Origin: Sinomicrobium soli
GTDB taxonomy: Bacteria > Bacteroidota > Bacteroidia > Flavobacteriales > Flavobacteriaceae
DNA: 64,000 bases
Direction: 5' to 3'
Assembly: GCF_003285545.1 (NCBI RefSeq)
Contig: NZ_QLNV01000005.1
Coordinates: 186,001 to 250,000 of the forward strand
Shown piece by piece: positions 1 through 64,000 of this stretch. The position numbers and the translations under genes were made by a program. Position 1 is the first letter of the stretch; the number at the start of each line of letters is the position of its first letter. The notes beneath the pieces were generated by a model. It did no database searches. It was not told the origin of the DNA and worked only from the letters and a program-made list of their open reading frames with translations.

Positions 1-1
1 T

Positions 2-2476
2 GGAATACAAATAAGAGGACGTAATAGTTTAGGGCGTGACAGTTTTCCTTTATATATTATAGATGGGGTTCCTGTGTCTTCCGATCCCATATCAACCAGA
101 GGGTTGATGCCTGCAGATCAAGGAATTGATCCCTTACAAACCATTAATTTGAACAATATAGAAAGTATTGAGGTATTAAAAGATGCTGATGCCACTTCTA
201 TTTATGGTTCTCGCGGGGCCAATGGTGTGGTACTCATTACCACTAAAAAGGGAAAAGGTGCGGAAGAAACGATTTATGATTTTAACCTATATACCGGGGT
301 AGGTAAGGTATCAAACACCATGGACTTGCTCAATACCGGGCAATATTTGGAAATGCGCCGGGAAGCCTTTGCCAATGACGGTATTACGGAATACCCGGCT
401 ATTGCTTACGACATTAATGGCACCTGGGATCAAAATCGTTATACAAACTGGCAAAAGGAATTCATTGGTGGTTCTGCCAATATTACCCATATAAACGGTA
501 GTGTTTCCGGAGGTAGTGCCCGTACTTCTTTTTTGCTGGGAGGCTCTTACCATCAGGAGACGACCGTATTTCCGGGTAATTTTGGGTATCATAAACTTAC
601 CGGGAATTTAAACCTGAATCACAGGTCCAATGATGACCGTTTCCAGGCGGTACTCTCCCTTAATTATGGTGTAGACCATAATCGATTATTTGCTGATTTA
701 AATTTAGTTGGACAAGCTATTTGGCTACCTCCAAATGCTCCTCGTATTTATAACGATAGAGGGGAATTAAACTGGGAAAATGAAACGTGGTCCAACCCTT
801 TTGCGGGTCAGCAAAAGGAACAGGAAATTAAGACCGATAATTTTATTGTTAATTCTTCTTTAGAATACTCTTTTTTCTCTGATTTATCTTTAAAAGTTAA
901 TTTGGGATATACCGATTTGAATGTAGAAGAAACGGTAAAAATTCCCAAGAGTAGTTATAGGCCCAGAGACCAATCAAGAGTTTCCCATAGTTCTCAACAT
1001 GGTAATACGAAAAGAAAGTCATGGATTGTTGAACCCCAGTTATTTTACGCAACAACTTTAGGTCATGCAAAACTGGATGTATTAGTGGGGACTACCTTTC
1101 AGAAAAATGAATATGTTGCACTATCTCTGAACGGGGAAGGTTACGCTAATGAAAGTTTAATAGGTAATTTGGGTGCAGCAGCTAATGTTTCCGCAAAACA
1201 AAACAATTCGGAGTATGCATACACTGCAATTTTTGGTAGAATCGGTTTTAATTGGAACAAAAAGTACTTTATTAACTTGACCGGACGTCGGGATGGTTCA
1301 AGTCGGTTTGGTCCCGGAAACCGTTTTGGTAACTTTGGTGCGGTAGGTACTGCATGGATTTTCTCCGAAGAAACTCTTTTTAGGAAGGTCTTACCTTTCA
1401 TAAACTTCGGAAAGTTACGAGGGAGTTACGGAACCACGGGGAACGATCAAATTCCGGATTATGGCTATTATGCTATTTACCAACCTACTAATGGACCTGG
1501 CGGTTTATATCCCACACAGTTGGCCAATCCGGACTATGGCTGGGAGGTCAATAAAAAACTGGAAACGGCCCTGGACATCGGGTTCCTGGAAGACCGGATC
1601 CGTACCGGGATAGGATGGTATTATAATCGTTCTTCCAATCAATTGGTAGGTTATCCCTTACCAGATGTCACCGGGTTCTCCTCCGTCCAGGCCAATATGC
1701 CGGCTACGGTTCGCAATACGGGCTGGGAACTGGAAGTACATACGCTAAACATTAAATCTGCTAACCTTAGTTGGAATACTTCTTTTAATATCACCTGGCC
1801 CAAAAACACCCTTGTAAAGTATGATGATTTAGAACAGTCTTCCTATGCCAATCGATATAGGGTTGGGCAACCGTTAAATATTGTCCTGGCCTATGAGTAT
1901 ACCGGGATAGATCCTGAAACAGGTTTATACCAGGTGCGTGATGTGAATGAAGATGGCAGGTATAATTATGATGACCGTATTATGACCATTCCCTTAGGAC
2001 GAAAGTACTATGGTGGGTTAAATAACACGTTACAATTCAAAAATTTTCAACTTGATTTTTTGCTGGAGTTTGTGAGACAGAAAGGAGTAGCCAATCGTTT
2101 TGTTCATAACTATGCTTCAGGTAGGGGGCCAAACAATTCAGGAAATATAGCTGAAGAACTATGGAATAATCCCAACACTCAAAACTTTACAACACTTCTT
2201 TCAAATAATACATTATACGGCTATGCGAAAAGTAGTGATATAGGTTACAATAGTGACGCTTCTTTTATCCGTTTAAAAAACATATCGTTGTCTTATACCT
2301 TACCGAAAGCCTTCATTTCGAAAATTGGTATGAAATCCTGTAAACTTTATTTACATGCACAGAACCTAATTACCTGGACCAATTTTATAGGGTTGGATCC
2401 GCAATATGCTACCAGGGGGACAGATGTTTTACCAGCCCTTAAAATGATTACCGGGGGTGTACAATTAAAATTTTAA
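2..2476 (+). CDS. SusC/RagA-family TonB-dependent receptor (5' end outside window)
   Basis: Outer-membrane beta-barrel receptor that, with its SusD partner, imports large nutrients (glycans or oligopeptides) using TonB energy. The open frame is already running at base 2, so the signal peptide, the regulatory carboxypeptidase-like domain and the start of the plug are missing; the apparent GTG start at 74 is internal. The visible part opens with the SusC plug sequence [10 protein letters not shown] and LYIIDGVPV, continues with [20 protein letters not shown], and runs through a long barrel to a C-terminal ...GGVQLKF ending in phenylalanine, as expected for an outer-membrane barrel. The SusD gene follows after four bases, so they are surely cotranscribed. 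No carbohydrate-active enzyme is near; the next gene is a peptidase, which favours a RagA-like peptide receptor (inference). More AT-rich than DNA beyond 9 kb. Confidence 0.95.
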
Positions 2477-2480
2477 CATA

Positions 2481-3881
2481 ATGAAAACCAAATATAGTTT
2501 TAAAACGATAGGCATCTTAATTTTTTGTTTCTCTATAGTCGGATGTAAGGACTTTGTAGATATTGAACTGCCTAACTCCATGATTGTTGACGAGATTGTT
2601 TTTGAGAACGACGAAACTGCTATTTCAGCAGTACAAGGATTATACTATGGCTTGTTTAATGCTAACAACTTTGCCAGTGGTGGCCCTAATTCCGTAACTG
2701 TAATAAGTGGTTTGGTAGCCGATGAAATAGAGTCCGGTTTTACCACTTCCGATACCGATATTGAATTTAATCAAAATGATATAACTATAAATAATTCGGG
2801 AAATGGTTATCTGTGGTCTTCGGCCTATAATACAATTTACATGGCGAATGCCATTTTGGAGGGATTAGCAACTTCAAAAGGGGTTACCGAGGAGGTGAAA
2901 AAACAATTGCAGGGGGAAGCATTGTTTATTAGGGCTTTTACGCTCTTTCACCTTGTAAATCTTTATGGCAATGTTCCTTTAGTGTTTACTACGGATTACC
3001 GGGAGAATGCTTTGATATCAAGGACTTCGGAAACAGAAGTGTATACCCAAATTATAACAGATTTAGAAGAAGCCAGAGGATTTCTGAGTATAGCGTATAT
3101 AGGAGAGGATCGTACACGACCCAATTACTATACAGCGACAGCTTTATTGGCAAGAGTCTACCTATACATTGAAGAATGGGAAAAAGCCGAGACGATGGCC
3201 GAAGAGGTTATTGGTGCCACGGAAATATATGAATTATCAGATGATATAAATCTGGTTTTTTTAAAAAATAGTCATGAAGCTATATGGCAGATAAAACCAG
3301 TATTAGCGGGTTCTACGAAGGAGGGGAATTTGTTTATTATTGAATCTTCATCCCCTCGGTTTAAGCTTAGGAAAGCCTTGGTTAATTCTTTTGAAGATGA
3401 AGATTTAAGATTAATGAATTGGATTGGAACCTATACAAATGATGAAAATCAACCTATCTTTTATTATCCTTTTAAATACAAAGTAAAGCTGTCTACTGGA
3501 ACTCCATTAGAATATTCTGTTGTTTTACGATATGCCGAGCAATTCCTGATTCGTGCTGAAGCCCGGGCGCAACAGGAGAAGTTGGATGAAGCTATTGCTG
3601 ACCTGGACAAAATACGGGAGCGGGCAGGAATACCGCTTATTGTTGATGTACAGCCAGAAATAACCAAGTCGACTTTACTCGATACCATTCTACAAGAACG
3701 TCGTAAAGAGTTTTTTACCGAATGGGGTCACCGTTGGCTGGATTTAAAACGGACCAATACCGCAGATGCCGTTTTAGGTACACTAAAACCGACCTGGCAG
3801 GCCACAGACATCTTATTCCCAATTCCGGAAACCGAAATCACCAAAAACCCCAACCTTAAACCTAATAATGATGGCTATTAA
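2481..3881 (+). CDS. SusD/RagB-family substrate-binding lipoprotein
   Basis: Surface lipoprotein that caps the SusC barrel and captures the ligand. The 466-residue protein starts with a lipoprotein signal peptide whose lipobox is IVGC, cysteine at about residue 22. The middle carries the TPR-like helices typical of SusD (GEALFIRAFTLFHLVNLYGN) and the C-terminal third carries the family's AEARAQQEKLDEAIADLDKI and ERRKEFFTEWGHRWLDLKR stretches. Length is within the usual 450-600 range, on the short side. It begins four bases after the SusC stop and overlaps the first possible start of the M16 gene, so the three form one operon. The ligand cannot be told from sequence; the peptidase neighbour suggests peptides. 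Confidence 0.95.
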   Translation: MKTKYSFKTIGILIFCFSIVGCKDFVDIELPNSMIVDEIVFENDETAISAVQGLYYGLFNANNFASGGPNSVTVISGLVADEIESGFTTSDTDIEFNQNDITINNSGNGYLWSSAYNTIYMANAILEGLATSKGVTEEVKKQLQGEALFIRAFTLFHLVNLYGNVPLVFTTDYRENALISRTSETEVYTQIITDLEEARGFLSIAYIGEDRTRPNYYTATALLARVYLYIEEWEKAETMAEEVIGATEIYELSDDINLVFLKNSHEAIWQIKPVLAGSTKEGNLFIIESSSPRFKLRKALVNSFEDEDLRLMNWIGTYTNDENQPIFYYPFKYKVKLSTGTPLEYSVVLRYAEQFLIRAEARAQQEKLDEAIADLDKIRERAGIPLIVDVQPEITKSTLLDTILQERRKEFFTEWGHRWLDLKRTNTADAVLGTLKPTWQATDILFPIPETEITKNPNLKPNNDGY

Positions 3882-6684
3882 ACTCAATGTGCATATTATG
3901 GAAAAAGCCATGCCATTTATTCTTTCCCTGATGGTAGGCTTGTTTCCCCGGACAGAAATCATATCGCAAAACCTGGAAGCTCGTTTGATCTTGGACTCTT
4001 TACCCTTAAATCCGGATATTACTTATGGGAAACTCGATAATGGTTTTACCTACTATATTTTTAACAACAAAGCATCAAATAGTGGTGAGGTATTAATGGC
4101 ATTTGTGGTTAGAGCAGGATCTCGTAATGAAACTTTAAACCAAAATCAAATAGCCCATGCCATAGAACATATTCCCTTTACAGGGACTTTACATCATCCA
4201 AATGGAATATGGCAAGATATTGACTTTGTCAATTTGGGGATGAGGGGTAAATACGATACCAATGCTCGCACATTTGGAGATTATACCCAATATGATTTTA
4301 ACTTTCGGGGAGCTAATAGGAAGGCTTTTATCACTGGAATTACATATTTTAGGGATATTGCCGGTAATCTTTATTTTTCTGGCAAGAATACAGTACAGGT
4401 AAAAAACGAAGTGTTGCAAGAATTTCAAAAAGGATATAGAAGCCCATTGGATACTTTAGGATCTGTGCCAATTTTATTTCCCGGTAGAAAAAGCCACTTC
4501 AATCTATCTGAACTTATGAAGGATTATACCGTAGAGGATTTCTATGAATTCTATAAGCATTGGTATATACCTGAAAAAATGGGGTTAATTATTGTGGGAG
4601 ATTTAAAAATGGGTACCAATGTTATCATTGAAGAAATTAAAAATCGGTTTTCTGATTTAGAACCTTCCGATTACACAGGAAATCAACGAAACTATGCTGA
4701 AGAATATTTAAAAAATAAAGAGCAATTTATAATTATTGAACATCGAATTCTGCCAAACCCAAAGTTGAAACTTTATCTCAAGCAACCAAAAGAAAGTCAA
4801 ATAATAAAGAAAATAGACCTAAAAAACAGGATGGTTAAAAATGTAACCGGAGCTCTATTGAAAAGGCGGTTACAACAAATCAAAAAACAATATAACTCTG
4901 GAGTAATTGGTATAGATGCTAAATTTCAAAAAGACTATCCCGTATTTGTAATAGATTTGGAAACTACTGATTTGCCTTCGATTCAATCAATGCTAAAATC
5001 GGCTATAATAGTATTAAAGCAAGTTAAAGACCATGGCTTTACGAAGAGTGAATTGGTGAGTATCAAAGAAGCGTTAATCAGCGAAATTAAAGCCAAAGAC
5101 TTTTCGAATAATGAAATCGTATTAGAAGAATGTCTAAGTCATTTTATTACCAGGGAAGCTTTTCCGAAGGATAAAAAGGAATTGCAAATAGATCTGGTTG
5201 ATAAAATATCCCTTAATGAAGTTAATGGGGAATTTGGGAAAAGATTCGGTCCCGATACATCTACAGACCTGGTGCTTTTAAGTCCCGGTCCTATTAAAGA
5301 TTTGGATAGTGCTTCCATAAGAAGTTGGATAGATCAAGCCTGGAGAACTAAAGTTTCTCCCTATAAAAATGATAGTTTACCTAAAAAAATAATGGCGGAA
5401 ACGGATATTGATAAACTTGCCGCTAAACCATATAAAATAAAAGAGGGAGAAGAAGTAACAGAGTTAAAACTAAATAATGGAGTTAAAGTGATATTAAAGC
5501 CGTTAAAAAAATCAAAGAGAATTTTTGCACATGGTTTTAGTCCGGGAGGAGCATCTTTATATACATCTGAAGATTATTTTTCTGCTTATAATGCTGCCGG
5601 GATTATTTTACATAGTGGGGTAAATAGTATAGACTATTTTAAATTACGGGAATATCAGAAATCTAAATCTATAAATTTAATGCCTTATATAAACCATTCC
5701 GAAGAAGGGATAAAAGGCTCATGTGGTAAAGATCAATTTTTAGATTTTATGCAATTAATTTATCTGTATTTGACTCATCCTAATTGTAATGAACAAGCAT
5801 ATAAAGATTGGTTTAATAACGAACGGCAATTTTTAAAAGGACAGGTAACAGCTAAAGAGAGATTTAATGATACCATTGCCCATATTATAGGAGATCATAA
5901 TACATTGGGTTATTCCACCAGGTTAGCAGGATTGGCCCAAACAGATTTTAAGAAATCCTATCAAATCTACAGGGAGCGGTTTTCAACTGCCGAAGATTTC
6001 ACTTTTGTTTTTGTTGGGGATTATGATTTAAAAAATGTTATTCCTATCATTAATCTTTATTTAGGGAGCCTGCCAAATTTTAATAAGAGTAATAAGATGA
6101 ATGCTGAAGTACAGCGAATAGCTATACATGGACCAAAAACTGTTAAAGTTAAGGAAGACTATGATGGAGCATTGGTTGAGATGTGTTTTACCAAAAGTAT
6201 CCAACACACTGTACAAAATGAAACGAAATTTAAAATACTTGCAACGATATTGAATCGAATAATTTTTAATCGGTTGCGTAGCGATGATAATATATCTTAT
6301 GACCCTCGTGTAACACATAAATTCTATAGGAATCCCGACTGGATAAAATTATCTATTGTATCTGAGTGTAAAATTGGAGAAGAAGAAACAGTACAAAAAG
6401 CTGTTTTTGAAGAATTAGAAGAAATAAAAGATAATGGGATTAAGGAAAAGGACATGAGTTATGCCGTGCATGCTTTAAATCGAATATATTTAATTTATAA
6501 AAGGAAGGCAAATCTACGCCTATCAGATTTAGTAGGTCAATACAGAGATGGTGATGAAAGTGATGATATCTTTTCTCTTCGAAACAACGCTTTAAACAAT
6601 GTTACATCTGGTGACATTCAAAATTTTGCCAATGAAATTCTGGATGAAGCTAACTTAATTACTTTTACCCTGAGTAAGAATTAG
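3868..6684 (+). CDS. Exported M16 (insulinase/pitrilysin) family zinc metallopeptidase
   Basis: Two-lobed M16 peptidase of 938 residues, likely acting in the periplasm or at the surface on oligopeptides. The N-terminal lobe has the inverted zinc motif HxxEH as HAIEH (H97, E100, H101) and a downstream glutamate in KNEVLQEF (E181) at about the spacing expected for the third ligand, so the first lobe looks catalytic; the second half is the usual inactive M16 lobe. A hydrophobic stretch near residues 15-26 looks like a signal peptide. The start is uncertain: 3868 overlaps SusD by 14 bases, whereas ATG 3898 (MEKAMPFILS) gives a cleaner signal peptide and no overlap. As the third gene of the SusCD operon it presumably cuts captured or imported peptides (inference). 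Confidence 0.9.
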   Translation: MMAIKLNVHIMEKAMPFILSLMVGLFPRTEIISQNLEARLILDSLPLNPDITYGKLDNGFTYYIFNNKASNSGEVLMAFVVRAGSRNETLNQNQIAHAIEHIPFTGTLHHPNGIWQDIDFVNLGMRGKYDTNARTFGDYTQYDFNFRGANRKAFITGITYFRDIAGNLYFSGKNTVQVKNEVLQEFQKGYRSPLDTLGSVPILFPGRKSHFNLSELMKDYTVEDFYEFYKHWYIPEKMGLIIVGDLKMGTNVIIEEIKNRFSDLEPSDYTGNQRNYAEEYLKNKEQFIIIEHRILPNPKLKLYLKQPKESQIIKKIDLKNRMVKNVTGALLKRRLQQIKKQYNSGVIGIDAKFQKDYPVFVIDLETTDLPSIQSMLKSAIIVLKQVKDHGFTKSELVSIKEALISEIKAKDFSNNEIVLEECLSHFITREAFPKDKKELQIDLVDKISLNEVNGEFGKRFGPDTSTDLVLLSPGPIKDLDSASIRSWIDQAWRTKVSPYKNDSLPKKIMAETDIDKLAAKPYKIKEGEEVTELKLNNGVKVILKPLKKSKRIFAHGFSPGGASLYTSEDYFSAYNAAGIILHSGVNSIDYFKLREYQKSKSINLMPYINHSEEGIKGSCGKDQFLDFMQLIYLYLTHPNCNEQAYKDWFNNERQFLKGQVTAKERFNDTIAHIIGDHNTLGYSTRLAGLAQTDFKKSYQIYRERFSTAEDFTFVFVGDYDLKNVIPIINLYLGSLPNFNKSNKMNAEVQRIAIHGPKTVKVKEDYDGALVEMCFTKSIQHTVQNETKFKILATILNRIIFNRLRSDDNISYDPRVTHKFYRNPDWIKLSIVSECKIGEEETVQKAVFEELEEIKDNGIKEKDMSYAVHALNRIYLIYKRKANLRLSDLVGQYRDGDESDDIFSLRNNALNNVTSGDIQNFANEILDEANLITFTLSKN

Positions 6685-6718
6685 ATTTTTTAAATGTCTG
6701 ATGATGTTAATATATTAG

Positions 6719-6744
6719 AATTGGGGGAAGTAAGTCCCCCAATT
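6719..6744. terminator. Hairpin terminator between convergent genes
   Basis: Perfect 10-bp stem (6719-6728 with 6735-6744; core TTGGGGGA/TCCCCCAA) around a six-base loop. It lies between the M16 gene and the convergent DUF6520 gene and could serve both, although no long T-run follows on either strand. Confidence 0.6.
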
Positions 6745-6754
6745 CATTAGACAA

Positions 6755-7057
6755 TTAAAAGTCTTCGTCAATAGGAATAGGAGTAGAAGTTGTCATCCTA
6801 AACGGTTGCGAACAAACTGTTTCTGAATCCTGTATTTGAAATACGAAAGCAGTATTCTCCGTAACCGTGGATTGAACTTCACAAAGAGGGTCTTGTGAAG
6901 AAGAGCTATCACAACCTGCTGTGATATTCCTACACTCCCCGGTCAATTGAATATACTCTGTTTGCAGAGTATCATCCTTTATGGATATGGAAGCAAACGA
7001 CATTCCAATAGCCATTACAAATACCATTGCTGGTAAAATAAACTTAAAATTTTTCAT
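6755..7057 (-). CDS. DUF6520-type small exported protein
   Basis: A 100-residue protein with a signal peptide (MKNFKFILPAMVFVMAIGMS, cleaved after about FAS) and a short cysteine-containing tail. The opening 'K(F/I)ILPAM..V.AIGMSFA' and the paired cysteines (GECRNITAGC, PLCEV, ETVC) match the flavobacterial DUF6520 family, which has no known function. It is the last gene in a minus-strand run behind the propeller-like protein and the MauE-like membrane protein. DUF6520 genes often lie beside MauE/DoxX-type genes, which hints at a redox or disulfide link for the cysteines (inference). Family call is from memory of the N-terminal pattern. Confidence 0.7.
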   Translation of the reverse strand: MKNFKFILPAMVFVMAIGMSFASISIKDDTLQTEYIQLTGECRNITAGCDSSSSQDPLCEVQSTVTENTAFVFQIQDSETVCSQPFRMTTSTPIPIDEDF

Positions 7058-7160
7058 GATAATAACGTTTAAAAAATTAATAAATCAGTGAGTACAGGCG
7101 GTTATTTATACAGGGGCCTATAACCCTGTACTTCTCGCGCGAAAAATGTTGTTGGTATCG

Positions 7161-8213
7161 TTATGTAAATTCATTGTATACGCTATAGAGTACCAGGTGT
7201 TGCCCATATAAGGCCAGCAGGTAATCCCCGATCACATAAAAGCGGGATACCCGTTGTTCCCGGTAGGGGGGTAGGTAAAAGCTAAAGGCATAGTCCTGCC
7301 GTACCAGGTCGTAGACATCAATAACAGTCTTGTGTTCAAAGTCTTCCGGCTTTTCGTTTTTAGCTATGAGGTTAGACTGTACATATAAGAAGTTCCCGGA
7401 AGTGGCCCCGTTGTTGTTTACCACATACGGTGGGGAGGCCAGTTTTTTGGTTTTGCCGTCGTTAATGGTTCCCGTTTTTATCCGTACCCTGGATATGGTA
7501 TCTATGGTATGGGCACGGTGCTGTACCGTTAAGGTGGTATCAGTTACGATATACTGGTTGCGGTAGTAGTATACATACACCATTTGGTGCAGGTCCTGGT
7601 TGTACAGCATTTTTCCGTTGGTACAGAAAATACCGTCCAATTGCTTTTCCAGTACTTCGGGCACCAGCCTTACATGAGGCTCGGTATCGGTCTCTATACC
7701 CAGGCTGCGCTCTTTAGTTTTGTTGCTAAGAGCATCAATAAAGAGGGATGCACTGCCAAAAGGTACGGCCGTAGAGAAAAAAGCTTCGTTATACATAAAG
7801 TCACGGGCCGTCCATTCGTTCAGTTTTCCTCTTTTCAACATAGGGGTAACCCCATCCATAAGATAGAAATAGGGAGGGCGTATGGCCACTTCCGTATTCT
7901 TCCGGAATTTCATTTCCGGCTCATCCACCCGGAGTTGGATATGGGTGGTGTCCAGGTCAGGTAAACTTACCTTAACAAGGTGTAACGGAGCGGTATAATT
8001 ACTCAGGTACACCACATCTTTGTCCGTTCCGGCTACATAATAGGAATTGTAATTCAAATCCATAGCCTTCACTTTAATAGCCGGATGCGGTGGCAAGAGC
8101 CGGTAAAACCCATTGTCTTTACGGGTTTTTTGCCGGGACCAGGCAAACAGCCCGGCCACGACCAGTATACTGAGTATAAAACAGGAGCTTATGGTAAGGA
8201 GCGTTGTTTTCAT
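7161..8213 (-). CDS. Membrane-anchored beta-propeller-like protein, function unknown
   Basis: I take the ATG at 8213 (MKTTLLTISSCFILS), giving 350 residues; the frame stays open to 8390, but that extension overlaps the MauE-like gene and its composition is implausible. The chosen start lies seven bases after the MauE-like stop. An N-terminal hydrophobic segment (about residues 5-25) is followed by 'RQKTRKDNGFYRLLPPHP'. The rest is rich in short beta-strand-like blocks (VVYLSNYTAPLHLVKVSLPD, VIDVYDLVRQDYAFSFYLPP, FYVIGDYLLALYGQHLVLY), resembling the TolB-like six-bladed propeller proteins of this phylum. No catalytic motif is seen. The substrate or partner is unknown; conserved linkage with MauE and DUF6520 genes suggests a shared envelope role. 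Confidence 0.65.
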   Translation of the reverse strand: MKTTLLTISSCFILSILVVAGLFAWSRQKTRKDNGFYRLLPPHPAIKVKAMDLNYNSYYVAGTDKDVVYLSNYTAPLHLVKVSLPDLDTTHIQLRVDEPEMKFRKNTEVAIRPPYFYLMDGVTPMLKRGKLNEWTARDFMYNEAFFSTAVPFGSASLFIDALSNKTKERSLGIETDTEPHVRLVPEVLEKQLDGIFCTNGKMLYNQDLHQMVYVYYYRNQYIVTDTTLTVQHRAHTIDTISRVRIKTGTINDGKTKKLASPPYVVNNNGATSGNFLYVQSNLIAKNEKPEDFEHKTVIDVYDLVRQDYAFSFYLPPYREQRVSRFYVIGDYLLALYGQHLVLYSVYNEFT

Positions 8214-8220
8214 GTCGCGG

Positions 8221-8694
8221 TTAGTTATGGTGAGCTTGTAAGGGTTCGGAGTTTCCGGTAACAACACCGGGTTGTTTCCGGGAGAGGAGCAGTATGCCGG
8301 TAAGGGCCAGCAGCATAAACACACTGTTAAACACCAGGTGTTCTTCCCAGCCCATTTTTTCGAGGATACCCCCGCAGGAGCAGGGGACAAACGGGCTATA
8401 GGTAAGGATGATAAAAATATAGGCCGTAAACATGGTCATCAGGCTAAAGGCGGCGTACAATGCCATAAGCCGCAGGCGGGGCACCACCAGCATCCCGGCA
8501 ATGACCAGCTCTGCGGCAGGCACTGTCCAAACCAACCATGAACCGATGGACGTTAGTATAGGGGACTGCCCCAGCTGTACCCGGAATTTTTCATATTCCA
8601 TAAGCTTGGTACAGGCGGCGTACACAAAGAGGAGGATAAACAACAGGCAGATGATGTCTACAATCCAAGGCCTATATCTCAAAATAAAACGCAT
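8221..8694 (-). CDS. MauE/DoxX-like redox-associated membrane protein
   Basis: 157 residues with four predicted membrane segments (near residues 10-28, 47-68, 75-95 and 115-138), matching the MauE/DoxX fold. The family is linked to respiratory or thiol-redox maturation; MauE helps methylamine dehydrogenase maturation, but that enzyme is not present here, so only a generic redox role can be proposed. Conserved-looking features include the ACTKLMEYEKFRVQLGQSP stretch after the first helix and the SPFVPCSCGG segment, whose CSC cysteines could be redox-active. Start ATG is at 8694. It is the first gene of a compact minus-strand unit with the propeller-like protein and probably the DUF6520 gene. 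Confidence 0.75.
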   Translation of the reverse strand: MRFILRYRPWIVDIICLLFILLFVYAACTKLMEYEKFRVQLGQSPILTSIGSWLVWTVPAAELVIAGMLVVPRLRLMALYAAFSLMTMFTAYIFIILTYSPFVPCSCGGILEKMGWEEHLVFNSVFMLLALTGILLLSRKQPGVVTGNSEPLQAHHN

Positions 8695-8857
8695 AATCCT
8701 ATAGTTTTACGAGACTTATACTGCTAACGGTCCCTTTTGCTACTGTAAAATTAAAGGGGGCATTTGGGGTTTTAAAGGAGAAAACGGTAAAAATCGTGCA
8801 ACCTCTGCACAGATCTTTCCGTTTTCCCCGCATTGATGTTAAAATATAAACAAGGCC

Positions 8858-9163
8858 TTACTGTGCCTTGTTTTTTCGGAACTGTTTTAGCGCATACCGG
8901 AACGAACTTTCATCGCCATAACCTATTTTATCATAGACCTGGCGTGTCGTGTAGTGATACTGTTGCATAAGGGCCAGCCCATGAGTAACCCGTAGCCTGC
9001 TGTAATATTGATGGGGTGTCGTACCGTACTCCCGCTTAAAATGGTTGCGGAGCGTACGTGCTGTTACATGGAAGTGTGCAGCGAGGTATTGGTTGCTTAG
9101 TGTGGCATCGCGGTAATGTTCGTTGAGATATACCCTGACCAGCCATTCGGAAGCAAAGGTCAC
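8858..9163 (-). CDS. Minimal AraC-family DNA-binding protein (HTH domain only)
   Basis: A 101-residue protein that is essentially one AraC-type double helix-turn-helix. The first HTH is in NQYLAAHFHVTARTLRNHFK and the second in RQVYDKIGYGDESSFRYALK, with the canonical GYGDESSFRYALKQFRK block. No sensing domain is present. No ATG is available: the frame uses GTG at 9163 and is open back to a stop at 9191-9193, so this is either a true GTG-started minimal regulator or the surviving C-terminal half of a longer one. It lies divergently from dnaE and upstream of the MauE-like operon on the same strand, which it may regulate (inference). Confidence 0.65.
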   Translation of the reverse strand: MTFASEWLVRVYLNEHYRDATLSNQYLAAHFHVTARTLRNHFKREYGTTPHQYYSRLRVTHGLALMQQYHYTTRQVYDKIGYGDESSFRYALKQFRKNKAQ

Positions 9164-9342
9164 TATCAGGGCGGTGTGGTGGCCGGTGGTTTAAAAGTTC
9201 CGTATTCACAGCTAGCCGGGGATTGCTGCACTACAACCTGTTGAACCTTTTCCGTTGATAACTCCTTCCTGCCCGGTTTTTCACTATCCCGAAATAATAT
9301 GTAATTTTATCTGCGCTTACAACGCGTAGAAACCCATTCCAT

Positions 9343-12300
9343 ATGTACCTTATTTTTGACACCGAGACTACCGGACTACCCAAACGATGGGATGCCCCGC
9401 TTACCGATACCGATAACTGGCCCCGTTGTATACAGATCGCATGGCAGCTTCACAATGAAATGGGCGACCTGGTGGAACACGGCGATTATCTCGTAAAACC
9501 GGAAGGTTTCAACATCCCTTTCGACGCCGAGCGGATACACGGTATTTCCACCGAACTGGCCGAAGAGCAGGGAATAGCGCTCCGGGACATGCTCGAAAAG
9601 TTTAATGCCGCACTGGACAAGGCTAAGTTTATAGTAGGGCAGAATGTGGGATTCGATATCAATATCATGGGATGCGAGTTCTACCGCGGGGGGATGGAAT
9701 CACCGCTGACGTCCATGCCCGTACTGGATACCTGTACGGAAGTTACTGCGGCTTTCTGCCGGATACCCGGCGGAAGGGGCGGGAAATACAAGCTGCCCAC
9801 CCTTACCGAACTGCACGAAAAGCTGTTCGGAGATGCTTTTGCCGAGGCGCATAACGCTACAGCCGATGTGGAAGCCACGACACGCTGCTTTTTTGAGCTT
9901 ATCAGGATAGGGGAAGGGTTTACCAAAGAAGAGCTCGATGTGCTTCCGGGGTATTTTGAGCGTTTTAAAGAGCACAATCCGAAGGAAATAGAGCTTATCG
10001 GGCTGGAGCACATCAACCTCAAGGCTGCTTCGGAGGCCATCAGGAAAAGGATACGCAAGCAACAGGGAGGGGATATTTCCAGGCAGGAACTCGAAGACAA
10101 CAAGGCAGAACTGGAGCAGCTGGATTTTGTTCACCTGCACAACCACACGCAGTTTTCGGTACTTCAGGCCACTTCCAGCCTGCCCGACCTGGTCGCGGCC
10201 ACTGCCCGTGAAAAAATGCCGGCCGTAGCCATTACGGATCACGGTAACATGATGGCGGCTTTTCATTTTGTGAAGGAGATCGGCAATTACAACAAGGCAG
10301 CCAGGGCCAGGAACAAGGAGGCTGAGGAAAAGGGAGAGGAACCTGCCGAAGTGGAGATCAAGCCCATAGTGGGCTGTGAGCTTTATGTATGTGAAAACCA
10401 CCTCGACAAAAGCAGGAAAGACAACGGCTACCAGATCGTTATGCTGGCGAAGAACAAGAAAGGGTATCACAACCTCGCCAAAATGTCGTCTATCGCCTAT
10501 ACCCAGGGGTTTTATTACGTACCGAGAATAGACCGCGAAGTCATAAAAAAATATAAGGACGATATCATTGTGCTCACCGGCAACCTCTATGGCGAAGTGC
10601 CGGGGAAAATACTGAACGTAGGTGAAAACCAGGCAGAGGAGGCCCTGCTGTGGTGGAAAGAACAGTTCGGGGACGACCTCTATATTGAGCTTATGAGGCA
10701 CGGGCAGGAAGACGAGGACCGGGTAAATAATGTCCTCGTTCAGTTTGCCGGGAAACACCATGTCAAAATGGTGGCCACCAATAACACCTTTTATATTACC
10801 AAAGAAGATGCCAATGCCCATGATATTCTCCTCTGTGTAAAGGACGGGGAAAAACAGGCCACCCCCATAGGAAGGGGAAGAGGGTACCGTTACGGACTGC
10901 CGAACCAGGAATACTACTTCAAATCGGCCGGAGAGATGAAAAGCCTCTTTGCCGACCTGCCGGAGGCCATAGCCAATATCCGGGAAGTGATAGACAAGGT
11001 TGAGCCTTTTGAACTCGCCCGCGATGTGTTGCTTCCCAAATTTGAGATCCCGGAAGAATTTCAGCACGAGGAGGATAACAATGACGGTGGAAAAAGAGGG
11101 GAGAACGCTTACCTGAGGCACCTTACCTATGAGGGGGCCAAAAGGCGTTATCCCGAAATTACCGAAGAGATCAGGGAGCGGCTCGATTTTGAACTTAGCG
11201 TTATTGAGCGTACCGGGTATCCGGGCTACTTTCTCATTGTTCAGGATTTTATAGCCGCAGCACGGGAGATGGGGGTTTCGGTTGGTCCGGGACGGGGATC
11301 GGCGGCAGGGTCTGCCGTGGCGTATTGTCTCGGGATCACCAATCTCGACCCGGTGGCCTACGATCTGCTGTTCGAGCGTTTCCTCAATCCCGACCGGGTG
11401 TCCATGCCTGACATCGATATCGATTTTGACGATGAAGGGCGCAGCCGGGTCATGGATTATGTGATCGACAAATACGGAGCCAACCAGGTAGCCCAGATCA
11501 TCACCTACGGTACCATGGCAGCCAAATCATCCATCCGTGATACGGCCAGGGTGCTCGACCTGCCCCTGGGCGATGCCGACAGGATCGCGAAGCTGATCCC
11601 CAATATGAAACTGGGCAAGATATTCTCCTTCGACGACAACAAGCTGAAAGCCAGCCTCAGGGCAGAGGAACTACTCCGGGTGAATGAACTGAAAAACCTG
11701 GCGGAGGGTTCAGACCTCGAAGCACAGACCATCAACCAGGCCCGGATACTCGAAGGGTCGGTACGGAATACCGGTATCCATGCCTGCGGGGTTATTATTA
11801 CTCCCGATGATATCACCAATTTTGTCCCGGTATCCATCGCCAAGGATTCCGACCTTTACGTCACCCAGTTCGACAACTCCGTGGTAGAGAATGCCGGGCT
11901 GCTCAAGATGGACTTCCTCGGGCTCAAGACACTTACCCTTATCAAGGATACGGTAAAGCTGGTAAAGTATAAACACGACATAGACCTCGATCCCGACGAG
12001 TTCCCCCTGGACGACGAGAAGACCTATGAGCTCTTTCAGCGCGGGGAAACGGTAGGGATATTCCAGTACGAATCTCCCGGGATGCAGAAGTACATGAAAG
12101 AACTGAAACCCACGGTCTTTGCCGATCTTATCGCCATGAACGCGCTCTATCGTCCGGGTCCGCTGGAATACATTCCCAGTTTTATCAATCGTAAACACGG
12201 CAAGGAAGAGATTACCTACGACCTTCCGGCCATGGAAGAGTACCTGCAGGAGACCTACGGGATTACCGTTTACCAGGAGCAGGTGATGCTGCTTTCGCAG

Positions 12301-13725
12301 AAACTGGCCGGGTTTACCAAGGGTGAAGCCGATGTGTTGCGGAAAGCCATGGGGAAAAAGATCTTTGCCCTGCTGGAGCAGCTGAAGCCGAAATTCCTGG
12401 ATGGGGGAGAAAATAACGGGCACGACAGGGCCGTACTGGAAAAGATATGGAAAGACTGGGAGGCTTTTGCCAGTTATGCCTTTAACAAGAGCCACTCTAC
12501 CTGCTACGCCTGGATCGGGTACCAGACGGCCTATCTCAAGGCCAATTATCCGGCAGAATACATGGCGGCGGTACTTTCCAACAACATGAACGATATCAAA
12601 TCGGTGTCCTTCTTCCTGGAGGAGTGTAAGCGGATGGGGCTGGAAGTGCTCGGCCCCGATGTAAACGAATCCTTTTACAAGTTTACGGTAAACAAGGACA
12701 ATGCCATCCGTTTCGGAATGGGGGCCGTAAAAGGTGTGGGACGGAGTGCCGTGGAGACCATTGTCGAAAGCCGGGAATCGGGCTCCTATCGTTCCGTATT
12801 CGACCTGGCCAAGAAGATAGACCTCAGGGCAGCCAATAAAAAGGCTTTTGAAAACCTGGCGCTCGCGGGAGGGTTCGACTCCTTTTCCGACACCCATCGC
12901 GCACAGTACTTTCACGATGAGGGAGACGGGGTAATGTTCCTGGAAAAGGTAATGCGTTATGCTGCGAAATTCCAGGAAAGCAAGAACTCTGCCCAGGTAA
13001 GCCTTTTCGGTGAAGCCAGTGAAGTACAGATCCCCGAGCCGGTGGTCCCGCCGTGTGAAGAATGGGGAACCATGGAAAAACTGAAAAGGGAGAAAGAAGT
13101 GGTAGGGATTTATATTTCCGGGCATCCCCTGGACGATTTCAGAACGGAAATGCAGTATTTCTGCAACGGGAATATAGGACTGCTCCAGGATATGGCCAGC
13201 TATACCAACAGGGAGCTTTCCATAGCCGGGGTCATTGCCGATGTACAGCACCGCACCTCGAAAAACGGCAAGGGCTGGGCCGCTTTTATAGTGGAAGACT
13301 ATACCGATTCGTATGAGTTTAAGATCTTCGGGGAAGAGTACCTTAAGTTCAGGCATTTCCTGATGGTCAATTCGTTTATCTATATGAAGGTGTTTATCCG
13401 GGAGGGGTGGGTAAACAAGGATACGGGACAACGGGGCGACCCGAGGTTGCAGTTCAACAGTATGCAGCTGTTGCAGGACGTGATGGAAAACTATGCCAGA
13501 AAGCTGACCATACAGCTCAACCTGGAGGACATCGGGGGAGAGAAGATCCGCTTGTTAAGCGACCTGGTCAATGACCACAAGGGAGATCACGCCCTTTGTT
13601 TTACCGTGTATAAAATGGATGAAAAGCTCAAGCTCCACATGCCGAGCCGGAAAAGAAAAATCCGTATCTCCAACGAGTTGCTGGGCGAGTTGAAAAAACA
13701 GGAAATCGCTTATAAGCTCAACTGA
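9343..13725 (+). CDS. dnaE: DNA polymerase III alpha subunit with N-terminal DnaQ-type exonuclease
   Basis: Replicative polymerase of 1460 residues with proofreading fused in one chain. Residues 1-190 form a DEDDh 3'-5' exonuclease: FDTETTGLP (D6, E8), NVGFDINI and HNATADVEAT supply the acidic residues and histidine. A PHP domain follows from about residue 265 (HLHNHTQFSVL, AITDHGNMMAA). The polymerase palm shows PGRGSAAGSAVAYCLG and PDIDIDFDDEGR with the catalytic aspartates. A helix-hairpin-helix region and a C-terminal OB fold (ELSIAGVIADVQHRTSKNGK) complete it. This arrangement is usual in Flavobacteriia and differs from E. coli, where DnaQ is a separate protein. It stands alone on the plus strand, with a 180-bp divergent gap upstream. 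Confidence 0.97.
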   Translation: MYLIFDTETTGLPKRWDAPLTDTDNWPRCIQIAWQLHNEMGDLVEHGDYLVKPEGFNIPFDAERIHGISTELAEEQGIALRDMLEKFNAALDKAKFIVGQNVGFDINIMGCEFYRGGMESPLTSMPVLDTCTEVTAAFCRIPGGRGGKYKLPTLTELHEKLFGDAFAEAHNATADVEATTRCFFELIRIGEGFTKEELDVLPGYFERFKEHNPKEIELIGLEHINLKAASEAIRKRIRKQQGGDISRQELEDNKAELEQLDFVHLHNHTQFSVLQATSSLPDLVAATAREKMPAVAITDHGNMMAAFHFVKEIGNYNKAARARNKEAEEKGEEPAEVEIKPIVGCELYVCENHLDKSRKDNGYQIVMLAKNKKGYHNLAKMSSIAYTQGFYYVPRIDREVIKKYKDDIIVLTGNLYGEVPGKILNVGENQAEEALLWWKEQFGDDLYIELMRHGQEDEDRVNNVLVQFAGKHHVKMVATNNTFYITKEDANAHDILLCVKDGEKQATPIGRGRGYRYGLPNQEYYFKSAGEMKSLFADLPEAIANIREVIDKVEPFELARDVLLPKFEIPEEFQHEEDNNDGGKRGENAYLRHLTYEGAKRRYPEITEEIRERLDFELSVIERTGYPGYFLIVQDFIAAAREMGVSVGPGRGSAAGSAVAYCLGITNLDPVAYDLLFERFLNPDRVSMPDIDIDFDDEGRSRVMDYVIDKYGANQVAQIITYGTMAAKSSIRDTARVLDLPLGDADRIAKLIPNMKLGKIFSFDDNKLKASLRAEELLRVNELKNLAEGSDLEAQTINQARILEGSVRNTGIHACGVIITPDDITNFVPVSIAKDSDLYVTQFDNSVVENAGLLKMDFLGLKTLTLIKDTVKLVKYKHDIDLDPDEFPLDDEKTYELFQRGETVGIFQYESPGMQKYMKELKPTVFADLIAMNALYRPGPLEYIPSFINRKHGKEEITYDLPAMEEYLQETYGITVYQEQVMLLSQKLAGFTKGEADVLRKAMGKKIFALLEQLKPKFLDGGENNGHDRAVLEKIWKDWEAFASYAFNKSHSTCYAWIGYQTAYLKANYPAEYMAAVLSNNMNDIKSVSFFLEECKRMGLEVLGPDVNESFYKFTVNKDNAIRFGMGAVKGVGRSAVETIVESRESGSYRSVFDLAKKIDLRAANKKAFENLALAGGFDSFSDTHRAQYFHDEGDGVMFLEKVMRYAAKFQESKNSAQVSLFGEASEVQIPEPVVPPCEEWGTMEKLKREKEVVGIYISGHPLDDFRTEMQYFCNGNIGLLQDMASYTNRELSIAGVIADVQHRTSKNGKGWAAFIVEDYTDSYEFKIFGEEYLKFRHFLMVNSFIYMKVFIREGWVNKDTGQRGDPRLQFNSMQLLQDVMENYARKLTIQLNLEDIGGEKIRLLSDLVNDHKGDHALCFTVYKMDEKLKLHMPSRKRKIRISNELLGELKKQEIAYKLN

Positions 13726-13846
13726 TGGCTGGAAGCCGGGAGTCCGAAGCCGGAAGCACCGCCCGGCAGGTTCACTTCGTTCTGAATGACATTTGAACTG
13801 ACCAACTAAGAACTAACAAACTAAGAAACTAAGAACTAAGAAACTA
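13726..13846. repeat. Short intergenic repeats between dnaE and the flavoprotein gene
   Basis: Three repeat types lie together: GAAGCCGGGAGTCCGAAGCC near 13731; a TTCTGAATGAC end of the dispersed element seen at 19.8 and 31.8 kb (about 13780-13791); and five near-copies of AACTAAGAA from 13801 to 13845. The last type recurs beside the decayed genes at 51.08 and 54.07 kb. Confidence 0.6.
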
Positions 13847-15085
13847 TTGAAAGACTGGGATGTGATTATTGCCGGTGGCGGCGCTGCGGGATTTTTTGCA
13901 GCGGTGCATCTCGGGGCGACGCTGAAGGGGAGGCGTATAGCCATACTCGAACGCAGTGCGGAAGTATTGTCCAAAGTCCGTATTTCCGGTGGTGGCAGGT
14001 GCAATGTAACCCATGCCGAATTCGTGCCCCGCGAACTGACGGCCTATTATCCCAGGGGAGGCAAAGAGCTGTTAGGGCCCTTTCATTCGTTTTGCAGCGG
14101 AGATACGGCAGCGTTTTTCGAAGCGCGGGGGGTGTCCCTGAAAACCGAAGAAGACGGCCGGATGTTCCCGGTCACCGATACCTCGCAAACCATAGTAGAC
14201 TGCCTTACGGGAGAAGCGTCGCGTTACGGGGTAAAGGTCCTGACCGGTTATACCATCCGCGATATTCTAAAGACGGAAGGCGGCTTCTCGGTACGGACAA
14301 AACAGGGGGATTTTCACTGCGGGAAACTGCTGGTTGCCACGGGAAGCAGTCCTGCCGTCTGGCGGATACTCGGGCAATTGGGGCATCGTATAGTGCCTCC
14401 GGTACCTTCCCTTTTTACTTTTCATGTCGGAGATACGCGCATTTCAGGCCTTATGGGGCTTTCTGCCACAGTGAGCCTCAGGTGCGGGAAGATGGACAAA
14501 AACATGGTTTTTGAAGGCCCTCTGCTCATTACGCACTGGGGGGTAAGCGGCCCTGCCGTGCTGAAATGTTCTGCCTGGGGTGCGCGGTATTTTCACCACT
14601 GTGATTACAAATTTGAGATAGAGATCAACTGGTTGCCGCAGATGTCTTTTGAGGAGGCGCTGGAACAGTTGACAGCGTGGAAGCAGGCATACGGCAGAAA
14701 GGAAGTGAGGAATGCTTCCCCTTTCAGCCTGCCCAGAAGGCTGTGGGAACGGCTTGTGGCAGCAGCAGGAGTTGTTGCGGGAACAAAATGGGCAGAAGCC
14801 GGGAATGTAATGCTTCGCAATCTTGCCTTTCAACTGACAAAAGGAGTGTTTCAGGTAAGTGGCAAGAGTACGTTTAAGGAGGAATTCGTAACCGCGGGAG
14901 GAGTTGACCTGAAAGAGATCGATTTTAAACGTTTTGAGAGTAAGGTGCAGCAAGGTCTGTTTCTCGCCGGGGAAGTACTGGATATCGATGCCGTAACGGG
15001 AGGGTTCAATTTTCAGAATGCATGGACCGGCGGATATATGGCGTCCCGTGCCATTGCAGAAGAACTTTCGGACCCGCCGGATTAA
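13847..15085 (+). CDS. BaiN/HI0933-family NAD(P)/FAD-dependent flavoprotein
   Basis: 412-residue flavoprotein of the HI0933/YhiN/BaiN family, whose members bind FAD and are thought to be oxidoreductases; the physiological substrate is unknown for most. It shows the dinucleotide-binding start VIIAGGGAAGFFAA, the signature KVRISGGGRCNVTH, the central ATGSSPAVWRILGQLGH and the C-terminal FAD segment GLFLAGEVLDIDAVTGGFNF. Length is as expected. The start is TTG at 13847 (TTG AAA GAC TGG), directly after a run of AACTAAGAA repeats; no ATG stands upstream in frame that would keep the family N-terminus, so I accept TTG. It is convergent with the DUF4168 gene, with a strong hairpin between them. Confidence 0.92.
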   Translation: MKDWDVIIAGGGAAGFFAAVHLGATLKGRRIAILERSAEVLSKVRISGGGRCNVTHAEFVPRELTAYYPRGGKELLGPFHSFCSGDTAAFFEARGVSLKTEEDGRMFPVTDTSQTIVDCLTGEASRYGVKVLTGYTIRDILKTEGGFSVRTKQGDFHCGKLLVATGSSPAVWRILGQLGHRIVPPVPSLFTFHVGDTRISGLMGLSATVSLRCGKMDKNMVFEGPLLITHWGVSGPAVLKCSAWGARYFHHCDYKFEIEINWLPQMSFEEALEQLTAWKQAYGRKEVRNASPFSLPRRLWERLVAAAGVVAGTKWAEAGNVMLRNLAFQLTKGVFQVSGKSTFKEEFVTAGGVDLKEIDFKRFESKVQQGLFLAGEVLDIDAVTGGFNFQNAWTGGYMASRAIAEELSDPPD

Positions 15086-15093
15086 AATGGAAA

Positions 15094-15136
15094 CAACTGG
15101 TCCCCGTTTGAGCAAAGCGGAAACGGGGACCAGTTG
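15094..15136. terminator. Long perfect hairpin between convergent genes
   Basis: Perfect 16-bp inverted repeat: 15094-15109 (CAACTGGTCCCCGTTT) pairs with 15121-15136, loop of 11 bases. It sits in the 63-bp gap between the flavoprotein and DUF4168 genes. There is no T-run, so it may block read-through or protect 3' ends on both strands without being a classical intrinsic terminator. Confidence 0.6.
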
Positions 15137-15148
15137 AGTGTATTGGTG

Positions 15149-15631
15149 TTATTGCTGCTGTTTTTTTTCGAGGAGCGACTGCAGTCGTTGCTGTAGCTCC
15201 ACATCAGACTGAAGTGCCATGGCAACCTGCTGATACCGGTCGAGGGTGATTCCTTCCTCTTTGATCACATCTTCCATTTCCTTCTGGAATCCGGATTGCA
15301 GTTCCTGCATCTTGTTCATGGCAACCCCGAATTTTTCCTTTTCTTCATCACTGGCATCCCCTTCTTTTGCCGGGTCCTGGGAAGCTTCGTATAATTCATT
15401 GAAGCGATCGACTTCAAAACCGCTGTCTTCAACCACCTTGACCATTTCCTGCTGGGCCTTGACATTGATCTCCGTAATACCTTCGAAAGCGTCAGCTATC
15501 TTCCCCAGTTCATCGTCCGACACCTCTACTTTTTGCTGTTGCTGCGGTTGAGGGGCGGTTTGTGCAAAGGCCACGGCTCCTGTTGCGAGAAAGCAGACCA
15601 GCAGCGCTTTTAATTTTCCTGTTAACCTCAT
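15149..15631 (-). CDS. DUF4168 exported protein
   Basis: 160 residues from the ATG at 15631 (MRLTGKLKALLVCFLATGAV, a clear signal peptide ending near AFAQ); the open frame extends 20 codons further upstream, but that part looks like untranslated leader. After a Q/P-rich linker the protein is helical and charged, matching DUF4168: a first block VSDDELGKIADAFEGITEIN, a second block with GFEVDRFNELY, and the end ITLDRYQQVAMALQSDVELQ. The family has two copies of a '(D/E)R(Y/F)N/Q' helix-turn motif; function is unknown, with a periplasmic location likely. It is a single gene pointing towards the flavoprotein. Confidence 0.85.
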   Translation of the reverse strand: MRLTGKLKALLVCFLATGAVAFAQTAPQPQQQQKVEVSDDELGKIADAFEGITEINVKAQQEMVKVVEDSGFEVDRFNELYEASQDPAKEGDASDEEKEKFGVAMNKMQELQSGFQKEMEDVIKEEGITLDRYQQVAMALQSDVELQQRLQSLLEKKQQQ

Positions 15632-15813
15632 TATGTAAGAATTTTTGATATTTATAACGGTGTCGAAGCTACGATAATATGTAAGGAACACAAAAAAAAT
15701 GAGGGGTTTAACAGGATCTTAACGGGATTAGGATTTTTTTAGGCGGTTGTTTCTTAATAAAAGGCTTTAGCTGTCCAAACCTGCAACCTGCACCCCAAAA
15801 CCCCGAAAAACAC

Positions 15814-15821
15814 TATCTTTG
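15814..15821 (+). promoter_or_regulatory. -7 box of the mvaD promoter
   Basis: TATCTTTG matches the Bacteroidota -7 consensus TAnnTTTG exactly and ends 19 bases before the mvaD ATG. No convincing -33 TTG was found. An identical TATCTTTG precedes the RluB gene. Confidence 0.6.
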
Positions 15822-15840
15822 CACAAAACGGAATGCGCTT

Positions 15841-16935
15841 ATGACCGAATCGGATTTTATGCCCGGGGGCTATGTAAATGATATGCTTTCCGGGGCTTTT
15901 ACCTGGAAGGCTCCCAGCAATATTGCCCTGGTAAAATACTGGGGAAAACACGGCAATCAGCTGCCGGCCAATCCGTCGGTAAGTTTTACGCTCGATCATT
16001 GTGCTACCATCACGACGCTCCGTTTTGAAAAGCGGGACAAGCCTGCGGAAGCATTTGGTATGGAGGTGTTTTTCGAGGGAGTTATCAATGATGGTTTCCG
16101 GCCTAAGATCCTCGGGTTTATGGAGCGGATCGAGCCCTACCTGCCTTTTTTGCGCAATTATCACTTTACCGTACATACGTCCAATTCTTTTCCCCACAGC
16201 AGTGGGATTGCCTCTTCAGCCAGTGGAATGAGTGCCCTGGCCCTGTGCTTTATGAGCCTGGAGCGGGAATTGTCCGGCGGGATGTCCGAAGCGTTTTTCT
16301 ATCGCAAGGCCTCCTTTCTCGCCCGCCTGGGGTCGGGGAGTGCTTGCAGGAGTATCGGGGGCGGGCTCATCGTTTGGGGTACGCATAAAGAGATCCCGGG
16401 AAGCAGCGACCTCTACGGGATCGGCTACCCGGGAGAAGTTCATCCCGTATTCCGGGGTTACCGGGATACGGTGTTACTGGTAGACCGCGGGAAGAAACAG
16501 GTGAGCAGCACCGCCGGGCATGGGTTGATGAAAGGGCATCCTTTTGCAGCACAACGCTTTTTGCAGGCCTCGTCAAATATATCGGAACTTATACCGGTAC
16601 TCGGGAACGGCGACCTGCGGGCCTTTATCAGGCTGGTGGAAAGCGAGGCGCTTACCCTTCATGCCATGATGATGACCGGGAGTCCGTATTATATGCTGAT
16701 GCAGCCCGCCACGTTGCAGGTGATCAGGAAAATATGGGAGTTCAGGGAAGAGAGCGGCTGCCCGGCCTGCTTTACGCTCGATGCGGGTGCAAACGTGCAT
16801 TTGCTCTATCCGGGAGAGGAAAAGAAAAGGGTGATGGAATTTATTAATAGTGAGCTTGTTGCGTATTGTGAAAACGAGCAGTATATTTGCGACCGCGTTG
16901 GGGAAGGAGCTTTCTTAATTAATAATGAAGAATGA
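15841..16935 (+). CDS. mvaD: Diphosphomevalonate decarboxylase
   Basis: Catalyses the ATP-dependent decarboxylation of mevalonate 5-diphosphate to isopentenyl diphosphate, last step of the mevalonate pathway. The 364-residue protein carries the family signature NIALVKYWGKHGNQLPANPS near residue 28 and the GHMP-kinase phosphate loop SSGIASSASGMSALAL near residue 120, with SGSACRSIGGGLIVW downstream. Length is slightly above the 320-330 usual, mostly from an N-terminal extension of about 15 residues. It leads an isoprenoid cluster with a GHMP kinase and a prenyltransferase, but a toxin-antitoxin pair sits between mvaD and the kinase. Use of mevalonate rather than the DXP route is common among Flavobacteriia. 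Confidence 0.95.
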   Translation: MTESDFMPGGYVNDMLSGAFTWKAPSNIALVKYWGKHGNQLPANPSVSFTLDHCATITTLRFEKRDKPAEAFGMEVFFEGVINDGFRPKILGFMERIEPYLPFLRNYHFTVHTSNSFPHSSGIASSASGMSALALCFMSLERELSGGMSEAFFYRKASFLARLGSGSACRSIGGGLIVWGTHKEIPGSSDLYGIGYPGEVHPVFRGYRDTVLLVDRGKKQVSSTAGHGLMKGHPFAAQRFLQASSNISELIPVLGNGDLRAFIRLVESEALTLHAMMMTGSPYYMLMQPATLQVIRKIWEFREESGCPACFTLDAGANVHLLYPGEEKKRVMEFINSELVAYCENEQYICDRVGEGAFLINNEE

Positions 16936-17079
16936 AAAATGAGGAATGAAAAAAATAACAGGACTGATAGATAATTAAAAAGAAGAGTTTTGATTTTGCT
17001 ATGGATATTGTGTATCTTTAAATAGATTTAAACTGTCCGGCTTGAAGATGGAGTGTAGGGGAGTTCGAAAATAAAAGGA

Positions 17080-17322
17080 ATGAGAACAATACAATTAAAT
17101 ATACCGGAGAATGTTGACTTGAGTGAGAGAGAAGCCTTAATGCTGCTGGCATCGCAATTATATGAAAGGGGAAAGATGACATTGGGGCAAGCGGCAGAGT
17201 TGACCGGGTTGTCTAAGAGGACTTTTATGGAAATTTTAAAGGATTACGGCGTGTCCGTATTCAATTATCCGGTTTCAGAACTTGATAATGACATAAAAAA
17301 TGCCCGGGATCATAGTTTCTGA
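17080..17322 (+). CDS. UPF0175-family antitoxin
   Basis: 80-residue small DNA-binding protein. The core ERGKMTLGQAAELTGLSKRT is a helix-turn-helix of the UPF0175 family, and the tail LKDYGVSVFNYPVSELDNDI matches its usual ending, where proteins are commonly antitoxins of DUF3368/PIN toxins. The next gene overlaps it by 23 bases and encodes exactly such a PIN protein. It likely represses its own operon and neutralises the toxin by direct binding (family knowledge). The DNA is more AT-rich than the flanking mevalonate genes, in keeping with insertion. Confidence 0.85.
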   Translation: MRTIQLNIPENVDLSEREALMLLASQLYERGKMTLGQAAELTGLSKRTFMEILKDYGVSVFNYPVSELDNDIKNARDHSF

Positions 17323-17755
17323 CACGAGCTGTCTTATTTTATTGGATAAACTCGGAAGGATTGATTTGTTGGAGTCGCTTTTTGGTGAAATTTCGATTAC
17401 CGGAATTATTGCAGGGGAATTTGGAAAAAAGATTCCCGGATTTATAAAAATTGAAAATCCGAAGGATAAAAATTATCAAAGGATATTGGAAAGCCTTTTA
17501 GATCCTGGTGAAGCAAGCGCAATTGCCCTCGCTTTAGAAAGAGAAGAAAGCCTATTGATCATAGATGAACATAAAGGAAGAAGGGAAGCCAGACAATTGA
17601 AGTTAAATTATACCGGAACAGTCGGTATTTTGATAGTAGCCAAGGAAAAAGGACTGATCTCTTCGGTTACAGAGATTCTGGACGAAATCCAAAGAACGGA
17701 TTTCAGGTTGAGTGAGGAATTGATACAAGAAGTAAAAAAGAGAAGCGGTGAATAG
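17300..17755 (+). CDS. DUF3368/PIN-domain ribonuclease toxin
   Basis: 151-residue PIN-domain protein, probably an RNase toxin paired with the preceding UPF0175 antitoxin. Acidic active-site candidates are visible in order: D8 in IIVSDTSCLILLDKL, glutamate in DPGEASAIALALE and aspartate in LLIIDEHKGRREARQL. The following YTGTVGILIVAKEKGLI is the DUF3368 C-terminal pattern. All catalytic positions appear intact, so it is probably active. Its start overlaps the antitoxin gene by 23 bases in another frame, a common coupling arrangement. It stops 28 bases before the GHMP kinase gene, so the pair may be cotranscribed with the isoprenoid genes. Confidence 0.87.
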   Translation: MPGIIVSDTSCLILLDKLGRIDLLESLFGEISITGIIAGEFGKKIPGFIKIENPKDKNYQRILESLLDPGEASAIALALEREESLLIIDEHKGRREARQLKLNYTGTVGILIVAKEKGLISSVTEILDEIQRTDFRLSEELIQEVKKRSGE

Positions 17756-17783
17756 TGAATGATGCATCGCTAAAATATATAAA

Positions 17784-18722
17784 ATGAAAGGACCATTATT
17801 CTATTCAAAAATACTGCTCTTCGGAGAATACGGGATCATCAGGGATTCCAAAGGCTTGTCCATTCCGTATAATTTTTATAACGGTGCCTTGAAGAAAGGA
17901 AGGGAGCTTTCGGAAGAAAGCGAAGCTTCGAACCTGAGCCTGAAACGGTTTTCCGCTTACCTGGAGGACCTGCAGCAAGACCGTCCCGGCCTGGTGACCT
18001 TCGATATTGCAAGACTGAAGGGCGATGTGGACGAAGGCATGTATTTTGACAGCAGCATCCCGCAGGGATACGGCGTAGGCAGCAGTGGAGCGCTCGTAGC
18101 AGCGATCTATGACAAATATGCCTGTGATAAAATTACCGTTCTCGAAAACCTGACACGCGACAAACTGCTGAAACTGAAAGAGATATTCGGGGCCATGGAA
18201 TCCTTTTTTCACGGGAAATCCTCCGGCCTGGACCCCCTTAACAGTTACCTGAGCATTCCGATACTGATCAATTCCAAAGACAATATAGAACCCACCGGCA
18301 TTCCGTCGCAGAAAACCGATGGCAAGGGGGCTGTTTTTCTGCTCGACAGCGGTATCGTGGGCGAAACCGCTCCCATGATACAGATCTTTATGGAAAACAT
18401 GAAGCAGGAAGGGTTCAGGAAAATGCTGAAAGAGCAGTTTATCAGGCATACCGATGCCTGTGTCGAGGATTTTTTAAGGGGAGATGTCAAGTCGCTCTTC
18501 GGAAATATCAAACAGTTGTCCCATGTGGTGTTCGACAACTTTAAACCCATGATACCGGCACAGTTTCACAAACTCTGGAAACACGGTATCGAAAGTAATG
18601 AGTATTACCTGAAACTCTGTGGTTCCGGTGGTGGCGGGTATATCCTCGGCTTTACGCAGGATATAGAAAAAGCCAGAAAGGCGCTTAAGGACTACAACCT
18701 GGAGGTGGTCTACAACTTTTAA
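17784..18722 (+). CDS. GHMP-family kinase, probable mevalonate kinase
   Basis: 312-residue GHMP kinase. The N-terminus SKILLFGEYGIIRDSKGLSI corresponds to the 'GKxxLxGEHxV' substrate-side motif, and the ATP loop is SIPQGYGVGSSGALVAAIYD. The final glycine-rich motif is KLCGSGGGGYILGFT. With mvaD upstream and a prenyltransferase downstream, phosphorylation of mevalonate is the best assignment, although phosphomevalonate kinase cannot be ruled out by sequence reading. It follows the toxin gene by 28 bases. DNA composition returns to the window average here, unlike the toxin-antitoxin pair. Confidence 0.85.
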   Translation: MKGPLFYSKILLFGEYGIIRDSKGLSIPYNFYNGALKKGRELSEESEASNLSLKRFSAYLEDLQQDRPGLVTFDIARLKGDVDEGMYFDSSIPQGYGVGSSGALVAAIYDKYACDKITVLENLTRDKLLKLKEIFGAMESFFHGKSSGLDPLNSYLSIPILINSKDNIEPTGIPSQKTDGKGAVFLLDSGIVGETAPMIQIFMENMKQEGFRKMLKEQFIRHTDACVEDFLRGDVKSLFGNIKQLSHVVFDNFKPMIPAQFHKLWKHGIESNEYYLKLCGSGGGGYILGFTQDIEKARKALKDYNLEVVYNF

Positions 18723-18809
18723 TATGCCGGCAGAGCCGGTTGGTCAATGTGTATTGTGACCCGGGAAGATGCTGTTCCGGAGGTTTTTGTCGGACCGAAA
18801 ATATCATTT

Positions 18810-19751
18810 ATGCGGCTATTGAGGAAGAACAGATTACTGTTGTTAAAGCTTTTAAGTATATTTTCTGTAGTTCGCGGGTATAATGTGCTTGTTATCGCAC
18901 TGGCACAGTATCTTACCTCCGTGTATATCCTGGCCCCCGAAAAGCCTGTAATACAGGTGTTGCTGGACGGGAACCTGTTTGCCATAGTGGCGGCTTCTGC
19001 CCTGGCAATCGCTTCGGGCTATATTATCAATAATTTTTACGACGCAGAAAAAGACCTGATCAACCGCCCCCGGAAAACCATGCTCGACCGCCTGATCAGT
19101 CAGCGCACCAAACTTACGGCATATTTTATCCTCAATTTTGCCTCGGTGGTCTTTGCCAGTTATGTGTCGTTCAGGGCCGTGGTCTTTTTCTCGGCCTATA
19201 TCTTCGGGCTCTGGCTCTATTCCCACAAACTGAAACGCATTCCGCTGCTGGGGAATATCGTTTCCTCCGTACTGGCCATAACGCCTTTCTTTGCCGTATT
19301 TGTGTATTACGGGAATTTCGCGACAGTGATCTTTGTGCATGCTGTATTCCTCTTTCTTGTCATCCTGATCAGGGATATGGTCAAGGATCTCGAAAATATC
19401 AGCGGGGATATGGCACATGGCTATCACACCGTTCCCATAATGTACGGGGAGAGGGCTTCCAAACAGATCATTACACTGCTGGCATTTTTGACCTGGGTAC
19501 CCACCTACCTGCTTATAGCCGCTTTTGAGATAGGGCATATGGACCTGTTTTTTTATGCCTGTTTTGTGCTGTTGCTGCTTTTCCTGTTCCTGATGTGGAG
19601 GGCCTCGTCGAAAAAAGACTACCTGGTACTGCACAATATCCTGAAATTTATTATCGTAGCCGGTGTTTTCAGCATACTGCTGATCGATGTCGACCTGCTG
19701 ATCAATAAGTTGATGATGACAGGGTACTTCGCTGCGCTCCATCCTGAATGA
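18810..19751 (+). CDS. UbiA-family prenyltransferase (geranylgeranylglyceryl phosphate synthase-like partner)
   Basis: Integral membrane prenyltransferase, 313 residues from ATG 18810 (MRLLRKNRLLLLKLLSIFSV); an open extension to 18747 is less likely to be translated. About eight to nine membrane helices are visible. The first aspartate motif is NNFYDAEKDLINRPRKT (N/DxxD type) and the second is IRDMVKDLENISGDMAHGYH. Flavobacterial members in this position are commonly labelled geranylgeranylglycerol-phosphate geranylgeranyltransferase, the archaeal ether-lipid enzyme; a quinone-type acceptor is the alternative. Its place behind two mevalonate-pathway genes supports a polyprenyl diphosphate donor. 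The acceptor cannot be settled from this window. Confidence 0.8.
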   Translation: MRLLRKNRLLLLKLLSIFSVVRGYNVLVIALAQYLTSVYILAPEKPVIQVLLDGNLFAIVAASALAIASGYIINNFYDAEKDLINRPRKTMLDRLISQRTKLTAYFILNFASVVFASYVSFRAVVFFSAYIFGLWLYSHKLKRIPLLGNIVSSVLAITPFFAVFVYYGNFATVIFVHAVFLFLVILIRDMVKDLENISGDMAHGYHTVPIMYGERASKQIITLLAFLTWVPTYLLIAAFEIGHMDLFFYACFVLLLLFLFLMWRASSKKDYLVLHNILKFIIVAGVFSILLIDVDLLINKLMMTGYFAALHPE

Positions 19752-19758
19752 CAGGAAT

Positions 19759-19902
19759 GTCATCCCGAGCGCAGTCCCTGCCGGCCGGATAGGCGGGGAG
19801 GGATCTCCGGGCTTTCGGTGCTGTTGCTGAAGGTTCTTTGATCTGGGGTTGAGATTCCTCCCCGACCGAAAAGGCCGGGACAGGCTCTATCGTCGGAATG
19901 AC
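19759..19902. repeat. Dispersed palindromic intergenic repeat, copy A
   Basis: 144-bp element bounded by GTCATCCCGA and TCGGAATGAC, so its ends are inverted copies. Its right part (GACCGAAAAGGCCGGGACAG, then GCTCTATCGTCGG) is found in reverse orientation at 31777-31918 with near identity over about 50 bases. A related fragment, with GCCTGCCGGCAGGC, runs on to about 19960. The 303-bp gap between the prenyltransferase and the RluB gene is filled mostly by this material. Confidence 0.75.
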
Positions 19903-20032
19903 AAGATTAATGTCATTCAGACCGTAGGGAACCTGCCTGCCGGCAGGCAGGGAATCTCCGGTTTTTCGGGTGAAACCTTCAACTTCAACCAGCAACCTTA
20001 AACCAGCAATCCAATAACTAATATTATTAAAC

Positions 20033-20040
20033 TATCTTTG
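20033..20040 (+). promoter_or_regulatory. -7 box of the pseudouridine synthase promoter
   Basis: TATCTTTG, an exact TAnnTTTG box, 14 bases before the ATG at 20055, giving a very short leader. The same octamer precedes mvaD. Confidence 0.55.
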
Positions 20041-20054
20041 CCAAAAATACAGAC

Positions 20055-20882
20055 ATGAGCAGGACAGATAAGAACAGGAAGGGAAAAATATCCGGAAGGC
20101 AGGGAGGAAAACGCAACGTCAGTTATACCCGGGGGAATGCTCCCATAAAGAAGAAACCGTTGCTGAAGGAGCCGGAAGAAATACGTCTGAACAAGTATAT
20201 TGCAAACTCGGGGATATGTTCGAGGAGGGATGCGGATATCTATATTGCCGCGGGAAATGTTTCTGTAAACGGGGCACCGGTAACGGAGCTGGGCTATAAG
20301 GTAAAACTCACGGATGAGGTGCGTTTCGACGGAAAGGTCATACGCCCCGAGAAAAAGGAATACGTACTTCTCAACAAGCCCAAGGGGTTTATCACGACCA
20401 CCAGGGACGAGAAGGGTAGGCGTACGGTGATGGACCTCGTGGCTGCAGCTTCCCGTACCAGGCTCCTTCCCGTAGGGCGCCTGGACCGGAATACCACCGG
20501 ACTGTTGCTGTTTACCAACGACGGCGAACTCGCCAAGAAACTGACCCACCCCAAACACGGGGTGCGCAAGATATATCATGTGGAGCTGGATAGCAACCTC
20601 AAGCACGAAGACCTGCTGAAGATCCGGGAGGGCCTGGTGCTCGACGACGGCCCGGTGAGTGTGGATGAGGTGAGCTATATAGACAATGCCCCGAAAAAGG
20701 AGGTGGGGATTAAGATCCACAGTGGCAGAAACCGTATTGTCCGCCGTATATTCGAACACCTGGGGTACAAGGTGGTAAAACTCGATCGTGTGATATTTGC
20801 GGGACTGACCAAGAAAGATCTGCCGCGGGGGCACTGGAGGCACCTTACCGCCCAGGAAGTGATCAATCTCAGGATGCTGTGA
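20055..20882 (+). CDS. rluB: RluB-type 23S rRNA pseudouridine synthase
   Basis: Isomerises a specific uridine to pseudouridine in large-subunit rRNA. The 275-residue protein has a basic N-terminal tail of about 45 residues, an S4 RNA-binding domain (RLNKYIANSGICSRRDADIY) and the RsuA/RluB catalytic domain with the active-site aspartate in PVGRLDRNTTGLLLFTNDG. The KIYHVEL and RNRIVRRIFEHLGY segments fit the same subfamily. RluB is the best assignment given the S4 domain and length; RluE/RluF-type specificity cannot be excluded. It is convergent with the glycosyltransferase gene and has its own promoter box. Confidence 0.9.
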   Translation: MSRTDKNRKGKISGRQGGKRNVSYTRGNAPIKKKPLLKEPEEIRLNKYIANSGICSRRDADIYIAAGNVSVNGAPVTELGYKVKLTDEVRFDGKVIRPEKKEYVLLNKPKGFITTTRDEKGRRTVMDLVAAASRTRLLPVGRLDRNTTGLLLFTNDGELAKKLTHPKHGVRKIYHVELDSNLKHEDLLKIREGLVLDDGPVSVDEVSYIDNAPKKEVGIKIHSGRNRIVRRIFEHLGYKVVKLDRVIFAGLTKKDLPRGHWRHLTAQEVINLRML

Positions 20883-20927
20883 TCCTGTCGGCGGGGTAGC
20901 GCCGGTACACCGGCAAATTTATGCCAC

Positions 20928-22412
20928 TCAGGCTTTTGAGGTGAACGACTTGAGACACACGAACCCGAATCCCAGGAAAAGCATGAGGTGAAAGGGGAAC
21001 AGCCCGTAATCGTTCAGGGCAATGGCGCTGTACATCCCGAACAGGAAATAGGTTGCAAGTATAGCTTCCAGGGCAATGCCCGGAGATATTCCCTTTTGCA
21101 GGTATTTGTTCCCTTTCCAGCTGTCTTTGAGGTTTTTGACATTGAATTTCGGGGTGCGTACAAATTCGCTTCGCTTGCCTATATGCCCTTCCAGTACCGC
21201 CACGGAATTGTGGAGGGAAAAGCCCATGGCTACCGAAAAAAAGGTAAAAAACATCCTGATGTATCCCATGAAATTACCGAATCCGCCACCCTGTATGTTC
21301 TTGTAGGTAAACCAGTAGCACACAAACAGGATGAGGGTACTGGCTATAAAGAAACTGGTGACCTCGAACACCCAGCCGAGGTGCCCGTAGGTATTCTTGA
21401 TGTACAGCAACGGGATACTGAGCAATGCCACGACAAAAACACATAGGAACATGGAGCTGTTGAGCAGGTGCAGTACGGCGTGGAGTTTTGTCTTAAACGG
21501 AATATCCCCGGCGGCGATAACCCTGGTAACGCTTTTTCGGAAGTTCTCGGCACCGCCCTTGTTCCACCGGAATTGCTGGGAACGTGCGGCGCTTATAACT
21601 ACCGGGAGTTCGGCAGGTGTTTCCACCTCTTCCAGGTATTTGAATTTCCAGTGTTTCAGTTGTGCCCTGTAGCTGAGATCGAGATCTTCGGTAAGGGTGT
21701 CTCCTTCCCAGTTTCCGGCATCTATGATACAGGTTTTACGCCATATTCCGGCCGTTCCGTTAAAATTGATGAAGTGCCCCCTGCTGTTTCTCCCCACCTG
21801 TTCCAGAGTAAAATGGGCGTCGAGGGCAAAGGCCTGTATTTTGGTCAGAAGGGAGTAGTCCCGGTTCAGGTGGCCCCAACGCGTCTGTACCACGCCTATT
21901 TCCGGGTCCCTGAAGTAGACCACCGTTTTTTTCAGCCAGTCACTTTCCGGCAGAAAATCGGCATCGAAAATGGCTATAAAATCCCCTTTGGCAATGTCGA
22001 GTCCTTCTTTAAGTGCCCCGGCCTTGAACCCATGCCGGTTTTTCCTTCTTATATGTTTGATGTCCAGCCCGGTATCCTGCAATAATTCGATGTGGCGTGC
22101 CGTTGCGGTTACGGATTCGTCGGTGGAGTCGTCCAGTACCTGTATTTCAAGTCTGTTCCTGGGGTATGCTATGCGTGCTATATTGTCCAGCAACCGCTCT
22201 ACTACGTATTCTTCATTGTAAATGGGGAGCTGTATGGTGACCGAAGGGACTTCTTCCGGGTTGGTCAGGTCGAATTTCGGGTCCGGATCATTTTTTTTCC
22301 TGTGACCGAGATAGTTAAAAAGCAGGTTGAGTTGTGCCAGGCTGTACAGAAAGATCAGCAACAACGCCAGACAGTATATGCCGATTATAAGGTATGAAAG
22401 TATTAATATCAT
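20928..22412 (-). CDS. Membrane GT2-family glycosyltransferase (cellulose-synthase-like)
   Basis: 494-residue processive-type family 2 glycosyltransferase. An N-terminal membrane helix (residues 1-28) precedes the cytosolic GT-A domain, which shows the whole D,D,D,QxxRW set: QVLDDSTDES, IAIFDADFLP, GDTLTEDLDLSYRAQ and QQFRWNKGGAENF. Three or four more membrane helices follow from about residue 310. Similar proteins make beta-glucans or transfer glucose or mannose to lipids; the product here is unknown. There is no c-di-GMP-binding PilZ domain in it and no bcs partner nearby. The short gap to the convergent RluB gene contains only a weak GCCGGT/ACCGGC inverted repeat at 20901-20914. Confidence 0.9.
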   Translation of the reverse strand: MILILSYLIIGIYCLALLLIFLYSLAQLNLLFNYLGHRKKNDPDPKFDLTNPEEVPSVTIQLPIYNEEYVVERLLDNIARIAYPRNRLEIQVLDDSTDESVTATARHIELLQDTGLDIKHIRRKNRHGFKAGALKEGLDIAKGDFIAIFDADFLPESDWLKKTVVYFRDPEIGVVQTRWGHLNRDYSLLTKIQAFALDAHFTLEQVGRNSRGHFINFNGTAGIWRKTCIIDAGNWEGDTLTEDLDLSYRAQLKHWKFKYLEEVETPAELPVVISAARSQQFRWNKGGAENFRKSVTRVIAAGDIPFKTKLHAVLHLLNSSMFLCVFVVALLSIPLLYIKNTYGHLGWVFEVTSFFIASTLILFVCYWFTYKNIQGGGFGNFMGYIRMFFTFFSVAMGFSLHNSVAVLEGHIGKRSEFVRTPKFNVKNLKDSWKGNKYLQKGISPGIALEAILATYFLFGMYSAIALNDYGLFPFHLMLFLGFGFVCLKSFTSKA

Positions 22413-22499
22413 CTAAGTGACTTTGAAATGCATTTTGGTTCTGCTCCGGTTTTCCGGCGGCAAATATAACTTCTTTTATATTTTGAAAAGGCTGTTGTG

Positions 22500-22567
22500 G
22501 GTTATTAAGTTATTGGGTTATTAGGTTATTGAGTTGTTGTCTGAATAACTTAATAACCCAATAACCA
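22500..22567. repeat. GTTATT microrepeat palindrome
   Basis: Tandem variants of GTTATTnn (four copies, then GTTGTT) are followed by AATAACnn copies, so the array can fold on itself. The same repeat type forms a larger array at 36600-36795 before the peptide genes. Confidence 0.75.
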
Positions 22568-22568
22568 G

Positions 22569-22607
22569 CACCTGAATTTCCGGGCCTGAAGCCCGGAAAT
22601 TCAGGTG
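22569..22607. repeat. Perfect 17-bp stem hairpin
   Basis: CACCTGAATTTCCGGGC at 22569-22585 pairs perfectly with 22591-22607 across the loop CTGAA. It directly follows the GTTATT array, upstream of the glycosyltransferase gene and beyond the terminator of the LEA-like lipoprotein gene. No T-run follows. Confidence 0.75.
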
Positions 22608-22641
22608 GTTACCTTTAATGCGATGAATCAGGCAAAAAAGG

Positions 22642-22667
22642 AAACCCCGTCAACACTGACGGGGTTT
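22642..22667 (-). terminator. Intrinsic terminator of the LEA-like lipoprotein gene
   Basis: 11-bp perfect stem (22642-22652 with 22657-22667, core ACCCCGTCA) with a four-base loop. Read on the minus strand it is followed by CC and a run of six T. It lies 36 bases after the stop of the lipoprotein gene. Confidence 0.8.
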
Positions 22668-22703
22668 TGTAATAGATGGTAATGCCTGCATTACTGTGGC
22701 TTA

Positions 22704-23012
22704 TTAGTCTACGGTTTCTTTAACCTTTTCTTCTGCCTTTTTGGCCGCTTCTTTCGTTTTCTCCTTGGCTTTTTTGCCAGCCTCTTTTACATCTTCTGCG
22801 GTTTCTTCTGCAGCTTCCTTGGTGTCGCCCCAGGCTTCTTCCGTAGCGTCTTTGGTGTCATCCCAGGCGTCTTCGACCTTATCTCCGGCCTCATCCATGC
22901 CTTCTTCTATTTTATCTCCCGCATCTTCGGCCTTCTTGTTGGTGTCCCGGCAGGATGTGAGGGAAATGGCAAAAAGAGCTAACAAAACCAAACTTAATGA
23001 TACTTTTTTCAT
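22704..23012 (-). CDS. LEA/apolipoprotein-like repetitive small lipoprotein
   Basis: 102 residues: a lipoprotein signal with lipobox LTSC (cysteine 21), then an almost purely hydrophilic, charged helix made of near-repeats (KVEDAWDDTKDATEEAWGDT, KEAAEETAEDVKEAGKKAKE). The repeats approximate the 11-residue pattern of LEA-type and YtxH-like proteins, giving an amphipathic helix that is acidic in the first half and lysine-rich in the second. Such proteins are linked to desiccation or envelope stress, but no direct function can be named. It is a single gene with its own terminator and an AT-rich leader. Confidence 0.8.
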   Translation of the reverse strand: MKKVSLSLVLLALFAISLTSCRDTNKKAEDAGDKIEEGMDEAGDKVEDAWDDTKDATEEAWGDTKEAAEETAEDVKEAGKKAKEKTKEAAKKAEEKVKETVD

Positions 23013-23081
23013 AATCTGAGTTTTTAATAATTAGTAAATTGAAAAACCGGAAAACAAAGGGCTTTACGGCCTTTCTCTAAT

Positions 23082-24329
23082 CTATACGTTAATACATATA
23101 CGAACAAACTCAAGTATTTGGATTACGGCGCCTGTGTTTTTTTTGATATAATTGTAGTTTATTTCTCCTTTTCCCGCTCTCGTGCTCTCCTGTTCGACAA
23201 GCTGATTGAATATTTTCAGGAACTGCTCCTGGTTCGAAATGGTACTGACCCCCCCGAGCTTTACCAGCTCCCTGGCTTCCCTGAACTTTTCGAAATGCGG
23301 ACCGATAATGACGGGAATGCCAAAAACGGCTGGCTCCAGGATGTTGTGTAAACCGGTATTTCCCACGGCACCACCTACATAGGCCATATCTGCATAGTGA
23401 TATATCCTGGTGAGCAGACCGATGGTATCTATAATGAGGACCCGGGTTTCGGGCAGGGTATTGTGGTCCATTTCGGAATAGAGCACAGCCTTTTTCGGAA
23501 TGTTCCTTTGCAATGCTGCGTTATGGGCAGTCTTGATATTATGCGGGGCGATGACGAATTTCACTGTTTCCGGGGCGTGCGCTATCAGCGGGAGCAGGAG
23601 TGCTTCGTCTTCAGGCCAGGTACTGCCGGCTACAAAACAGAGGTGGTCGCCCTTGAAGTGCTCCATAAAACCGAGGGTGTTGTCGCGGTGAAGTATTTCG
23701 GCCACCCGGTCCATCCTTGTGTCACCGCTTACGGTAACCTGGTCTATACCAATGTTTTTCAGGAGGGCAGCGGAGTTTTCGTCCTGAACGAAAAAGTGCC
23801 GGAAGGTATGGAGAGATTGCCGCATAAAAGCCCCGTAGGGTTTGAAAAATAACTGGTTTTTCCGGAATATCCCTGAAATGAGTATGGCCGGGATATGTCT
23901 TTTCCGAAGGCCTTCGAGGTAATTGGGCCAGAATTCGTACTTTACGAAAATGGCCAGTTCCGGGTGTGCCAGGGAGAGGAAAGTATTTACATTTTTTCTG
24001 GTATCGAGAGGAAGATAGGTGATAATATCGGCTGCACGGCTGTTTTTCTTTACCTCATAACCCGAAGGAGAAAAGAAGGTGACCAGTATCTTGTGACCGG
24101 GGCAGGCGGCTTTAACCCTTTCTATGACCGGCAGCCCCTGCTCAAATTCTCCCAGGGATGCCGTGTGGAACCAGATCACCCTGTCTTCCGCACTAATGTG
24201 CTGTTTCAGGGTGCTGAATACCGTTTTGCGCCCTTTTACAAAGAGCCCGATCTTGTGGTGGAACGGCGCGATGACCCTGAGAATGAGGCCCACGAGGGCA
24301 GTAAGCGTGTTGTATAAGAATGACAGCAT
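23082..24329 (-). CDS. waaA: 3-deoxy-D-manno-octulosonic acid (Kdo) transferase
   Basis: Transfers Kdo from CMP-Kdo to lipid A precursor in LPS synthesis at the inner membrane. I use ATG 24329 (MLSFLYNTLTALVGLILRVI, the membrane anchor), 415 residues; the open frame reaches 24401 but homologues begin at the anchor. The N-terminal domain holds the catalytic-glutamate motif HTASLGEFEQGLPVIE and the FVKYEFWPNYL block, and the C-terminal GT-B half holds VAGSTWPEDEALLLP, APHNIK and YVGGAVGNTGLHNILEPAVF with GIPVIIGPHFEKF. All are diagnostic of WaaA/KdtA. Divergent from the sugar aminotransferase gene, which also has an envelope role. Confidence 0.93.
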   Translation of the reverse strand: MLSFLYNTLTALVGLILRVIAPFHHKIGLFVKGRKTVFSTLKQHISAEDRVIWFHTASLGEFEQGLPVIERVKAACPGHKILVTFFSPSGYEVKKNSRAADIITYLPLDTRKNVNTFLSLAHPELAIFVKYEFWPNYLEGLRKRHIPAILISGIFRKNQLFFKPYGAFMRQSLHTFRHFFVQDENSAALLKNIGIDQVTVSGDTRMDRVAEILHRDNTLGFMEHFKGDHLCFVAGSTWPEDEALLLPLIAHAPETVKFVIAPHNIKTAHNAALQRNIPKKAVLYSEMDHNTLPETRVLIIDTIGLLTRIYHYADMAYVGGAVGNTGLHNILEPAVFGIPVIIGPHFEKFREARELVKLGGVSTISNQEQFLKIFNQLVEQESTRAGKGEINYNYIKKNTGAVIQILEFVRICINV

Positions 24330-24686
24330 GATCAAAAAAGGTAATTTTACAGTGCGGAATACGCCCTGTACCAGACTGCTAAAATACATTTCTTTTGTCA
24401 AAAGCGGATGAGGGTAACTTCAACAATATCACAGAAGGGTCGGAGATTTCTCCGCTTCGGTCGAAATGACAATTTTCCAGACTGAGAAACTGTCTAAAAG
24501 CCGACAGCCGATTACTCCGGGCTCCGGGCTTCGTACTCCTGACTTCTACACGACAATAAAATCACCGGGTTTCATTGGCTGGCGTTGCAAGATTTTGTAT
24601 TATTGTTGGGTTTTCCGGTAAAAGAACCGCCCCGTAACAAGGCGGCCCCAGGGCCGGGAAACAGGCAATCATAAACAACAGCTACA
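24330..24686. other. Divergent intergenic region with a repeat fragment
   Basis: No gene seen. It contains a partial dispersed repeat (CGGAGATTTCTCC and CGGTCGAAATGAC, 24441-24470), an inverted relative of the GAAGCCGGGAGTCCGAAGCC repeat near 24515-24546, and an ATTTTGTATTATTG stretch near 24592-24605 that may belong to the aminotransferase promoter. Confidence 0.5.
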
Positions 24687-25826
24687 GTGAGAAAAATACA
24701 GATGGTGGACCTTAAGGGTCAATACGAATTTATCAGGGATACCGTAGATCGTTCTATCGCAGAAGTCATGGATACTACGGCATTCATAAACGGTCCGCAG
24801 GTACATTCGTTTCAGAAGGAGTTGGAGGAATACCTCGGGGTGAAGCACGTTATCCCCTGTGCCAACGGAACAGATGCCCTGCAGATCGCCATGATGGGAC
24901 TGGGACTGGAACCCGGGGACGAAGTGATCACGGCCGATTTTACTTTTGCAGCCACCGTGGAGGTCATTGCCCTGTTGAGGCTTACTCCCGTGCTGGTGGA
25001 TGTGGACCCGGTTACCTTCAATATCGATCCGGAAGCCATCCGGAAGGCGATAACTCCCAGAACAAAGGCCATAGTGCCGGTTCACCTTTTCGGGCAGTGT
25101 GCCGATATGGACGCCATCACGGACATCGCCAGGGAACACAAATTATACGTGATAGAAGACAATGCACAGGGCATAGGAGCGGTGTATACCTTTAAGGACG
25201 GGCGTAAGGTAAAGACGGGAGCCATAGGCGATATCGCCTCCACCTCGTTCTTTCCTTCCAAAAACCTGGGGTGTTACGGCGACGGCGGCGCCATATTTAC
25301 CAATAACGACGAACTCGCGCATACCATAAGGGGGATCGTGAATCACGGTATGTATGAACGTTATCATCACGATGTGGTGGGGGTGAATTCACGGCTGGAT
25401 TCCATTCAGGCAGCGGTACTCAGGGCAAAACTTCCCTTGCTGGATACCTATAACGAAAAGCGAAAGGAAGCGGCCCGCAAGTATAACCGGGCTTTTGAAG
25501 GAGTACCGGGAATACAGACCCCTGTACAAACAGGGGGGGAGGACTCGCATGTATATCATCAGTACACCCTTAAGATCGGCGGAGCAGACCGTGACGGGCT
25601 GGTGCAATACCTGAACGAAAACGATATTCCTTGCGGGGTGTATTATCCCATACCGCTTCACCGGCAGAAGGCATACCTGGACGAGCGTTACCGGGAAGAA
25701 GATTTTGAGGTGACCAATGCCCTGGTGAAAGAGGTGATCTCCCTGCCGATGCATACCGAACTGGATGATGAGCAGATCGCCTATATAGCTGGTAAGGTTA
25801 AGGCATATGTAGACCGGGAATCTTAA
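24687..25826 (+). CDS. DegT/DnrJ/EryC1/StrS-family sugar aminotransferase
   Basis: PLP-dependent aminotransferase, 379 residues, acting on keto-sugar nucleotides for surface polysaccharide or LPS. Motifs in order: the start QMVDLKGQYEFI, CANGTDALQIAMMGLGLEPG for cofactor phosphate contacts, VIEDNAQGIGA with the PLP-ring aspartate, and STSFFPSKNLGCYGDGGAIF with the Schiff-base lysine. The pattern is closest to WlbE/PglE/VioA-type enzymes. Start is GTG 24687 (MRKIQMVDL); ATG 24702 is the alternative. galE follows 46 bases downstream on the same strand, so the two probably make a modified amino sugar together with other genes outside the window. Confidence 0.93.
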   Translation: MRKIQMVDLKGQYEFIRDTVDRSIAEVMDTTAFINGPQVHSFQKELEEYLGVKHVIPCANGTDALQIAMMGLGLEPGDEVITADFTFAATVEVIALLRLTPVLVDVDPVTFNIDPEAIRKAITPRTKAIVPVHLFGQCADMDAITDIAREHKLYVIEDNAQGIGAVYTFKDGRKVKTGAIGDIASTSFFPSKNLGCYGDGGAIFTNNDELAHTIRGIVNHGMYERYHHDVVGVNSRLDSIQAAVLRAKLPLLDTYNEKRKEAARKYNRAFEGVPGIQTPVQTGGEDSHVYHQYTLKIGGADRDGLVQYLNENDIPCGVYYPIPLHRQKAYLDERYREEDFEVTNALVKEVISLPMHTELDDEQIAYIAGKVKAYVDRES

Positions 25827-25872
25827 ACTTAATTATAACCAACCTTAAAATTGAAAAAAGGAGGTAGATTAC

Positions 25873-26904
25873 ATGACTGAAAAAAAGAAGATATTGGTTA
25901 CCGGCGGACTGGGATTTATAGGTTCGCATACCGTAGTGGAACTGCAGAACGAAGGGTTTGAGGTCGTTATTGTCGACAACCTTTCCAACTCTTCTGAAGA
26001 AGTACTGGACGGGATTACCCGGATTACCGGTAAAACCCCTTGTTTTGAAAAAATGGACCTTCGGGAGAAGGAAAAGGTACAGGATTTTTTTGCGAGGCAC
26101 CGGGATATCTCCGGGGTTATTCACTTTGCAGCTTCCAAGGCGGTAGGCGAGAGCGTGGAAAAGCCGTTGTTGTATTACGAGAACAACATTAACACCCTGG
26201 TATACCTGTTGCAGGAGCTGAGTGCCAGGGAAGGGGCCTGTTTTATTTTCAGCTCTTCCTGTACGGTTTACGGACAGGCCGATGAATTGCCCATTACGGA
26301 AAATGCCCCGGTAAAGAAAGCGGAATCACCATACGGAAATACGAAACAGATCGGGGAGGAGATTATTGCGGACACCTGCTCGGTATACCCGGAACTCAAA
26401 GCGATTTCCCTGCGTTATTTTAATCCCATAGGGGCACATCCCAGTGCGGAGATAGGGGAACTGCCCCTGGGAGTACCGCAGAACCTGGTGCCCTTTATCA
26501 CACAGACGGCAGCCGGATTGCGGGATCAGCTTTCGGTATTCGGGGGAGATTATCCTACTGCAGACGGGACCGGGGTGAGGGATTATATTCATGTGGTGGA
26601 CCTGGCCAAAGCGCATGTGGTGGCATTACAACGCCTGCTGCAAGCTGAAAACGCATCGAATTACGAGGTTTTTAATGTGGGCACCGGAACAGGAAGTTCC
26701 GTGCTCGAAGTGATCGGAAGTTTTGAAAGGGTATCCGGAGAGAAGCTCAATTACCGTATCGTAGACCGGAGGCCCGGCGATGTTACCGCAGCCTATGCCG
26801 ATACGAGCAGGGCAAACACTGAGCTGGGATGGGAAGCCCGGTCTACCCTGGATGAGGCTATCGCCTCGGCCTGGAAATGGGAAAAGAAGATAAGAAAGAT
26901 CTGA
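25873..26904 (+). CDS. galE: UDP-glucose 4-epimerase
   Basis: Interconverts UDP-glucose and UDP-galactose (or the N-acetyl forms) with bound NAD. The 343-residue short-chain dehydrogenase fold has the NAD-binding motif TGGLGFIGSHTVVEL, IHFAASKAVGESVEKPLLYY, the catalytic serine stretch FSSSCTVYGQAD and the YxxxK pair in SPYGNTKQIGEEI. DYIHVVDLAKAHVVAL and RRPGDVTAAYADTSRANTEL are typical GalE C-terminal features. Length matches the family. An AAAAAAGGAGG-like stretch precedes the ATG, a rather good Shine-Dalgarno sequence for this phylum. It lies between the aminotransferase and an unknown small gene, all on the plus strand. Confidence 0.95.
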   Translation: MTEKKKILVTGGLGFIGSHTVVELQNEGFEVVIVDNLSNSSEEVLDGITRITGKTPCFEKMDLREKEKVQDFFARHRDISGVIHFAASKAVGESVEKPLLYYENNINTLVYLLQELSAREGACFIFSSSCTVYGQADELPITENAPVKKAESPYGNTKQIGEEIIADTCSVYPELKAISLRYFNPIGAHPSAEIGELPLGVPQNLVPFITQTAAGLRDQLSVFGGDYPTADGTGVRDYIHVVDLAKAHVVALQRLLQAENASNYEVFNVGTGTGSSVLEVIGSFERVSGEKLNYRIVDRRPGDVTAAYADTSRANTELGWEARSTLDEAIASAWKWEKKIRKI

Positions 26905-26908
26905 GAAA

Positions 26909-27328
26909 ATGCGGCGAAGTAACTGTTACGGGTATTTCGCCCCTTCTTTTATGTGGAAGTATAAACAGAACGACGTTGTGATACCGGAAGTGACGAATAC
27001 GGAGGCCCTTTTCGAACAGGTGACGGAAGAAGGGTTATGGGAAAAACTGGTGGTGCAGATCGGCAAGGATTTTCAGTCTGCCGGGATTGCTTTTTATCCG
27101 CAGGCCGGTGCAGCCCCGGAAAAACTGGCCCGCGACCTGCACGAAACCCTCTACCTGCTGCTTACAGAACGGTTCAACGATTATCTGAGCCTGTTGTATA
27201 TTGTCGATGTACCCGAAAAAGAGGTCAAGGCCATAAAGGCCCTGGATACGGTTGATATTTCTGCAGAAGTGTGTTTCCTGGTACTCCGCAGGGAATGGCA
27301 GAAAGTATGGCTTAAAAACCGGTTATAG
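26909..27328 (+). CDS. Conserved-looking small protein of unknown function
   Basis: 139 residues, not recognised. It begins four bases after galE, implying cotranscription; a second possible start is ATG 26951 (MWKYKQNDVV), giving 125 residues. No signal peptide or membrane segment is present, so it is probably cytosolic. The sequence has an alternating alpha/beta look with a central ARDLHETLYLLLTERFNDYL helix and SLLYIVDVPEKEVKAI followed by ISAEVCFLVLRREWQKVWLK. Codon use resembles that of its neighbours, which supports it as a real gene. No catalytic motif is visible. Confidence 0.65.
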   Translation: MRRSNCYGYFAPSFMWKYKQNDVVIPEVTNTEALFEQVTEEGLWEKLVVQIGKDFQSAGIAFYPQAGAAPEKLARDLHETLYLLLTERFNDYLSLLYIVDVPEKEVKAIKALDTVDISAEVCFLVLRREWQKVWLKNRL

Positions 27329-27506
27329 CCGGCAGGGAACAAGTACCGTTGCCCTTAAATGTAACAAAATCGCCCGGAATTTCCGGGGTTCCACAAAAAC
27401 AGGATGTTACGTTAAGACCTCCCCCCTTTTTTGAAGGGGTGTTAAAATCTTGCTAATGTGAGGTATAAATGTGGTAAAACTTTAACACCATGTATTTGAA
27501 ATATTG

Positions 27507-27514
27507 TACTTTTG
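27507..27514 (+). promoter_or_regulatory. -7 box of the sucA promoter
   Basis: TACTTTTG matches TAnnTTTG exactly, 37 bases before the sucA ATG. An AAGGAGAC sequence at 27530-27537 is a good ribosome-binding site, uncommon in Bacteroidota and consistent with strong expression. Confidence 0.6.
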
Positions 27515-27551
27515 AAAAAAATTTGTCTTAAGGAGACAGGAAAAAGATAAT

Positions 27552-30392
27552 ATGGACAAGTATTCTTTTTTGAATGCTGCGCATACAGCATTTTTTGCTG
27601 ACTTATACGATCAGTATTTGCAGAATCCGGATAGTGTAGAGCCCAGTTGGAGGGCTTTTTTTCAAGGGTTTGATTTCGGAACGGAAAGTTCCGGAGGCGA
27701 TATGCCGGTAGCTGCTCGTAACGGAAGCCATCCGGCTGTTGCCACAGATCAGGGCTCCGGGAAAGGTGAAGTACCGGAAGTGGTGGTTAAGGAATTTCAG
27801 GTGGTAAAGCTCATCGATGCCTACCGGACACGGGGGCACCTGTTTACAAGAACGAACCCCGTACGCGAGCGCCGCAAGTACCACCCCGCACTGGACAAGG
27901 AGAATTTCGGGCTTACGGATGCCGATCTCGATACCACCTTTAAGGCGGGAGAGATCCTCGGGATCGGGAGCAATACCCTTCGGGAGATCATAGAGCACCT
28001 CAGGAATATCTATTGCGATTCCATAGGGATAGAATATATGTATATCCGGCAGCCTGAAGAAGTAGAGTGGATACAGAAGAGGCTTAACGTAAACGACAAT
28101 CACCCGTCGTTCTCTGCCGATGAGAAAAAGCATATCCTTACAAAACTCAATGAAGCCATCTCTTTCGAAAGCTTCCTGCATACCAAGTACGTAGGGCAGA
28201 AACGTTTTTCCCTCGAAGGGGGAGAATCCCTGATCCCCGCTCTCGACGCCATAGTGGATAAGGCGGCCGAACTGGGGGTAAGGCAGTTTGTGATGGGAAT
28301 GGCACACCGCGGACGCCTTAATGTGCTGACCAATATTTTCGGAAAATCGGCCAAGGATATCTTTAATGAATTTGACGGAAAGGATTACGAGATCCCTGCA
28401 TTTGACGGGGATGTGAAATATCACCTCGGATGGACTTTCGAGCGGAAAAACCGTTCCGGAAAGGAAATACGGATGAATATTGCGCCCAACCCTTCCCACC
28501 TGGAAACCGTAGGTGCCGTGGTAGAAGGGATCAGCAGGGCCAAACAGGATAATTATTACGGCGATGATTTTTCGCAGGTATTGCCTATAGTGGTTCATGG
28601 AGATGCTGCCATTGCAGGGCAGGGCATCGCTTATGAGGTGGTGCAGATGGCCAAACTCGAAGGATATACCACGGGGGGTACCATTCATATGGTGGTCAAT
28701 AACCAGATAGGTTTTACCACCAACTACCTGGATGCCCGTTCTTCCATATATTGTACGGATGTGGGAAAGGTAACCCTCTCTCCCGTACTGCACGTCAATG
28801 CCGACGATGCGGAAGCTGTGGTGCACGCCTCCCTTTTTGCCCTGGATTTCAGGATGACCTTTAAAAGGGATGTGTTTATAGATCTTCTGGGATACCGTAA
28901 ATACGGGCATAACGAGGGCGATGAGCCTAAATTTACCCAGCCCAAACTCTACAAGGCCATCGCCAAGCATAGCAATGCCAGGGATATCTATGCCGAGAAG
29001 CTGATAGGGGAAGGGGTTATAGACCGGGAGTACGTCAGTAAACTGGAGTCCGATTACAAGGCGATCCTCGAGGAAGAACTGGAAGATTCACGCAAGGAAG
29101 TGGCCACCAGGGTTACTCCCTTTATGAAAGACGAATGGGAAGGCTTTGACCTGGTCCGTGAGGACGCAATGTTAAAACCGGTGGATACGGGCTATCCGGA
29201 AGAGAAGCTTGCCGGAATAGCAAAGGCCATTACCGAACTGCCGGGAGATAAGAAATTTCTCCGGAAAATTGAACGGCTGATCAAGGAGCGGAACAAGATG
29301 TTCTTCGAGACCGATAAACTCGATTGGGCCATGGGAGAACTTCTGGCATACGGAACGCTGCTGGACGAAGGTTTTGACGTGAGAATGAGCGGACAGGATG
29401 TGGAAAGGGGTACCTTTTCGCACCGTCATGCCGTGCTGAAAGTGGAAGACAGCGAGGAAGAAGTGGTGTTGCTCAATAACATGAATGACAAACAGGGACA
29501 TTTTTACGTGTATAACTCCCTGTTGTCAGAATACGGCGTTCTCGGGTTCGATTACGGTTATGCCATGGCCAGCCCGCATACGCTCACCATCTGGGAAGCG
29601 CAGTTCGGCGACTTCAGTAACGGCGCCCAGATTATGATCGACCAGTATATTTCCGCTGCCGAAGACAAGTGGAAGTTACAGAACGGCCTCGTAATGCTGT
29701 TGCCCCATGGGTATGAAGGACAGGGGGCGGAGCACTCTTCCGCACGTATGGAGCGGTATCTGCAGCTATGTGCCAAAGACAATATGTATGTGGCAGACTG
29801 TACCACCCCGGCAAACTTTTACCACCTGCTCAGGAGACAGATGAAGGTAAACTTCAGAAAACCCCTGATCGTCTTTACGCCAAAGAGTCTTTTAAGGCAT
29901 CCTAAAGCCGTTTCCAGTGTCAGGGACCTGGTGGAAGGCGCCTTCCAGCCGCTGATCGACGATACGGAGGTGAAACCCGAAGCCGTTAAAACACTGGTGT
30001 TCTGTACCGGTAAATTCTATTACGACCTGCTTCAGGCCAGGGAAGATAAGGGAAGAGAAAAGGATGTCGCCCTGGTAAGGCTGGAGCAGCTTTTTCCCCT
30101 GCCTTCCGATGAGATCAGGGAAGTGCTTGAAAAATACGGCAAGGCCGATGATGTGGTATGGGCACAGGAAGAACCCCGGAATATGGGAGCCTGGAGCCAC
30201 CTGCTGATGCACTTTGAAGAGGCCAGGAGTTTCAGGGTCTGCTCCAGGAGATTCTATTCTTCTCCCGCCGCAGGTAGTGCCGTAAGGTCACAGAAACGCC
30301 ACCAGGAAGTCATAGAATATGTTTTCGATAAGGAAAAGGATAACAATATCAGGGATTACAGGGCCAAGAACAGCTACGGCCACGGGCACTGA
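27552..30392 (+). CDS. sucA: 2-oxoglutarate dehydrogenase E1 component
   Basis: Thiamine-diphosphate-dependent decarboxylase of the citric-acid-cycle 2-oxoglutarate dehydrogenase complex, 946 residues. The N-terminus SFLNAAHTAFFADLYDQYLQ is the E2-interaction region. FSLEGGESLIPALDAIVDKA and FVMGMAHRGRLNVLTNI flank the active site; the ThDP-binding GDAAIAGQGI followed by NNQIGFTTN is intact. The transketolase-like part contains SGQDVERGTFSHRHAVL and LLPHGYEGQGAEHSSARMER. The E2 gene starts 56 bases downstream, so the two form the usual sucAB operon. A linker rich in Gly/Ser near residues 40-75 is typical of flavobacterial forms. Confidence 0.97.
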   Translation: MDKYSFLNAAHTAFFADLYDQYLQNPDSVEPSWRAFFQGFDFGTESSGGDMPVAARNGSHPAVATDQGSGKGEVPEVVVKEFQVVKLIDAYRTRGHLFTRTNPVRERRKYHPALDKENFGLTDADLDTTFKAGEILGIGSNTLREIIEHLRNIYCDSIGIEYMYIRQPEEVEWIQKRLNVNDNHPSFSADEKKHILTKLNEAISFESFLHTKYVGQKRFSLEGGESLIPALDAIVDKAAELGVRQFVMGMAHRGRLNVLTNIFGKSAKDIFNEFDGKDYEIPAFDGDVKYHLGWTFERKNRSGKEIRMNIAPNPSHLETVGAVVEGISRAKQDNYYGDDFSQVLPIVVHGDAAIAGQGIAYEVVQMAKLEGYTTGGTIHMVVNNQIGFTTNYLDARSSIYCTDVGKVTLSPVLHVNADDAEAVVHASLFALDFRMTFKRDVFIDLLGYRKYGHNEGDEPKFTQPKLYKAIAKHSNARDIYAEKLIGEGVIDREYVSKLESDYKAILEEELEDSRKEVATRVTPFMKDEWEGFDLVREDAMLKPVDTGYPEEKLAGIAKAITELPGDKKFLRKIERLIKERNKMFFETDKLDWAMGELLAYGTLLDEGFDVRMSGQDVERGTFSHRHAVLKVEDSEEEVVLLNNMNDKQGHFYVYNSLLSEYGVLGFDYGYAMASPHTLTIWEAQFGDFSNGAQIMIDQYISAAEDKWKLQNGLVMLLPHGYEGQGAEHSSARMERYLQLCAKDNMYVADCTTPANFYHLLRRQMKVNFRKPLIVFTPKSLLRHPKAVSSVRDLVEGAFQPLIDDTEVKPEAVKTLVFCTGKFYYDLLQAREDKGREKDVALVRLEQLFPLPSDEIREVLEKYGKADDVVWAQEEPRNMGAWSHLLMHFEEARSFRVCSRRFYSSPAAGSAVRSQKRHQEVIEYVFDKEKDNNIRDYRAKNSYGHGH

Positions 30393-30448
30393 GATGTTTC
30401 CTCAATATCATAACCAAAAGAGAATACGACCAATAAAATTATAGCACA

Positions 30449-31681
30449 ATGATTTTAGAAATGAAAGTTCCTTCGCCGGGGGAATCTATTACAGAAGTAG
30501 AAATAGCCGAATGGCTGGTGGCTGACGGAGATTATGTGGAAAAGGACCAGGCCATTGCGGAAGTGGATTCGGATAAAGCCACACTGGAACTCCCTGCCGA
30601 AGCCAGCGGAACCATTACGCTGAAAGCGGAAGAAGGCGATGCGGTAGCCGTAGGAGAAGTAGTATGCCTGATAGATACCAGCGCTTCCAAGCCCGACGGA
30701 GGATCGGCAGATAAAAAGGAAGAGAAGAAAGACACGGAAGTTAAGGAAGAAAAGAAAGAAGCGCCCAAAGAAGAGGCAAAGCAAGCCGAAAAGAAAGAAA
30801 CCTATGCTTCGGGAACAGCTTCTCCTGCAGCCAGGAAAATACTGGAGGAGAAAGGAGTTGCTGCCGGTGAGGTAAAAGGAACCGGGAAAGACGGGCGTAT
30901 TACCAAGGACGATGCGGTAAAAGCGGTGCCCTCTATGGGGACCCCGGGCCCCGGAAGCAGGGGACAGGAGCGTAAGAAACTTTCGATGTTGCGCAGGAAG
31001 GTGGCCGAACGCCTGGTTTCTGCCAAGAATGAGACGGCCATGCTTACCACGTTTAACGAGGTGAATATGACGCCGGTCTTTAAACTGAGAAACCAGTTTA
31101 AGGAAGAATTCAAATCGAAGCACGGCGTAGGGCTCGGGTTTATGAGTTTCTTTACCAAGGCCGTGGTCCGCGCATTGAAGGAGTACCCGGATGTCAATTC
31201 CATGATAGACGGAGACTACAAGATCACCTATGACTTCTGCGATATCTCTGTGGCCGTGTCCGGCCCGAAGGGACTTATGGTGCCGGTAGTGCGGAATGCG
31301 GAAAACCTGAGCTTCAGGGGGATCGAGGCAGAGATCAAACGCCTGGCCATCCGCGCACGTGATGGACAGATTACCGTAGATGAAATGACCGGGGGGACCT
31401 TTACGATATCCAACGGGGGCGTGTTCGGGAGCATGTTGTCCACACCGATCATCAACCCGCCGCAATCCGGTATCCTCGGAATGCACAATATTATAGAACG
31501 ACCGATTGCCGTAGACGGAAAGGTGGAGATACACCCCATGATGTATGTGGCGCTGTCTTATGACCACAGGATCATAGACGGCCGGGAGTCCGTAGGTTTC
31601 CTGGTCGCTATCAAGGAAGCCCTGGAAAGTCCGGAGGAATTACTCATGGACGGAAATGCCGGAAAAGCATTGGAATTGTAA
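30449..31681 (+). CDS. sucB: Dihydrolipoyllysine succinyltransferase (E2 of 2-oxoglutarate dehydrogenase)
   Basis: Core E2 enzyme that carries the lipoyl swinging arm and transfers succinyl to CoA. 410 residues. The lipoyl domain (1-75) has the lipoylated lysine in [18 protein letters not shown] long lysine/glutamate-rich linker (about 82-115) precedes the E3-binding domain [13 protein letters not shown]...[12 protein letters not shown]. The catalytic domain ends with [20 protein letters not shown], containing the active-site histidine and aspartate. It follows sucA and ends before an intrinsic terminator. The E3 gene (lpd) is not in the window. Confidence 0.97.
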
Positions 31682-31710
31682 TAGAGAAATAAAGGCGAAG
31701 ACTTTTGATA

Positions 31711-31743
31711 AAAAACCGGATTTCCGAGAGGTATCCGGTTTTT
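31711..31743 (+). terminator. Intrinsic terminator of the sucAB operon
   Basis: 11-bp perfect stem AAAAACCGGAT (31711-31721) with 31733-31743, followed by further T residues to 31746. It begins 29 bases after the sucB stop. Confidence 0.88.
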
Positions 31744-31776
31744 TTATTGACTGTCATCCCGACTGCGGTCGAACTT

Positions 31777-31918
31777 GTCATCCCGACGATAGAGCCTGTC
31801 CCGGCCTTTTCGGTCGGGGAGGAATCTCTTTTGATCTGTTATGCTGTTGAAGTTCTTTTGGTCTGGGATCGAAATTCCCTGCCGGCCGGACAGGCGGGTT
31901 CGCTCCGCTCAGAATGAC
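31777..31918. repeat. Dispersed palindromic intergenic repeat, copy B
   Basis: 142-bp element starting GTCATCCCGACGATAGAGCC and ending CTCAGAATGAC, so the ends are inverted relative to one another. Its first ~50 bases are the reverse complement of the right part of the copy at 19759-19902. A further GTCATCCCGACTGCGG half-copy precedes it at 31753. It fills the gap between the sucAB terminator and the ArsC-like gene. Confidence 0.75.
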
Positions 31919-31924
31919 AGTGGA

Positions 31925-32281
31925 TTACAGTTCAGATATTGCTTTGGCTGCGGCTTCGACGGTTTTTTTACTGTTTCCTGCAAAAATGCTTTTGCCCACG
32001 ATGATTACCGGTCTTTTGAGGAACGTGTAATGCTCGATAATAAGATCTTTGTAATCCTGCTCAGTTAAATTTTCCGCTCCGAGATCCCTTTCCTTGTAAA
32101 GTTTTGCCCTTCTGCTGAAGAGACTTTCGTAGGAGCCGGCCAGGGCTTTCATTTCTTCCAGCTGTTTTACCGTAACCGGTTCGGATTTTATGTCCTGAAA
32201 GACAAAGGTTTCCGGAAGTTCCAGCTGTTTTATGATGCGTTTGCAGGTATCGCAGGTGCTCAGATGATATATTTTGTTCAT
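31925..32281 (-). CDS. ArsC/Spx-family thioredoxin-fold protein
   Basis: 118-residue protein of the arsenate-reductase-like (ArsC/Spx/YffB) family. It has a CxxC motif in LSTCDTCKRIIKQLE, the linker FQDIKSEPVTVKQLEEMKAL and the family's LKRPVIIVGKSIFAGNSKKT C-terminal block. In this family CxxC can be a thiol switch or glutathione-linked site; true arsenate reductases have a CxxS pattern with a downstream arginine triad, so arsenate reduction is not assured. No ars operon is nearby. It follows the DUF3298 lipoprotein on the same strand after 62 bases and may be cotranscribed with it. Confidence 0.85.
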   Translation of the reverse strand: MNKIYHLSTCDTCKRIIKQLELPETFVFQDIKSEPVTVKQLEEMKALAGSYESLFSRRAKLYKERDLGAENLTEQDYKDLIIEHYTFLKRPVIIVGKSIFAGNSKKTVEAAAKAISEL

Positions 32282-32343
32282 AGTGTTATGTTTATTGTAC
32301 AGTGAACGGTAGTGAAGTGTTTTTTCCGGGTATGACGTACCGT

Positions 32344-33123
32344 CTAAGCGGGCGACAGGATGGCCAGATACTGCTTTATTTCGCCGATCGGGATCTCGAC
32401 GGTTTTACCTCCTTCCGCATAGGAGCTGATGTCGTAGGCATTGTAGTGAAGGATGATGTTGTCTTTGGTAAAACCGATGTTCTCGGGAAGCTGGTAGGTG
32501 TCGTTCTCAAACCAGAACCCCGTGCTGTTGATGTTGCTGCCTTCGGGAATCTTTTCCTGTTTCCTGAATTTCTGCTCGGCCACCTTCAGAAAAGCCTCCT
32601 TGTCGGTAAATAACTCGTCGTTGTCGTATGTCTTTCCGCTCGCGGGATCGATATTGATGTATGTGAGGCTGCTGTATCCGTGGGCCCCCCCGGTATACAT
32701 AAAGGAAGAGAAAGCAAGGCTGTGCAGTTTTGTGCCCCTATAAAGAACTTCTCCCTGGATTTCTGCCTCATATCCGAAGGCAAAATCAGGCTGCATTTCC
32801 TTGTCCCTGAGGTATTCGTTCTTGAAATTCTCTACGGCATCCTCTACGGTCTTTTCTTTTTTGCTGTCCGGATCTATAATAAAGGTGCTTATGATCTTGT
32901 CTTCTATAATGGCATTGATCTTTTCTGCAATATCCGTAGAAGATGTGGCCACCGGAAAATTTACCTTGACCTTTGCGCATTGATCGTTCTCGCAATTTCC
33001 GGTATCGGTGGCAATTTTATGCGTGGAATAGGACAGTTCTTCCGTTTTTTCACATCCTGTAATAAGCAAAAAGACAAGTACCGGAGCCAGTTTGAATACG
33101 GGAGACAGTGCTTTCAGTTTCAT
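32344..33123 (-). CDS. DUF3298/DUF4163 (PdaC/RsiV-like) lipoprotein
   Basis: 259 residues with lipoprotein signal peptide (LVFLLITGCEKTEELS, lipid cysteine about residue 24). The N-terminal half resembles DUF4163, and the C-terminal half carries the DUF3298 landmark FSSFMYTGGAHGYSSLTYIN followed by INIDPASGKTYDNDELF. PdaC and RsiV use this region in peptidoglycan deacetylase or anti-sigma contexts, but here it stands alone without a catalytic domain, so it is probably a binding module in the periplasm. Single gene, possibly joined to the downstream ArsC-like gene. Confidence 0.82.
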   Translation of the reverse strand: MKLKALSPVFKLAPVLVFLLITGCEKTEELSYSTHKIATDTGNCENDQCAKVKVNFPVATSSTDIAEKINAIIEDKIISTFIIDPDSKKEKTVEDAVENFKNEYLRDKEMQPDFAFGYEAEIQGEVLYRGTKLHSLAFSSFMYTGGAHGYSSLTYINIDPASGKTYDNDELFTDKEAFLKVAEQKFRKQEKIPEGSNINSTGFWFENDTYQLPENIGFTKDNIILHYNAYDISSYAEGGKTVEIPIGEIKQYLAILSPA

Positions 33124-33384
33124 GGTATCTTATATTTGTTTTTTAAATGCGGTTGCATCCGGAAGGACATAATGAAAAAGGATCGGGACACGTGTCATTT
33201 CCCGATATCGGCCTTGCCGGAAATCATAAGCTAAAGATACTTCTTTATTGTGAACGGGAAAAAGTAAAAGCTATTTTTGTATGCCGGGCCGGGGGAATGC
33301 CGCATGTGAAGGGACGGACAGGAAAAGTGATCCCAGGATCGTATATCCGGCCTTACCGGAGGCCGTAAGATAGCTCATTAATCG

Positions 33385-33392
33385 TATATTTG
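33385..33392 (+). promoter_or_regulatory. -7 box of the gdhA promoter
   Basis: TATATTTG, an exact TAnnTTTG match, 50 bases before the gdhA ATG. No clear -33 partner was identified. Confidence 0.55.
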
Positions 33393-33430
33393 TCTTTAAT
33401 TTTCAGAAAATTCCATTTCACACTATTTGA

Positions 33431-34786
<1,356 letters not shown>

Positions 34787-34806
34787 GCCTGATATTCAAC
34801 GATAGT

Positions 34807-34843
34807 AAAAAGAGCTGTCCTGTAAATCCGGACAGCTCTTTTT
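34807..34843 (+). terminator. Intrinsic terminator of gdhA
   Basis: Perfect 14-bp stem, 34807-34820 (AAAAAGAGCTGTCC) with 34830-34843, nine-base loop and T-run to 34845. It separates gdhA from the peptide export locus. Confidence 0.92.
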
Positions 34844-35049
34844 TTGGTGACTGTTTTCTTTCGGATAATACCCCGGGTGCGGGGAAATGTGATTTTTACG
34901 CCTTAAAATAACTTTAGAGGGCTGTTAATCAGCGATTTTTATAAGTGTATATTCACGATTCGAGATGTTTTTATGGCATTTTATCGCAAAAAGAGGTTGT
35001 TTTGTCTATAAATTAGCTATTTTTATGCATCAAAAAGAAAGGTGGTTTT

Positions 35050-36210
35050 ATGCAGATCTTTCCTAAGGAAATAATCGACAGTACGGTAGAAGCCCATCAT
35101 TTTAAGCTGCGTAACCGCAGTAAGATGATCTATGGCCTGGTGCTGTTGGGCATTCTGGGATTTCTTTTGTCGCTTCCGTTCATATATGTGGATGTGTATA
35201 CGACTTCGAGGGGGATTATCAAGCCGGAAGTGGAACGTGCCCAGCTGACCCTGATCAATTCGGGGAAAGTCACTTATAAGAATATGGGGAATAACCAGCG
35301 GGTAGAGAAAGGAGATACCCTTCTTGTGCTCAACAACGAGCAGATAGATGATAAATTATCACTTTACCGTCAGCAGATCAGGGACAACCGCAGTTTTGTA
35401 CACGACCTTTCACTGCTGTCCGAAGGAGGGGACATTGCCCCTTCCAGGCTGAGTTCTCCGAAATATAAGGCCGGTTATATAGAGTACAGGCAAAAGATCA
35501 GTGAGCTGGAAACCAGGCTGGAAACCACGCGAAAGGATTTTGAACGGCATAAGAGGCTGCACGACCGCCGTGTGATCTCCAATGCCGAGTTTGAGGCCAA
35601 AAAACTGGAATACGATATGGCCGGAAGCGATCTGCAGAGTTACAGGACACAGCAGCAATACCAGTGGCAATCGGAACAGACTTCCCTTGCGAATACGCTT
35701 AAGGAACTGGGGTCTGATTACAACCAGTACGCATCCAATAACCGTAATTATGTGCTTACTGCCCCGGTATCCGGAACATTATTGCGCGTGGCCGGTATAG
35801 AAGAGGGGGGGTATATCAATTCCGGGGTAAATATCGGGGAGATCTCACCGGATACCGGATTGCTTATCGAGTGCTATATAACGCCGTCCGATATCGGCCT
35901 GGTACGGGAATCGCAGGCGGTAACCTATCAGATAGATGCCTTTAATTACAACCAGTGGGGCTTTGCTACCGGGCAAATTGTAAGTATAGGGAACGACATA
36001 GAAAATATTGATGAAGAAACCGCGGTCTTTAAGGTACGGTGCAGCATCAATGAGAAATACCTCCAATTAAAAAACGGATTCAGGGGAAACCTCGGTAAAG
36101 GGATGACCCTGACTGCAAATTTCAAACTTACCGAGAGATCGCTTTTTGATCTCCTGTACGATAAAGTGGATGATTGGCTTAATCCATCCAGGGCTTTGAC
36201 AAACAACTGA
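35050..36210 (+). CDS. HlyD-family membrane fusion protein of the peptide exporter
   Basis: 386-residue periplasmic adaptor expected to join the C39 ABC exporter at 38287 to an outer-membrane channel. One N-terminal membrane helix (about 28-48, IYGLVLLGILGFLLSLPFIY) is followed by the beta-domain start GIIKPEVERAQLTLINSGKV. A long alpha-hairpin/coiled coil spans about 135-225, with KISELETRLETTRKDFERHK, then the second lipoyl half YVLTAPVSGTLLRVAGIEEG and a beta-barrel part. The C-terminal segment LTANFKLTERSLFDLLYDKV is typical of Bacteroidota peptide-secretion HlyDs. A TTTTGTCTA stretch at 35000-35008, like those before the peptide genes, may be its promoter. A small HTH gene follows after 43 bases. 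Confidence 0.9.
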   Translation: MQIFPKEIIDSTVEAHHFKLRNRSKMIYGLVLLGILGFLLSLPFIYVDVYTTSRGIIKPEVERAQLTLINSGKVTYKNMGNNQRVEKGDTLLVLNNEQIDDKLSLYRQQIRDNRSFVHDLSLLSEGGDIAPSRLSSPKYKAGYIEYRQKISELETRLETTRKDFERHKRLHDRRVISNAEFEAKKLEYDMAGSDLQSYRTQQQYQWQSEQTSLANTLKELGSDYNQYASNNRNYVLTAPVSGTLLRVAGIEEGGYINSGVNIGEISPDTGLLIECYITPSDIGLVRESQAVTYQIDAFNYNQWGFATGQIVSIGNDIENIDEETAVFKVRCSINEKYLQLKNGFRGNLGKGMTLTANFKLTERSLFDLLYDKVDDWLNPSRALTNN

Positions 36211-36253
36211 ATTACACCCCGCTTGTATTTTAACGTCTAAACCCCGTTGGATA

Positions 36254-36571
36254 ATGAAGAATTTAAAAAATCTCGAGCGTTTGCAGCAATTGCATCAGCT
36301 GATCGCCAGAGAAGCTACAGGATCACCGACACAGCTGGCCCGGTTAATGCAGATCAGTGAGAGAAAGGTGTACCAGTTGATTGAACAGTTAAAGGATATA
36401 GAAGCTCCGGTTTCCTATAGCAGGGTTCATAAAACCTATTTTTACGAAGACGACTTTGATCTCAAGGTTACTGTTTCGGTAAGAGTGCTCAGGGATAACG
36501 AACTTACCGAGATCTTCGGAGGAAGTTATTTTCTCTCCAACGGAGCCCTGAAGTACAACATATTACTTTGA
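36254..36571 (+). CDS. Small HTH protein in the peptide export locus
   Basis: 105 residues, no signal or membrane segment. Residues 5-60 form a winged-helix/HTH_11-like DNA-binding region (LHQLIAREATGSPTQLARLM then QISERKVYQLIEQLKDIEAP) and the tail has a beta-rich wing SYSRVHKTYFYEDDFDLKVT. No phosphorylation or ligand domain is seen. It lies 43 bases after the HlyD gene and just upstream of a repeat-rich region and the peptide genes, so it is the obvious candidate to read the ACTGCAAGG motifs found there (inference). Proteins of this size recur beside peptide exporters in Bacteroidota, to my recollection. Confidence 0.8.
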   Translation: MKNLKNLERLQQLHQLIAREATGSPTQLARLMQISERKVYQLIEQLKDIEAPVSYSRVHKTYFYEDDFDLKVTVSVRVLRDNELTEIFGGSYFLSNGALKYNILL

Positions 36572-36599
36572 TGGGGTCCTGCCGTCTCTTTTAAGATAT

Positions 36600-36795
36600 T
36601 TTGTTTTGGGTTATTAAGTTACTGGGTTAATGAGTTATTGGGTTATTTGGTTTTTACCTGAATAACCCAATAACCTAATAACTTAATATGCTGATAACCA
36701 GTTACCGGGTTAATGAGTTATTGGTTATTTGGTTTATGCGTGTTGCCTGAATAACTTAGTAACCGAATAACTTAATAACCTGCTACCCCAATAAC
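36600..36795. repeat. Large GTTATT/AATAAC microrepeat array
   Basis: About 25 variants of GTTATT(GG/AG/AA) and its complement, arranged as two successive inverted pairs (36605-36687 and 36696-36795), each half able to fold on itself. It is part of the 468-bp gene-free stretch between the HTH gene and the first peptide gene. The same repeat unit appears at 22500-22567. Confidence 0.75.
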
Positions 36796-36887
36796 CCCTT
36801 CCGGAAGTCTGTGACTTTTGCAGAATATGGTTTCCTTTCCCGTCCGGCAGACATGAAATACCGGTTTAATGGATACAAAAGCGAAAA

Positions 36888-36906
36888 ACTGCAAGGTTTG
36901 TGCAGT
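36888..36906. promoter_or_regulatory. Candidate operator 1, ACTGCA-N7-TGCAGT
   Basis: ACTGCAAGGTTTGTGCAGT is a perfect 6-7-6 inverted repeat. An identical 19-mer lies before peptide 2 (37303-37321). It lies 133 bases before the peptide 1 start codon. Confidence 0.5.
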
Positions 36907-36959
36907 GGGTGCTGTTACCTTAGCGGAACAAAACACAGGGGCTTCCCGGTGTTTTGAAT

Positions 36960-36998
36960 CTTGCAGGTAACCTGTTAGAGTTACTGCAAGGCTTGTCC
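36960..36998. promoter_or_regulatory. Imperfect hairpin with a further ACTGCAAGG motif
   Basis: CTTGCAGGTAAC (36960-36971) pairs with GTTACTGCAAG (36980-36990) with one bulge. The right arm continues as ACTGCAAGGCTTGTCC (36983-36998), a 14 of 16 match to the first part of the operator-like 19-mer. It abuts the -7-like box of peptide 1. Confidence 0.45.
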
Positions 36999-37009
36999 CG
37001 AAAAATGTA

Positions 37010-37017
37010 AACTTTTG
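37010..37017 (+). promoter_or_regulatory. -7-like box of peptide gene 1
   Basis: AACTTTTG fits nAnnTTTG (one mismatch to consensus) and is 22 bases before the ATG; the corresponding box of peptide gene 2 has precisely the same distance. Confidence 0.5.
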
Positions 37018-37039
37018 TATAACTTAAATTAAAACAATC

Positions 37040-37234
37040 ATGAAAAATCTGGAAAACTACGGTGTACAGGAACTGAACGCAAAAGAAATGAACGAAACCA
37101 ACGGCGGACTTCTCGGAGGTCTGGACGGGGTTCTCGACCTGGTCGGGGGAGTAGTTAACACTGTTGTAGGTGTTGTAGGCAGCGTTGTTAACGTTGTTAC
37201 CGGTCTTCTCGGAAGCCTTCTCGGAGGGTTATAA
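37040..37234 (+). CDS. Double-glycine-leader secreted peptide 1 (bacteriocin-like)
   Basis: 64-residue precursor. The 23-residue leader MKNLENYGVQELNAKEMNET ends NGG, the double-glycine site cut by C39 peptidases. The 41-residue core begins LLGGLDGVLDLV and ends GLLGSLLGGL; it contains no Cys, Lys, Arg, His or aromatic residue and only two Asp, so it is strongly hydrophobic and weakly acidic. Small residues (G, S, T, N, D) fall at core positions 3/4, 7, 10, 13/14, 17/18, 21, 24/25, 28, 31/32, 35/36 and 39/40, a 3.5-residue spacing, i.e. a glycine-zipper helix. Candidate class II bacteriocin-like or signalling peptide; no modifying enzyme is present. It has its own promoter-like box and terminator. 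Confidence 0.88.
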   Translation: MKNLENYGVQELNAKEMNETNGGLLGGLDGVLDLVGGVVNTVVGVVGSVVNVVTGLLGSLLGGL

Positions 37235-37254
37235 ACCAGTAAACGGTATAAAAG

Positions 37255-37288
37255 AACCGGCCGCTTTTACAGATGGCCGGTTTTTTTT
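37255..37288 (+). terminator. Intrinsic terminator of peptide gene 1
   Basis: Stem AACCGGCC (37255-37262) with GGCCGGTT (37275-37282), 12-base loop and an eight-T run (37281-37288). Confidence 0.9.
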
Positions 37289-37302
37289 CGTAAAAACGCC
37301 AA

Positions 37303-37321
37303 ACTGCAAGGTTTGTGCAGT
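37303..37321. promoter_or_regulatory. Candidate operator 2, ACTGCA-N7-TGCAGT
   Basis: Identical 19-mer to the one at 36888-36906, 158 bases before the peptide 2 start codon, directly after the terminator of peptide 1. Confidence 0.5.
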
Positions 37322-37449
37322 GAACACTCCTAAATTAGTGGTCGCTTAGCATTGATGCCATTTCAGTGCGTATTCTTCCAGACACCCGACGCCCCCACCC
37401 GGTACATCTATGATGTCCGGCGGTCAGATCAACCAAAAGTAATAACGCA

Positions 37450-37457
37450 AATATTTG
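37450..37457 (+). promoter_or_regulatory. -7-like box of peptide gene 2
   Basis: AATATTTG (one mismatch to TAnnTTTG), 22 bases before the ATG, followed by TCTAACC as in the region before the HlyD gene (TCTATA). Confidence 0.5.
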
Positions 37458-37479
37458 TCTAACCTAATTTTATTTTATC

Positions 37480-37674
37480 ATGAAAAATCTGGAAAACTAT
37501 GGAGTTCAGGAACTGAACGCAAAAGAAATGAACGAAACCAACGGCGGACTTCTCGGAGGTTTGGACGGAGTTCTTGGCCTGGTTACGGGAATTATAGGTA
37601 CCGTAACGGGAGTTGTAGGCACTGTAGTGGGCCTCGTGAGCGGCTTGCTTGGCGGACTCCTCGGAGATCTGTAA
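37480..37674 (+). CDS. Double-glycine-leader secreted peptide 2 (tandem duplicate)
   Basis: 64 residues with a leader identical to that of peptide 1 over all 23 residues and the same first nine core residues (LLGGLDGVL), after which the core diverges (LGLVTGIIGTVTGVVGTVVG then LVSGLLGGLLGDL) while keeping length 41 and the pattern. Glycines are at core positions 3, 4, 7, 10, 14, 17, 21, 24, 28, 32, 35, 36 and 39, an even clearer GxxGxxxG zipper than in peptide 1. Nucleotide identity in the leader is almost complete, with a few third-position changes, showing a recent tandem duplication followed by core divergence. A two-peptide bacteriocin is one reading; paralogous signals is another. Confidence 0.88.
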   Translation: MKNLENYGVQELNAKEMNETNGGLLGGLDGVLGLVTGIIGTVTGVVGTVVGLVSGLLGGLLGDL

Positions 37675-37684
37675 AATAACACAG

Positions 37685-37717
37685 AAAAAAGGGTGTTGGA
37701 AACAATACCCTTTTTTT
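37685..37717 (+). terminator. Intrinsic terminator of peptide gene 2
   Basis: 14-bp stem, 37685-37698 (AAAAAAGGGTGTTG) with 37703-37716, one G-T wobble, GAAA tetraloop and a seven-T run. Confidence 0.92.
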
Positions 37718-37818
37718 ACATGACCCGGCAGGCTGCCGTATGCCAGGCAGGTACGGGAAACAGGAGTGCCGGCCCCGAATGCCGCTATCCTGGTTTTTTG
37801 TCTATGGGCCTCAGCCTG

Positions 37819-37847
37819 TTGTGCCGTATACGGAACTTGCAGTTTTG
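37819..37847 (+). promoter_or_regulatory. Candidate promoter of peptide gene 3
   Basis: TTG at 37819-37821 and CAGTTTTG at 37840-37847, 18 bases apart, near the Bacteroidota TTG-N19-TAnnTTTG layout. CTTGCAGTT over the -7 box is the reverse complement of the AACTGCAAG half-site found upstream of peptides 1 and 2. Confidence 0.5.
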
Positions 37848-37876
37848 TCTTTTATTAACTAAAAATGAATTATACT

Positions 37877-38086
37877 ATGAAAAATCTGGAAAACTACGGA
37901 GTTAAAGAAATGAAAGCCACAGAAATGGAAACAACCAATGGCGGATTGTCCATAGGGATCGGAATAGGCGGGGTCAGCGAATTCCTGACAGGAGCTCTCG
38001 GGCTTGTGCTGGGAGCTGTAGGCGGAGCCGTTACACTGGTTTCCAACCTGTTGAACAGTATTTCCGTGTCTGCCTCTGCAGAGTAA
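37877..38086 (+). CDS. Double-glycine-leader secreted peptide 3 (divergent paralogue)
   Basis: 69 residues from ATG 37877; an ATG at 37865 would add MNYT, but the later start restores a 23-residue leader (MKNLENYGVKEMKATEMETT then NGG) matching the other two. The 46-residue core LSIGIGIGGVSEFLTGALGL ... SISVSASAE is again Gly/Val/Leu-rich without Cys, Lys or Arg, but is longer, has one Phe, and ends in a polar Ser/Ala tail with a final Glu. It shares leader type and export route but not core sequence with peptides 1 and 2. A strong terminator follows, then the exporter gene. Confidence 0.85.
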   Translation: MKNLENYGVKEMKATEMETTNGGLSIGIGIGGVSEFLTGALGLVLGAVGGAVTLVSNLLNSISVSASAE

Positions 38087-38107
38087 TAAATATACCATTA
38101 TGCTTTT

Positions 38108-38142
38108 AAAAGCTGTTTCCTCACCGGGGAAGCAGCTTTTTT
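38108..38142 (+). terminator. Intrinsic terminator of peptide gene 3
   Basis: 13-bp stem, 38108-38120 (AAAAGCTGTTTCC) with 38128-38140, one G-T wobble, seven-base loop and a T-run to 38142. It separates the peptide genes from the exporter gene. Confidence 0.88.
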
Positions 38143-38286
38143 ATTAGGCGCGTAAATGGGTTGAAACGACATGCTTTTTACAATTACCGGGTGTGCAGAT
38201 GTGGCCTGATAGACCAATTAACCATTCACTGCATGTTTTTTGCAGTAAATTTGAGTACTTTGCCCTCCCAAATCCGGATAACCGAT

Positions 38287-40452
38287 ATGGCAAAGAAGAG
38301 TACGATAATAAAACAACACGATATTACGGATTGTGGCGCGGCATGCCTGGCTTCCGTATCGGCACATTACAACCTGAAGATCCCCATTGCCCGTATACGA
38401 CAATATGCCAGTACCGACAAGAAGGGAACCAATGTATTGGGGCTTATAGAGGCCGCCCGGAAACTGGGTTTTGAAGCCAAGGGGGTGCGGGGCGAGACCG
38501 ACAGCCTTTTCAAGATCCCCAAGCCGGCGATTGCTCATGTGGTGGTAAGGGAAGTGCTGCATCACTATGTGGTGATCTATGAAGTGACCAGGAAGCACGT
38601 TCTTATCATGGACCCCGGCGATGGAAAAATGCACAGGAAGACCCATGAGGAGTTTGAGAAAGAGTGGACCGGGGTACTGGTACTGCTCATGCCTGATGAC
38701 GGATTTTCAGAGGGTAATGAAAAAGTCTCTTCGCTGAAGAGGTTCTGGTTCCTGCTCCGCCCGCACAAGTTTGTATTGCTTCAGGCTTTTTTCGGGGCCC
38801 TTGTGGTTACCCTGCTCGGTTTTTCAACATCGATTTACCTGGGGAAGATCACCGATTACGTGCTTACCGGGGGCAATACCCGGCTGCTCAATCTTCTCAG
38901 TGTGGTCATGCTTGTATTGCTGCTGCTGCAGATCCTGGTCAGCGTATTCAAGGATACTTTTCTTATCAAGACCGGGCAGCAGATCGATGCCCGTCTTATC
39001 CTGGGGTATTACAAACATCTGCTGAAACTGCCGCAGCAGTTTTTCGACACCATGAGGGTGGGGGAGATCATCTCCAGGATCAACGATGCGGTAAAGATAC
39101 GTACCTTTATAAACGGAGTTGCCCTGAGCCTTACGGTGAACGTGCTTATTCTTCTTTTTTCCTTCGGGCTGATGTTTTTCTATTACTGGAAACTGGCCCT
39201 TATCATGCTGGCCATCATCCCCCTGTATATTGGAATATACCTGATTACCAACAGGCTGAATAAAAAGGCGGAAAGAAAAGTGATGGAACGTGCTGCCGAT
39301 CTGGAAAGCCAGCTGGTGGAATCGCTCAATGCCGTGGGTACGATAAAGCGGTTCGGGCTGGAATCTTTTGCCAATATAAAGACCGAGGCGCGCTTTATCA
39401 ACCTTTTGAACGTAGGGTATAAGTCTGCCCTGAATACGGTTTTTTCGGCTACTTCTTCCACCTTCGTATCGCAACTCTTTACCATCATTTTGCTCTGGAG
39501 CGGGTCGTACTTTGTCATAGGGCGGGAGATCACTCCCGGAGAACTGCTCTCTTTCTATGCGATTATCGGGTATTTTACAGGTCCGGTAGCCCAGCTTGTG
39601 GAAGCCAACAAGCAGATACAGAATGCCTGGATCGCTGCCGACCGCTTGTTTGAGATCATGGACCTGGAACGGGAGGAACAGGAAGACAAAATAAAATTGA
39701 CCGGGGAAAAAACAGGGGATATAGCCTTCAGGAACGTGTTTTTCAGGTACGGAACGCGGGTAGAGGTCTTTAAGGATTTTTCACTGGACATCCCCAAGGG
39801 AAAGATCACCGCGGTAATAGGGGAGAGCGGCTCGGGAAAATCTACGCTTATTTCACTGCTGCAGAACATATACCCCATACAACGGGGAAAGATCACGATC
39901 GGTGAATACGATCTGAAATATATCGAAAATACCAGCCTCAGGGATATCGTGGGTGTAGTTCCGCAAAAAATAGATCTTTTCGGGGGCAATGTGGTCGAGA
40001 ATATTGCCGTGGGAGAATTTCAGCCCGATATGGAGAAGATCATGGAGATCTGTAAAAATATAGGCATACTCTCCTTTGTTGAAAACCTGCCCAATGGTTT
40101 TGCTACCCATCTGGGGGAAAACGGGGCGGCGCTTTCCGGAGGACAGAAGCAGCGTATAGCCATTGCGAGGGCGTTGTACAAGGAACCGGAGATCCTTGTG
40201 CTCGACGAAGCCACTTCTTCCCTCGACAGTACCTCCGAAAGTTTTGTACAGAAAACGATAGCCAGCCTCCGGGAGAGGGACAAGACCATTATCGTTATCG
40301 CACACCGGCTGAGTACGGTGGTCCATGCAGATAAGATCGTCGTACTGGACAAAGGTGAGGTTATAGAGGAAGGAGATCACCGGCAGCTATACGGCAGCAA
40401 GGGCCATTATTACAAACTGTGGCAGCAGCAGATGCCTGATTTTGCAATGTAG
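38287..40452 (+). CDS. C39-peptidase ABC exporter for double-glycine peptides
   Basis: Bifunctional processing exporter, 721 residues from ATG 38287 (MAKKSTIIKQHD); the open frame reaches 38161 but the peptidase domain begins at the later ATG. The C39 domain has the catalytic cysteine C16 in HDITDCGAACLA, histidine H93 in LHHYVVIYEV and aspartate D109 in LIMDPGDGK, so it should cut after the double glycine. Six membrane helices follow (about 165-440). The ATPase has Walker A GESGSGKST, the signature LSGGQKQRIAIARAL and Walker B EILVLDEATSSLD with the switch histidine in IVIAHRLST. Together with the HlyD at 35050 it forms the inner-membrane part of a type I peptide secretion system; the outer-membrane channel is not in the window. 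Confidence 0.96.
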   Translation: MAKKSTIIKQHDITDCGAACLASVSAHYNLKIPIARIRQYASTDKKGTNVLGLIEAARKLGFEAKGVRGETDSLFKIPKPAIAHVVVREVLHHYVVIYEVTRKHVLIMDPGDGKMHRKTHEEFEKEWTGVLVLLMPDDGFSEGNEKVSSLKRFWFLLRPHKFVLLQAFFGALVVTLLGFSTSIYLGKITDYVLTGGNTRLLNLLSVVMLVLLLLQILVSVFKDTFLIKTGQQIDARLILGYYKHLLKLPQQFFDTMRVGEIISRINDAVKIRTFINGVALSLTVNVLILLFSFGLMFFYYWKLALIMLAIIPLYIGIYLITNRLNKKAERKVMERAADLESQLVESLNAVGTIKRFGLESFANIKTEARFINLLNVGYKSALNTVFSATSSTFVSQLFTIILLWSGSYFVIGREITPGELLSFYAIIGYFTGPVAQLVEANKQIQNAWIAADRLFEIMDLEREEQEDKIKLTGEKTGDIAFRNVFFRYGTRVEVFKDFSLDIPKGKITAVIGESGSGKSTLISLLQNIYPIQRGKITIGEYDLKYIENTSLRDIVGVVPQKIDLFGGNVVENIAVGEFQPDMEKIMEICKNIGILSFVENLPNGFATHLGENGAALSGGQKQRIAIARALYKEPEILVLDEATSSLDSTSESFVQKTIASLRERDKTIIVIAHRLSTVVHADKIVVLDKGEVIEEGDHRQLYGSKGHYYKLWQQQMPDFAM

Positions 40453-40516
40453 GTTCCGGGATTGGGTTAAATTCGTTAGGTTTGTACGGAAATCCTCCGG
40501 AATAATCTTGTCTCAC

Positions 40517-41239
40517 ATGCTTGTCACTACAAGAGCCATAGTTATATCGGCTGTAAAATACGGCGATAACAGTCTTATTGCAAGGTGCTTTACGGAGCGC
40601 CACGGCGTGCAGTCGTACCTGCTTCGCGGGGTGTTGTCTGCGCGGAAAGGGAAGCTTAGAAAAGCCCATTTTCTGCCGCTTACCCAGCTCGAGATCACCG
40701 CCGGTCACAGGGGCAAAGGAGCGTTGGAACATATCCGGGAGGCCCGGGTATATTATCCGTATGCCACCGTACATACCGATGTGGTTAAAAATACCATAGT
40801 GTTGTTCCTTGCCGAGGTGCTGAACCAGAGTGTACGGGAAGAAGAACAGAACGCCCCGATGTTCCGCTATATCGGGGAGGGATTGCAATGGCTGGATGCC
40901 ACGGGTGCCAACCCCAATTTTCACATTCTCTTTTTGCTCGGCCTGACCAGGTTCCTGGGGTTTTATCCCGATACTACGGCAACTCACCTGCCCTACTTCG
41001 ACCTGCTGGAAGGAGGATTTTCTGCTCATGCAGGATACGGACCGGTGGTATACGGAGAAACCCTCGACTGTTTTCGCAGGTTTGTAAATACGGATTTTGA
41101 GGAGCTCGGCCAGATCAGGATGACCAAGCAGCACCGGCGGGAACTGCTGGATGCTATGGTGACCTATTTTGAACTGCATCTTACCGGCTTCAGGAAGCCG
41201 AGGTCGCTGGAAGTGCTCCACGAGGTATTCGGAGGGTAA
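40517..41239 (+). CDS. recO: DNA repair protein RecO
   Basis: Recombination mediator that, with RecR, loads RecA on SSB-coated DNA. From ATG 40517 (MLVTTRAIVISAVKYGDNSL) the protein has 240 residues; the upstream extension to 40442 has no family similarity. The OB-fold N-terminus includes ARCFTERHGVQSYLLRGVLS, and the helical C-terminal domain has FLAEVLNQSVREEEQNAPMF and LLGLTRFLGFYPDTT, matching flavobacterial RecO, which lacks the zinc finger of many others. It begins 64 bases after the exporter stop and probably has a separate role and promoter. Confidence 0.88.
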   Translation: MLVTTRAIVISAVKYGDNSLIARCFTERHGVQSYLLRGVLSARKGKLRKAHFLPLTQLEITAGHRGKGALEHIREARVYYPYATVHTDVVKNTIVLFLAEVLNQSVREEEQNAPMFRYIGEGLQWLDATGANPNFHILFLLGLTRFLGFYPDTTATHLPYFDLLEGGFSAHAGYGPVVYGETLDCFRRFVNTDFEELGQIRMTKQHRRELLDAMVTYFELHLTGFRKPRSLEVLHEVFGG

Positions 41240-41378
41240 TGGGATTGAAGGTTACAATTGCAGGTTCAAAAGAGACAGAACAAAGGTGGCTGAGTGCCCG
41301 GGCGCAGCTACGGGTGTATCGAAGCCACAGGCTCCAACATTTACCCCATATCGCCCTTTACAATTCGCTGAAAATGAT

Positions 41379-41386
41379 TAATTTCG
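41379..41386 (+). promoter_or_regulatory. -7-like box before ileS
   Basis: TAATTTCG (one mismatch to TAnnTTTG), 31 bases before the ileS ATG; AAGGAGATTAATAT between them includes a good ribosome-binding site. The same TAATTTCG octamer precedes uvrC at 46938. Confidence 0.4.
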
Positions 41387-41417
41387 CAATCTTAAAAAGC
41401 GACAAGGAGATTAATAT

Positions 41418-44400
41418 ATGAAATTTACCGAGTATAAAGGACTTGAACTGCCCCGCTTGGCAGAGGAAACCCTGGAATATTGGGAGGCGAATCATATTTT
41501 TGAGAAAAGCATAAGCTCACGGGAAGGGCAGAAACCCTTTGTTTTTTACGAGGGGCCGCCATCGGCCAACGGGCTGCCCGGGATACACCACGTTATGGCG
41601 CGGGCGATCAAGGATATTTTCTGCCGCTATAAGACCCAGAAAGGGTACCAGGTAAAGCGGAAAGCGGGATGGGATACCCACGGGCTCCCGGTTGAGCTCG
41701 GGGTGGAAAAGGAACTCGGGATCACCAAGGAAGATATCGGCAGGAAAATATCGGTAGAAGACTATAACAAGGCCTGTAAGGAGGCTGTAATGCGCTATAC
41801 CGGTATATGGAACGACCTTACCCGGAAAATGGGGTACTGGGTGGATATGGAACATCCGTATATCACCTATAAGTCCAAGTACATGGAAAGTGTATGGTGG
41901 CTGTTAAAGCAGATCTACGACAAGGACCTCATATACAAGGGATATACCATACAGCCCTATTCGCCCAAGGCCGGAACCGGGCTGAGCTCGCATGAGCTGA
42001 ACCAGCCGGGATGCTACAGGGATGTAACCGACACCACGGTAGTCGCACAGTTCCTGGCACGTGAAGAGCGCCTGCCCGCATTCCTGAAAGGATACGGCCC
42101 CGTTCACCTGCTGGCATGGACCACCACTCCCTGGACCCTGCCTTCCAATACGGCGCTTACCGTGGGCCCCGCGATAGATTACGTACTGGTAAAAACATTC
42201 AACCAATATACCTTTGAACCCGTAAATGTGGTGCTGGCCGGAAACCTGGTGAGCAATATCTTTTCCGGGAAATACTATGCTGCGGAAAGCGACGGGGATT
42301 TTGAGGCTTATACGCCGGAACAGAAGAAAATACCTTACCGTATCCTTGCCGGAGGTAAGGGAAAAGACCTGGAAGGGATCACGTACGAACAGCTGCTGCC
42401 TTATGCACTGCCTTACGAACATCCCGAAAATGCCTTCCGGGTGATTTCGGGAGATTTTGTGACTACCGAAGACGGTACGGGGATCGTACATACCGCACCG
42501 ACCTTCGGGGCTGACGATGCGAAAGTGGCCCGGGAAGCTTCTCCCGAAGTACCGCCCATGCTGGTGCTCGATGAAAATGACAATCCCGTTCCGCTGGTAG
42601 ACCTGCAGGGACGTTTCAGAAAGGAACTGCCGGAAGTGGGTGGGAAATACGTTAAAAACGAATATTACAACGATGGCGAAGCGCCGGAAAGATCGGTAGA
42701 CGTGGAGATCGCCATCAGGCTCAAGGAAGAGAACAAGGCCTTTAAGGTGGAGAAGTACGTGCACAGCTATCCGCATTGCTGGAGAACCGATAAACCCGTC
42801 CTGTACTATCCGCTCGACTCCTGGTTTATCAGGGTAACAGCAGTCAAGGACCGCATGTACGACCTCAATACCGGCATCAACTGGAAGCCCAGGGCTACCG
42901 GTGAGGGGCGTTTCGGTAACTGGCTGCAGAATGCCAACGACTGGAACCTGTCCCGCTCCCGGTTCTGGGGGATACCCTTGCCGATATGGCGTACGGAAGA
43001 CGGCCGTGAAGAAAAGATCATAGGTTCTGTGGAAGAACTTAAGGCGGAAATGGCAAAAGCCGTGGAAGCCGGCATCATGGAGCAGGATATTTTCGCTGAT
43101 TTTGTTCCCGGTGACATGAGTGAAGAGAATTACGACAAGGTAGACCTGCATAAAAATGTGGTAGACCGTATCGTGCTGGTCTCCCCGTCAGGAAAGCCCA
43201 TGAAACGGGAATCGGACCTGATAGACGTGTGGTTCGACAGTGGTTCCATGCCTTATGCACAATGGCATTACCCGTTTGAGCACCGCGATATGATAGACAG
43301 CGGGGCTGCATTCCCGGCCGATTATATCGCCGAGGGGGTCGACCAGACCAGGGGGTGGTTCTACACCCTCCACGCCATAGGGACGATGGTGTTCGATTCG
43401 GTGGCCTATCGCAATGTGGTGTCTAACGGACTGGTGCTCGACAAGAACGGGCACAAGATGTCCAAAAGGCTGGGCAATGCCGTAGACCCTTTTATAACCC
43501 TGAAAGAGCACGGGCCCGATGCCACACGCTGGTATATGATCAGTAATGCCAATCCGTGGGATAACCTGAAGTTCGACAGCGAAGGGATTACCGAAGTGAG
43601 GAGAAAATTTTTCGGCACGCTCTATAACACCTACTCGTTCTTCAGCTTGTATGCCAATATAGACGGGTTTACCTATGCCGAACCGGATATTCCGCTGGAA
43701 GAACGCCCGGAAATAGACCGCTGGATACTTTCCGAACTCCATACCCTGATAAAGAAAGTGGATGATTTTTATGCCGATTACGAACCTACCAGGGCCGCCA
43801 GGGCCATTTCCGACTTTACCCAGGAATACCTGAGCAACTGGTTCGTAAGGCTTAGCAGGAGGCGTTTCTGGAAAGGAGAATACGGAAAAGATAAGATTTC
43901 GGCATATCAGACGTTATACACTTGCCTGGAAGTGATCGCCAGGCTGGGCGCTCCTATAGCCCCGTTCTATATGGACAGGCTGTACCGCGACCTGGTAGCC
44001 GTGACCGGCCGGGAGAATGCCGAAAGTGTGCACCTGGCGGATTTTCCGGAATCTGACCCGGGAATGGTAAACAAATCCCTGGAGCGGAAGATGGAGAAAG
44101 CACAGGTCATATCGTCCCTGGTATTATCACTCCGCAAAAAGGAAAACATACGGGTGAGACAACCCTTGCAGAAGATCATGATCCCGGTACTGGATGAAGT
44201 GTCCAGGGAAGAAATACTGGCCGTGGCAGACCTGATAAAATCGGAAGTGAATGTCAAGGAAGTAGAACTGCTTGACGATGCTTCCGGAGTGCTGGTAAAA
44301 CAGGTAAAACCCAACTTTAAAAAGCTGGGACCGCGGTTTGGTAAAGATATGAAGTTGGTTTCCAGTGCCGTACAGCATTTTTCTCAGGAAGAGATCAAAA

Positions 44401-44816
44401 AAATAGAGCAAAACGGCAGTATAGAAGTGGAAATTAACGGAAAAAACATTACTTTAGTTAGCGATGAAGTGGAGGTTTCTTCACAGGATATCGAAGGGTG
44501 GCTGGTAGCGACGTCGGAAGGGCTGACGGTAGCGCTGGACGTTACGATAACCGGGGAACTGCGCAACGAAGGTGTGGCGAGAGAACTGGTAAACAGGATC
44601 CAGAATCTCAGGAAGGATTCCGGGTTTGATGTAACCGACAGGATCGATGTGAAGCTTCAGAGGGATGGTTTTGTAGAACAGGCTGTGACGAGTAATATGG
44701 ATTACATCAGGGCAGAAACCCTAACGGCAAAACTCGATTTTGAAGATCATCTGGAAAACGGTACCGAGGTTTCTTTTGACGATGTGAACACCAAATTGTA
44801 TATTAAAAAACATTAA
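41418..44816 (+). CDS. ileS: Isoleucyl-tRNA synthetase, type 2-like, with GIHH signature
   Basis: Charges tRNA-Ile; class I synthetase of 1132 residues, longer than the ~940-residue bacterial type 1 enzyme and of the size of the eukaryote-like type 2. The first signature motif, normally HIGH, reads GIHH here (residues 55-58, in ANGLPGIHHVMARAIKD). The second signature is intact (KNGHKMSKRLGNA). Editing-domain landmarks include TTTPWTLPSNTALTVGP and DGTGIVHTAPTFGADDA. The WFDSGSMPYAQWHYPF and RYWMI-like TRWYMISNANPWDN stretches are as expected. Type 2 enzymes resist mupirocin, and the GxHH variant has been described as hyper-resistant. A DksA-like gene follows after four bases. Confidence 0.96.
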   Translation: MKFTEYKGLELPRLAEETLEYWEANHIFEKSISSREGQKPFVFYEGPPSANGLPGIHHVMARAIKDIFCRYKTQKGYQVKRKAGWDTHGLPVELGVEKELGITKEDIGRKISVEDYNKACKEAVMRYTGIWNDLTRKMGYWVDMEHPYITYKSKYMESVWWLLKQIYDKDLIYKGYTIQPYSPKAGTGLSSHELNQPGCYRDVTDTTVVAQFLAREERLPAFLKGYGPVHLLAWTTTPWTLPSNTALTVGPAIDYVLVKTFNQYTFEPVNVVLAGNLVSNIFSGKYYAAESDGDFEAYTPEQKKIPYRILAGGKGKDLEGITYEQLLPYALPYEHPENAFRVISGDFVTTEDGTGIVHTAPTFGADDAKVAREASPEVPPMLVLDENDNPVPLVDLQGRFRKELPEVGGKYVKNEYYNDGEAPERSVDVEIAIRLKEENKAFKVEKYVHSYPHCWRTDKPVLYYPLDSWFIRVTAVKDRMYDLNTGINWKPRATGEGRFGNWLQNANDWNLSRSRFWGIPLPIWRTEDGREEKIIGSVEELKAEMAKAVEAGIMEQDIFADFVPGDMSEENYDKVDLHKNVVDRIVLVSPSGKPMKRESDLIDVWFDSGSMPYAQWHYPFEHRDMIDSGAAFPADYIAEGVDQTRGWFYTLHAIGTMVFDSVAYRNVVSNGLVLDKNGHKMSKRLGNAVDPFITLKEHGPDATRWYMISNANPWDNLKFDSEGITEVRRKFFGTLYNTYSFFSLYANIDGFTYAEPDIPLEERPEIDRWILSELHTLIKKVDDFYADYEPTRAARAISDFTQEYLSNWFVRLSRRRFWKGEYGKDKISAYQTLYTCLEVIARLGAPIAPFYMDRLYRDLVAVTGRENAESVHLADFPESDPGMVNKSLERKMEKAQVISSLVLSLRKKENIRVRQPLQKIMIPVLDEVSREEILAVADLIKSEVNVKEVELLDDASGVLVKQVKPNFKKLGPRFGKDMKLVSSAVQHFSQEEIKKIEQNGSIEVEINGKNITLVSDEVEVSSQDIEGWLVATSEGLTVALDVTITGELRNEGVARELVNRIQNLRKDSGFDVTDRIDVKLQRDGFVEQAVTSNMDYIRAETLTAKLDFEDHLENGTEVSFDDVNTKLYIKKH

Positions 44817-44820
44817 TGCT

Positions 44821-45207
44821 ATGAATTCAGATGTTAAGGTGAGATATTCCGATAAGGAACTGGAGGAGTTCAGGGAATTGATAGAGGCCAAAATAGAAAA
44901 GGCCCAGAAAGACCTGGATCTTATCAGGAGCGCATATATGAATGACGGAAACAACGGTACGGACGATACCTCTCCTACATTCAAGGCTTTTGAGGAAGGG
45001 TCGGAAACCATGAGTAAGGAAGCCAATACGCAGCTGGCCATCAGGCAGGAAAAGTTTATCCGCGACCTGAAGAATGCCCTGGTGCGTATCGAGAACAAGA
45101 CCTATGGTATATGCCGTGTTACCGGAAAGCTTATCAATAAGGAGCGTCTGCGGCTCGTGCCGCATGCCACGCTGAGTATTGAGGCCAAGAACATGCAGAA
45201 AAGCTGA
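44821..45207 (+). CDS. TraR/DksA-family regulator with reduced zinc finger
   Basis: 128-residue DksA-like protein expected to bind in the RNA polymerase secondary channel. A helical hairpin (about 8-95; LEEFRELIEAKIEKAQKDLD) with acidic residues near its tip DGNNGTDDTSPTFKAFEEG leads to the former zinc-finger region YGICRVTGKLINKERLRLVP then HATLSIEAKNMQ. Canonical members have four cysteines (CxxC...CxxC); only the first remains here, as in many Bacteroidota homologues, so zinc binding is unlikely. It starts four bases after ileS and is cotranscribed with it; a terminator follows. Confidence 0.9.
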   Translation: MNSDVKVRYSDKELEEFRELIEAKIEKAQKDLDLIRSAYMNDGNNGTDDTSPTFKAFEEGSETMSKEANTQLAIRQEKFIRDLKNALVRIENKTYGICRVTGKLINKERLRLVPHATLSIEAKNMQKS

Positions 45208-45250
45208 TCGTTTCCGTGTGCCGGAATGATCCCAGAGCCGTGCAACATAT

Positions 45251-45289
45251 AAAACCTGTCGCTGTTTCCCGTGGTGACAGGTTTTCTTT
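45251..45289 (+). terminator. Intrinsic terminator after the DksA-like gene
   Basis: 10-bp stem AAAACCTGTC (45251-45260) with GACAGGTTTT (45276-45285), 15-base loop, then CTTTT. Confidence 0.85.
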
Positions 45290-45358
45290 TAGGGCGCAGG
45301 GAAAAGAAAACAAATGACACCTGGCCGCCTTGGGCGGTCGTATTTTGAAAGCGAAAAC

Positions 45359-45997
45359 ATGTCACTGAAAAAAGCTGTATTTATTATATTTCTGGTCGTT
45401 CTCGTAGACCAGATCAGTAAGATCTATATCAAGACCCATTTTGTGCTGGGCGAGTCCGTAACCGTATTCAGCTGGTTTAAAATTCTTTTTATAGAGAATG
45501 AAGGCGCAGCCTGGGGTACGAAACTCAGTGACATTATCCCCTTTATCTCTGATGAAGCCGGTAAAATGGCGCTGACCGTTTTCCGGTTGCTGGCCATTTG
45601 CGGCATCGGCTACTGGCTTAACGATGCCGTGAAAAAAAACGGTTCGAAGGTACTGGTCATTTCGATTGCGCTGATTTTTGCCGGGGCTTTCGGCAATATT
45701 GTGGATTCTGTTTTTTACGGCGTCGTTTTCGACCATAGCTACCACCAGGTGGCTACGGTATTTGCTGATGAACCCTACGGGAGCCTTTTCCACGGAAAGG
45801 TGGTAGACATGCTTTACTTTCCGATGATAGACACTACGTGGCCCGATTGGGTGCCGGGAGTGGGCGGTAAGAATTTCCGCTTTTTCGAACCGGTGTTCAA
45901 CCTGGCTGATTCTGCTATCAGTATAGGGGTGGGTATCCTGCTGGTCTTCCATAAAAAGGCTTTCCCGAAACCGGAGGAGGCTCAGGAAAAGGAATAG
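45359..45997 (+). CDS. lspA: Lipoprotein signal peptidase (signal peptidase II)
   Basis: Membrane aspartyl peptidase that removes prolipoprotein signal peptides. From ATG 45359 (MSLKKAVFIIFLVVLVDQIS) it has 212 residues, longer than the usual 160-170 because of loops between helices, as in other Bacteroidota. The first motif VDQISK, the catalytic aspartate in FGNIVDSVFYGVVFD and the second in FNLADSAISIGV are present, as is IENEGAAWG (the 'NxGAAFG' motif). It must serve the many lipoproteins in this genome. Its 3' end overlaps the convergent cyclo-ligase gene by 16 bases. Confidence 0.94.
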   Translation: MSLKKAVFIIFLVVLVDQISKIYIKTHFVLGESVTVFSWFKILFIENEGAAWGTKLSDIIPFISDEAGKMALTVFRLLAICGIGYWLNDAVKKNGSKVLVISIALIFAGAFGNIVDSVFYGVVFDHSYHQVATVFADEPYGSLFHGKVVDMLYFPMIDTTWPDWVPGVGGKNFRFFEPVFNLADSAISIGVGILLVFHKKAFPKPEEAQEKE

Positions 45998-46548
45998 ACT
46001 TTTTCAGGAGTAATGCAGTAGTCCAGTGTGATATCGTTCGGGTCCGTATCGCCTATGGCCGGCTCGGCCCCGTAAAAGGACAGTCCTATCTTAAGGGTGT
46101 CTCTGCGGCATTCCGCAAGGAAACGGTCATAATACCCTTTGCCGTATCCCACCCGGTTTCCGGACACGTCAAAAGCGAGGAGGGGCACAAATACCACATC
46201 GATATCGGAGGGCGCCACCCGTAGCCCGTTTTCAGGCTCGGGAATACCCCACCGGTTAGGGCGTATCACCGTACTGTCCGTGAGCAGGTAATGGGTCATG
46301 GAGCCATCTTCCAGATTGCTTTTTGGCAGTACGACCTCTTTATCTTTTCCCTGAAGAATATTCAATATAAACGAGGTCTCTATTTCCCGGTGCTTTTCGA
46401 TAGGGAGGAAAATATGATAATACGTACCTTCCCATATCGGCAGGGATATTATTCTGTTGGCTATGGCGAGACTTTTTTCATCGGCAATTACGCTTGTTAT
46501 TTCCTTGCGCAGGCTCTTGTATTTTATTCTCAGTTCATTTTTTTCCAT
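45982..46548 (-). CDS. 5-formyltetrahydrofolate cyclo-ligase
   Basis: ATP-dependent enzyme returning 5-formyl-THF to 5,10-methenyl-THF. 188 residues. The N-terminal KNELRIKYKSLRKEITSVIA is typical, and the C-terminal nucleotide/folate-binding motif is FVPLLAFDVSGNRVGYGKGYYDRFLA, quoted here in two parts: VPLLAFDVSG and RVGYGKGYYDRFL. GIPEP-type residues (RWGIPEPENG) are also conserved. Overlaps the lspA 3' end by 16 bases in convergent orientation. Upstream on the same strand lies a small lipoprotein gene. Confidence 0.93.
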   Translation of the reverse strand: MEKNELRIKYKSLRKEITSVIADEKSLAIANRIISLPIWEGTYYHIFLPIEKHREIETSFILNILQGKDKEVVLPKSNLEDGSMTHYLLTDSTVIRPNRWGIPEPENGLRVAPSDIDVVFVPLLAFDVSGNRVGYGKGYYDRFLAECRRDTLKIGLSFYGAEPAIGDTDPNDITLDYCITPEKVYSFS

Positions 46549-46617
46549 GAAATTTCGGATATATGATGATAAAATCCGGGCGCCAGGTTTCCGGCCGGTA
46601 CGGTTGCTATTTTCCGG

Positions 46618-46806
46618 TTAACGGTAATTCGGCTGCTTTTTCTGTTGCCCCGGGGCATGATTTTTGGCGCTTTTTTCACCGGTTACCTTTTTCATTTGTC
46701 CGGGAGGGATTTTTCCGTTCGCATTGGTATGTACCCTGTGTACACTACAGGAAGTAATAAATACGGCTATGAGTAAAAGTCCGAATATCAATTTTACATT
46801 TTTCAT
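46618..46806 (-). CDS. Small lipoprotein with PPGQ...SAKxxAPGQ motif
   Basis: 62 residues from ATG 46806 (MKNVKLIFGLLLIAVFITSC); the frame extends to 46863 but the lipoprotein signal marks the true start. The lipobox is FITSC, and the mature part is short and basic: KIPPGQMKKVTGEKSAKNHA then PGQQKKQ. This 'PPGQxKKxxGxxSAKxxAPG' pattern is shared by small lipoproteins of Flavobacteriia, sometimes mislabelled as a quinol oxidase subunit; function is unknown. It stands between the cyclo-ligase gene and the divergent uvrC. Confidence 0.75.
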   Translation of the reverse strand: MKNVKLIFGLLLIAVFITSCSVHRVHTNANGKIPPGQMKKVTGEKSAKNHAPGQQKKQPNYR

Positions 46807-46949
46807 AATACGTTGTTTTAGGTGTCTTGTCTTTAGATCATACAAATATACCTTAAAAACCATGCCATGTTTTCTGCCGGAAAGAAAACCTGGACAGGCA
46901 GGGGGGCAGATCCTTAAAAAGTGATGTGTAAATTTACTAATTTCGCTAT

Positions 46950-48761
46950 ATGAGCACTACTTCTGTGGAAATACTACTCCAGACACTTCCGGACAGCCCC
47001 GGCGTATATCAGTTTTACGACAAAGACGGAAGAATATTGTATGTCGGAAAGGCCAAGAACCTCAAAAAAAGGGTGTCCTCCTATTTTCATAAACATCACG
47101 ATTACGGCAAGACCCGGGTGCTGGTAAAAAAGATCGCGGATATCAGGCATATCGTGGTACCTACGGAGACTGATGCCCTGTTGCTGGAAAACAACCTGAT
47201 CAAAAAATACCAGCCGAGATACAATGTGCTGCTCAAGGACGACAAGTCCTACCCCTGGATCTGTATTAAAAAGGAACGTTTTCCCCGTATATTCTCCACC
47301 CGGAGGGTGGTACGCGACGGTTCGGAGTACTTCGGACCGTATACGAACATGAAGACCATCCGTACCCTGCTCGAACTCATAAAGGGGCTCTACCCGCTGC
47401 GTACCTGTAATTACGACCTTTCCAAAGCCAAGGTCGACTCCGGTAAATACAAGGTATGCCTGGAGTATCACCTGGGAAACTGCAAGGGCCCCTGCGAAGA
47501 CTATCAGTCGGAAGAGGAGTACAATGCGCAGGTCAGGGCGATCCGCGAGATCATCAAGGGGAATTTCAAGGATTCCCTGCAGGGTTTCAGAAAGCAGATG
47601 AAGGTTTATGCCGCAGAAATGCGGTTTGAGGATGCCCAGAAGATGAAAGAGCGTATAGAGGTCCTTGAAAATTACCAGGCCAAATCCACCATAGTAAACC
47701 CCAGGATCAGCAATGTAGACGTATTTTCCATAGTCTCGGATGACAGCTATGGTTATGTCAATTTTCTGCAGCTGTCTTACGGGGCCATCATACGTGCCCA
47801 TACCGTGGAGATGAAGAAAAAGCTGGATGAATCTGACAGGGAACTGCTGGAACTTGCCATTACCGAGATCAGGCAGCGGTTTCATTCGCTTTCCCGTGAG
47901 GTTTATGTGCCTTTTGACGTAGAGGTCCCTGAGGGCATCAAAGTGACCATTCCGAAGCTGGGAGATAAAAAACGCCTTCTGGAACTGTCGGAACGCAATG
48001 CGAAGTTCTACCGGCAGGAGCGGTTCAAACAGGTGAAGATCACCGATCCCGACCGTCATGTGAAGCGTATTATGGAACAGATGAAGAAAGATCTCCGGCT
48101 GAAGGAAGAACCCAGACATATCGAATGCTTCGATAACTCGAATATCCAGGGCACTCATCCTGTAGCAGCCTGCGTGGTGTTTAAGGACGGAAAACCCAGC
48201 AAGAAAGACTACCGCCATTTCAATATCAGGACGGTCGAGGGACCCGATGATTTTGCTTCTATGGAAGAAGTGGTCTTCCGGCGCTATAAAAGGTTGCTTA
48301 CGGAAGGGGAGCCCCTGCCGCAACTGATCGTGATCGACGGGGGTAAGGGGCAATTGTCCTCTGCCCTGAAGAGCCTGGAGGTTCTCGGCCTGAGGGGAAA
48401 GATCGCTATTATCGGGATCGCCAAGAGGCTGGAGGAGATCTATTATCCCGGAGATTCCGTGCCTATGTATCTCGACAAGAAATCGGAAACCCTGAAGATC
48501 ATCCAGCACCTCAGGAATGAAGCGCACCGTTTCGGGATTACCTTTCACAGGAATAAGCGCAGTAACGCCGCCATAGACAGTGAGCTGACCAATATAGAGG
48601 GAATCGGGGAAAAAACGGCGGAAGAGCTGCTGAAAGCATTCCGCTCGGTACGAAGAGTAAAGGAAGCCGGGATAGAGGAAATATCCGGGGTGGTCGGCCT
48701 GTCTAAGGCCCGCAGGATCCACGATTACTTTCATCCCGGTACCGGTGAAAAAGGAAAGTAA
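46950..48761 (+). CDS. uvrC: Excinuclease ABC subunit C
   Basis: Dual-incision nuclease of nucleotide excision repair, 603 residues. Order of domains: GIY-YIG nuclease (SPGVYQFYDKDGRILYVGKA, 18-95), a cysteine-rich segment (CNYDLSKAKV...VCLEYHLGNCKGPC, four cysteines as in iron-sulfur-bearing UvrC), UVR motif for UvrB contact (about 205-240), RNase H-like nuclease (HIECFDNSNIQGTHPVAACV and LIVIDGGKGQLSSAL), and C-terminal helix-hairpin-helix (IEGIGEKTAEELL). A TAATTTCG box (46938-46945) ends only four bases before the ATG, so the transcript may be nearly leaderless. Confidence 0.97.
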   Translation: MSTTSVEILLQTLPDSPGVYQFYDKDGRILYVGKAKNLKKRVSSYFHKHHDYGKTRVLVKKIADIRHIVVPTETDALLLENNLIKKYQPRYNVLLKDDKSYPWICIKKERFPRIFSTRRVVRDGSEYFGPYTNMKTIRTLLELIKGLYPLRTCNYDLSKAKVDSGKYKVCLEYHLGNCKGPCEDYQSEEEYNAQVRAIREIIKGNFKDSLQGFRKQMKVYAAEMRFEDAQKMKERIEVLENYQAKSTIVNPRISNVDVFSIVSDDSYGYVNFLQLSYGAIIRAHTVEMKKKLDESDRELLELAITEIRQRFHSLSREVYVPFDVEVPEGIKVTIPKLGDKKRLLELSERNAKFYRQERFKQVKITDPDRHVKRIMEQMKKDLRLKEEPRHIECFDNSNIQGTHPVAACVVFKDGKPSKKDYRHFNIRTVEGPDDFASMEEVVFRRYKRLLTEGEPLPQLIVIDGGKGQLSSALKSLEVLGLRGKIAIIGIAKRLEEIYYPGDSVPMYLDKKSETLKIIQHLRNEAHRFGITFHRNKRSNAAIDSELTNIEGIGEKTAEELLKAFRSVRRVKEAGIEEISGVVGLSKARRIHDYFHPGTGEKGK

Positions 48762-48841
48762 AAGTTTTCCGTAGACTTCTTGCCCGGTCCGGGGTTATTT
48801 GGTAATTTCATCACATCCTTTCACCTAATACCTCCGGCGCG

Positions 48842-51079
48842 ATGAAAAAACATATATTCCTGTTTCTGTGGTGTTGTATCCTTACAGTACCGGGGCATGC
48901 TCAGCAAGACCCGGATGAGGATGTCAGGGTAGGTCTTGTGCTCAGCGGAGGAGGGGCCAAGGGGCTGGCACATATAGGGGTGCTGAAGGCTATTGAGGAA
49001 GCCGGGGTGCGCATCGATTATATCGGGGGTACCAGTATGGGGGGGATTATAGGAGCGTTGTATGCCTCCGGGTACAGGGCGGAACAGCTCGATTCCATTT
49101 TTCATGTGGTCGATTTTAGCGAGCTGATCCAGGATAATCTTCCCAGGTCGGCCAGGACATTTTACGAAAAGGAAAATTATGAACGTTATGCGCTGACACT
49201 TCCCTTTGACAGGTTCCGGGTGTCTTTTCCAAGGGCTTTATCCAAAGGACAGAATATATACAACCTCCTGGTAAAACTGCTGTATCACGTCAATGACGTG
49301 GAAGACTTCAGCAAGCTTCCCATCCCGTTTTTCTGTATCGCCACCAATGTGGAGACGGGGGAGGCCGTGAAACTCGATAAGGGGTATCTCCCGGAGGCCA
49401 TCCTGGCCAGCGGGGCCTTTCCTTCCCTCTTCAACCCGGTGGATATAGACGGGAATGTGCTCATTGATGGCGGGGTCGTAAACAATTACCCGATCAGGGA
49501 ACTGAGAAAACTGGGAGCTGACAAGATTATAGGTGTGGATGTTCAGGATCCGCTGGCAGACAGGGACCAGTTGAGTTCTGCCATGGATATTCTTTTCCAG
49601 ATCAATAATTACCGCACGGTGAACGATATGAAGCTGAAAAGGGAGGAAACCGATGTTTATATCAAACCCGATATCAAAGGGTTTTCTGTGGTGTCATTTG
49701 ACAAGGGGCCGGTGATCATCGCCAACGGTGAAGAGGCCGGACGCGAGCATATAGCTGAACTGGAAGCCCTGGCGGCGAAGCAGAGAAAGAGGGAAGAACC
49801 GTTTCGCACCCCGGTCAGGGACAGTATAGATATCGACGGGCTGGTGCTGCAGGGAAATGAAAAATATTCCAGGGCCTATATCAAGGGAAAACTGAGGTTT
49901 ACCACTTCCGGAAGGGTGTCTTTTCAGAAATTTGACCAGGGACTGGCAAACCTGGCGGCGACCAATAATTTCGAAAGCATACGGTACAGGTTCCTTAAAG
50001 ACGGAGATCAGGAGGGCCGTACCATGTATATGACGCTGAAAGAGAACAGGAACAGCATGTTGCTCCGTTTCGGGTTGCACTACGATGCGCTTTATAAAAG
50101 TGCCGCCCTGGTAAACCTGACCAAAAAGCAATTCCTCTTTGATGATGATGTGTTGTCCGTGGACCTGGTTCTGGGGGATAATTTCAGGTATAATCTCGAT
50201 TATTATATCGATAAGGGATTTTACTGGAGTTTCGGGGTCCACTCTTCGTACAACCGGTTCGATGCCGATGTTGCCCTCGAAAATTTACCGGAAGGGGAAA
50301 GTGAGCAATGGGCGGGGATCAACCAGATCGGGGTCAACTTCTCCGACCTGACCAACCAGATCTATCTGCAAACGGTGTTCAGGGAAGAGTTTTCGGTGGG
50401 TGCAGGGCTGGAACACAAGCGCCTGAAAATGGAGTCGAAGACGGTTTCGGACGGTAGTAACAGGAGAGAAACCATCTTTGACAACAGCGATTATTTCAGC
50501 CTTTATGGCTTTATGAAGCTGGACACCTACGACAACCGGTATTTTCCTAAGAGGGGACTGTATTTCAACAGTGATTTTCACTTCTATTTCGCCTCGTCTG
50601 ATTACCACGATAATTTCAGCGAGTTTTCCATAGGAAAGGCGAGTGCCGGCATAGCGACTCCGCTGGTGGGCCGTTATCTCTCTCTCAATGTCTCTACCGG
50701 GGCGGGCACCGTTTTCGGGGAGACGTATGCCGATGGCCTGAGCTTTATTCTCGGGGGTTATGGCAATGACCTGATCAACAATTTTACCCCTTTCCTGGGG
50801 TATGACTTTATGAGTTTCGGGGGCAACAGTTATATCAAGGCGGCGGCAACCCTGGACCTTGAATTTATCAGAAAAAACCACCTGAATTTTACGGCTAATA
50901 TGGCCAATACGGGAGAAGACATTTTTGCGCATGGCGACTGGCTCGACAAGCCTGCCTATACCGGCTACGCCGTAGGATACGGACTGGAAACCTTCCTGGG
51001 CCCCATAGAATTGAAATACTCCTGGTCGCCGGAACGGGGCAAGGGAAGATGGTTCTTTAATCTCGGGTTCTGGTTTTAG
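48842..51079 (+). CDS. Patatin-like phospholipase fused to POTRA and BamA-like barrel
   Basis: 745-residue outer-membrane protein. After a signal peptide (cleaved near GHAQ) comes a patatin domain with the oxyanion loop VLSGGGAKGLAHIGVLKAIE, the nucleophile elbow GGTSMGG (GxSxG) and the catalytic aspartate in LIDGGVVNNYP. About residues 325-400 form a POTRA-like segment (DIDGLVLQGNEKYSRAYIKG). The remainder is a BamA/TpsB-type barrel ending in WFFNLGFWF with a terminal aromatic residue. This is the PlpD-like (type Vd) layout found widely in Bacteroidota; the patatin domain may stay periplasmic or be exposed. Expected activity: phospholipase A/lysophospholipase. Single gene after uvrC. Confidence 0.93.
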   Translation: MKKHIFLFLWCCILTVPGHAQQDPDEDVRVGLVLSGGGAKGLAHIGVLKAIEEAGVRIDYIGGTSMGGIIGALYASGYRAEQLDSIFHVVDFSELIQDNLPRSARTFYEKENYERYALTLPFDRFRVSFPRALSKGQNIYNLLVKLLYHVNDVEDFSKLPIPFFCIATNVETGEAVKLDKGYLPEAILASGAFPSLFNPVDIDGNVLIDGGVVNNYPIRELRKLGADKIIGVDVQDPLADRDQLSSAMDILFQINNYRTVNDMKLKREETDVYIKPDIKGFSVVSFDKGPVIIANGEEAGREHIAELEALAAKQRKREEPFRTPVRDSIDIDGLVLQGNEKYSRAYIKGKLRFTTSGRVSFQKFDQGLANLAATNNFESIRYRFLKDGDQEGRTMYMTLKENRNSMLLRFGLHYDALYKSAALVNLTKKQFLFDDDVLSVDLVLGDNFRYNLDYYIDKGFYWSFGVHSSYNRFDADVALENLPEGESEQWAGINQIGVNFSDLTNQIYLQTVFREEFSVGAGLEHKRLKMESKTVSDGSNRRETIFDNSDYFSLYGFMKLDTYDNRYFPKRGLYFNSDFHFYFASSDYHDNFSEFSIGKASAGIATPLVGRYLSLNVSTGAGTVFGETYADGLSFILGGYGNDLINNFTPFLGYDFMSFGGNSYIKAAATLDLEFIRKNHLNFTANMANTGEDIFAHGDWLDKPAYTGYAVGYGLETFLGPIELKYSWSPERGKGRWFFNLGFWF

Positions 51080-51446
51080 TTTTTTAGTTCTTAGTTCGTA
51101 GTTGTTAGTTTTTACTCAAACCAATTAATAACTAAACAACTACTCGAAGCCTATAAACTTCTTGTACGAACAAAAACTCAATGCCTCTCTTAGGTATAGC
51201 CCTGCTTCCCCTTCCGCTATTTATTACTGCAACGAACAGGGAAGGAAGAAAGAGGCACAACAACATGATATACTAAGGAAGCCCCTCATAGAGGGGTTTG
51301 CATGTACCCACTTTCTGTCAATAGTAGCGGTCTGCGAAGCCGGAGCTCCCCGCAGAGCCCGGAACACTTCGCTGAACAGGTTTTTAAAGGGATATCAGGC
51401 TGGAGCGTGAAAAACTAACACAGTAAACGAATGCTTTTCATGTTAA
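51080..51446. other. Gene-free AT-rich stretch with repeats and possible decayed sequence
   Basis: Starts with TTAGTTCTTAGTTCGTAGTT microrepeats (reverse complement of the AACTAAGAA family), then sequence without convincing coding potential. A small hairpin at 51279-51299 (GCCCCTC ATA GAGGGG) is followed by only three T. Stop codons interrupt all frames except an 82-codon frame of implausible composition. It borders the atypical 51.4-54.0 kb block. Confidence 0.4.
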
Positions 51447-52277
51447 CTATTTTTTTATATACTGTGCAAAACATTCTTCCGGTTTTTGAAAGCAGTTTTG
51501 TTTGAAGTCTTCTATATCAGTATTAAATTCCGTAGCTATAACTTTGTATATTCTATTGTCAATTTTAATACTTATGGCATTTGAAGACACAGATTTTATA
51601 TGTTGTGTTATTTTATGAAAAACTAAAATATCTTGTACTTCTTTGTACTCACTATATTCACGGATTCTTAAATAACTTGTGTTTAAAGTATTGTTTTTAC
51701 CAATAAGTTTATCACCAATTAGAAGGCCGGAATCTCTATCAAAATACACATAAGTATCCCATTTATTATGACTTATATTTGTTTTAGAATGTATAACATA
51801 AGCTTCTGTACCATTAAAAATTTCGTTAGGCAATACTTCGCTTCCGGGAGATATAACTGTGGTGGGAAAGCAACCTTCTTTAAAGGAATCAGGCAAAGTG
51901 TTTGTTACTTTTTTTTCTCCGTTAGGAAGTAGAGTGGTTGTTTTTCCGTTAGCTGTTAATTGTTTTGTTAATACGGTACTTCCATCAGGTTTAATAAATC
52001 TGGTAATATAAGCAGCTTGACTTTTTTGTGTATCAACAAAGCCAATATCTTGTTCAATAAATGTTTGTTGTTTGGCAGATTGGCCTTTTATTTCATATTC
52101 ATGGGAGATAGCCCTTACCTCTTTTTTACTTACAATATTGCTCAGTTTTTCTTTTCCTCCTATAGCCGTTATATATTTATTGTATATTTCTTCTACTGTC
52201 GGGACTGTTTTTTGTTGCGAAAAAGTGAATAATAAACCACCTAAAAAACCGATAATGACGATGCTTGTTTTTTTCAT
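51447..52277 (-). CDS. Exported protein of unknown function (LolA-like size and layout)
   Basis: 276 residues with a signal peptide (MKKTSIVIIGFLGGLLFTFS, cleaved near FSQQ). The start TVEEIYNKYITAIGGKEKLS resembles the opening of flavobacterial outer-membrane lipoprotein-sorting-type proteins, and the middle has many beta-strand-like segments (FNGTEAYVIHSKTNISHNKW, TYVYFDRDSGLLIGDKLIGK). The end IEDFKQNCFQKPEECFAQYI contains two cysteines. A decayed second copy of this C-terminus lies at 53647-53875, so the gene belongs to a local family. It follows the 447-residue gene by five bases. Strongly AT-rich relative to its surroundings. Function cannot be named. Confidence 0.75.
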   Translation of the reverse strand: MKKTSIVIIGFLGGLLFTFSQQKTVPTVEEIYNKYITAIGGKEKLSNIVSKKEVRAISHEYEIKGQSAKQQTFIEQDIGFVDTQKSQAAYITRFIKPDGSTVLTKQLTANGKTTTLLPNGEKKVTNTLPDSFKEGCFPTTVISPGSEVLPNEIFNGTEAYVIHSKTNISHNKWDTYVYFDRDSGLLIGDKLIGKNNTLNTSYLRIREYSEYKEVQDILVFHKITQHIKSVSSNAISIKIDNRIYKVIATEFNTDIEDFKQNCFQKPEECFAQYIKK

Positions 52278-52282
52278 GATGT

Positions 52283-53626
52283 TTAGTTTATTTGTCTTAT
52301 AAACATACCTGTTTGGTATTTGTTTTTTTGTCCTCCAAAAATGGTGTATTCCAAATTAGAAGATTCTTTAAACCAATCTCCTTCGGTAGTATTATCCCAA
52401 ATATCTTCTTCTTTATCTATCTTTATAATACCCACTCTCTGGTATTCAGTAGAGCCGTCTTCATTTAATATACGTTCGAGAACTTCAAACTCGTCACCCT
52501 CTTTAATACCTTCTTTTTTACCAACTTTTGCTGCAATAGGATTTCCACTATATAGTGGAAATTTTGTACGTAAATCCGGATATTTTATTTGTAATTTATT
52601 TATACAAGCATCTAGGGTATTGTTTATTGCCAAGGCATCTTGATTAAGGCCAAGTTCATCAGGTTTAATAAATCCTTCTTTTGATATTTTCATTCCATGT
52701 TTGGCGGCTTCACGTATCGTTACTTTTGAATTTTTTTCTGTTACCACATTTCCCATATATTTTAATTTAAAAATATTCGAATTGTCAAAAGCCACTTTTC
52801 GGGAGGGATTTATGTTGTTTTTATCCATCCAATAATCAGTATAAAAAGTGGAAGCAGTAGCATCATCCCAAATTAAACGGTATAAATATGCCTTGATAGT
52901 AATATTAGCATGAATGGTGTTACTAAGAGAAGGTCTTGTATTAGTGATATTTTCAAAATCAAAAACAGCAACAAAGGTGTTGTTTATCGATTCTTCTCCG
53001 GCATCTTTTAGCATTGCTTTTCCTCGTGCCGTGTGCATTGCTATTTTTATATCTAAATCAGATGCGCTGTATGTTCCTCTATTGCTAACCAAATCCATAT
53101 TGAAGCTGCCGTCACTCCCCCTGTTAAACCACTTAGCCACCAATTGCTTTGCTACATTGTTTTTATTTAGGTAGTTTTCTATGTTTTCGGCTTGATTTGA
53201 GGCTCCTGCATTTCCTGAAATTTGATAAGCCCCTATATTATGGTCATTAAATTTATCTGATAATTTTTTATTGCCAAAAACATACTTGGTATAGTAGTAA
53301 TATTCATTTAAAGTGTCGGCAATCATTAGTGTATATAATGAACTACGCTCGTATTTTATATTGGATGATTCGTCTTTGGCAATATTGTCTGTTTGAGCTG
53401 TTAAAGACGCATAATCTACCGACTTGTAATTTCCATTTGTGTGGTTGCCATTTTTAAAAGAAATATATTTTCTTTCCCGAAAATTACTTTGATATATTTC
53501 ATTTTTATAATGTTGTAATATGACTTTTCGTTGTTGTCTGTCAAATTCCTTTTGACTTATGCTTTTTTGTTGAGCAAATGATAAAAATGTAGTTAATATA
53601 AAAGGTATTAAAAAAAAACTTTTCAT
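52283..53626 (-). CDS. Large exported protein, unrecognised
   Basis: 447 residues with a signal peptide (MKSFFLIPFILTTFLSFAQQ). No family recognised. The first part is polar (FDRQQRKVILQHYKNEIYQS); mid-protein segments include IENYLNKNNVAKQLVAKWFN and TFVAVFDFENITNT. The C-terminal 90 residues (AAKVGKKEGIKEGDEFEVLE then YQRVGIIKIDKEEDIWDNT) read like a small beta-barrel/SH3-like domain of the type 'GxKxGDxFEV', a guess from pattern only. It is first in a two-gene minus-strand unit with the 276-residue protein. Asn/Lys/Ile-rich composition and AT-rich DNA set it apart from neighbouring housekeeping genes, suggesting acquisition or a separate mutational history. Confidence 0.7.
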   Translation of the reverse strand: MKSFFLIPFILTTFLSFAQQKSISQKEFDRQQRKVILQHYKNEIYQSNFRERKYISFKNGNHTNGNYKSVDYASLTAQTDNIAKDESSNIKYERSSLYTLMIADTLNEYYYYTKYVFGNKKLSDKFNDHNIGAYQISGNAGASNQAENIENYLNKNNVAKQLVAKWFNRGSDGSFNMDLVSNRGTYSASDLDIKIAMHTARGKAMLKDAGEESINNTFVAVFDFENITNTRPSLSNTIHANITIKAYLYRLIWDDATASTFYTDYWMDKNNINPSRKVAFDNSNIFKLKYMGNVVTEKNSKVTIREAAKHGMKISKEGFIKPDELGLNQDALAINNTLDACINKLQIKYPDLRTKFPLYSGNPIAAKVGKKEGIKEGDEFEVLERILNEDGSTEYQRVGIIKIDKEEDIWDNTTEGDWFKESSNLEYTIFGGQKNKYQTGMFIRQIN

Positions 53627-53646
53627 AATCTTAATTTATTATAACA

Positions 53647-53875
53647 TCAGTCCTCTTTATACTGTGCAAAACACACTTCCGGCTTTTGAAAGCAGTTTTG
53701 TTTGAAGTCTTCTGCATTAATATTGAACTGGATACCCTGTAATTACAACCTCCATTGTTTTCTTACCGTCAGCATTATAAAAGACGGTTTTATGCGGTAT
53801 AAGAATACCATTTACTTCTTTATAATCTTTATATTCCGGAATAGTGGTGTAGTTTGCATTTTTATTGCAACACAA
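53647..53875 (-). pseudogene. Frameshifted, truncated paralogue of the 51447-52277 gene
   Basis: Reading the minus strand, the end encodes FNINAEDFKQNCFQKPEVCF then AQYKED and a stop, which matches the C-terminus of the 276-residue gene almost residue for residue. Upstream, a second frame encodes TIPEYKDYKEVNGILIPHKT then VFYNADGKKTMEVVITG, matching its EYSEYKEVQDILVFHKI region; the frames join only if one base is removed near 53733-53740. The N-terminal two-thirds is missing. This is a remnant of a duplicated gene copy. Confidence 0.75.
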
Positions 53876-53894
53876 GGTTGTAAATTATAAGGAA

Positions 53895-54060
53895 TCAGAA
53901 AATACCTAGCTCAGGGTATTTTTTAGAGATAACATAGAAATTCAGGTAATATATCCCGCTCTGCGAATAAATGCCTTTCACATCCCCTCGATATTTCCTG
54001 TCACTCACATAATAAACTGCGAAGTCAGAGACGTTCGCATTATTCCGCAGTCTGTCAAAC
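53895..54060 (-). pseudogene. Probable 3' remnant of an unrecognised gene
   Basis: An open frame of about 55 codons ends at 53895 and reads RNNANVSDFAVYYVSDRKYR then GDVKGIYSQSGIYYLNFYVI; it has no ATG and its 5' side runs directly into AACTAAGAA-type repeats at 54063-54095. The repeated Y-x-V/I-S/D-(x)-K/R-Y pattern suggests a real beta-rich protein cut short. Not recognised. Confidence 0.35.
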
Positions 54061-54092
54061 CCACTAAGAACTATCAACTAAGAACTAAAAAA

Positions 54093-56084
54093 CTAACCCC
54101 TCTCGTCCTTATAGGCCAGTAACCGGAGCGCATTGATGACTACCAGCAGGGTGGAACCTTCGTGCAGGGCCACGGTAGGGCCGATTCCGGTAAAGCCGAT
54201 AATGGCGGAAGGGACCAGGAACAGTACCATGCCCAGGCTGATCCAGAGGTTCTGCCGGATGATCCTTTTTGAGGTCCGGCTCAGTCCTATGATAAAGGGA
54301 AGTTTTTCCAGCCTGTCGTTCATCAGGGCGATGTCTGCGGTTTCCAGGGCCACATCCGAACCTGCGGCACCCATGGCTATGCCCACGGTACTGTGGGCCA
54401 TGGCCGGGGCGTCATTTACACCGTCGCCAACCATGGCTATGCGGGATTCTTCCCTTCGCAGTTTTTTAATGGCTTCGACCTTGTCTTCGGGAAGCAGGTC
54501 GCCGTATGCATCGGTAAGGCCGATCTGCGCAGCGATGGAATCTGCCACCTTCTGGTGGTCTCCGGTAAGCATGATCATTTTCCGGATGCCGTTTTTCCTC
54601 AGTTGTGCAAGGGTCTTTCCGGCCGATTCCCTGGGGGTGTCCATAAGGGTGAGGATGCCCGTAAAAACGCCTCCCTTGTTCACGATCATGGTAGTATGAC
54701 CCTCTTCCTGGAAGGTAGTGACCTTTTTCAGGACCGGGCCGGGGATAGTCATTCCGGGATCTTCCCCGAACAGGGCGGGATTTCCTATATAGACGGTCTC
54801 TCCTGCATATATTGCCTTGATCCCCTTGCCCTGTATGGCTTCGATACCGGAGGCTTCCGGGGTGTTCTTTATGATATCCGGGGCCAGTTCTTCAGTAATA
54901 CCGGATACTATGGCACGGGCCAGGAGGTGATCGCTCTGTTTTTCTACGGCGAGAAGACAGGACAGAAAACCGGTCCGGTCTGCTCCGTCGAGCGTGACGA
55001 GGTTTGTAATCCGGGGTTCTCCCCGGGTGAGGGTGCCGGTCTTGTCGAAAGCGATGGCAGACAGGCTTCCCAGGTTTTCGAGAGCCTTTCCCCCCTTGAT
55101 GAGCACGCCCGACCGGGCGGCTCTTGCAACCCCGCTCAGTACGGCGCTGGGCGTGGAAATGGCCAGGGCACAGGGGCTGGCGGCAACAAGTACTGTCATG
55201 GCCCGGTAGAAGCTGGCGGAGAAAGGTTCGTCTATCACCAGGAAGGCGAAACACAGCAGTATGACAAGGACAATGACAGAAGGCACGAATACCCTTTCGA
55301 ACTTTTTGGTAAACTGTTGTGTGGGCGACTGTTTTGACTCCGCTTCGCTGACCATAGCTACCAGGCGGGAAATCGTCGAATCTTCGGAGCGCTTCAGGAC
55401 TTTTACTTCCAGTGCCCCGTTACCGTTTACCGTGCCAGTAAAAACCTTATTGGCCCCCGGGATACCGGCGAAATCCGGGAGCTGTTCACCGTCTTCGGTA
55501 GGAAATTTGTCTGCCGGAATGCTTTCGCCGGTGATCGCTGCCTGGTCAACGCTGCTTTTTCCCCGGATGACAAGGCCGTCTGCCGGTATTTTGTTATGGG
55601 GTTTTACGAGTATGATATCACCTGTTTCCAGTTGTTCAACGGGAATGTCTTCTGTTTTTCCGTTTCTTTTTACCAAAGCGGTTTTGGGTGTCAGGTTGCC
55701 CAGCGCCCTGATGGAGTTTCGCGCCTTGTTCATGGCATAATGCTCCAGGGAGTGCCCCAGGCTGAAGAGAAAGAGCAGTAAGGCCCCTTCGGTCCACTTG
55801 CCGAGAACAGCCGCTCCTGCTGCTGCGACGAGCATCAGGAAATCTATTTCAAATCCGCCCTGGCGGATCTTTTCAACAGCTTCTGTCAAAGCAAAATACC
55901 CGCCGAAAAAATAGGCGGCAATACAAAGGTACAGGATATACCCGCTTTGGGGGGTGATTTTATCGAGCAGGTAGGCCGTGAGCAGAAGTGCCCCGCAGAT
56001 CAGGGAAAAGACGAGTTCTGTGTTTTTACCGAATATGCCCGTGTGCTCGTGATGGCATCCGGCGTTGTGGGTATGTGGTTGCAT
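54093..56084 (-). CDS. P1B-4-type heavy-metal exporting ATPase
   Basis: 663-residue P-type ATPase pumping a divalent metal outward. No HMA domain; the N-terminus is a short His/Cys tail (HTHNAGCHHEH). The metal-site motif is SPC (303-305, in AASPCALAIS), not the CPC of copper or zinc/cadmium pumps, and the last helices carry HEGST (TVALHEGSTLL). SPC plus HEGx(T) defines the P1B-4 group (CoaT, CtpD, PfeT), linked to Co(II), Fe(II) and sometimes Zn(II)/Cd(II). TGES (186-189), DKTGTLT (347-353) and GDGVNDAP are intact. Coding follows the Fur-family gene by 133 bases on the same strand, so expression is probably metal- or peroxide-controlled (inference). Confidence 0.93.
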   Translation of the reverse strand: MQPHTHNAGCHHEHTGIFGKNTELVFSLICGALLLTAYLLDKITPQSGYILYLCIAAYFFGGYFALTEAVEKIRQGGFEIDFLMLVAAAGAAVLGKWTEGALLLFLFSLGHSLEHYAMNKARNSIRALGNLTPKTALVKRNGKTEDIPVEQLETGDIILVKPHNKIPADGLVIRGKSSVDQAAITGESIPADKFPTEDGEQLPDFAGIPGANKVFTGTVNGNGALEVKVLKRSEDSTISRLVAMVSEAESKQSPTQQFTKKFERVFVPSVIVLVILLCFAFLVIDEPFSASFYRAMTVLVAASPCALAISTPSAVLSGVARAARSGVLIKGGKALENLGSLSAIAFDKTGTLTRGEPRITNLVTLDGADRTGFLSCLLAVEKQSDHLLARAIVSGITEELAPDIIKNTPEASGIEAIQGKGIKAIYAGETVYIGNPALFGEDPGMTIPGPVLKKVTTFQEEGHTTMIVNKGGVFTGILTLMDTPRESAGKTLAQLRKNGIRKMIMLTGDHQKVADSIAAQIGLTDAYGDLLPEDKVEAIKKLRREESRIAMVGDGVNDAPAMAHSTVGIAMGAAGSDVALETADIALMNDRLEKLPFIIGLSRTSKRIIRQNLWISLGMVLFLVPSAIIGFTGIGPTVALHEGSTLLVVINALRLLAYKDERG

Positions 56085-56217
56085 CGCATTATCATTTTCC
56101 GGCCCGGCTTGTACCGGGTTGTGATTTACAAGGTAAAATTAGGAGATAAAAGATGTAACCCGGTTGCAAAGGCAGATGCGACGGTATTCCGGAATGCAGA
56201 AAGTGGATTCCGGTTCT

Positions 56218-56643
56218 TCAGGAGCCATTTCCCCGGCAGGAAGGACAAAGCCCTTTGATGATAACAGCCACACTGCTTACGGAATGATCTTCGGGAAATT
56301 GTTGCAGGGACATCCGGGTCTGCCCGAGGCAATAGGTAGCGCTGCATTTCTCGCATATGAAATGCGGATGAGTGTGGGTATGCTCTTCTGCGGCACAGTA
56401 CGGGCTGCACAAGGCGTATTTTACCGCATCACTGTCGGTGTCTATGGCGTGTATGATACCGTGTTTTTCAAAAGTCTTAAGGGTGCGGTATATGGTAGCC
56501 TTATCTACGGTATCCAGTAATATCTGCAGTTCGGAAAGACTTTTGGCATTGTGGTCCTTACACAGTTGTTTCAGGGTGAGAATTCTCGCCGGGGTGGCCT
56601 TTACGCCCTTTTTTTCTATGAAAGAGATCCATTTTTCGAACAA
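56218..56643 (-). CDS. Fur-family metal-responsive regulator
   Basis: 141-residue Fur/Zur/PerR family protein. Winged helix at 1-80 (TPARILTLKQLCKDHNAKSL, KATIYRTLKTFEKHGIIHAI), then the metal domain with ALCSPYCAAEEHTHTHPHFI, CEKCSATYC and a final CPSC; the paired CxxC motifs give a structural zinc site. The start is TTG at 56643 (MFEKWISF): the frame upstream is closed by a stop at 56664-56666 region with no ATG. It lies between a membrane protein gene and the P1B-4 ATPase gene, whose expression it likely controls. The His-rich HTHTHPH run is unusually long for Fur and may widen metal binding. Confidence 0.9.
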   Translation of the reverse strand: MFEKWISFIEKKGVKATPARILTLKQLCKDHNAKSLSELQILLDTVDKATIYRTLKTFEKHGIIHAIDTDSDAVKYALCSPYCAAEEHTHTHPHFICEKCSATYCLGQTRMSLQQFPEDHSVSSVAVIIKGLCPSCRGNGS

Positions 56644-56664
56644 GACAGTATCTTTTCTATAAGA

Positions 56665-57102
56665 TTACAGCCATTGATCCCAGGGGATTCTGCTGAGTAT
56701 CAGGATAAGTCCGAGGGTATAGAAAAAGGCGATTTTCCCGAATTTTCCCTTGGCGCTTTCCATTTTTTTGTGTTTAGACCAGCCGATGGTAATGAGTATG
56801 ATGGCCAGGATATTGGTAAAGGGGTGCTCTACGAGTAAAAGTCTTGCCAGCGGATTGCTCATCACTCCTCCGGGCCCGAGCTCCGACCACAGGGAGAAGC
56901 GTTCGGAGGTAAAATAGAGCACGATGCCCAACAGCAGTTGTATATGTGTAAAAATAAGTGCGAAAAGGCTTATTCTCAGATCTTTGCCCATGATGTAGGG
57001 TTTGCTGTTAAAATAGCCCATGATCGCATTGACAACAGCCACGACCAGCATGACCAGTGCAAGGTATGCCCAATAGGAATGCAAGGTTTGAATAATGCCC
57101 AT
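56665..57102 (-). CDS. Small four-helix membrane protein, function unknown
   Basis: 145 residues with four hydrophobic segments (about 8-28, 44-66, 87-107 and 122-140). Histidines lie near helices (LHSYWAYLALVMLV, FTHIQLLLGIVLYF, LLLVEHPFTNILAI), compatible with haem binding; homologues are often labelled cytochrome B for this reason, without proof. It lies 21 bases before the Fur-family gene on the same strand, so the membrane protein, regulator and ATPase form a likely three-gene operon. Confidence 0.7.
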   Translation of the reverse strand: MGIIQTLHSYWAYLALVMLVVAVVNAIMGYFNSKPYIMGKDLRISLFALIFTHIQLLLGIVLYFTSERFSLWSELGPGGVMSNPLARLLLVEHPFTNILAIILITIGWSKHKKMESAKGKFGKIAFFYTLGLILILSRIPWDQWL

Positions 57103-57222
57103 GTTTTAGTTTTTAAGTTTTACCAAAAGTAGTGAATTTCGCGGAGATGGGGGGTGCTATGGGAAGGGAGGGAGGTCTAAATGTTTTGTTAAATACAGTG
57201 GTGTCTGACAGGGGGTAAATAA

Positions 57223-57250
57223 AAAACCCCGCTGCTTCCGGCGGGGTTTT
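57223..57250. terminator. Intrinsic terminator of the Oar-like gene
   Basis: 10-bp stem AAAACCCCGC (57223-57232) with GCGGGGTTTT (57241-57250), eight-base loop; T-runs on both sides, so it can act in both directions. It lies 21 bases past the stop of the Oar-like gene. Confidence 0.88.
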
Positions 57251-57270
57251 TATAAACTTTGACGTTGCGA

Positions 57271-60200
57271 TTAGTTAAACTTATACCTAACGCCTACTTG
57301 CAGTTGCCAGGTTTCGTTAAAGTTATAATTGTAATCGTAAGATCGTGTTGGGTAATCACCACTAACTGTTGGGAAAGAGAAGGTGGGCTCATTGCTATCA
57401 TTTACTCCTTCATAAGTCAGGATAGCACTATTATTGGATATATTATTTGTTTTTCTAACACCCCATTCGCTGTTGATGAGGTTTCCAACATTAATAAAGT
57501 CCAGGCTGATTTGCAAGGTATTTGTAGACTCACCAATATTGAAGTAATACTCCCGCAATAATCTAAGGTCAAATTTGTGAACCCAGGGCGCACGGGCTGC
57601 ATAGGCTTCAGCATATTTACCTTTGTTATTTTTCAGGTATCTATCCTGTTCCATAAAATTGAAAAAGGCATCTTCATCCTCCTGGCTAACGAAGTTAATG
57701 TCTCCTCTTCCGCTTGGAATATAGATTAAATCTGCTCCGATACCATCTCCGTTCATATCGTTAGTATAGATATAGCTGTTTCCGTAAGGAGAATATCCGG
57801 AATAGAACAAACTAACAAATGTAGATGATTTTAAGAAGTCATTAGACCATGGTAATCTGTAGGATGCAGAAGCGATAACTCTGCTTGGCACCACATATTG
57901 TGAACGTTGAAGTACCGGCAGGTGAGGTCCGTCTACCTGAATGAGTCCGGTATAGGCAGAACCCGCGTTACTACCGGGCATACCTGAAATCTCTTTAGAT
58001 TCGGTATAGGTATAGGAAGCCATTAAATTCAAGTCTTCTACCGGCTCTGCATTTAAAGTAATGTTTCCTATTGCACCCCAACCTTTACTGGTGTTTGATA
58101 GCATATATGCAGCTCTGTCCTGGTAAGAAATATCGGAACTTGCAGGATAAATATACCGGTTATCGGGCCCGTTGAAACGCTCCCATGAACCGTCTGGCTC
58201 CATAAGGTTGTAGTTCTTAAGCATCACACCGTTTAAAGTTTTGGTGTAAATACCTTCTAAAGTAACTGCGAACGGGAATTCAGTCGGGATTTGATAGTCA
58301 AAAGCCAAAGAAGTTTTCCATACCTGTGGCATTTTGAAATTAGGGTCCACACCGTTTATGTCACGTGGCAAAGCACCATCTTCGGGGGTAATGGTATTAG
58401 GTAATCCCAATCTGTCTATCATCTCGTTTACATCTGTGATCATTGGTCCTGCCAATTCTTCCAAGACAGGATTTGAAATGGCCACTCCGTTTTCATCATA
58501 GGTAGTTGTAGCGGCATAGCTTCCTTGTACCATACCGGAGTTGGTTGGCATATTGGTGAAGAATACCAAAGGCAATCTTCCGGAGAAGATACCGGTTCCA
58601 CCTCGGAGTTTCATAGACTGGTCTCCTTTTACATCCCAGATAAATCCGGCCCTTGGCGAGAACTGAACATTGGCTTTTGGCCAGCGACCTGTGTCTATAT
58701 GTCTGCCTCCGAAATCTAAATCATAGATGGCATTGTTTCTAAGAAGGTTATCCTCGTATTTCAAATAATCTGCACGAAGTCCTACAGAGAGTTTAAATTT
58801 GCTGTTAATATCCCATTCATCTTGCAGATAAGCTCCAAACTGGTTGAAAGCAACCTCTGCAGTTGGATTCGCTTCTCCATCATAACCGTAAGTTAAAGCA
58901 AAATCCCTTGGAGCGGCTTGATTAAGGAAATCATCCAGGCTGGCGTATCGGTAATATCCCGTACCGTTTCTCATATAAGAGTTGTTTGCCATCTGATGCT
59001 CATAACTCAAACCTGCGGTAATTTTGTGGTTGTCTGCGTAATAAGTAAGGTTGTCGATAAAGGTCAACGTATTGTTGTTTACGGCATTATTCCAGGTAAA
59101 CAACTCATAACCAGCAGAAATATAAGGCTCTAAAATCTGATTCCCTTCGTCGTCTAACCCGTTCATGATATCGATGAAGGGGAAAGGAGAAGAGTTTGTG
59201 CCACGGGCATCTTCTATTTTAGAATAGGTGGCCAAAAACTGATTCGAAAGCTTGTCTGAGAATCTACTGTTTAAATCGAAGGATATGGAGTTCACAATAT
59301 TATTCATCGAATAAGTAGAGTTGGAGAACGCCATGGAGTATTGTGAGATACGATCCGCGTTTCTGTTTCGGTATCCGGCATCTGTGGAGTTTCCGTTAGT
59401 GGCATTCCACCCCTCGTTTTTAGTATAGTTGTAACGCACGCTCAATTTGTGGGCGTCACTGATATTCCAATCCAGACGAATCAACAGTTTTTTATTGGTT
59501 TCGTCTGCAGGATAGCTGTCATAGGATCCGGGATCGTAACCGTAATTAGACATCAAATGGTCTTTTACGGCCTGCATGTCGGCAATACTGGCACGTGAAC
59601 GCATTAAATCCAGGTTCGCAACTCCGTTTTCAGAGGGTCTCCAGTTCACTACTTGTCCCGGTATTTTTACAGTCTCAGCATTGACAAAAAAGAATAGTTT
59701 ATCCTTTACAATAGGCCCTCCAAAAGTGGCGCCGATAGTAGTTGTAGAGGCTTCCGGACGTTCTCCAAAGTCGGTGTCACCAATTCTGTTACCGCGCATG
59801 TCCTGGTTGGTATACAAGGTGTAGGCAGAACCTCTGAAGGTGTTGGTTCCTGACTTTGTAATTGCATTGATCCCTCCACCGATAAAGTTGGTCTGACGTA
59901 CATCAAATGGAGAAACCACCACTTGAACTTCTTCAATAGCGTCTAATGAAATAGGATTTCCACCACCCGGCAAGCTGGAACTCAAACCAAAGTTGTTGTT
60001 GAAGTTAGCACCATCTACGGTAAAGTTGGTTGAACGCCCATCTCCACCAGACATACTCATACCGTTGGCATACGGAGAAACGCGGGCCATGTCTGAAATG
60101 CTCCTGCTGATAGTTGGCAGCGCATTCATTTGCTCGTTGGAAATGTTCGTCGCAGCTCCGGTCTTTTGGGCTGAAAATTTTCCTCTTTTTGCAGTGACGA

Positions 60201-60558
60201 GCACCTGGTCCAACTCCATGCTTTCCTGAGTCAAAACCACATTGTGGACAAAGGATACACCTAATCCAATGGTTATGTTTTTGGTTACATTGGTGCCATA
60301 ACCCATGTAGGATACCTCTACGGTGTATGGTCCGCCAACACGCATTCCGGGCAGTGTATAACGACCATCTTCACTGGTAACGGCCCCATAAGTGGTCCCG
60401 GAAGGGGTATGCGTTGCAACAACGGATGCACCCATCAGTGGACTGAGATCATCTGTAACCTGTCCGTTAATACTGGACGTAGTTACCTGCGCAATAGCAG
60501 CAGTAGACGCAAGAAGAGCGAGGACTACTGTAAAAAACCCATTGTAAATTGTCTTCAT
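57271..60558 (-). CDS. Oar-like TonB-dependent outer-membrane protein
   Basis: 1095 residues. Signal peptide (MKTIYNGFFTVVLALLASTA, cleaved near AIAQ), a carboxypeptidase-regulatory-like beta-sandwich (about 28-110; INGQVTDDLSPLMGASVVAT, DGRYTLPGMRVGGPYTVEVS), then a plug with NFTVDGANFNNNFGLSS and GGINAITKSGTNTFRGSAYT, and a large barrel ending WQLQVGVRYKFN. These features fit the Oar family (named for a Myxococcus adhesion/morphogenesis protein) rather than classical siderophore receptors. No SusD partner is adjacent. Ligand unknown; members have been tied to peptide or protein transport and surface functions. Single gene with own terminator. Confidence 0.92.
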   Translation of the reverse strand: MKTIYNGFFTVVLALLASTAAIAQVTTSSINGQVTDDLSPLMGASVVATHTPSGTTYGAVTSEDGRYTLPGMRVGGPYTVEVSYMGYGTNVTKNITIGLGVSFVHNVVLTQESMELDQVLVTAKRGKFSAQKTGAATNISNEQMNALPTISRSISDMARVSPYANGMSMSGGDGRSTNFTVDGANFNNNFGLSSSLPGGGNPISLDAIEEVQVVVSPFDVRQTNFIGGGINAITKSGTNTFRGSAYTLYTNQDMRGNRIGDTDFGERPEASTTTIGATFGGPIVKDKLFFFVNAETVKIPGQVVNWRPSENGVANLDLMRSRASIADMQAVKDHLMSNYGYDPGSYDSYPADETNKKLLIRLDWNISDAHKLSVRYNYTKNEGWNATNGNSTDAGYRNRNADRISQYSMAFSNSTYSMNNIVNSISFDLNSRFSDKLSNQFLATYSKIEDARGTNSSPFPFIDIMNGLDDEGNQILEPYISAGYELFTWNNAVNNNTLTFIDNLTYYADNHKITAGLSYEHQMANNSYMRNGTGYYRYASLDDFLNQAAPRDFALTYGYDGEANPTAEVAFNQFGAYLQDEWDINSKFKLSVGLRADYLKYEDNLLRNNAIYDLDFGGRHIDTGRWPKANVQFSPRAGFIWDVKGDQSMKLRGGTGIFSGRLPLVFFTNMPTNSGMVQGSYAATTTYDENGVAISNPVLEELAGPMITDVNEMIDRLGLPNTITPEDGALPRDINGVDPNFKMPQVWKTSLAFDYQIPTEFPFAVTLEGIYTKTLNGVMLKNYNLMEPDGSWERFNGPDNRYIYPASSDISYQDRAAYMLSNTSKGWGAIGNITLNAEPVEDLNLMASYTYTESKEISGMPGSNAGSAYTGLIQVDGPHLPVLQRSQYVVPSRVIASASYRLPWSNDFLKSSTFVSLFYSGYSPYGNSYIYTNDMNGDGIGADLIYIPSGRGDINFVSQEDEDAFFNFMEQDRYLKNNKGKYAEAYAARAPWVHKFDLRLLREYYFNIGESTNTLQISLDFINVGNLINSEWGVRKTNNISNNSAILTYEGVNDSNEPTFSFPTVSGDYPTRSYDYNYNFNETWQLQVGVRYKFN

Positions 60559-60770
60559 CTGTGTGTATTATATAAAGATTTAGCTATGCAAAATTGGTAT
60601 ATATCCGGGAACCGGGCATTAAATCAATGTTAAATAAATTAACATTCCGCGATTTTAACGATATTCATAAAAGTAGCCATAAAATGAGCAGGTTTACTTG
60701 TGGAATGCTTAAATTTTACACGGATTTATTAACAGAAATTTGTGATAAAATGTTATGTTTATAACAAAAA

Positions 60771-60804
60771 CACCCACGGCATTACCAAACGGAAGCCGTG
60801 GGTG
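60771..60804 (-). terminator. Intrinsic terminator of pgi
   Basis: 10-bp stem CACCCACGGC (60771-60780) with GCCGTGGGTG (60795-60804), 14-base loop; on the minus strand it is followed by TTTTTG. It lies 28 bases past the pgi stop. Confidence 0.88.
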
Positions 60805-60832
60805 GGATAAGGTGTTTAAAACCGTATTACAG

Positions 60833-62479
60833 TTATTGTTGTTTTCTGGCGAACTGTTGCAGCAATCGGGAGGTAGAACTGTCGTGTACGGCATTCTCCG
60901 GGTGCTCCATGTCTTTGAGAATGGTGCTGGCCAGTTGTTTTCCGAGCTCCACGCCCCATTGGTCATAGCTGAAAATGTTCCAGATCACACCCTGTACGAA
61001 TATCTTGTGTTCGTAAAGGGCGATAAGCGCCCCGAGGCTTTCGGGAGTGAGCTGGTCTATGAGTATGGTATTGGTAGGCTTATTGCCTTCAAAGACCTTG
61101 AACGGAAGCAGGCGGTCGATCTCCTCCTGTGCGGTTCCCCTGGCTTTGAATTCGGCAATGACCTCTTCTCGGGTTTTTCCGTTGAGCAGGGCTTCGGTCT
61201 GCGCAAAGAAGTTGGCCATAAGCTTATTGTGGTGGCCGGTATCTCCGTGCAGTGACCTTGCATAGCCGATGAAATCTGCAGGAATTAGCTTGGTGCCCTG
61301 GTGGATAAGCTGGAAGAAGGCGTGCTGCGAATTGGTTCCGGGTTCTCCCCAGATCAGGGTCCCTGTCTGGTAGCCTACCCGGTTGCCGGCACGGTCTACA
61401 CTCTTTCCGTTACTTTCCATGATCCCTTGCTGCAGGTATGCGGAAAAACGGCTGAGGTATTGTGTATACGGTATGATAGCCTCGCTTTCGGCCCCGTAAA
61501 AGTTGTTGTACCACACACTGATCAGGGCCAGTATGACGGGAATGTTGTCTTCAAAGCCGGCGGTCCTGAAATGCTCGTCCATTTTCCGGGCACCTTCGAG
61601 CAGTTTTTCGAAATTGTCATACCCTACGGCAAGGGCTATGGACAGCCCTACGGCGCTCCATAGGGAGAAGCGCCCGCCTACCCAGTCCCACATGGGAAAT
61701 ACGTTCTCATCCGCAATACCGAATTCCGCTATTTTGGGCAGGTTGGTCGATACGGCTACAAAATGCCTGGCGATATCCTGTTCGGCAGCATGCTTTAAAA
61801 ACCAGTTTTTTACAGTGGTGGCATTGCTCAGGGTTTCCTGGGTAGTAAAGGTTTTGGACACCACGACAAACAGTGTGGTTTCGGGATCCAGGCCTTTGAG
61901 GGTTTCGTAGACATGATCGCCGTCTACGTTACTTACAAAATGTACCCGGAGCCGGTTTTTATAGAAACTCAGGGCCTCGGTTACCATGGCGGGGCCCAGG
62001 TCGGAACCTCCGATACCTATATTGACTACGTCGGTAAATGCTTTCCCGGTATATCCTTTCTTTTCTCCGGAAATGACCGCTTCGGTAAAAGCCTTTATCT
62101 TTTTCTTTACATCGTATATTTCAGGAATGATATTCGCACCGTCTACCCTGATATCGGCATCTCCGGCAGCCCGAAGGGCGGTGTGGAGCACAGCCCTGTT
62201 CTCGGTCTCATTGATAAGGTCTCCGGAAAAATATTTTTGTATGGCATCCTTCAGCTGTACTTCTTCGGCAAGAGATAAAAGCAGGCCCATGGTTTCTTCC
62301 GTAATACGGTTTTTGGAGTAATCCACAAAAAAATCGTTCCATTGCACGGTAAACCTGGAAGCTCTTCCGGGGTCGGTAGCGAAGAGGGTCTTCATTTTTG
62401 TGTCATGGGTTTCCTGATAGTGATCCGCCAGTTTTTTCCAGGCCTGGGCCCGGGTCGGGTTTGTCTTTTGTAATGGCAT
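60833..62479 (-). CDS. pgi: Glucose-6-phosphate isomerase
   Basis: Interconverts glucose 6-phosphate and fructose 6-phosphate. 548 residues, the long form of the family. Signature stretches: [20 protein letters not shown] (phosphate binding), [20 protein letters not shown], the catalytic-glutamate region [40 protein letters not shown] with the ring-opening histidine, and the C-terminal [20 protein letters not shown] with the catalytic lysine. All catalytic residues look intact. Same strand as the M23 peptidase gene, 113 bases downstream of it. Confidence 0.97.
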
Positions 62480-62592
62480 TGTGTTTTTCGTTTATTTCTT
62501 TTTCTGCAGGGACCCGGTTTTTTCGAAGTTTCGGGGCTTTTTCTTTCGGACCCCTGCAATATGCAATAATTTTATCGGGTATGGCGAAGGAC

Positions 62593-63861
62593 CTATTCTG
62601 CGGAAGTGACGAATTCTTCCTGGTCTTCCTCAAAAATGATATCGTCCAGCCTTGATTTAAGCGGCCGGATATATGTGAGGTAGCCTTCCTTGAGTTCTTT
62701 TTCGATAGGCTCGGCAGAAGGCAGGTCCTGTTTGTAAGGGTCTACCTGCTTCCCGTTTTTCCAGAAGCGGTAGCACACGTGCGGGCCGGTAGCCAGTCCT
62801 GTGCTTCCTACATAGCCGATCACTTCCCCCTGTTTTACATACTGCCCCACCCTGGCGGCTCTTTTCGACATGTGGAGGTATTGCGTTTCGTAAGTGCTGT
62901 TGTGCCTTATCTTTACGTAATTCCCGTTTCCGGAGGTGTATCCCGATATGGTAACGGTACCGTTGGCCGTGGCCTTTATGGGAGTGCCGTGCGGGGCTGC
63001 ATAATCTGTTCCGAGATGTGCTTTCCAGCGTTTCTGAACCGGATGAAAACGCCGTGGATTGTAACGGGAGGAGATCCTGCTGTACTCCAGCGGGGCTTTC
63101 AGGAACGCCCTGCGGAGGGTATTGGCCTTTTCGTCGTAGTAATCGCTGACCTTGTTTACGGAGTCGGTCTGGAATTTAAAGGAATAAAAAGGTTTTTTGT
63201 TGTGCTCGAAATAGGCCGCCTTGATATTTCCTATGCCCGCATAGATGGTATCGTCGATATATTTTTCCTCAAAAATGATCTTGAACCGGTCGCCGCGCCG
63301 GAGCCTGAAAAAATCCACGGTCCAGGCGTAGATGTTGGAGAGTTCGTAAGCGACCTGGTAGTCCAGTTCCTGGTTCATAATGGCTTCCGAGAGCGAACTG
63401 GTGATAACCCCCGAGGCTTCCCTCTCCACTACGGTTACCGGTTTCTTGTCTTTATAGGTCTGTATGGAATCGGCAAAGTTGATCACCACATAATCTACCT
63501 TGTTGGGCTGGTAGATAAAGCATTGCGGGGTTTGTGTGGAGTCCTTGCTGAAGAGCAGGGTGTAGGGTTTGCCGACGCGAAGCCCCCTTACGATATCATA
63601 GGTGTCTTTGGCGGCTTCGGCGATCTGGTATACCTTGCCGTAATCCAGATTGTTTTTGGCGAGGATCTCTCCGAAGCTGTCTCCCGATTTTATGGTGTCC
63701 CTGCGAACGATATAATCATTGAGGTTGAATCCGAATTCCGTGATCTCAATAGGTTTTGAAACTTCCCTCTCCGCAGTTTCCGCATTTTTTTCCTCTTCCT
63801 TTTCCTTTTTGCAGGCCGTAAAAGTAACGGCCAGTGCAAGCAAAGCGACTTTTTTCAGCAT
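62593..63861 (-). CDS. M23-family (LytM) peptidoglycan hydrolase, lipoprotein
   Basis: 422-residue murein endopeptidase-like protein. Lipoprotein signal with lipobox FTAC (cysteine about 17), a Glu/Lys-rich linker, a LysM/OapA-like segment (VRRDTIKSGDSFGEILAKNN), a mid domain of the NMB0315/CsdX type and the LytM domain. Zinc ligands visible: H and D in KAHLGTDYAAPHGTPIKA, the catalytic histidine in TQYLHMSKRA, and GPHVCYRFW where the usual HxH reads HxC. A cysteine could still hold zinc; this substitution is seen in other flavobacterial members as I recall. Its start overlaps the stop of the preceding gene by one base (TAATG). Confidence 0.9.
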   Translation of the reverse strand: MLKKVALLALAVTFTACKKEKEEEKNAETAEREVSKPIEITEFGFNLNDYIVRRDTIKSGDSFGEILAKNNLDYGKVYQIAEAAKDTYDIVRGLRVGKPYTLLFSKDSTQTPQCFIYQPNKVDYVVINFADSIQTYKDKKPVTVVEREASGVITSSLSEAIMNQELDYQVAYELSNIYAWTVDFFRLRRGDRFKIIFEEKYIDDTIYAGIGNIKAAYFEHNKKPFYSFKFQTDSVNKVSDYYDEKANTLRRAFLKAPLEYSRISSRYNPRRFHPVQKRWKAHLGTDYAAPHGTPIKATANGTVTISGYTSGNGNYVKIRHNSTYETQYLHMSKRAARVGQYVKQGEVIGYVGSTGLATGPHVCYRFWKNGKQVDPYKQDLPSAEPIEKELKEGYLTYIRPLKSRLDDIIFEEDQEEFVTSAE

Positions 63862-64000
63862 TAGTTTCTTGTGTTTTCCGGATTAAACCTGTGTGCTACC
63901 CATTCTTTTCCCCAGTCCTCTTTTTCATCTTCGTCCCAAATTTCAGGAAAAAAGATGACTTTTTGAAATCCGGGAGGTAAATATTCTCTCCAATTGGTTC
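63861..64000 (-). CDS. C-terminal end of an unrecognised gene (cut by window edge)
   Basis: Reading the minus strand from 64000, the frame TNWREYLPPGFQKVIFFPEI then WDEDEKEDWGKEWVAHRFNP ENTRN ends in TAA at 63863-63861, overlapping the ATG of the M23 gene by one base, so translation is coupled. Only 46 residues are visible; they are acidic and tryptophan-rich. The family cannot be named. Confidence 0.7.
   Translation of the reverse strand, partial: TNWREYLPPGFQKVIFFPEIWDEDEKEDWGKEWVAHRFNPENTRN

Follow-up and report, generated by a model that had tools for sequence, protein, structure and literature searches.

Among described systems, those closest to the locus reported here are the C39-peptidase ABC exporters (PCATs) ComA and LahT (TIGR01193), the class IIb two-peptide bacteriocins of the lactobin A/cerein 7B family (TIGR03949), the bacteroidetocins, and the gonococcal nap island. 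Class IIb peptides are glycine-rich, hydrophobic, and encoded by paired genes, and in this they resemble the products of the present locus. The published C39 leader consensus has Leu at −12, Glu at −8, and Leu at −7, the bound leader is helical from −11 to −4, and in LahT a charged residue at −7 prevents cutting (PMC6363468). The bacteroidetocins (PMC6671954), from the same phylum as our organism, likewise have a C39-ABC exporter, a double-glycine leader, and no immunity gene, but carry at least two Cys residues and are accompanied by a TM protein and mostly by a thiol oxidoreductase. The nap island (PMC11798529) likewise joins double-glycine peptides and a C39 peptidase to an adjoining small putative DNA-binding protein, NapR, but differs in its cationic cores, a FapF-like channel, and an immunity-like gene. 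Our literature searches found no account of how such double-glycine peptide loci are controlled.

In a 64,000-nucleotide stretch of the Sinomicrobium soli genome (the window), ORF calls place a HlyD-type adaptor, a winged-HTH protein, three double-glycine precursors, and a C39-ABC exporter on the plus strand between positions 35050 and 40452 (Table 1). The ORFs and coordinates, derived anew, agree with the compact plus-strand export locus of a preliminary description of this DNA, and the locus is present in 6/6 genus genomes examined. Like ComA and LahT, the exporter passes its family cut-off (550.2 bits versus 523.85 for TIGR01193, searched from codon 2), and C39 (PF03412, 130.7 bits), ABC_membrane (PF00664), and ABC_tran (PF00005) domains score above their cut-offs in one chain; PADLOC matches to it fall within its ATPase part, and PADLOC matched no precursor. 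Alternative in-frame starts for this gene lie at TTG 38161 and ATG 38233. The adaptor, 79–91% identical in the five other genus loci, does not reach the type I adaptor family TIGR01843 (119.6 versus 208.65 bits).

Table 1. Features of the locus (positions in the window).
Feature	Position	Strand	Basis or remark
HlyD-type membrane-fusion adaptor, 386 aa	35050..36210	+	Pfam HlyD_3, 52.7 bits (cut-off 22.2)
Winged-HTH regulator with C-terminal leader-like motif, 105 aa	36254..36571	+	AF2 model
Arg37 codon, recognition helix	36362..36364	+	Covaries with operator half-site
Leader-like motif VRVLRDNELTEIFGG, residues 76–90	36479..36523	+	Positions −15 to −1
Variable 15-residue tail	36524..36568	+	After putative cleavage site
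Operator ACTGCAAGGTTTGTGCAGT upstream of precursor 1	36888..36906	+	Exact palindrome; conserved in relatives
Probable −7 element TACCTTAG, precursor 1	36916..36923	+	Fixed-spacing consensus
Precursor 1, double-glycine, 64 aa	37040..37234	+	Leader 1–23, core 24–64
Operator ACTGCAAGGTTTGTGCAGT upstream of precursor 2	37303..37321	+	Exact palindrome
Probable −7 element TAAATTAG, precursor 2	37331..37338	+	
Precursor 2, double-glycine, 64 aa	37480..37674	+	Leader 1–23, core 24–64; AF2 helix 5–63
Precursor 3, double-glycine, core 46 aa	37877..38086	+	In-frame ATG also at 37865
Operator ACTGCATGTTTTTTGCAGT upstream of exporter	38228..38246	+	Exact palindrome
Probable −7 element GTACTTTG, exporter	38255..38262	+	
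C39-peptidase ABC exporter, 721 aa	38287..40452	+	From ATG 38287; TIGR01193 and Pfam

The absence of a modifying enzyme and of an evident immunity gene, both remarked on previously, was borne out. No modifying enzyme turned up when the six genes were searched against Pfam and NCBIfam profiles. In the six genus loci, every ORF of 30 aa or more that begins with ATG was compared with every other; for queries from G000 and G003, the comparison yielded no small ORF, precursors aside, that was shared and could encode immunity, although an unshared one may exist. Whatever was common to at least three genomes proved to be a known gene, a precursor, or a frame lying antisense to a known gene or overlapping one; no receptor gene common to the six loci appeared for these two query loci. 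The TM protein and thiol oxidoreductase of the bacteroidetocin loci are absent from the six genes.

The earlier account of uncharged to acidic cores without Cys or basic residues likewise stands: the cores of 41, 41, and 46 aa each contain 0 Cys and 0 Lys+Arg and have a net charge of −2, which sets them apart from bacteroidetocins and from the ComA and LahT systems. Their leaders, with Leu or Met at −12, Glu at −8, Met at −7, Thr at −4, and GG, agree with the C39 substrate consensus and fail only a strict pattern (Leu at −7 plus a hydrophobic −4). No precursor matches a Pfam or NCBIfam family above cut-off. Homologues of precursor 2 number 3, 8, 9, 10, and 11 in the five other genus genomes (E ≤ 0.01), and selection on the A-type precursors, for which it was computed, is purifying (e.g., precursor 1 core, G000 versus G004: dN 0.026, dS 0.42); the precursors are therefore not chance ORFs.

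What the cores do was previously left among pore-forming two-peptide bacteriocins, adhesive or amyloid-like matrix peptides, and cell-cell signals; a helical membrane-active peptide now fits best, and beta-type amyloid is disfavored. AF2 models precursor 2 as a single helix (pLDDT 89–92 over residues 31–60, pTM only 0.43), and the A-type core is predicted to be a single long helix whose glycines line one side, although AF2 tends to render short hydrophobic peptides as helices. Hydrophobic residues recur with a period of 3.6 in all three window cores, and one relative's precursor lacks exactly 7 core residues, which fits two helical turns. Against 500 shuffles, glycine periodicity was significant for precursor 2 (0/500) and for an E-type core (p 0.028) and nonsignificant for precursors 1 (0.062) and 3 (0.81). 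An adhesive or amyloid-like matrix role, favored by the high Gly/Val content, the 26–44% beta-branched residues across six core types tested, and the period of 2.1 in a relative's C-type core, seems improbable beside this helical evidence, which opposes beta-type amyloid in particular and does not establish killing. That the locus is a plain class IIb-like operon for two- or multi-peptide bacteriocins comes close to an even bet: double-glycine leaders, the C39 exporter, and the glycine-faced helix speak for it, as does the adjacency of E- and D'-type genes in 4/5 dispersed loci (L037–L041, with an A-type gene between them in L037). Against it, none of the three window cores has a cationic residue, and precursor 3 scores 10.1 bits for TIGR03949, under the cut-off of 21.5 (precursors 1 and 2 were not listed). 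The missing immunity gene, otherwise a further objection, is no argument in this phylum, because bacteroidetocin producers inhibit themselves (PMC6671954). Such a function concerns the cores and is compatible with the regulatory reading developed below; in either case, glycine-faced helical cores, uncharged to acidic, are an unusual cargo for the C39 route.

At the exporter and at most precursors, a 19-bp palindrome overlaps the promoter. The TTTG (−33) of the precursor 1 promoter lies inside the operator; downstream, a −7 consensus TAacTTAG stands at fixed spacing from the operator in 32 precursor sites (aligned sites were required to contain a TGCA[AT]G half-site), and the Bacteroidota promoter consensus is TTTG/TAnnTTTG (PMC6847099). 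A variant like ACTGCATGTTTTTTGCAGT precedes the exporter in relatives. In the six genus genomes, 27/27 exact sites, found with a pattern written from known sites, either fall within the locus or precede a double-glycine precursor; the full search gave 79 matches (52 with one mismatch) versus 11 for a reversed-pattern control, and one mismatch added 10 palindromes in the window's own genome, 0 of them in the locus. A precursor or exporter start lies downstream of 37/40 listed sites, and three precursor genes absent from the peptide matches at E ≤ 0.01 (L180, L182, and L185) were found through the operator.

The likely reader of these sites is the HTH protein, which had passed for an accessory; on the present evidence, no other gene here is as informative. 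The operators and the protein's C-terminal motif had been overlooked in the preliminary description. The AF2 model (pLDDT 82.7) has helices at residues 2–18, 25–32, and 36–48 and strands at 53–56, 61–64, 74–80, and 83–90, with three helices and a wing forming a block of pLDDT 96–98 (residues 11–70). Pfam HTH families match below cut-off only, a PADLOC match to WYL is weak (E 1.2e-05), and the top Foldseek matches listed include the winged-HTH regulators BirA, NiaR, and TM1602, none at E ≤ 0.001. Across the phylum, an R-type site (score ≥ 10) lies near the 3' end of the HTH gene in 18/64 homologues versus 6/442 control ends, and an S-type site (score ≥ 11; pattern defined on the very loci scored) in 9/64 versus 1/442. 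A pattern-free palindrome scan matched all six outer pairs at 13/69 HTH gene ends versus 15/450 controls (p 1e-5), several of the 13 being AT-rich palindromes other than the operator. Among the 27/64 homologues with a gene-end site, Arg37 accompanies a TGC half-site in 18/18 and Ser37 a TCC/TCT half-site in 9/9; 26/44 Arg37 homologues, the window's own included, and 5/14 Ser37 homologues have no recognizable site there. These counts omit 5/69 homologues shorter than 60 aa; 17/44 further homologues without any exporter test were set aside as not at issue. The protein very probably controls a regulon, and we consider it highly likely that it binds DNA, putatively the palindrome.

In contrast to the ComA and LahT systems, the regulator itself ends in a leader-like motif. 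Its C-terminus, LRDNELTEIFGG, fits the published C39 leader consensus. With a PSSM trained on 67 precursor leaders, the motif scores 15.2, whereas 1515 control stretches have a 99.9th percentile of 11.7 and a maximum of 16.9; scores above the 99th percentile of controls occur in 26/42 homologues whose genomes have the exporter and in 5/22 whose genomes lack it. The strict pattern L...EL..[IVLM].G[GAS] is found in 6/56 homologues, all from the genus (13/69 under 85 aa left out), and is absent from 596 mechanical control ORFs totaling 254,318 residues. The positional profile at −15, −12, −8, −4, and −1 resembles that of the precursors, also when redone with a freer choice of leaders, since the pattern of the first leader set had demanded hydrophobic positions; position −3 is often Phe rather than Asn. 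The alignment left out 6/56 homologues, and glycine conservation in it is somewhat overstated because four of these (L135, L160, L162, and L164) lack the motif.

The motif's last glycine followed by a tail of at least 6 aa tracks the export genes. It is present in 36/42 homologues with an exporter in the genome versus 3/22 without (no C39 at an identity of about 55% or more), and in 36/40 with a precursor within 3 kb versus 3/24 without; these counts and the PSSM counts omit 5/69 homologues under 70 aa. One of those omitted, the truncated L050 (G035), has AG plus a tail and no close exporter found in its genome. With the tail ignored, the glycine alone is kept in 8/22 exporter-less homologues. 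Two of the three exceptions, L143 and L147, have precursors next to them together with an ABC or C39 exporter that is more distantly related; the third, L123, has neither. A tree-aware test found only 3 independent pairs on supported branches and was not significant. In a phylum sample of 395 genomes, the exporter occurs in 30, the HTH protein in 29, and both in 20 (p 1e-19). No HTH homologue appeared in 10/30 exporter genomes; the search scored 12 first-look candidates per genome, and homologues may therefore have escaped it. In G280, G385, and G389, the exporter does not adjoin the HTH gene in the assembly.

An ordinary regulated export locus, in which the HTH protein binds the palindromes, its C-terminus is a structural beta-hairpin that is leader-like by chance, and the tail is spacer DNA overlapping the operator downstream, is a real contender that we are inclined to doubt. 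AF2 indeed folds residues 74–80 and 83–90 as a hairpin (pLDDT about 70–78), which could serve dimerization, for example, whereas a bound leader would be helical; exporter-less orphans mostly keep the hydrophobic motif positions; and −7 is weak, being hydrophobic in 58% of 36 HTH motifs versus 86% of 79 precursor leaders and sometimes charged; beyond the genus, nonhydrophobic residues are frequent there. The operator also overlaps tail codons in several relatives. However, the last glycine and the tail, unneeded by a hairpin, are what track exporter and precursors, the genus motif matches L−12, E−8, L−7, and GG exactly, and L142 keeps its operator just past a stop directly after GG, so the operator does not need a tail. 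The tail itself evolves quickly (dN 0.02–0.95 versus 0.006–0.073 for codons 1–72 in 15 genus pairs) and is modeled with pLDDT below 50 (residues 93–105). Short hypervariable tails are typical of signals, and the protein might be a fused pheromone precursor, cut after GG by the exporter, with the tail as cell-cell signal and the regulator as its intracellular partner. The leader position and tails of 7–34 residues in 36 intact homologues from exporter genomes would suit this very improbable arrangement; yet tail variation stems partly from operator DNA read in frame, no shared peptide pattern was seen otherwise when tails were compared, and the two query loci gave no receptor gene. Freely varying tails that partly encode the operator likewise led us not to prefer the tail as a conserved pheromone.

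Taking the locus, the operators, the leader match, and the association with exporter and precursors together, all read from sequence, we favor a helical-peptide export locus under an export-gated regulator, with a probability of about 0.42. In its phylum-wide form, held just as tentatively, Bacteroidota regulators would carry a C-terminal double-glycine leader, and the C39 exporter would bind or cut the regulator of its own substrates. The locus would make helical, glycine-faced, uncharged membrane peptides that the C39-ABC/HlyD exporter carries out; the HTH protein would sit on the palindrome at the exporter and most precursor promoters and, in relatives, also at precursors elsewhere in the genome. 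The C39 domain would recognize its C-terminus, which we rate an even chance, and would probably cut it, removing the short tail. The HTH protein would act most likely as a repressor: (i) a free exporter would hold or spend the regulator, relieving repression, and (ii) an exporter occupied by precursors would let it go again; precursor supply would thereby follow export capacity. Repression and this homeostat logic are, jointly, rather doubtful; the sign is a guess from the promoter overlap, and class II activators overlap the same promoter region as repressors would.

In FlgM/FliA flagellar control, a regulator spent via the export machine couples transcription to export. That case differs in its type III system and anti-sigma factor, and homology is not claimed; if the proposal is true, the present locus would be an ABC-exporter counterpart of such export-coupled control. 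Loci for double-glycine peptides are found repeatedly in the phylum sample, and the operator with its probable regulator offers a handle on precursors that sequence search misses, as with three in this study. Should the exporter indeed read the regulator, transcription would sense export capacity directly and would need neither a membrane sensor nor an extracellular signal.

The run of six genes in one direction claimed by the preliminary description is present on a single strand of the window (G000:C39:186001-250000 in the organism's own 4.6-Mb genome, G000), and the locus is real, with an exporter of an ordinary kind. Read from its ATG, the exporter is of the C39-ABC type, as had been stated (TIGR01193, 550.2 bits against a cut-off of 523.85), with C39, membrane and ATPase domains in the chain by family search; the HlyD fusion protein likewise exceeded the cut-off of Pfam HlyD_3, and precursors 1 to 3 gave nothing above cut-off in the family search. 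The assertion that the cores (the exported parts of the precursors) lack Cys and basic residues also held, with 0 Lys, 0 Arg and 0 Cys in the 41-, 41- and 46-residue cores, each with a net charge of -2, and these cores are unusual. AF2, given 21 aligned precursors of the A and E types (letters denote precursor types), modeled a single helix over residues 5-63 (pLDDT 89-92 over 31-60; pTM 0.43), the hydrophobic residues have a period of 3.6 in the three window cores and of 2.1 in a relative's C-type core, and one A-type precursor at the dispersed locus L037 lacks exactly seven core residues. The glycine periodicity peak was significant by shuffling for precursor 2 and not for precursors 1 and 3. 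Taking these results together, we read the cores as a predicted glycine-faced membrane helix.

Features of the window and of loci read around homologues
Feature	Location	Strand
Six-gene locus	window 35050-40452	+
HTH protein gene (105 aa)	window 36254-36571	+
AT-rich repeats, about 8 bp each and decaying, HTH gene to precursor 1	window 36600-36800	
Exact operator palindrome, first	window 36888	
Exact operator palindrome, second	window 37303	
Exact operator palindrome, third	window 38228	
Exporter gene, from ATG	window 38287-40452	+
A-type precursor with shortened core	L037:8719-8889	
HTH gene whose product stops exactly after EIFGG, with operator and precursor	L142:6864-7541	
Two Gly/Leu/Ser-rich double-glycine peptides	L217:9592-10470	
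Array of 19 double-glycine precursors	L223:9007-12359	-

Of 99 sampled genomes of relatives, 11 contain precursor homologues (E<=0.01) when the window's own three copies are counted, and the other five members of the genus, all among those 11, carry 3 to 11 copies each. The six genus loci share one gene order, namely adaptor, HTH protein, precursors (3 to 7 per main locus) and exporter, with genes on either side that, from their sequence, we take to be glutamate dehydrogenase, ahead of the adaptor, and recO, after the exporter. Two A-type precursors and one B-type occur in 6/6 main loci, and the E, D and C types in some only (one D-type copy in L033 is cut short). Five dispersed loci (L037-L041) have no exporter within the stretch read; E-type and D'-type genes adjoin in four of them and are separated by an A-type gene in L037, and single precursors of other types lie in L044, L180, L182 and L185. 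In the genus relatives L033, L034 and L036, an E-type precursor stands where the window has the AT-rich repeats. Elsewhere, the L217 peptides, from another family of the class, lie near a close exporter and are similar in make-up to the window peptides, a likeness that is possibly convergent, and the L223 array, in which many precursors are nearly identical, adjoins an exporter.

A regulon defined by a 19-bp palindromic operator, ACTGCA-N7-TGCAGT, is well supported. The count of three sites in the window, all exact, is not decisive by itself, because three or more palindromes with <=2 mismatches arose in 11/100 shuffles (1.26 expected in the window). Over the whole of G000, three of the four exact palindromes lie in the window, and none of the ten one-mismatch palindromes does. 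A scan of the six genus genomes, using a spacer-specific pattern derived from already known sites, returned 27 exact sites; 22 belong to the main loci, and the 5 outside them have a double-glycine precursor downstream in 5/5 cases. Allowing one mismatch raised the matches to 79, whereas the pattern in reverse gave 11. The precursors of L180, L182 and L185 were found through the operator and are absent from the peptide-search matches at E<=0.01. For 37 of the 40 sites listed, a gene start follows at a distance of no more than 381 nt, that of a precursor in 32 cases (consensus AAACTGCAAGGTTTgTGCAGtGAataat.tTAacTTAGc) and that of an exporter in 5, a sixth exporter start (L032) having escaped the count since the start pattern used did not match. 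Upstream of precursor 3 in the window, no site was found with up to two mismatches. The TTTG within the palindrome, together with TAnnTTAG or TTACTTTG downstream of it, is similar to the -33/-7 promoter elements of Bacteroidota, of which the -33 element is reported to be much less evident than the -7 (PMC6847099).

As to which protein binds the operator, 23/149 family genomes and 29/395 phylum genomes encode a homologue of the HTH protein. An R-type site (TGC half-site, score >=10) lies near the 3' end of 18/64 HTH genes versus 6/442 control gene ends, a scan whose reach falls short of the window's own first site, about 300 nt past the gene. The S type (TCC or TCT, score >=11) gave 9/64 versus 1/442, a count that is not independent because its pattern was defined on the same loci. 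Residue 37 of the recognition helix is Arg in 44, Ser in 14 and Ala in 6 of the 64 homologues, and among those with a site, the half-site is TGC for 18/18 proteins with Arg37 and TCC or TCT for 9/9 with Ser37. This pairing with the recognition helix is a stronger point than the S-type site count, although its rows are related and do not amount to 27 independent events.

In the 395-genome phylum sample, taken as identical for both counts, a close exporter occurs in 30 genomes, an HTH homologue in 29 and both in 20 (Fisher p 1e-19). Counting against an export-gated regulator, no HTH homologue is found in the other 10 of the 30 exporter genomes, nor at E<=1 beside their exporters (some contigs are short), and the two genes lie apart in G280, G385 and G389. 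Orphan homologues at L117-L119 and L121-L128 have no close exporter adjoining and, save one doubtful case, no precursor detected in the stretch read, some contigs again being short; L118 and L119 retain an operator-like site.

The C-terminus of the HTH protein could itself be a leader. Residues 79-90, LRDNELTEIFGG, fit L(-12)-X3-E(-8)-L(-7) plus Gly-Gly, the leader consensus for ComA and LahT (PMC6363468). A strict leader pattern matched 6/56 homologues, all from the genus, and none of 596 mechanical ORFs at least 200 aa long; relaxing the pattern gave 21/56 homologues, with 11 matches among the 254,318 control residues. Under a matrix trained on precursor leaders only and compared with 1515 control stretches, the window protein scored 15.2 (top control 16.9), and 26/42 homologues from exporter genomes exceeded the 99th percentile versus 5/22 from exporter-less ones. 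The last glycine is among 12 columns conserved at >=90% in an alignment of 50/56 homologues of >=85 aa, which left out six, four of them without the motif. Between genus pairs, where dS is often saturated, dN over codons 73-90 is 0-0.065, similar to the DNA-binding domain, and reaches 0.95 past codon 90. Counting against a leader, AF2 places the motif, with moderate confidence, in the second strand of a hairpin, and position -7 is often non-hydrophobic and -3 often Phe. Orphans without an exporter mostly keep the hydrophobic positions, which are therefore at least partly structural.

The exporter-associated feature is instead the glycine plus the tail after it. Glycine with a tail of >=6 residues occurs in 36/42 homologues with an exporter in the genome versus 3/22 without (p 2e-8), and glycine regardless of tail in 36/42 versus 8/22; with a precursor within 3 kb, the glycine and tail are found in 36/40 versus 3/24, an association not independent of that with the exporter. 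Of the six homologues in exporter genomes that do not show glycine plus tail, L126, L130, L135 and L165 are extra copies, and L156 and L163 are truncated. Among exporter-less genomes, the protein ends at or shortly past the glycine in G427, G169, G023, G146 and G190, has lost the glycine in G031, G042, G108, G145, G149 and others, and keeps both in G330, G377 and G163; a truncated homologue in G035, left out for length, retains AG and a tail. Supported branches of the tree supply only three independent pairs (mean 2.7 in the same direction over 200 pairings), too few for this test to reach significance. At L142, the operator lies downstream of the stop after EIFGG, and a precursor is still present in a genome where no close exporter was found.

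A literature search covering few subscription papers or preprints, and judged by titles, abstract openings or passages, gave no recognizable description of a double-glycine/C39 leader on an HTH or winged helix regulator; the sources consulted include PMC8939145, PMC6671954, PMC11798529, PMC10352776, PMC6363468 and PMC6847099. We offer the export-gated regulator as a testable proposal, and give about even odds to its leader part, that the C-terminus of the HTH protein serves as a leader.
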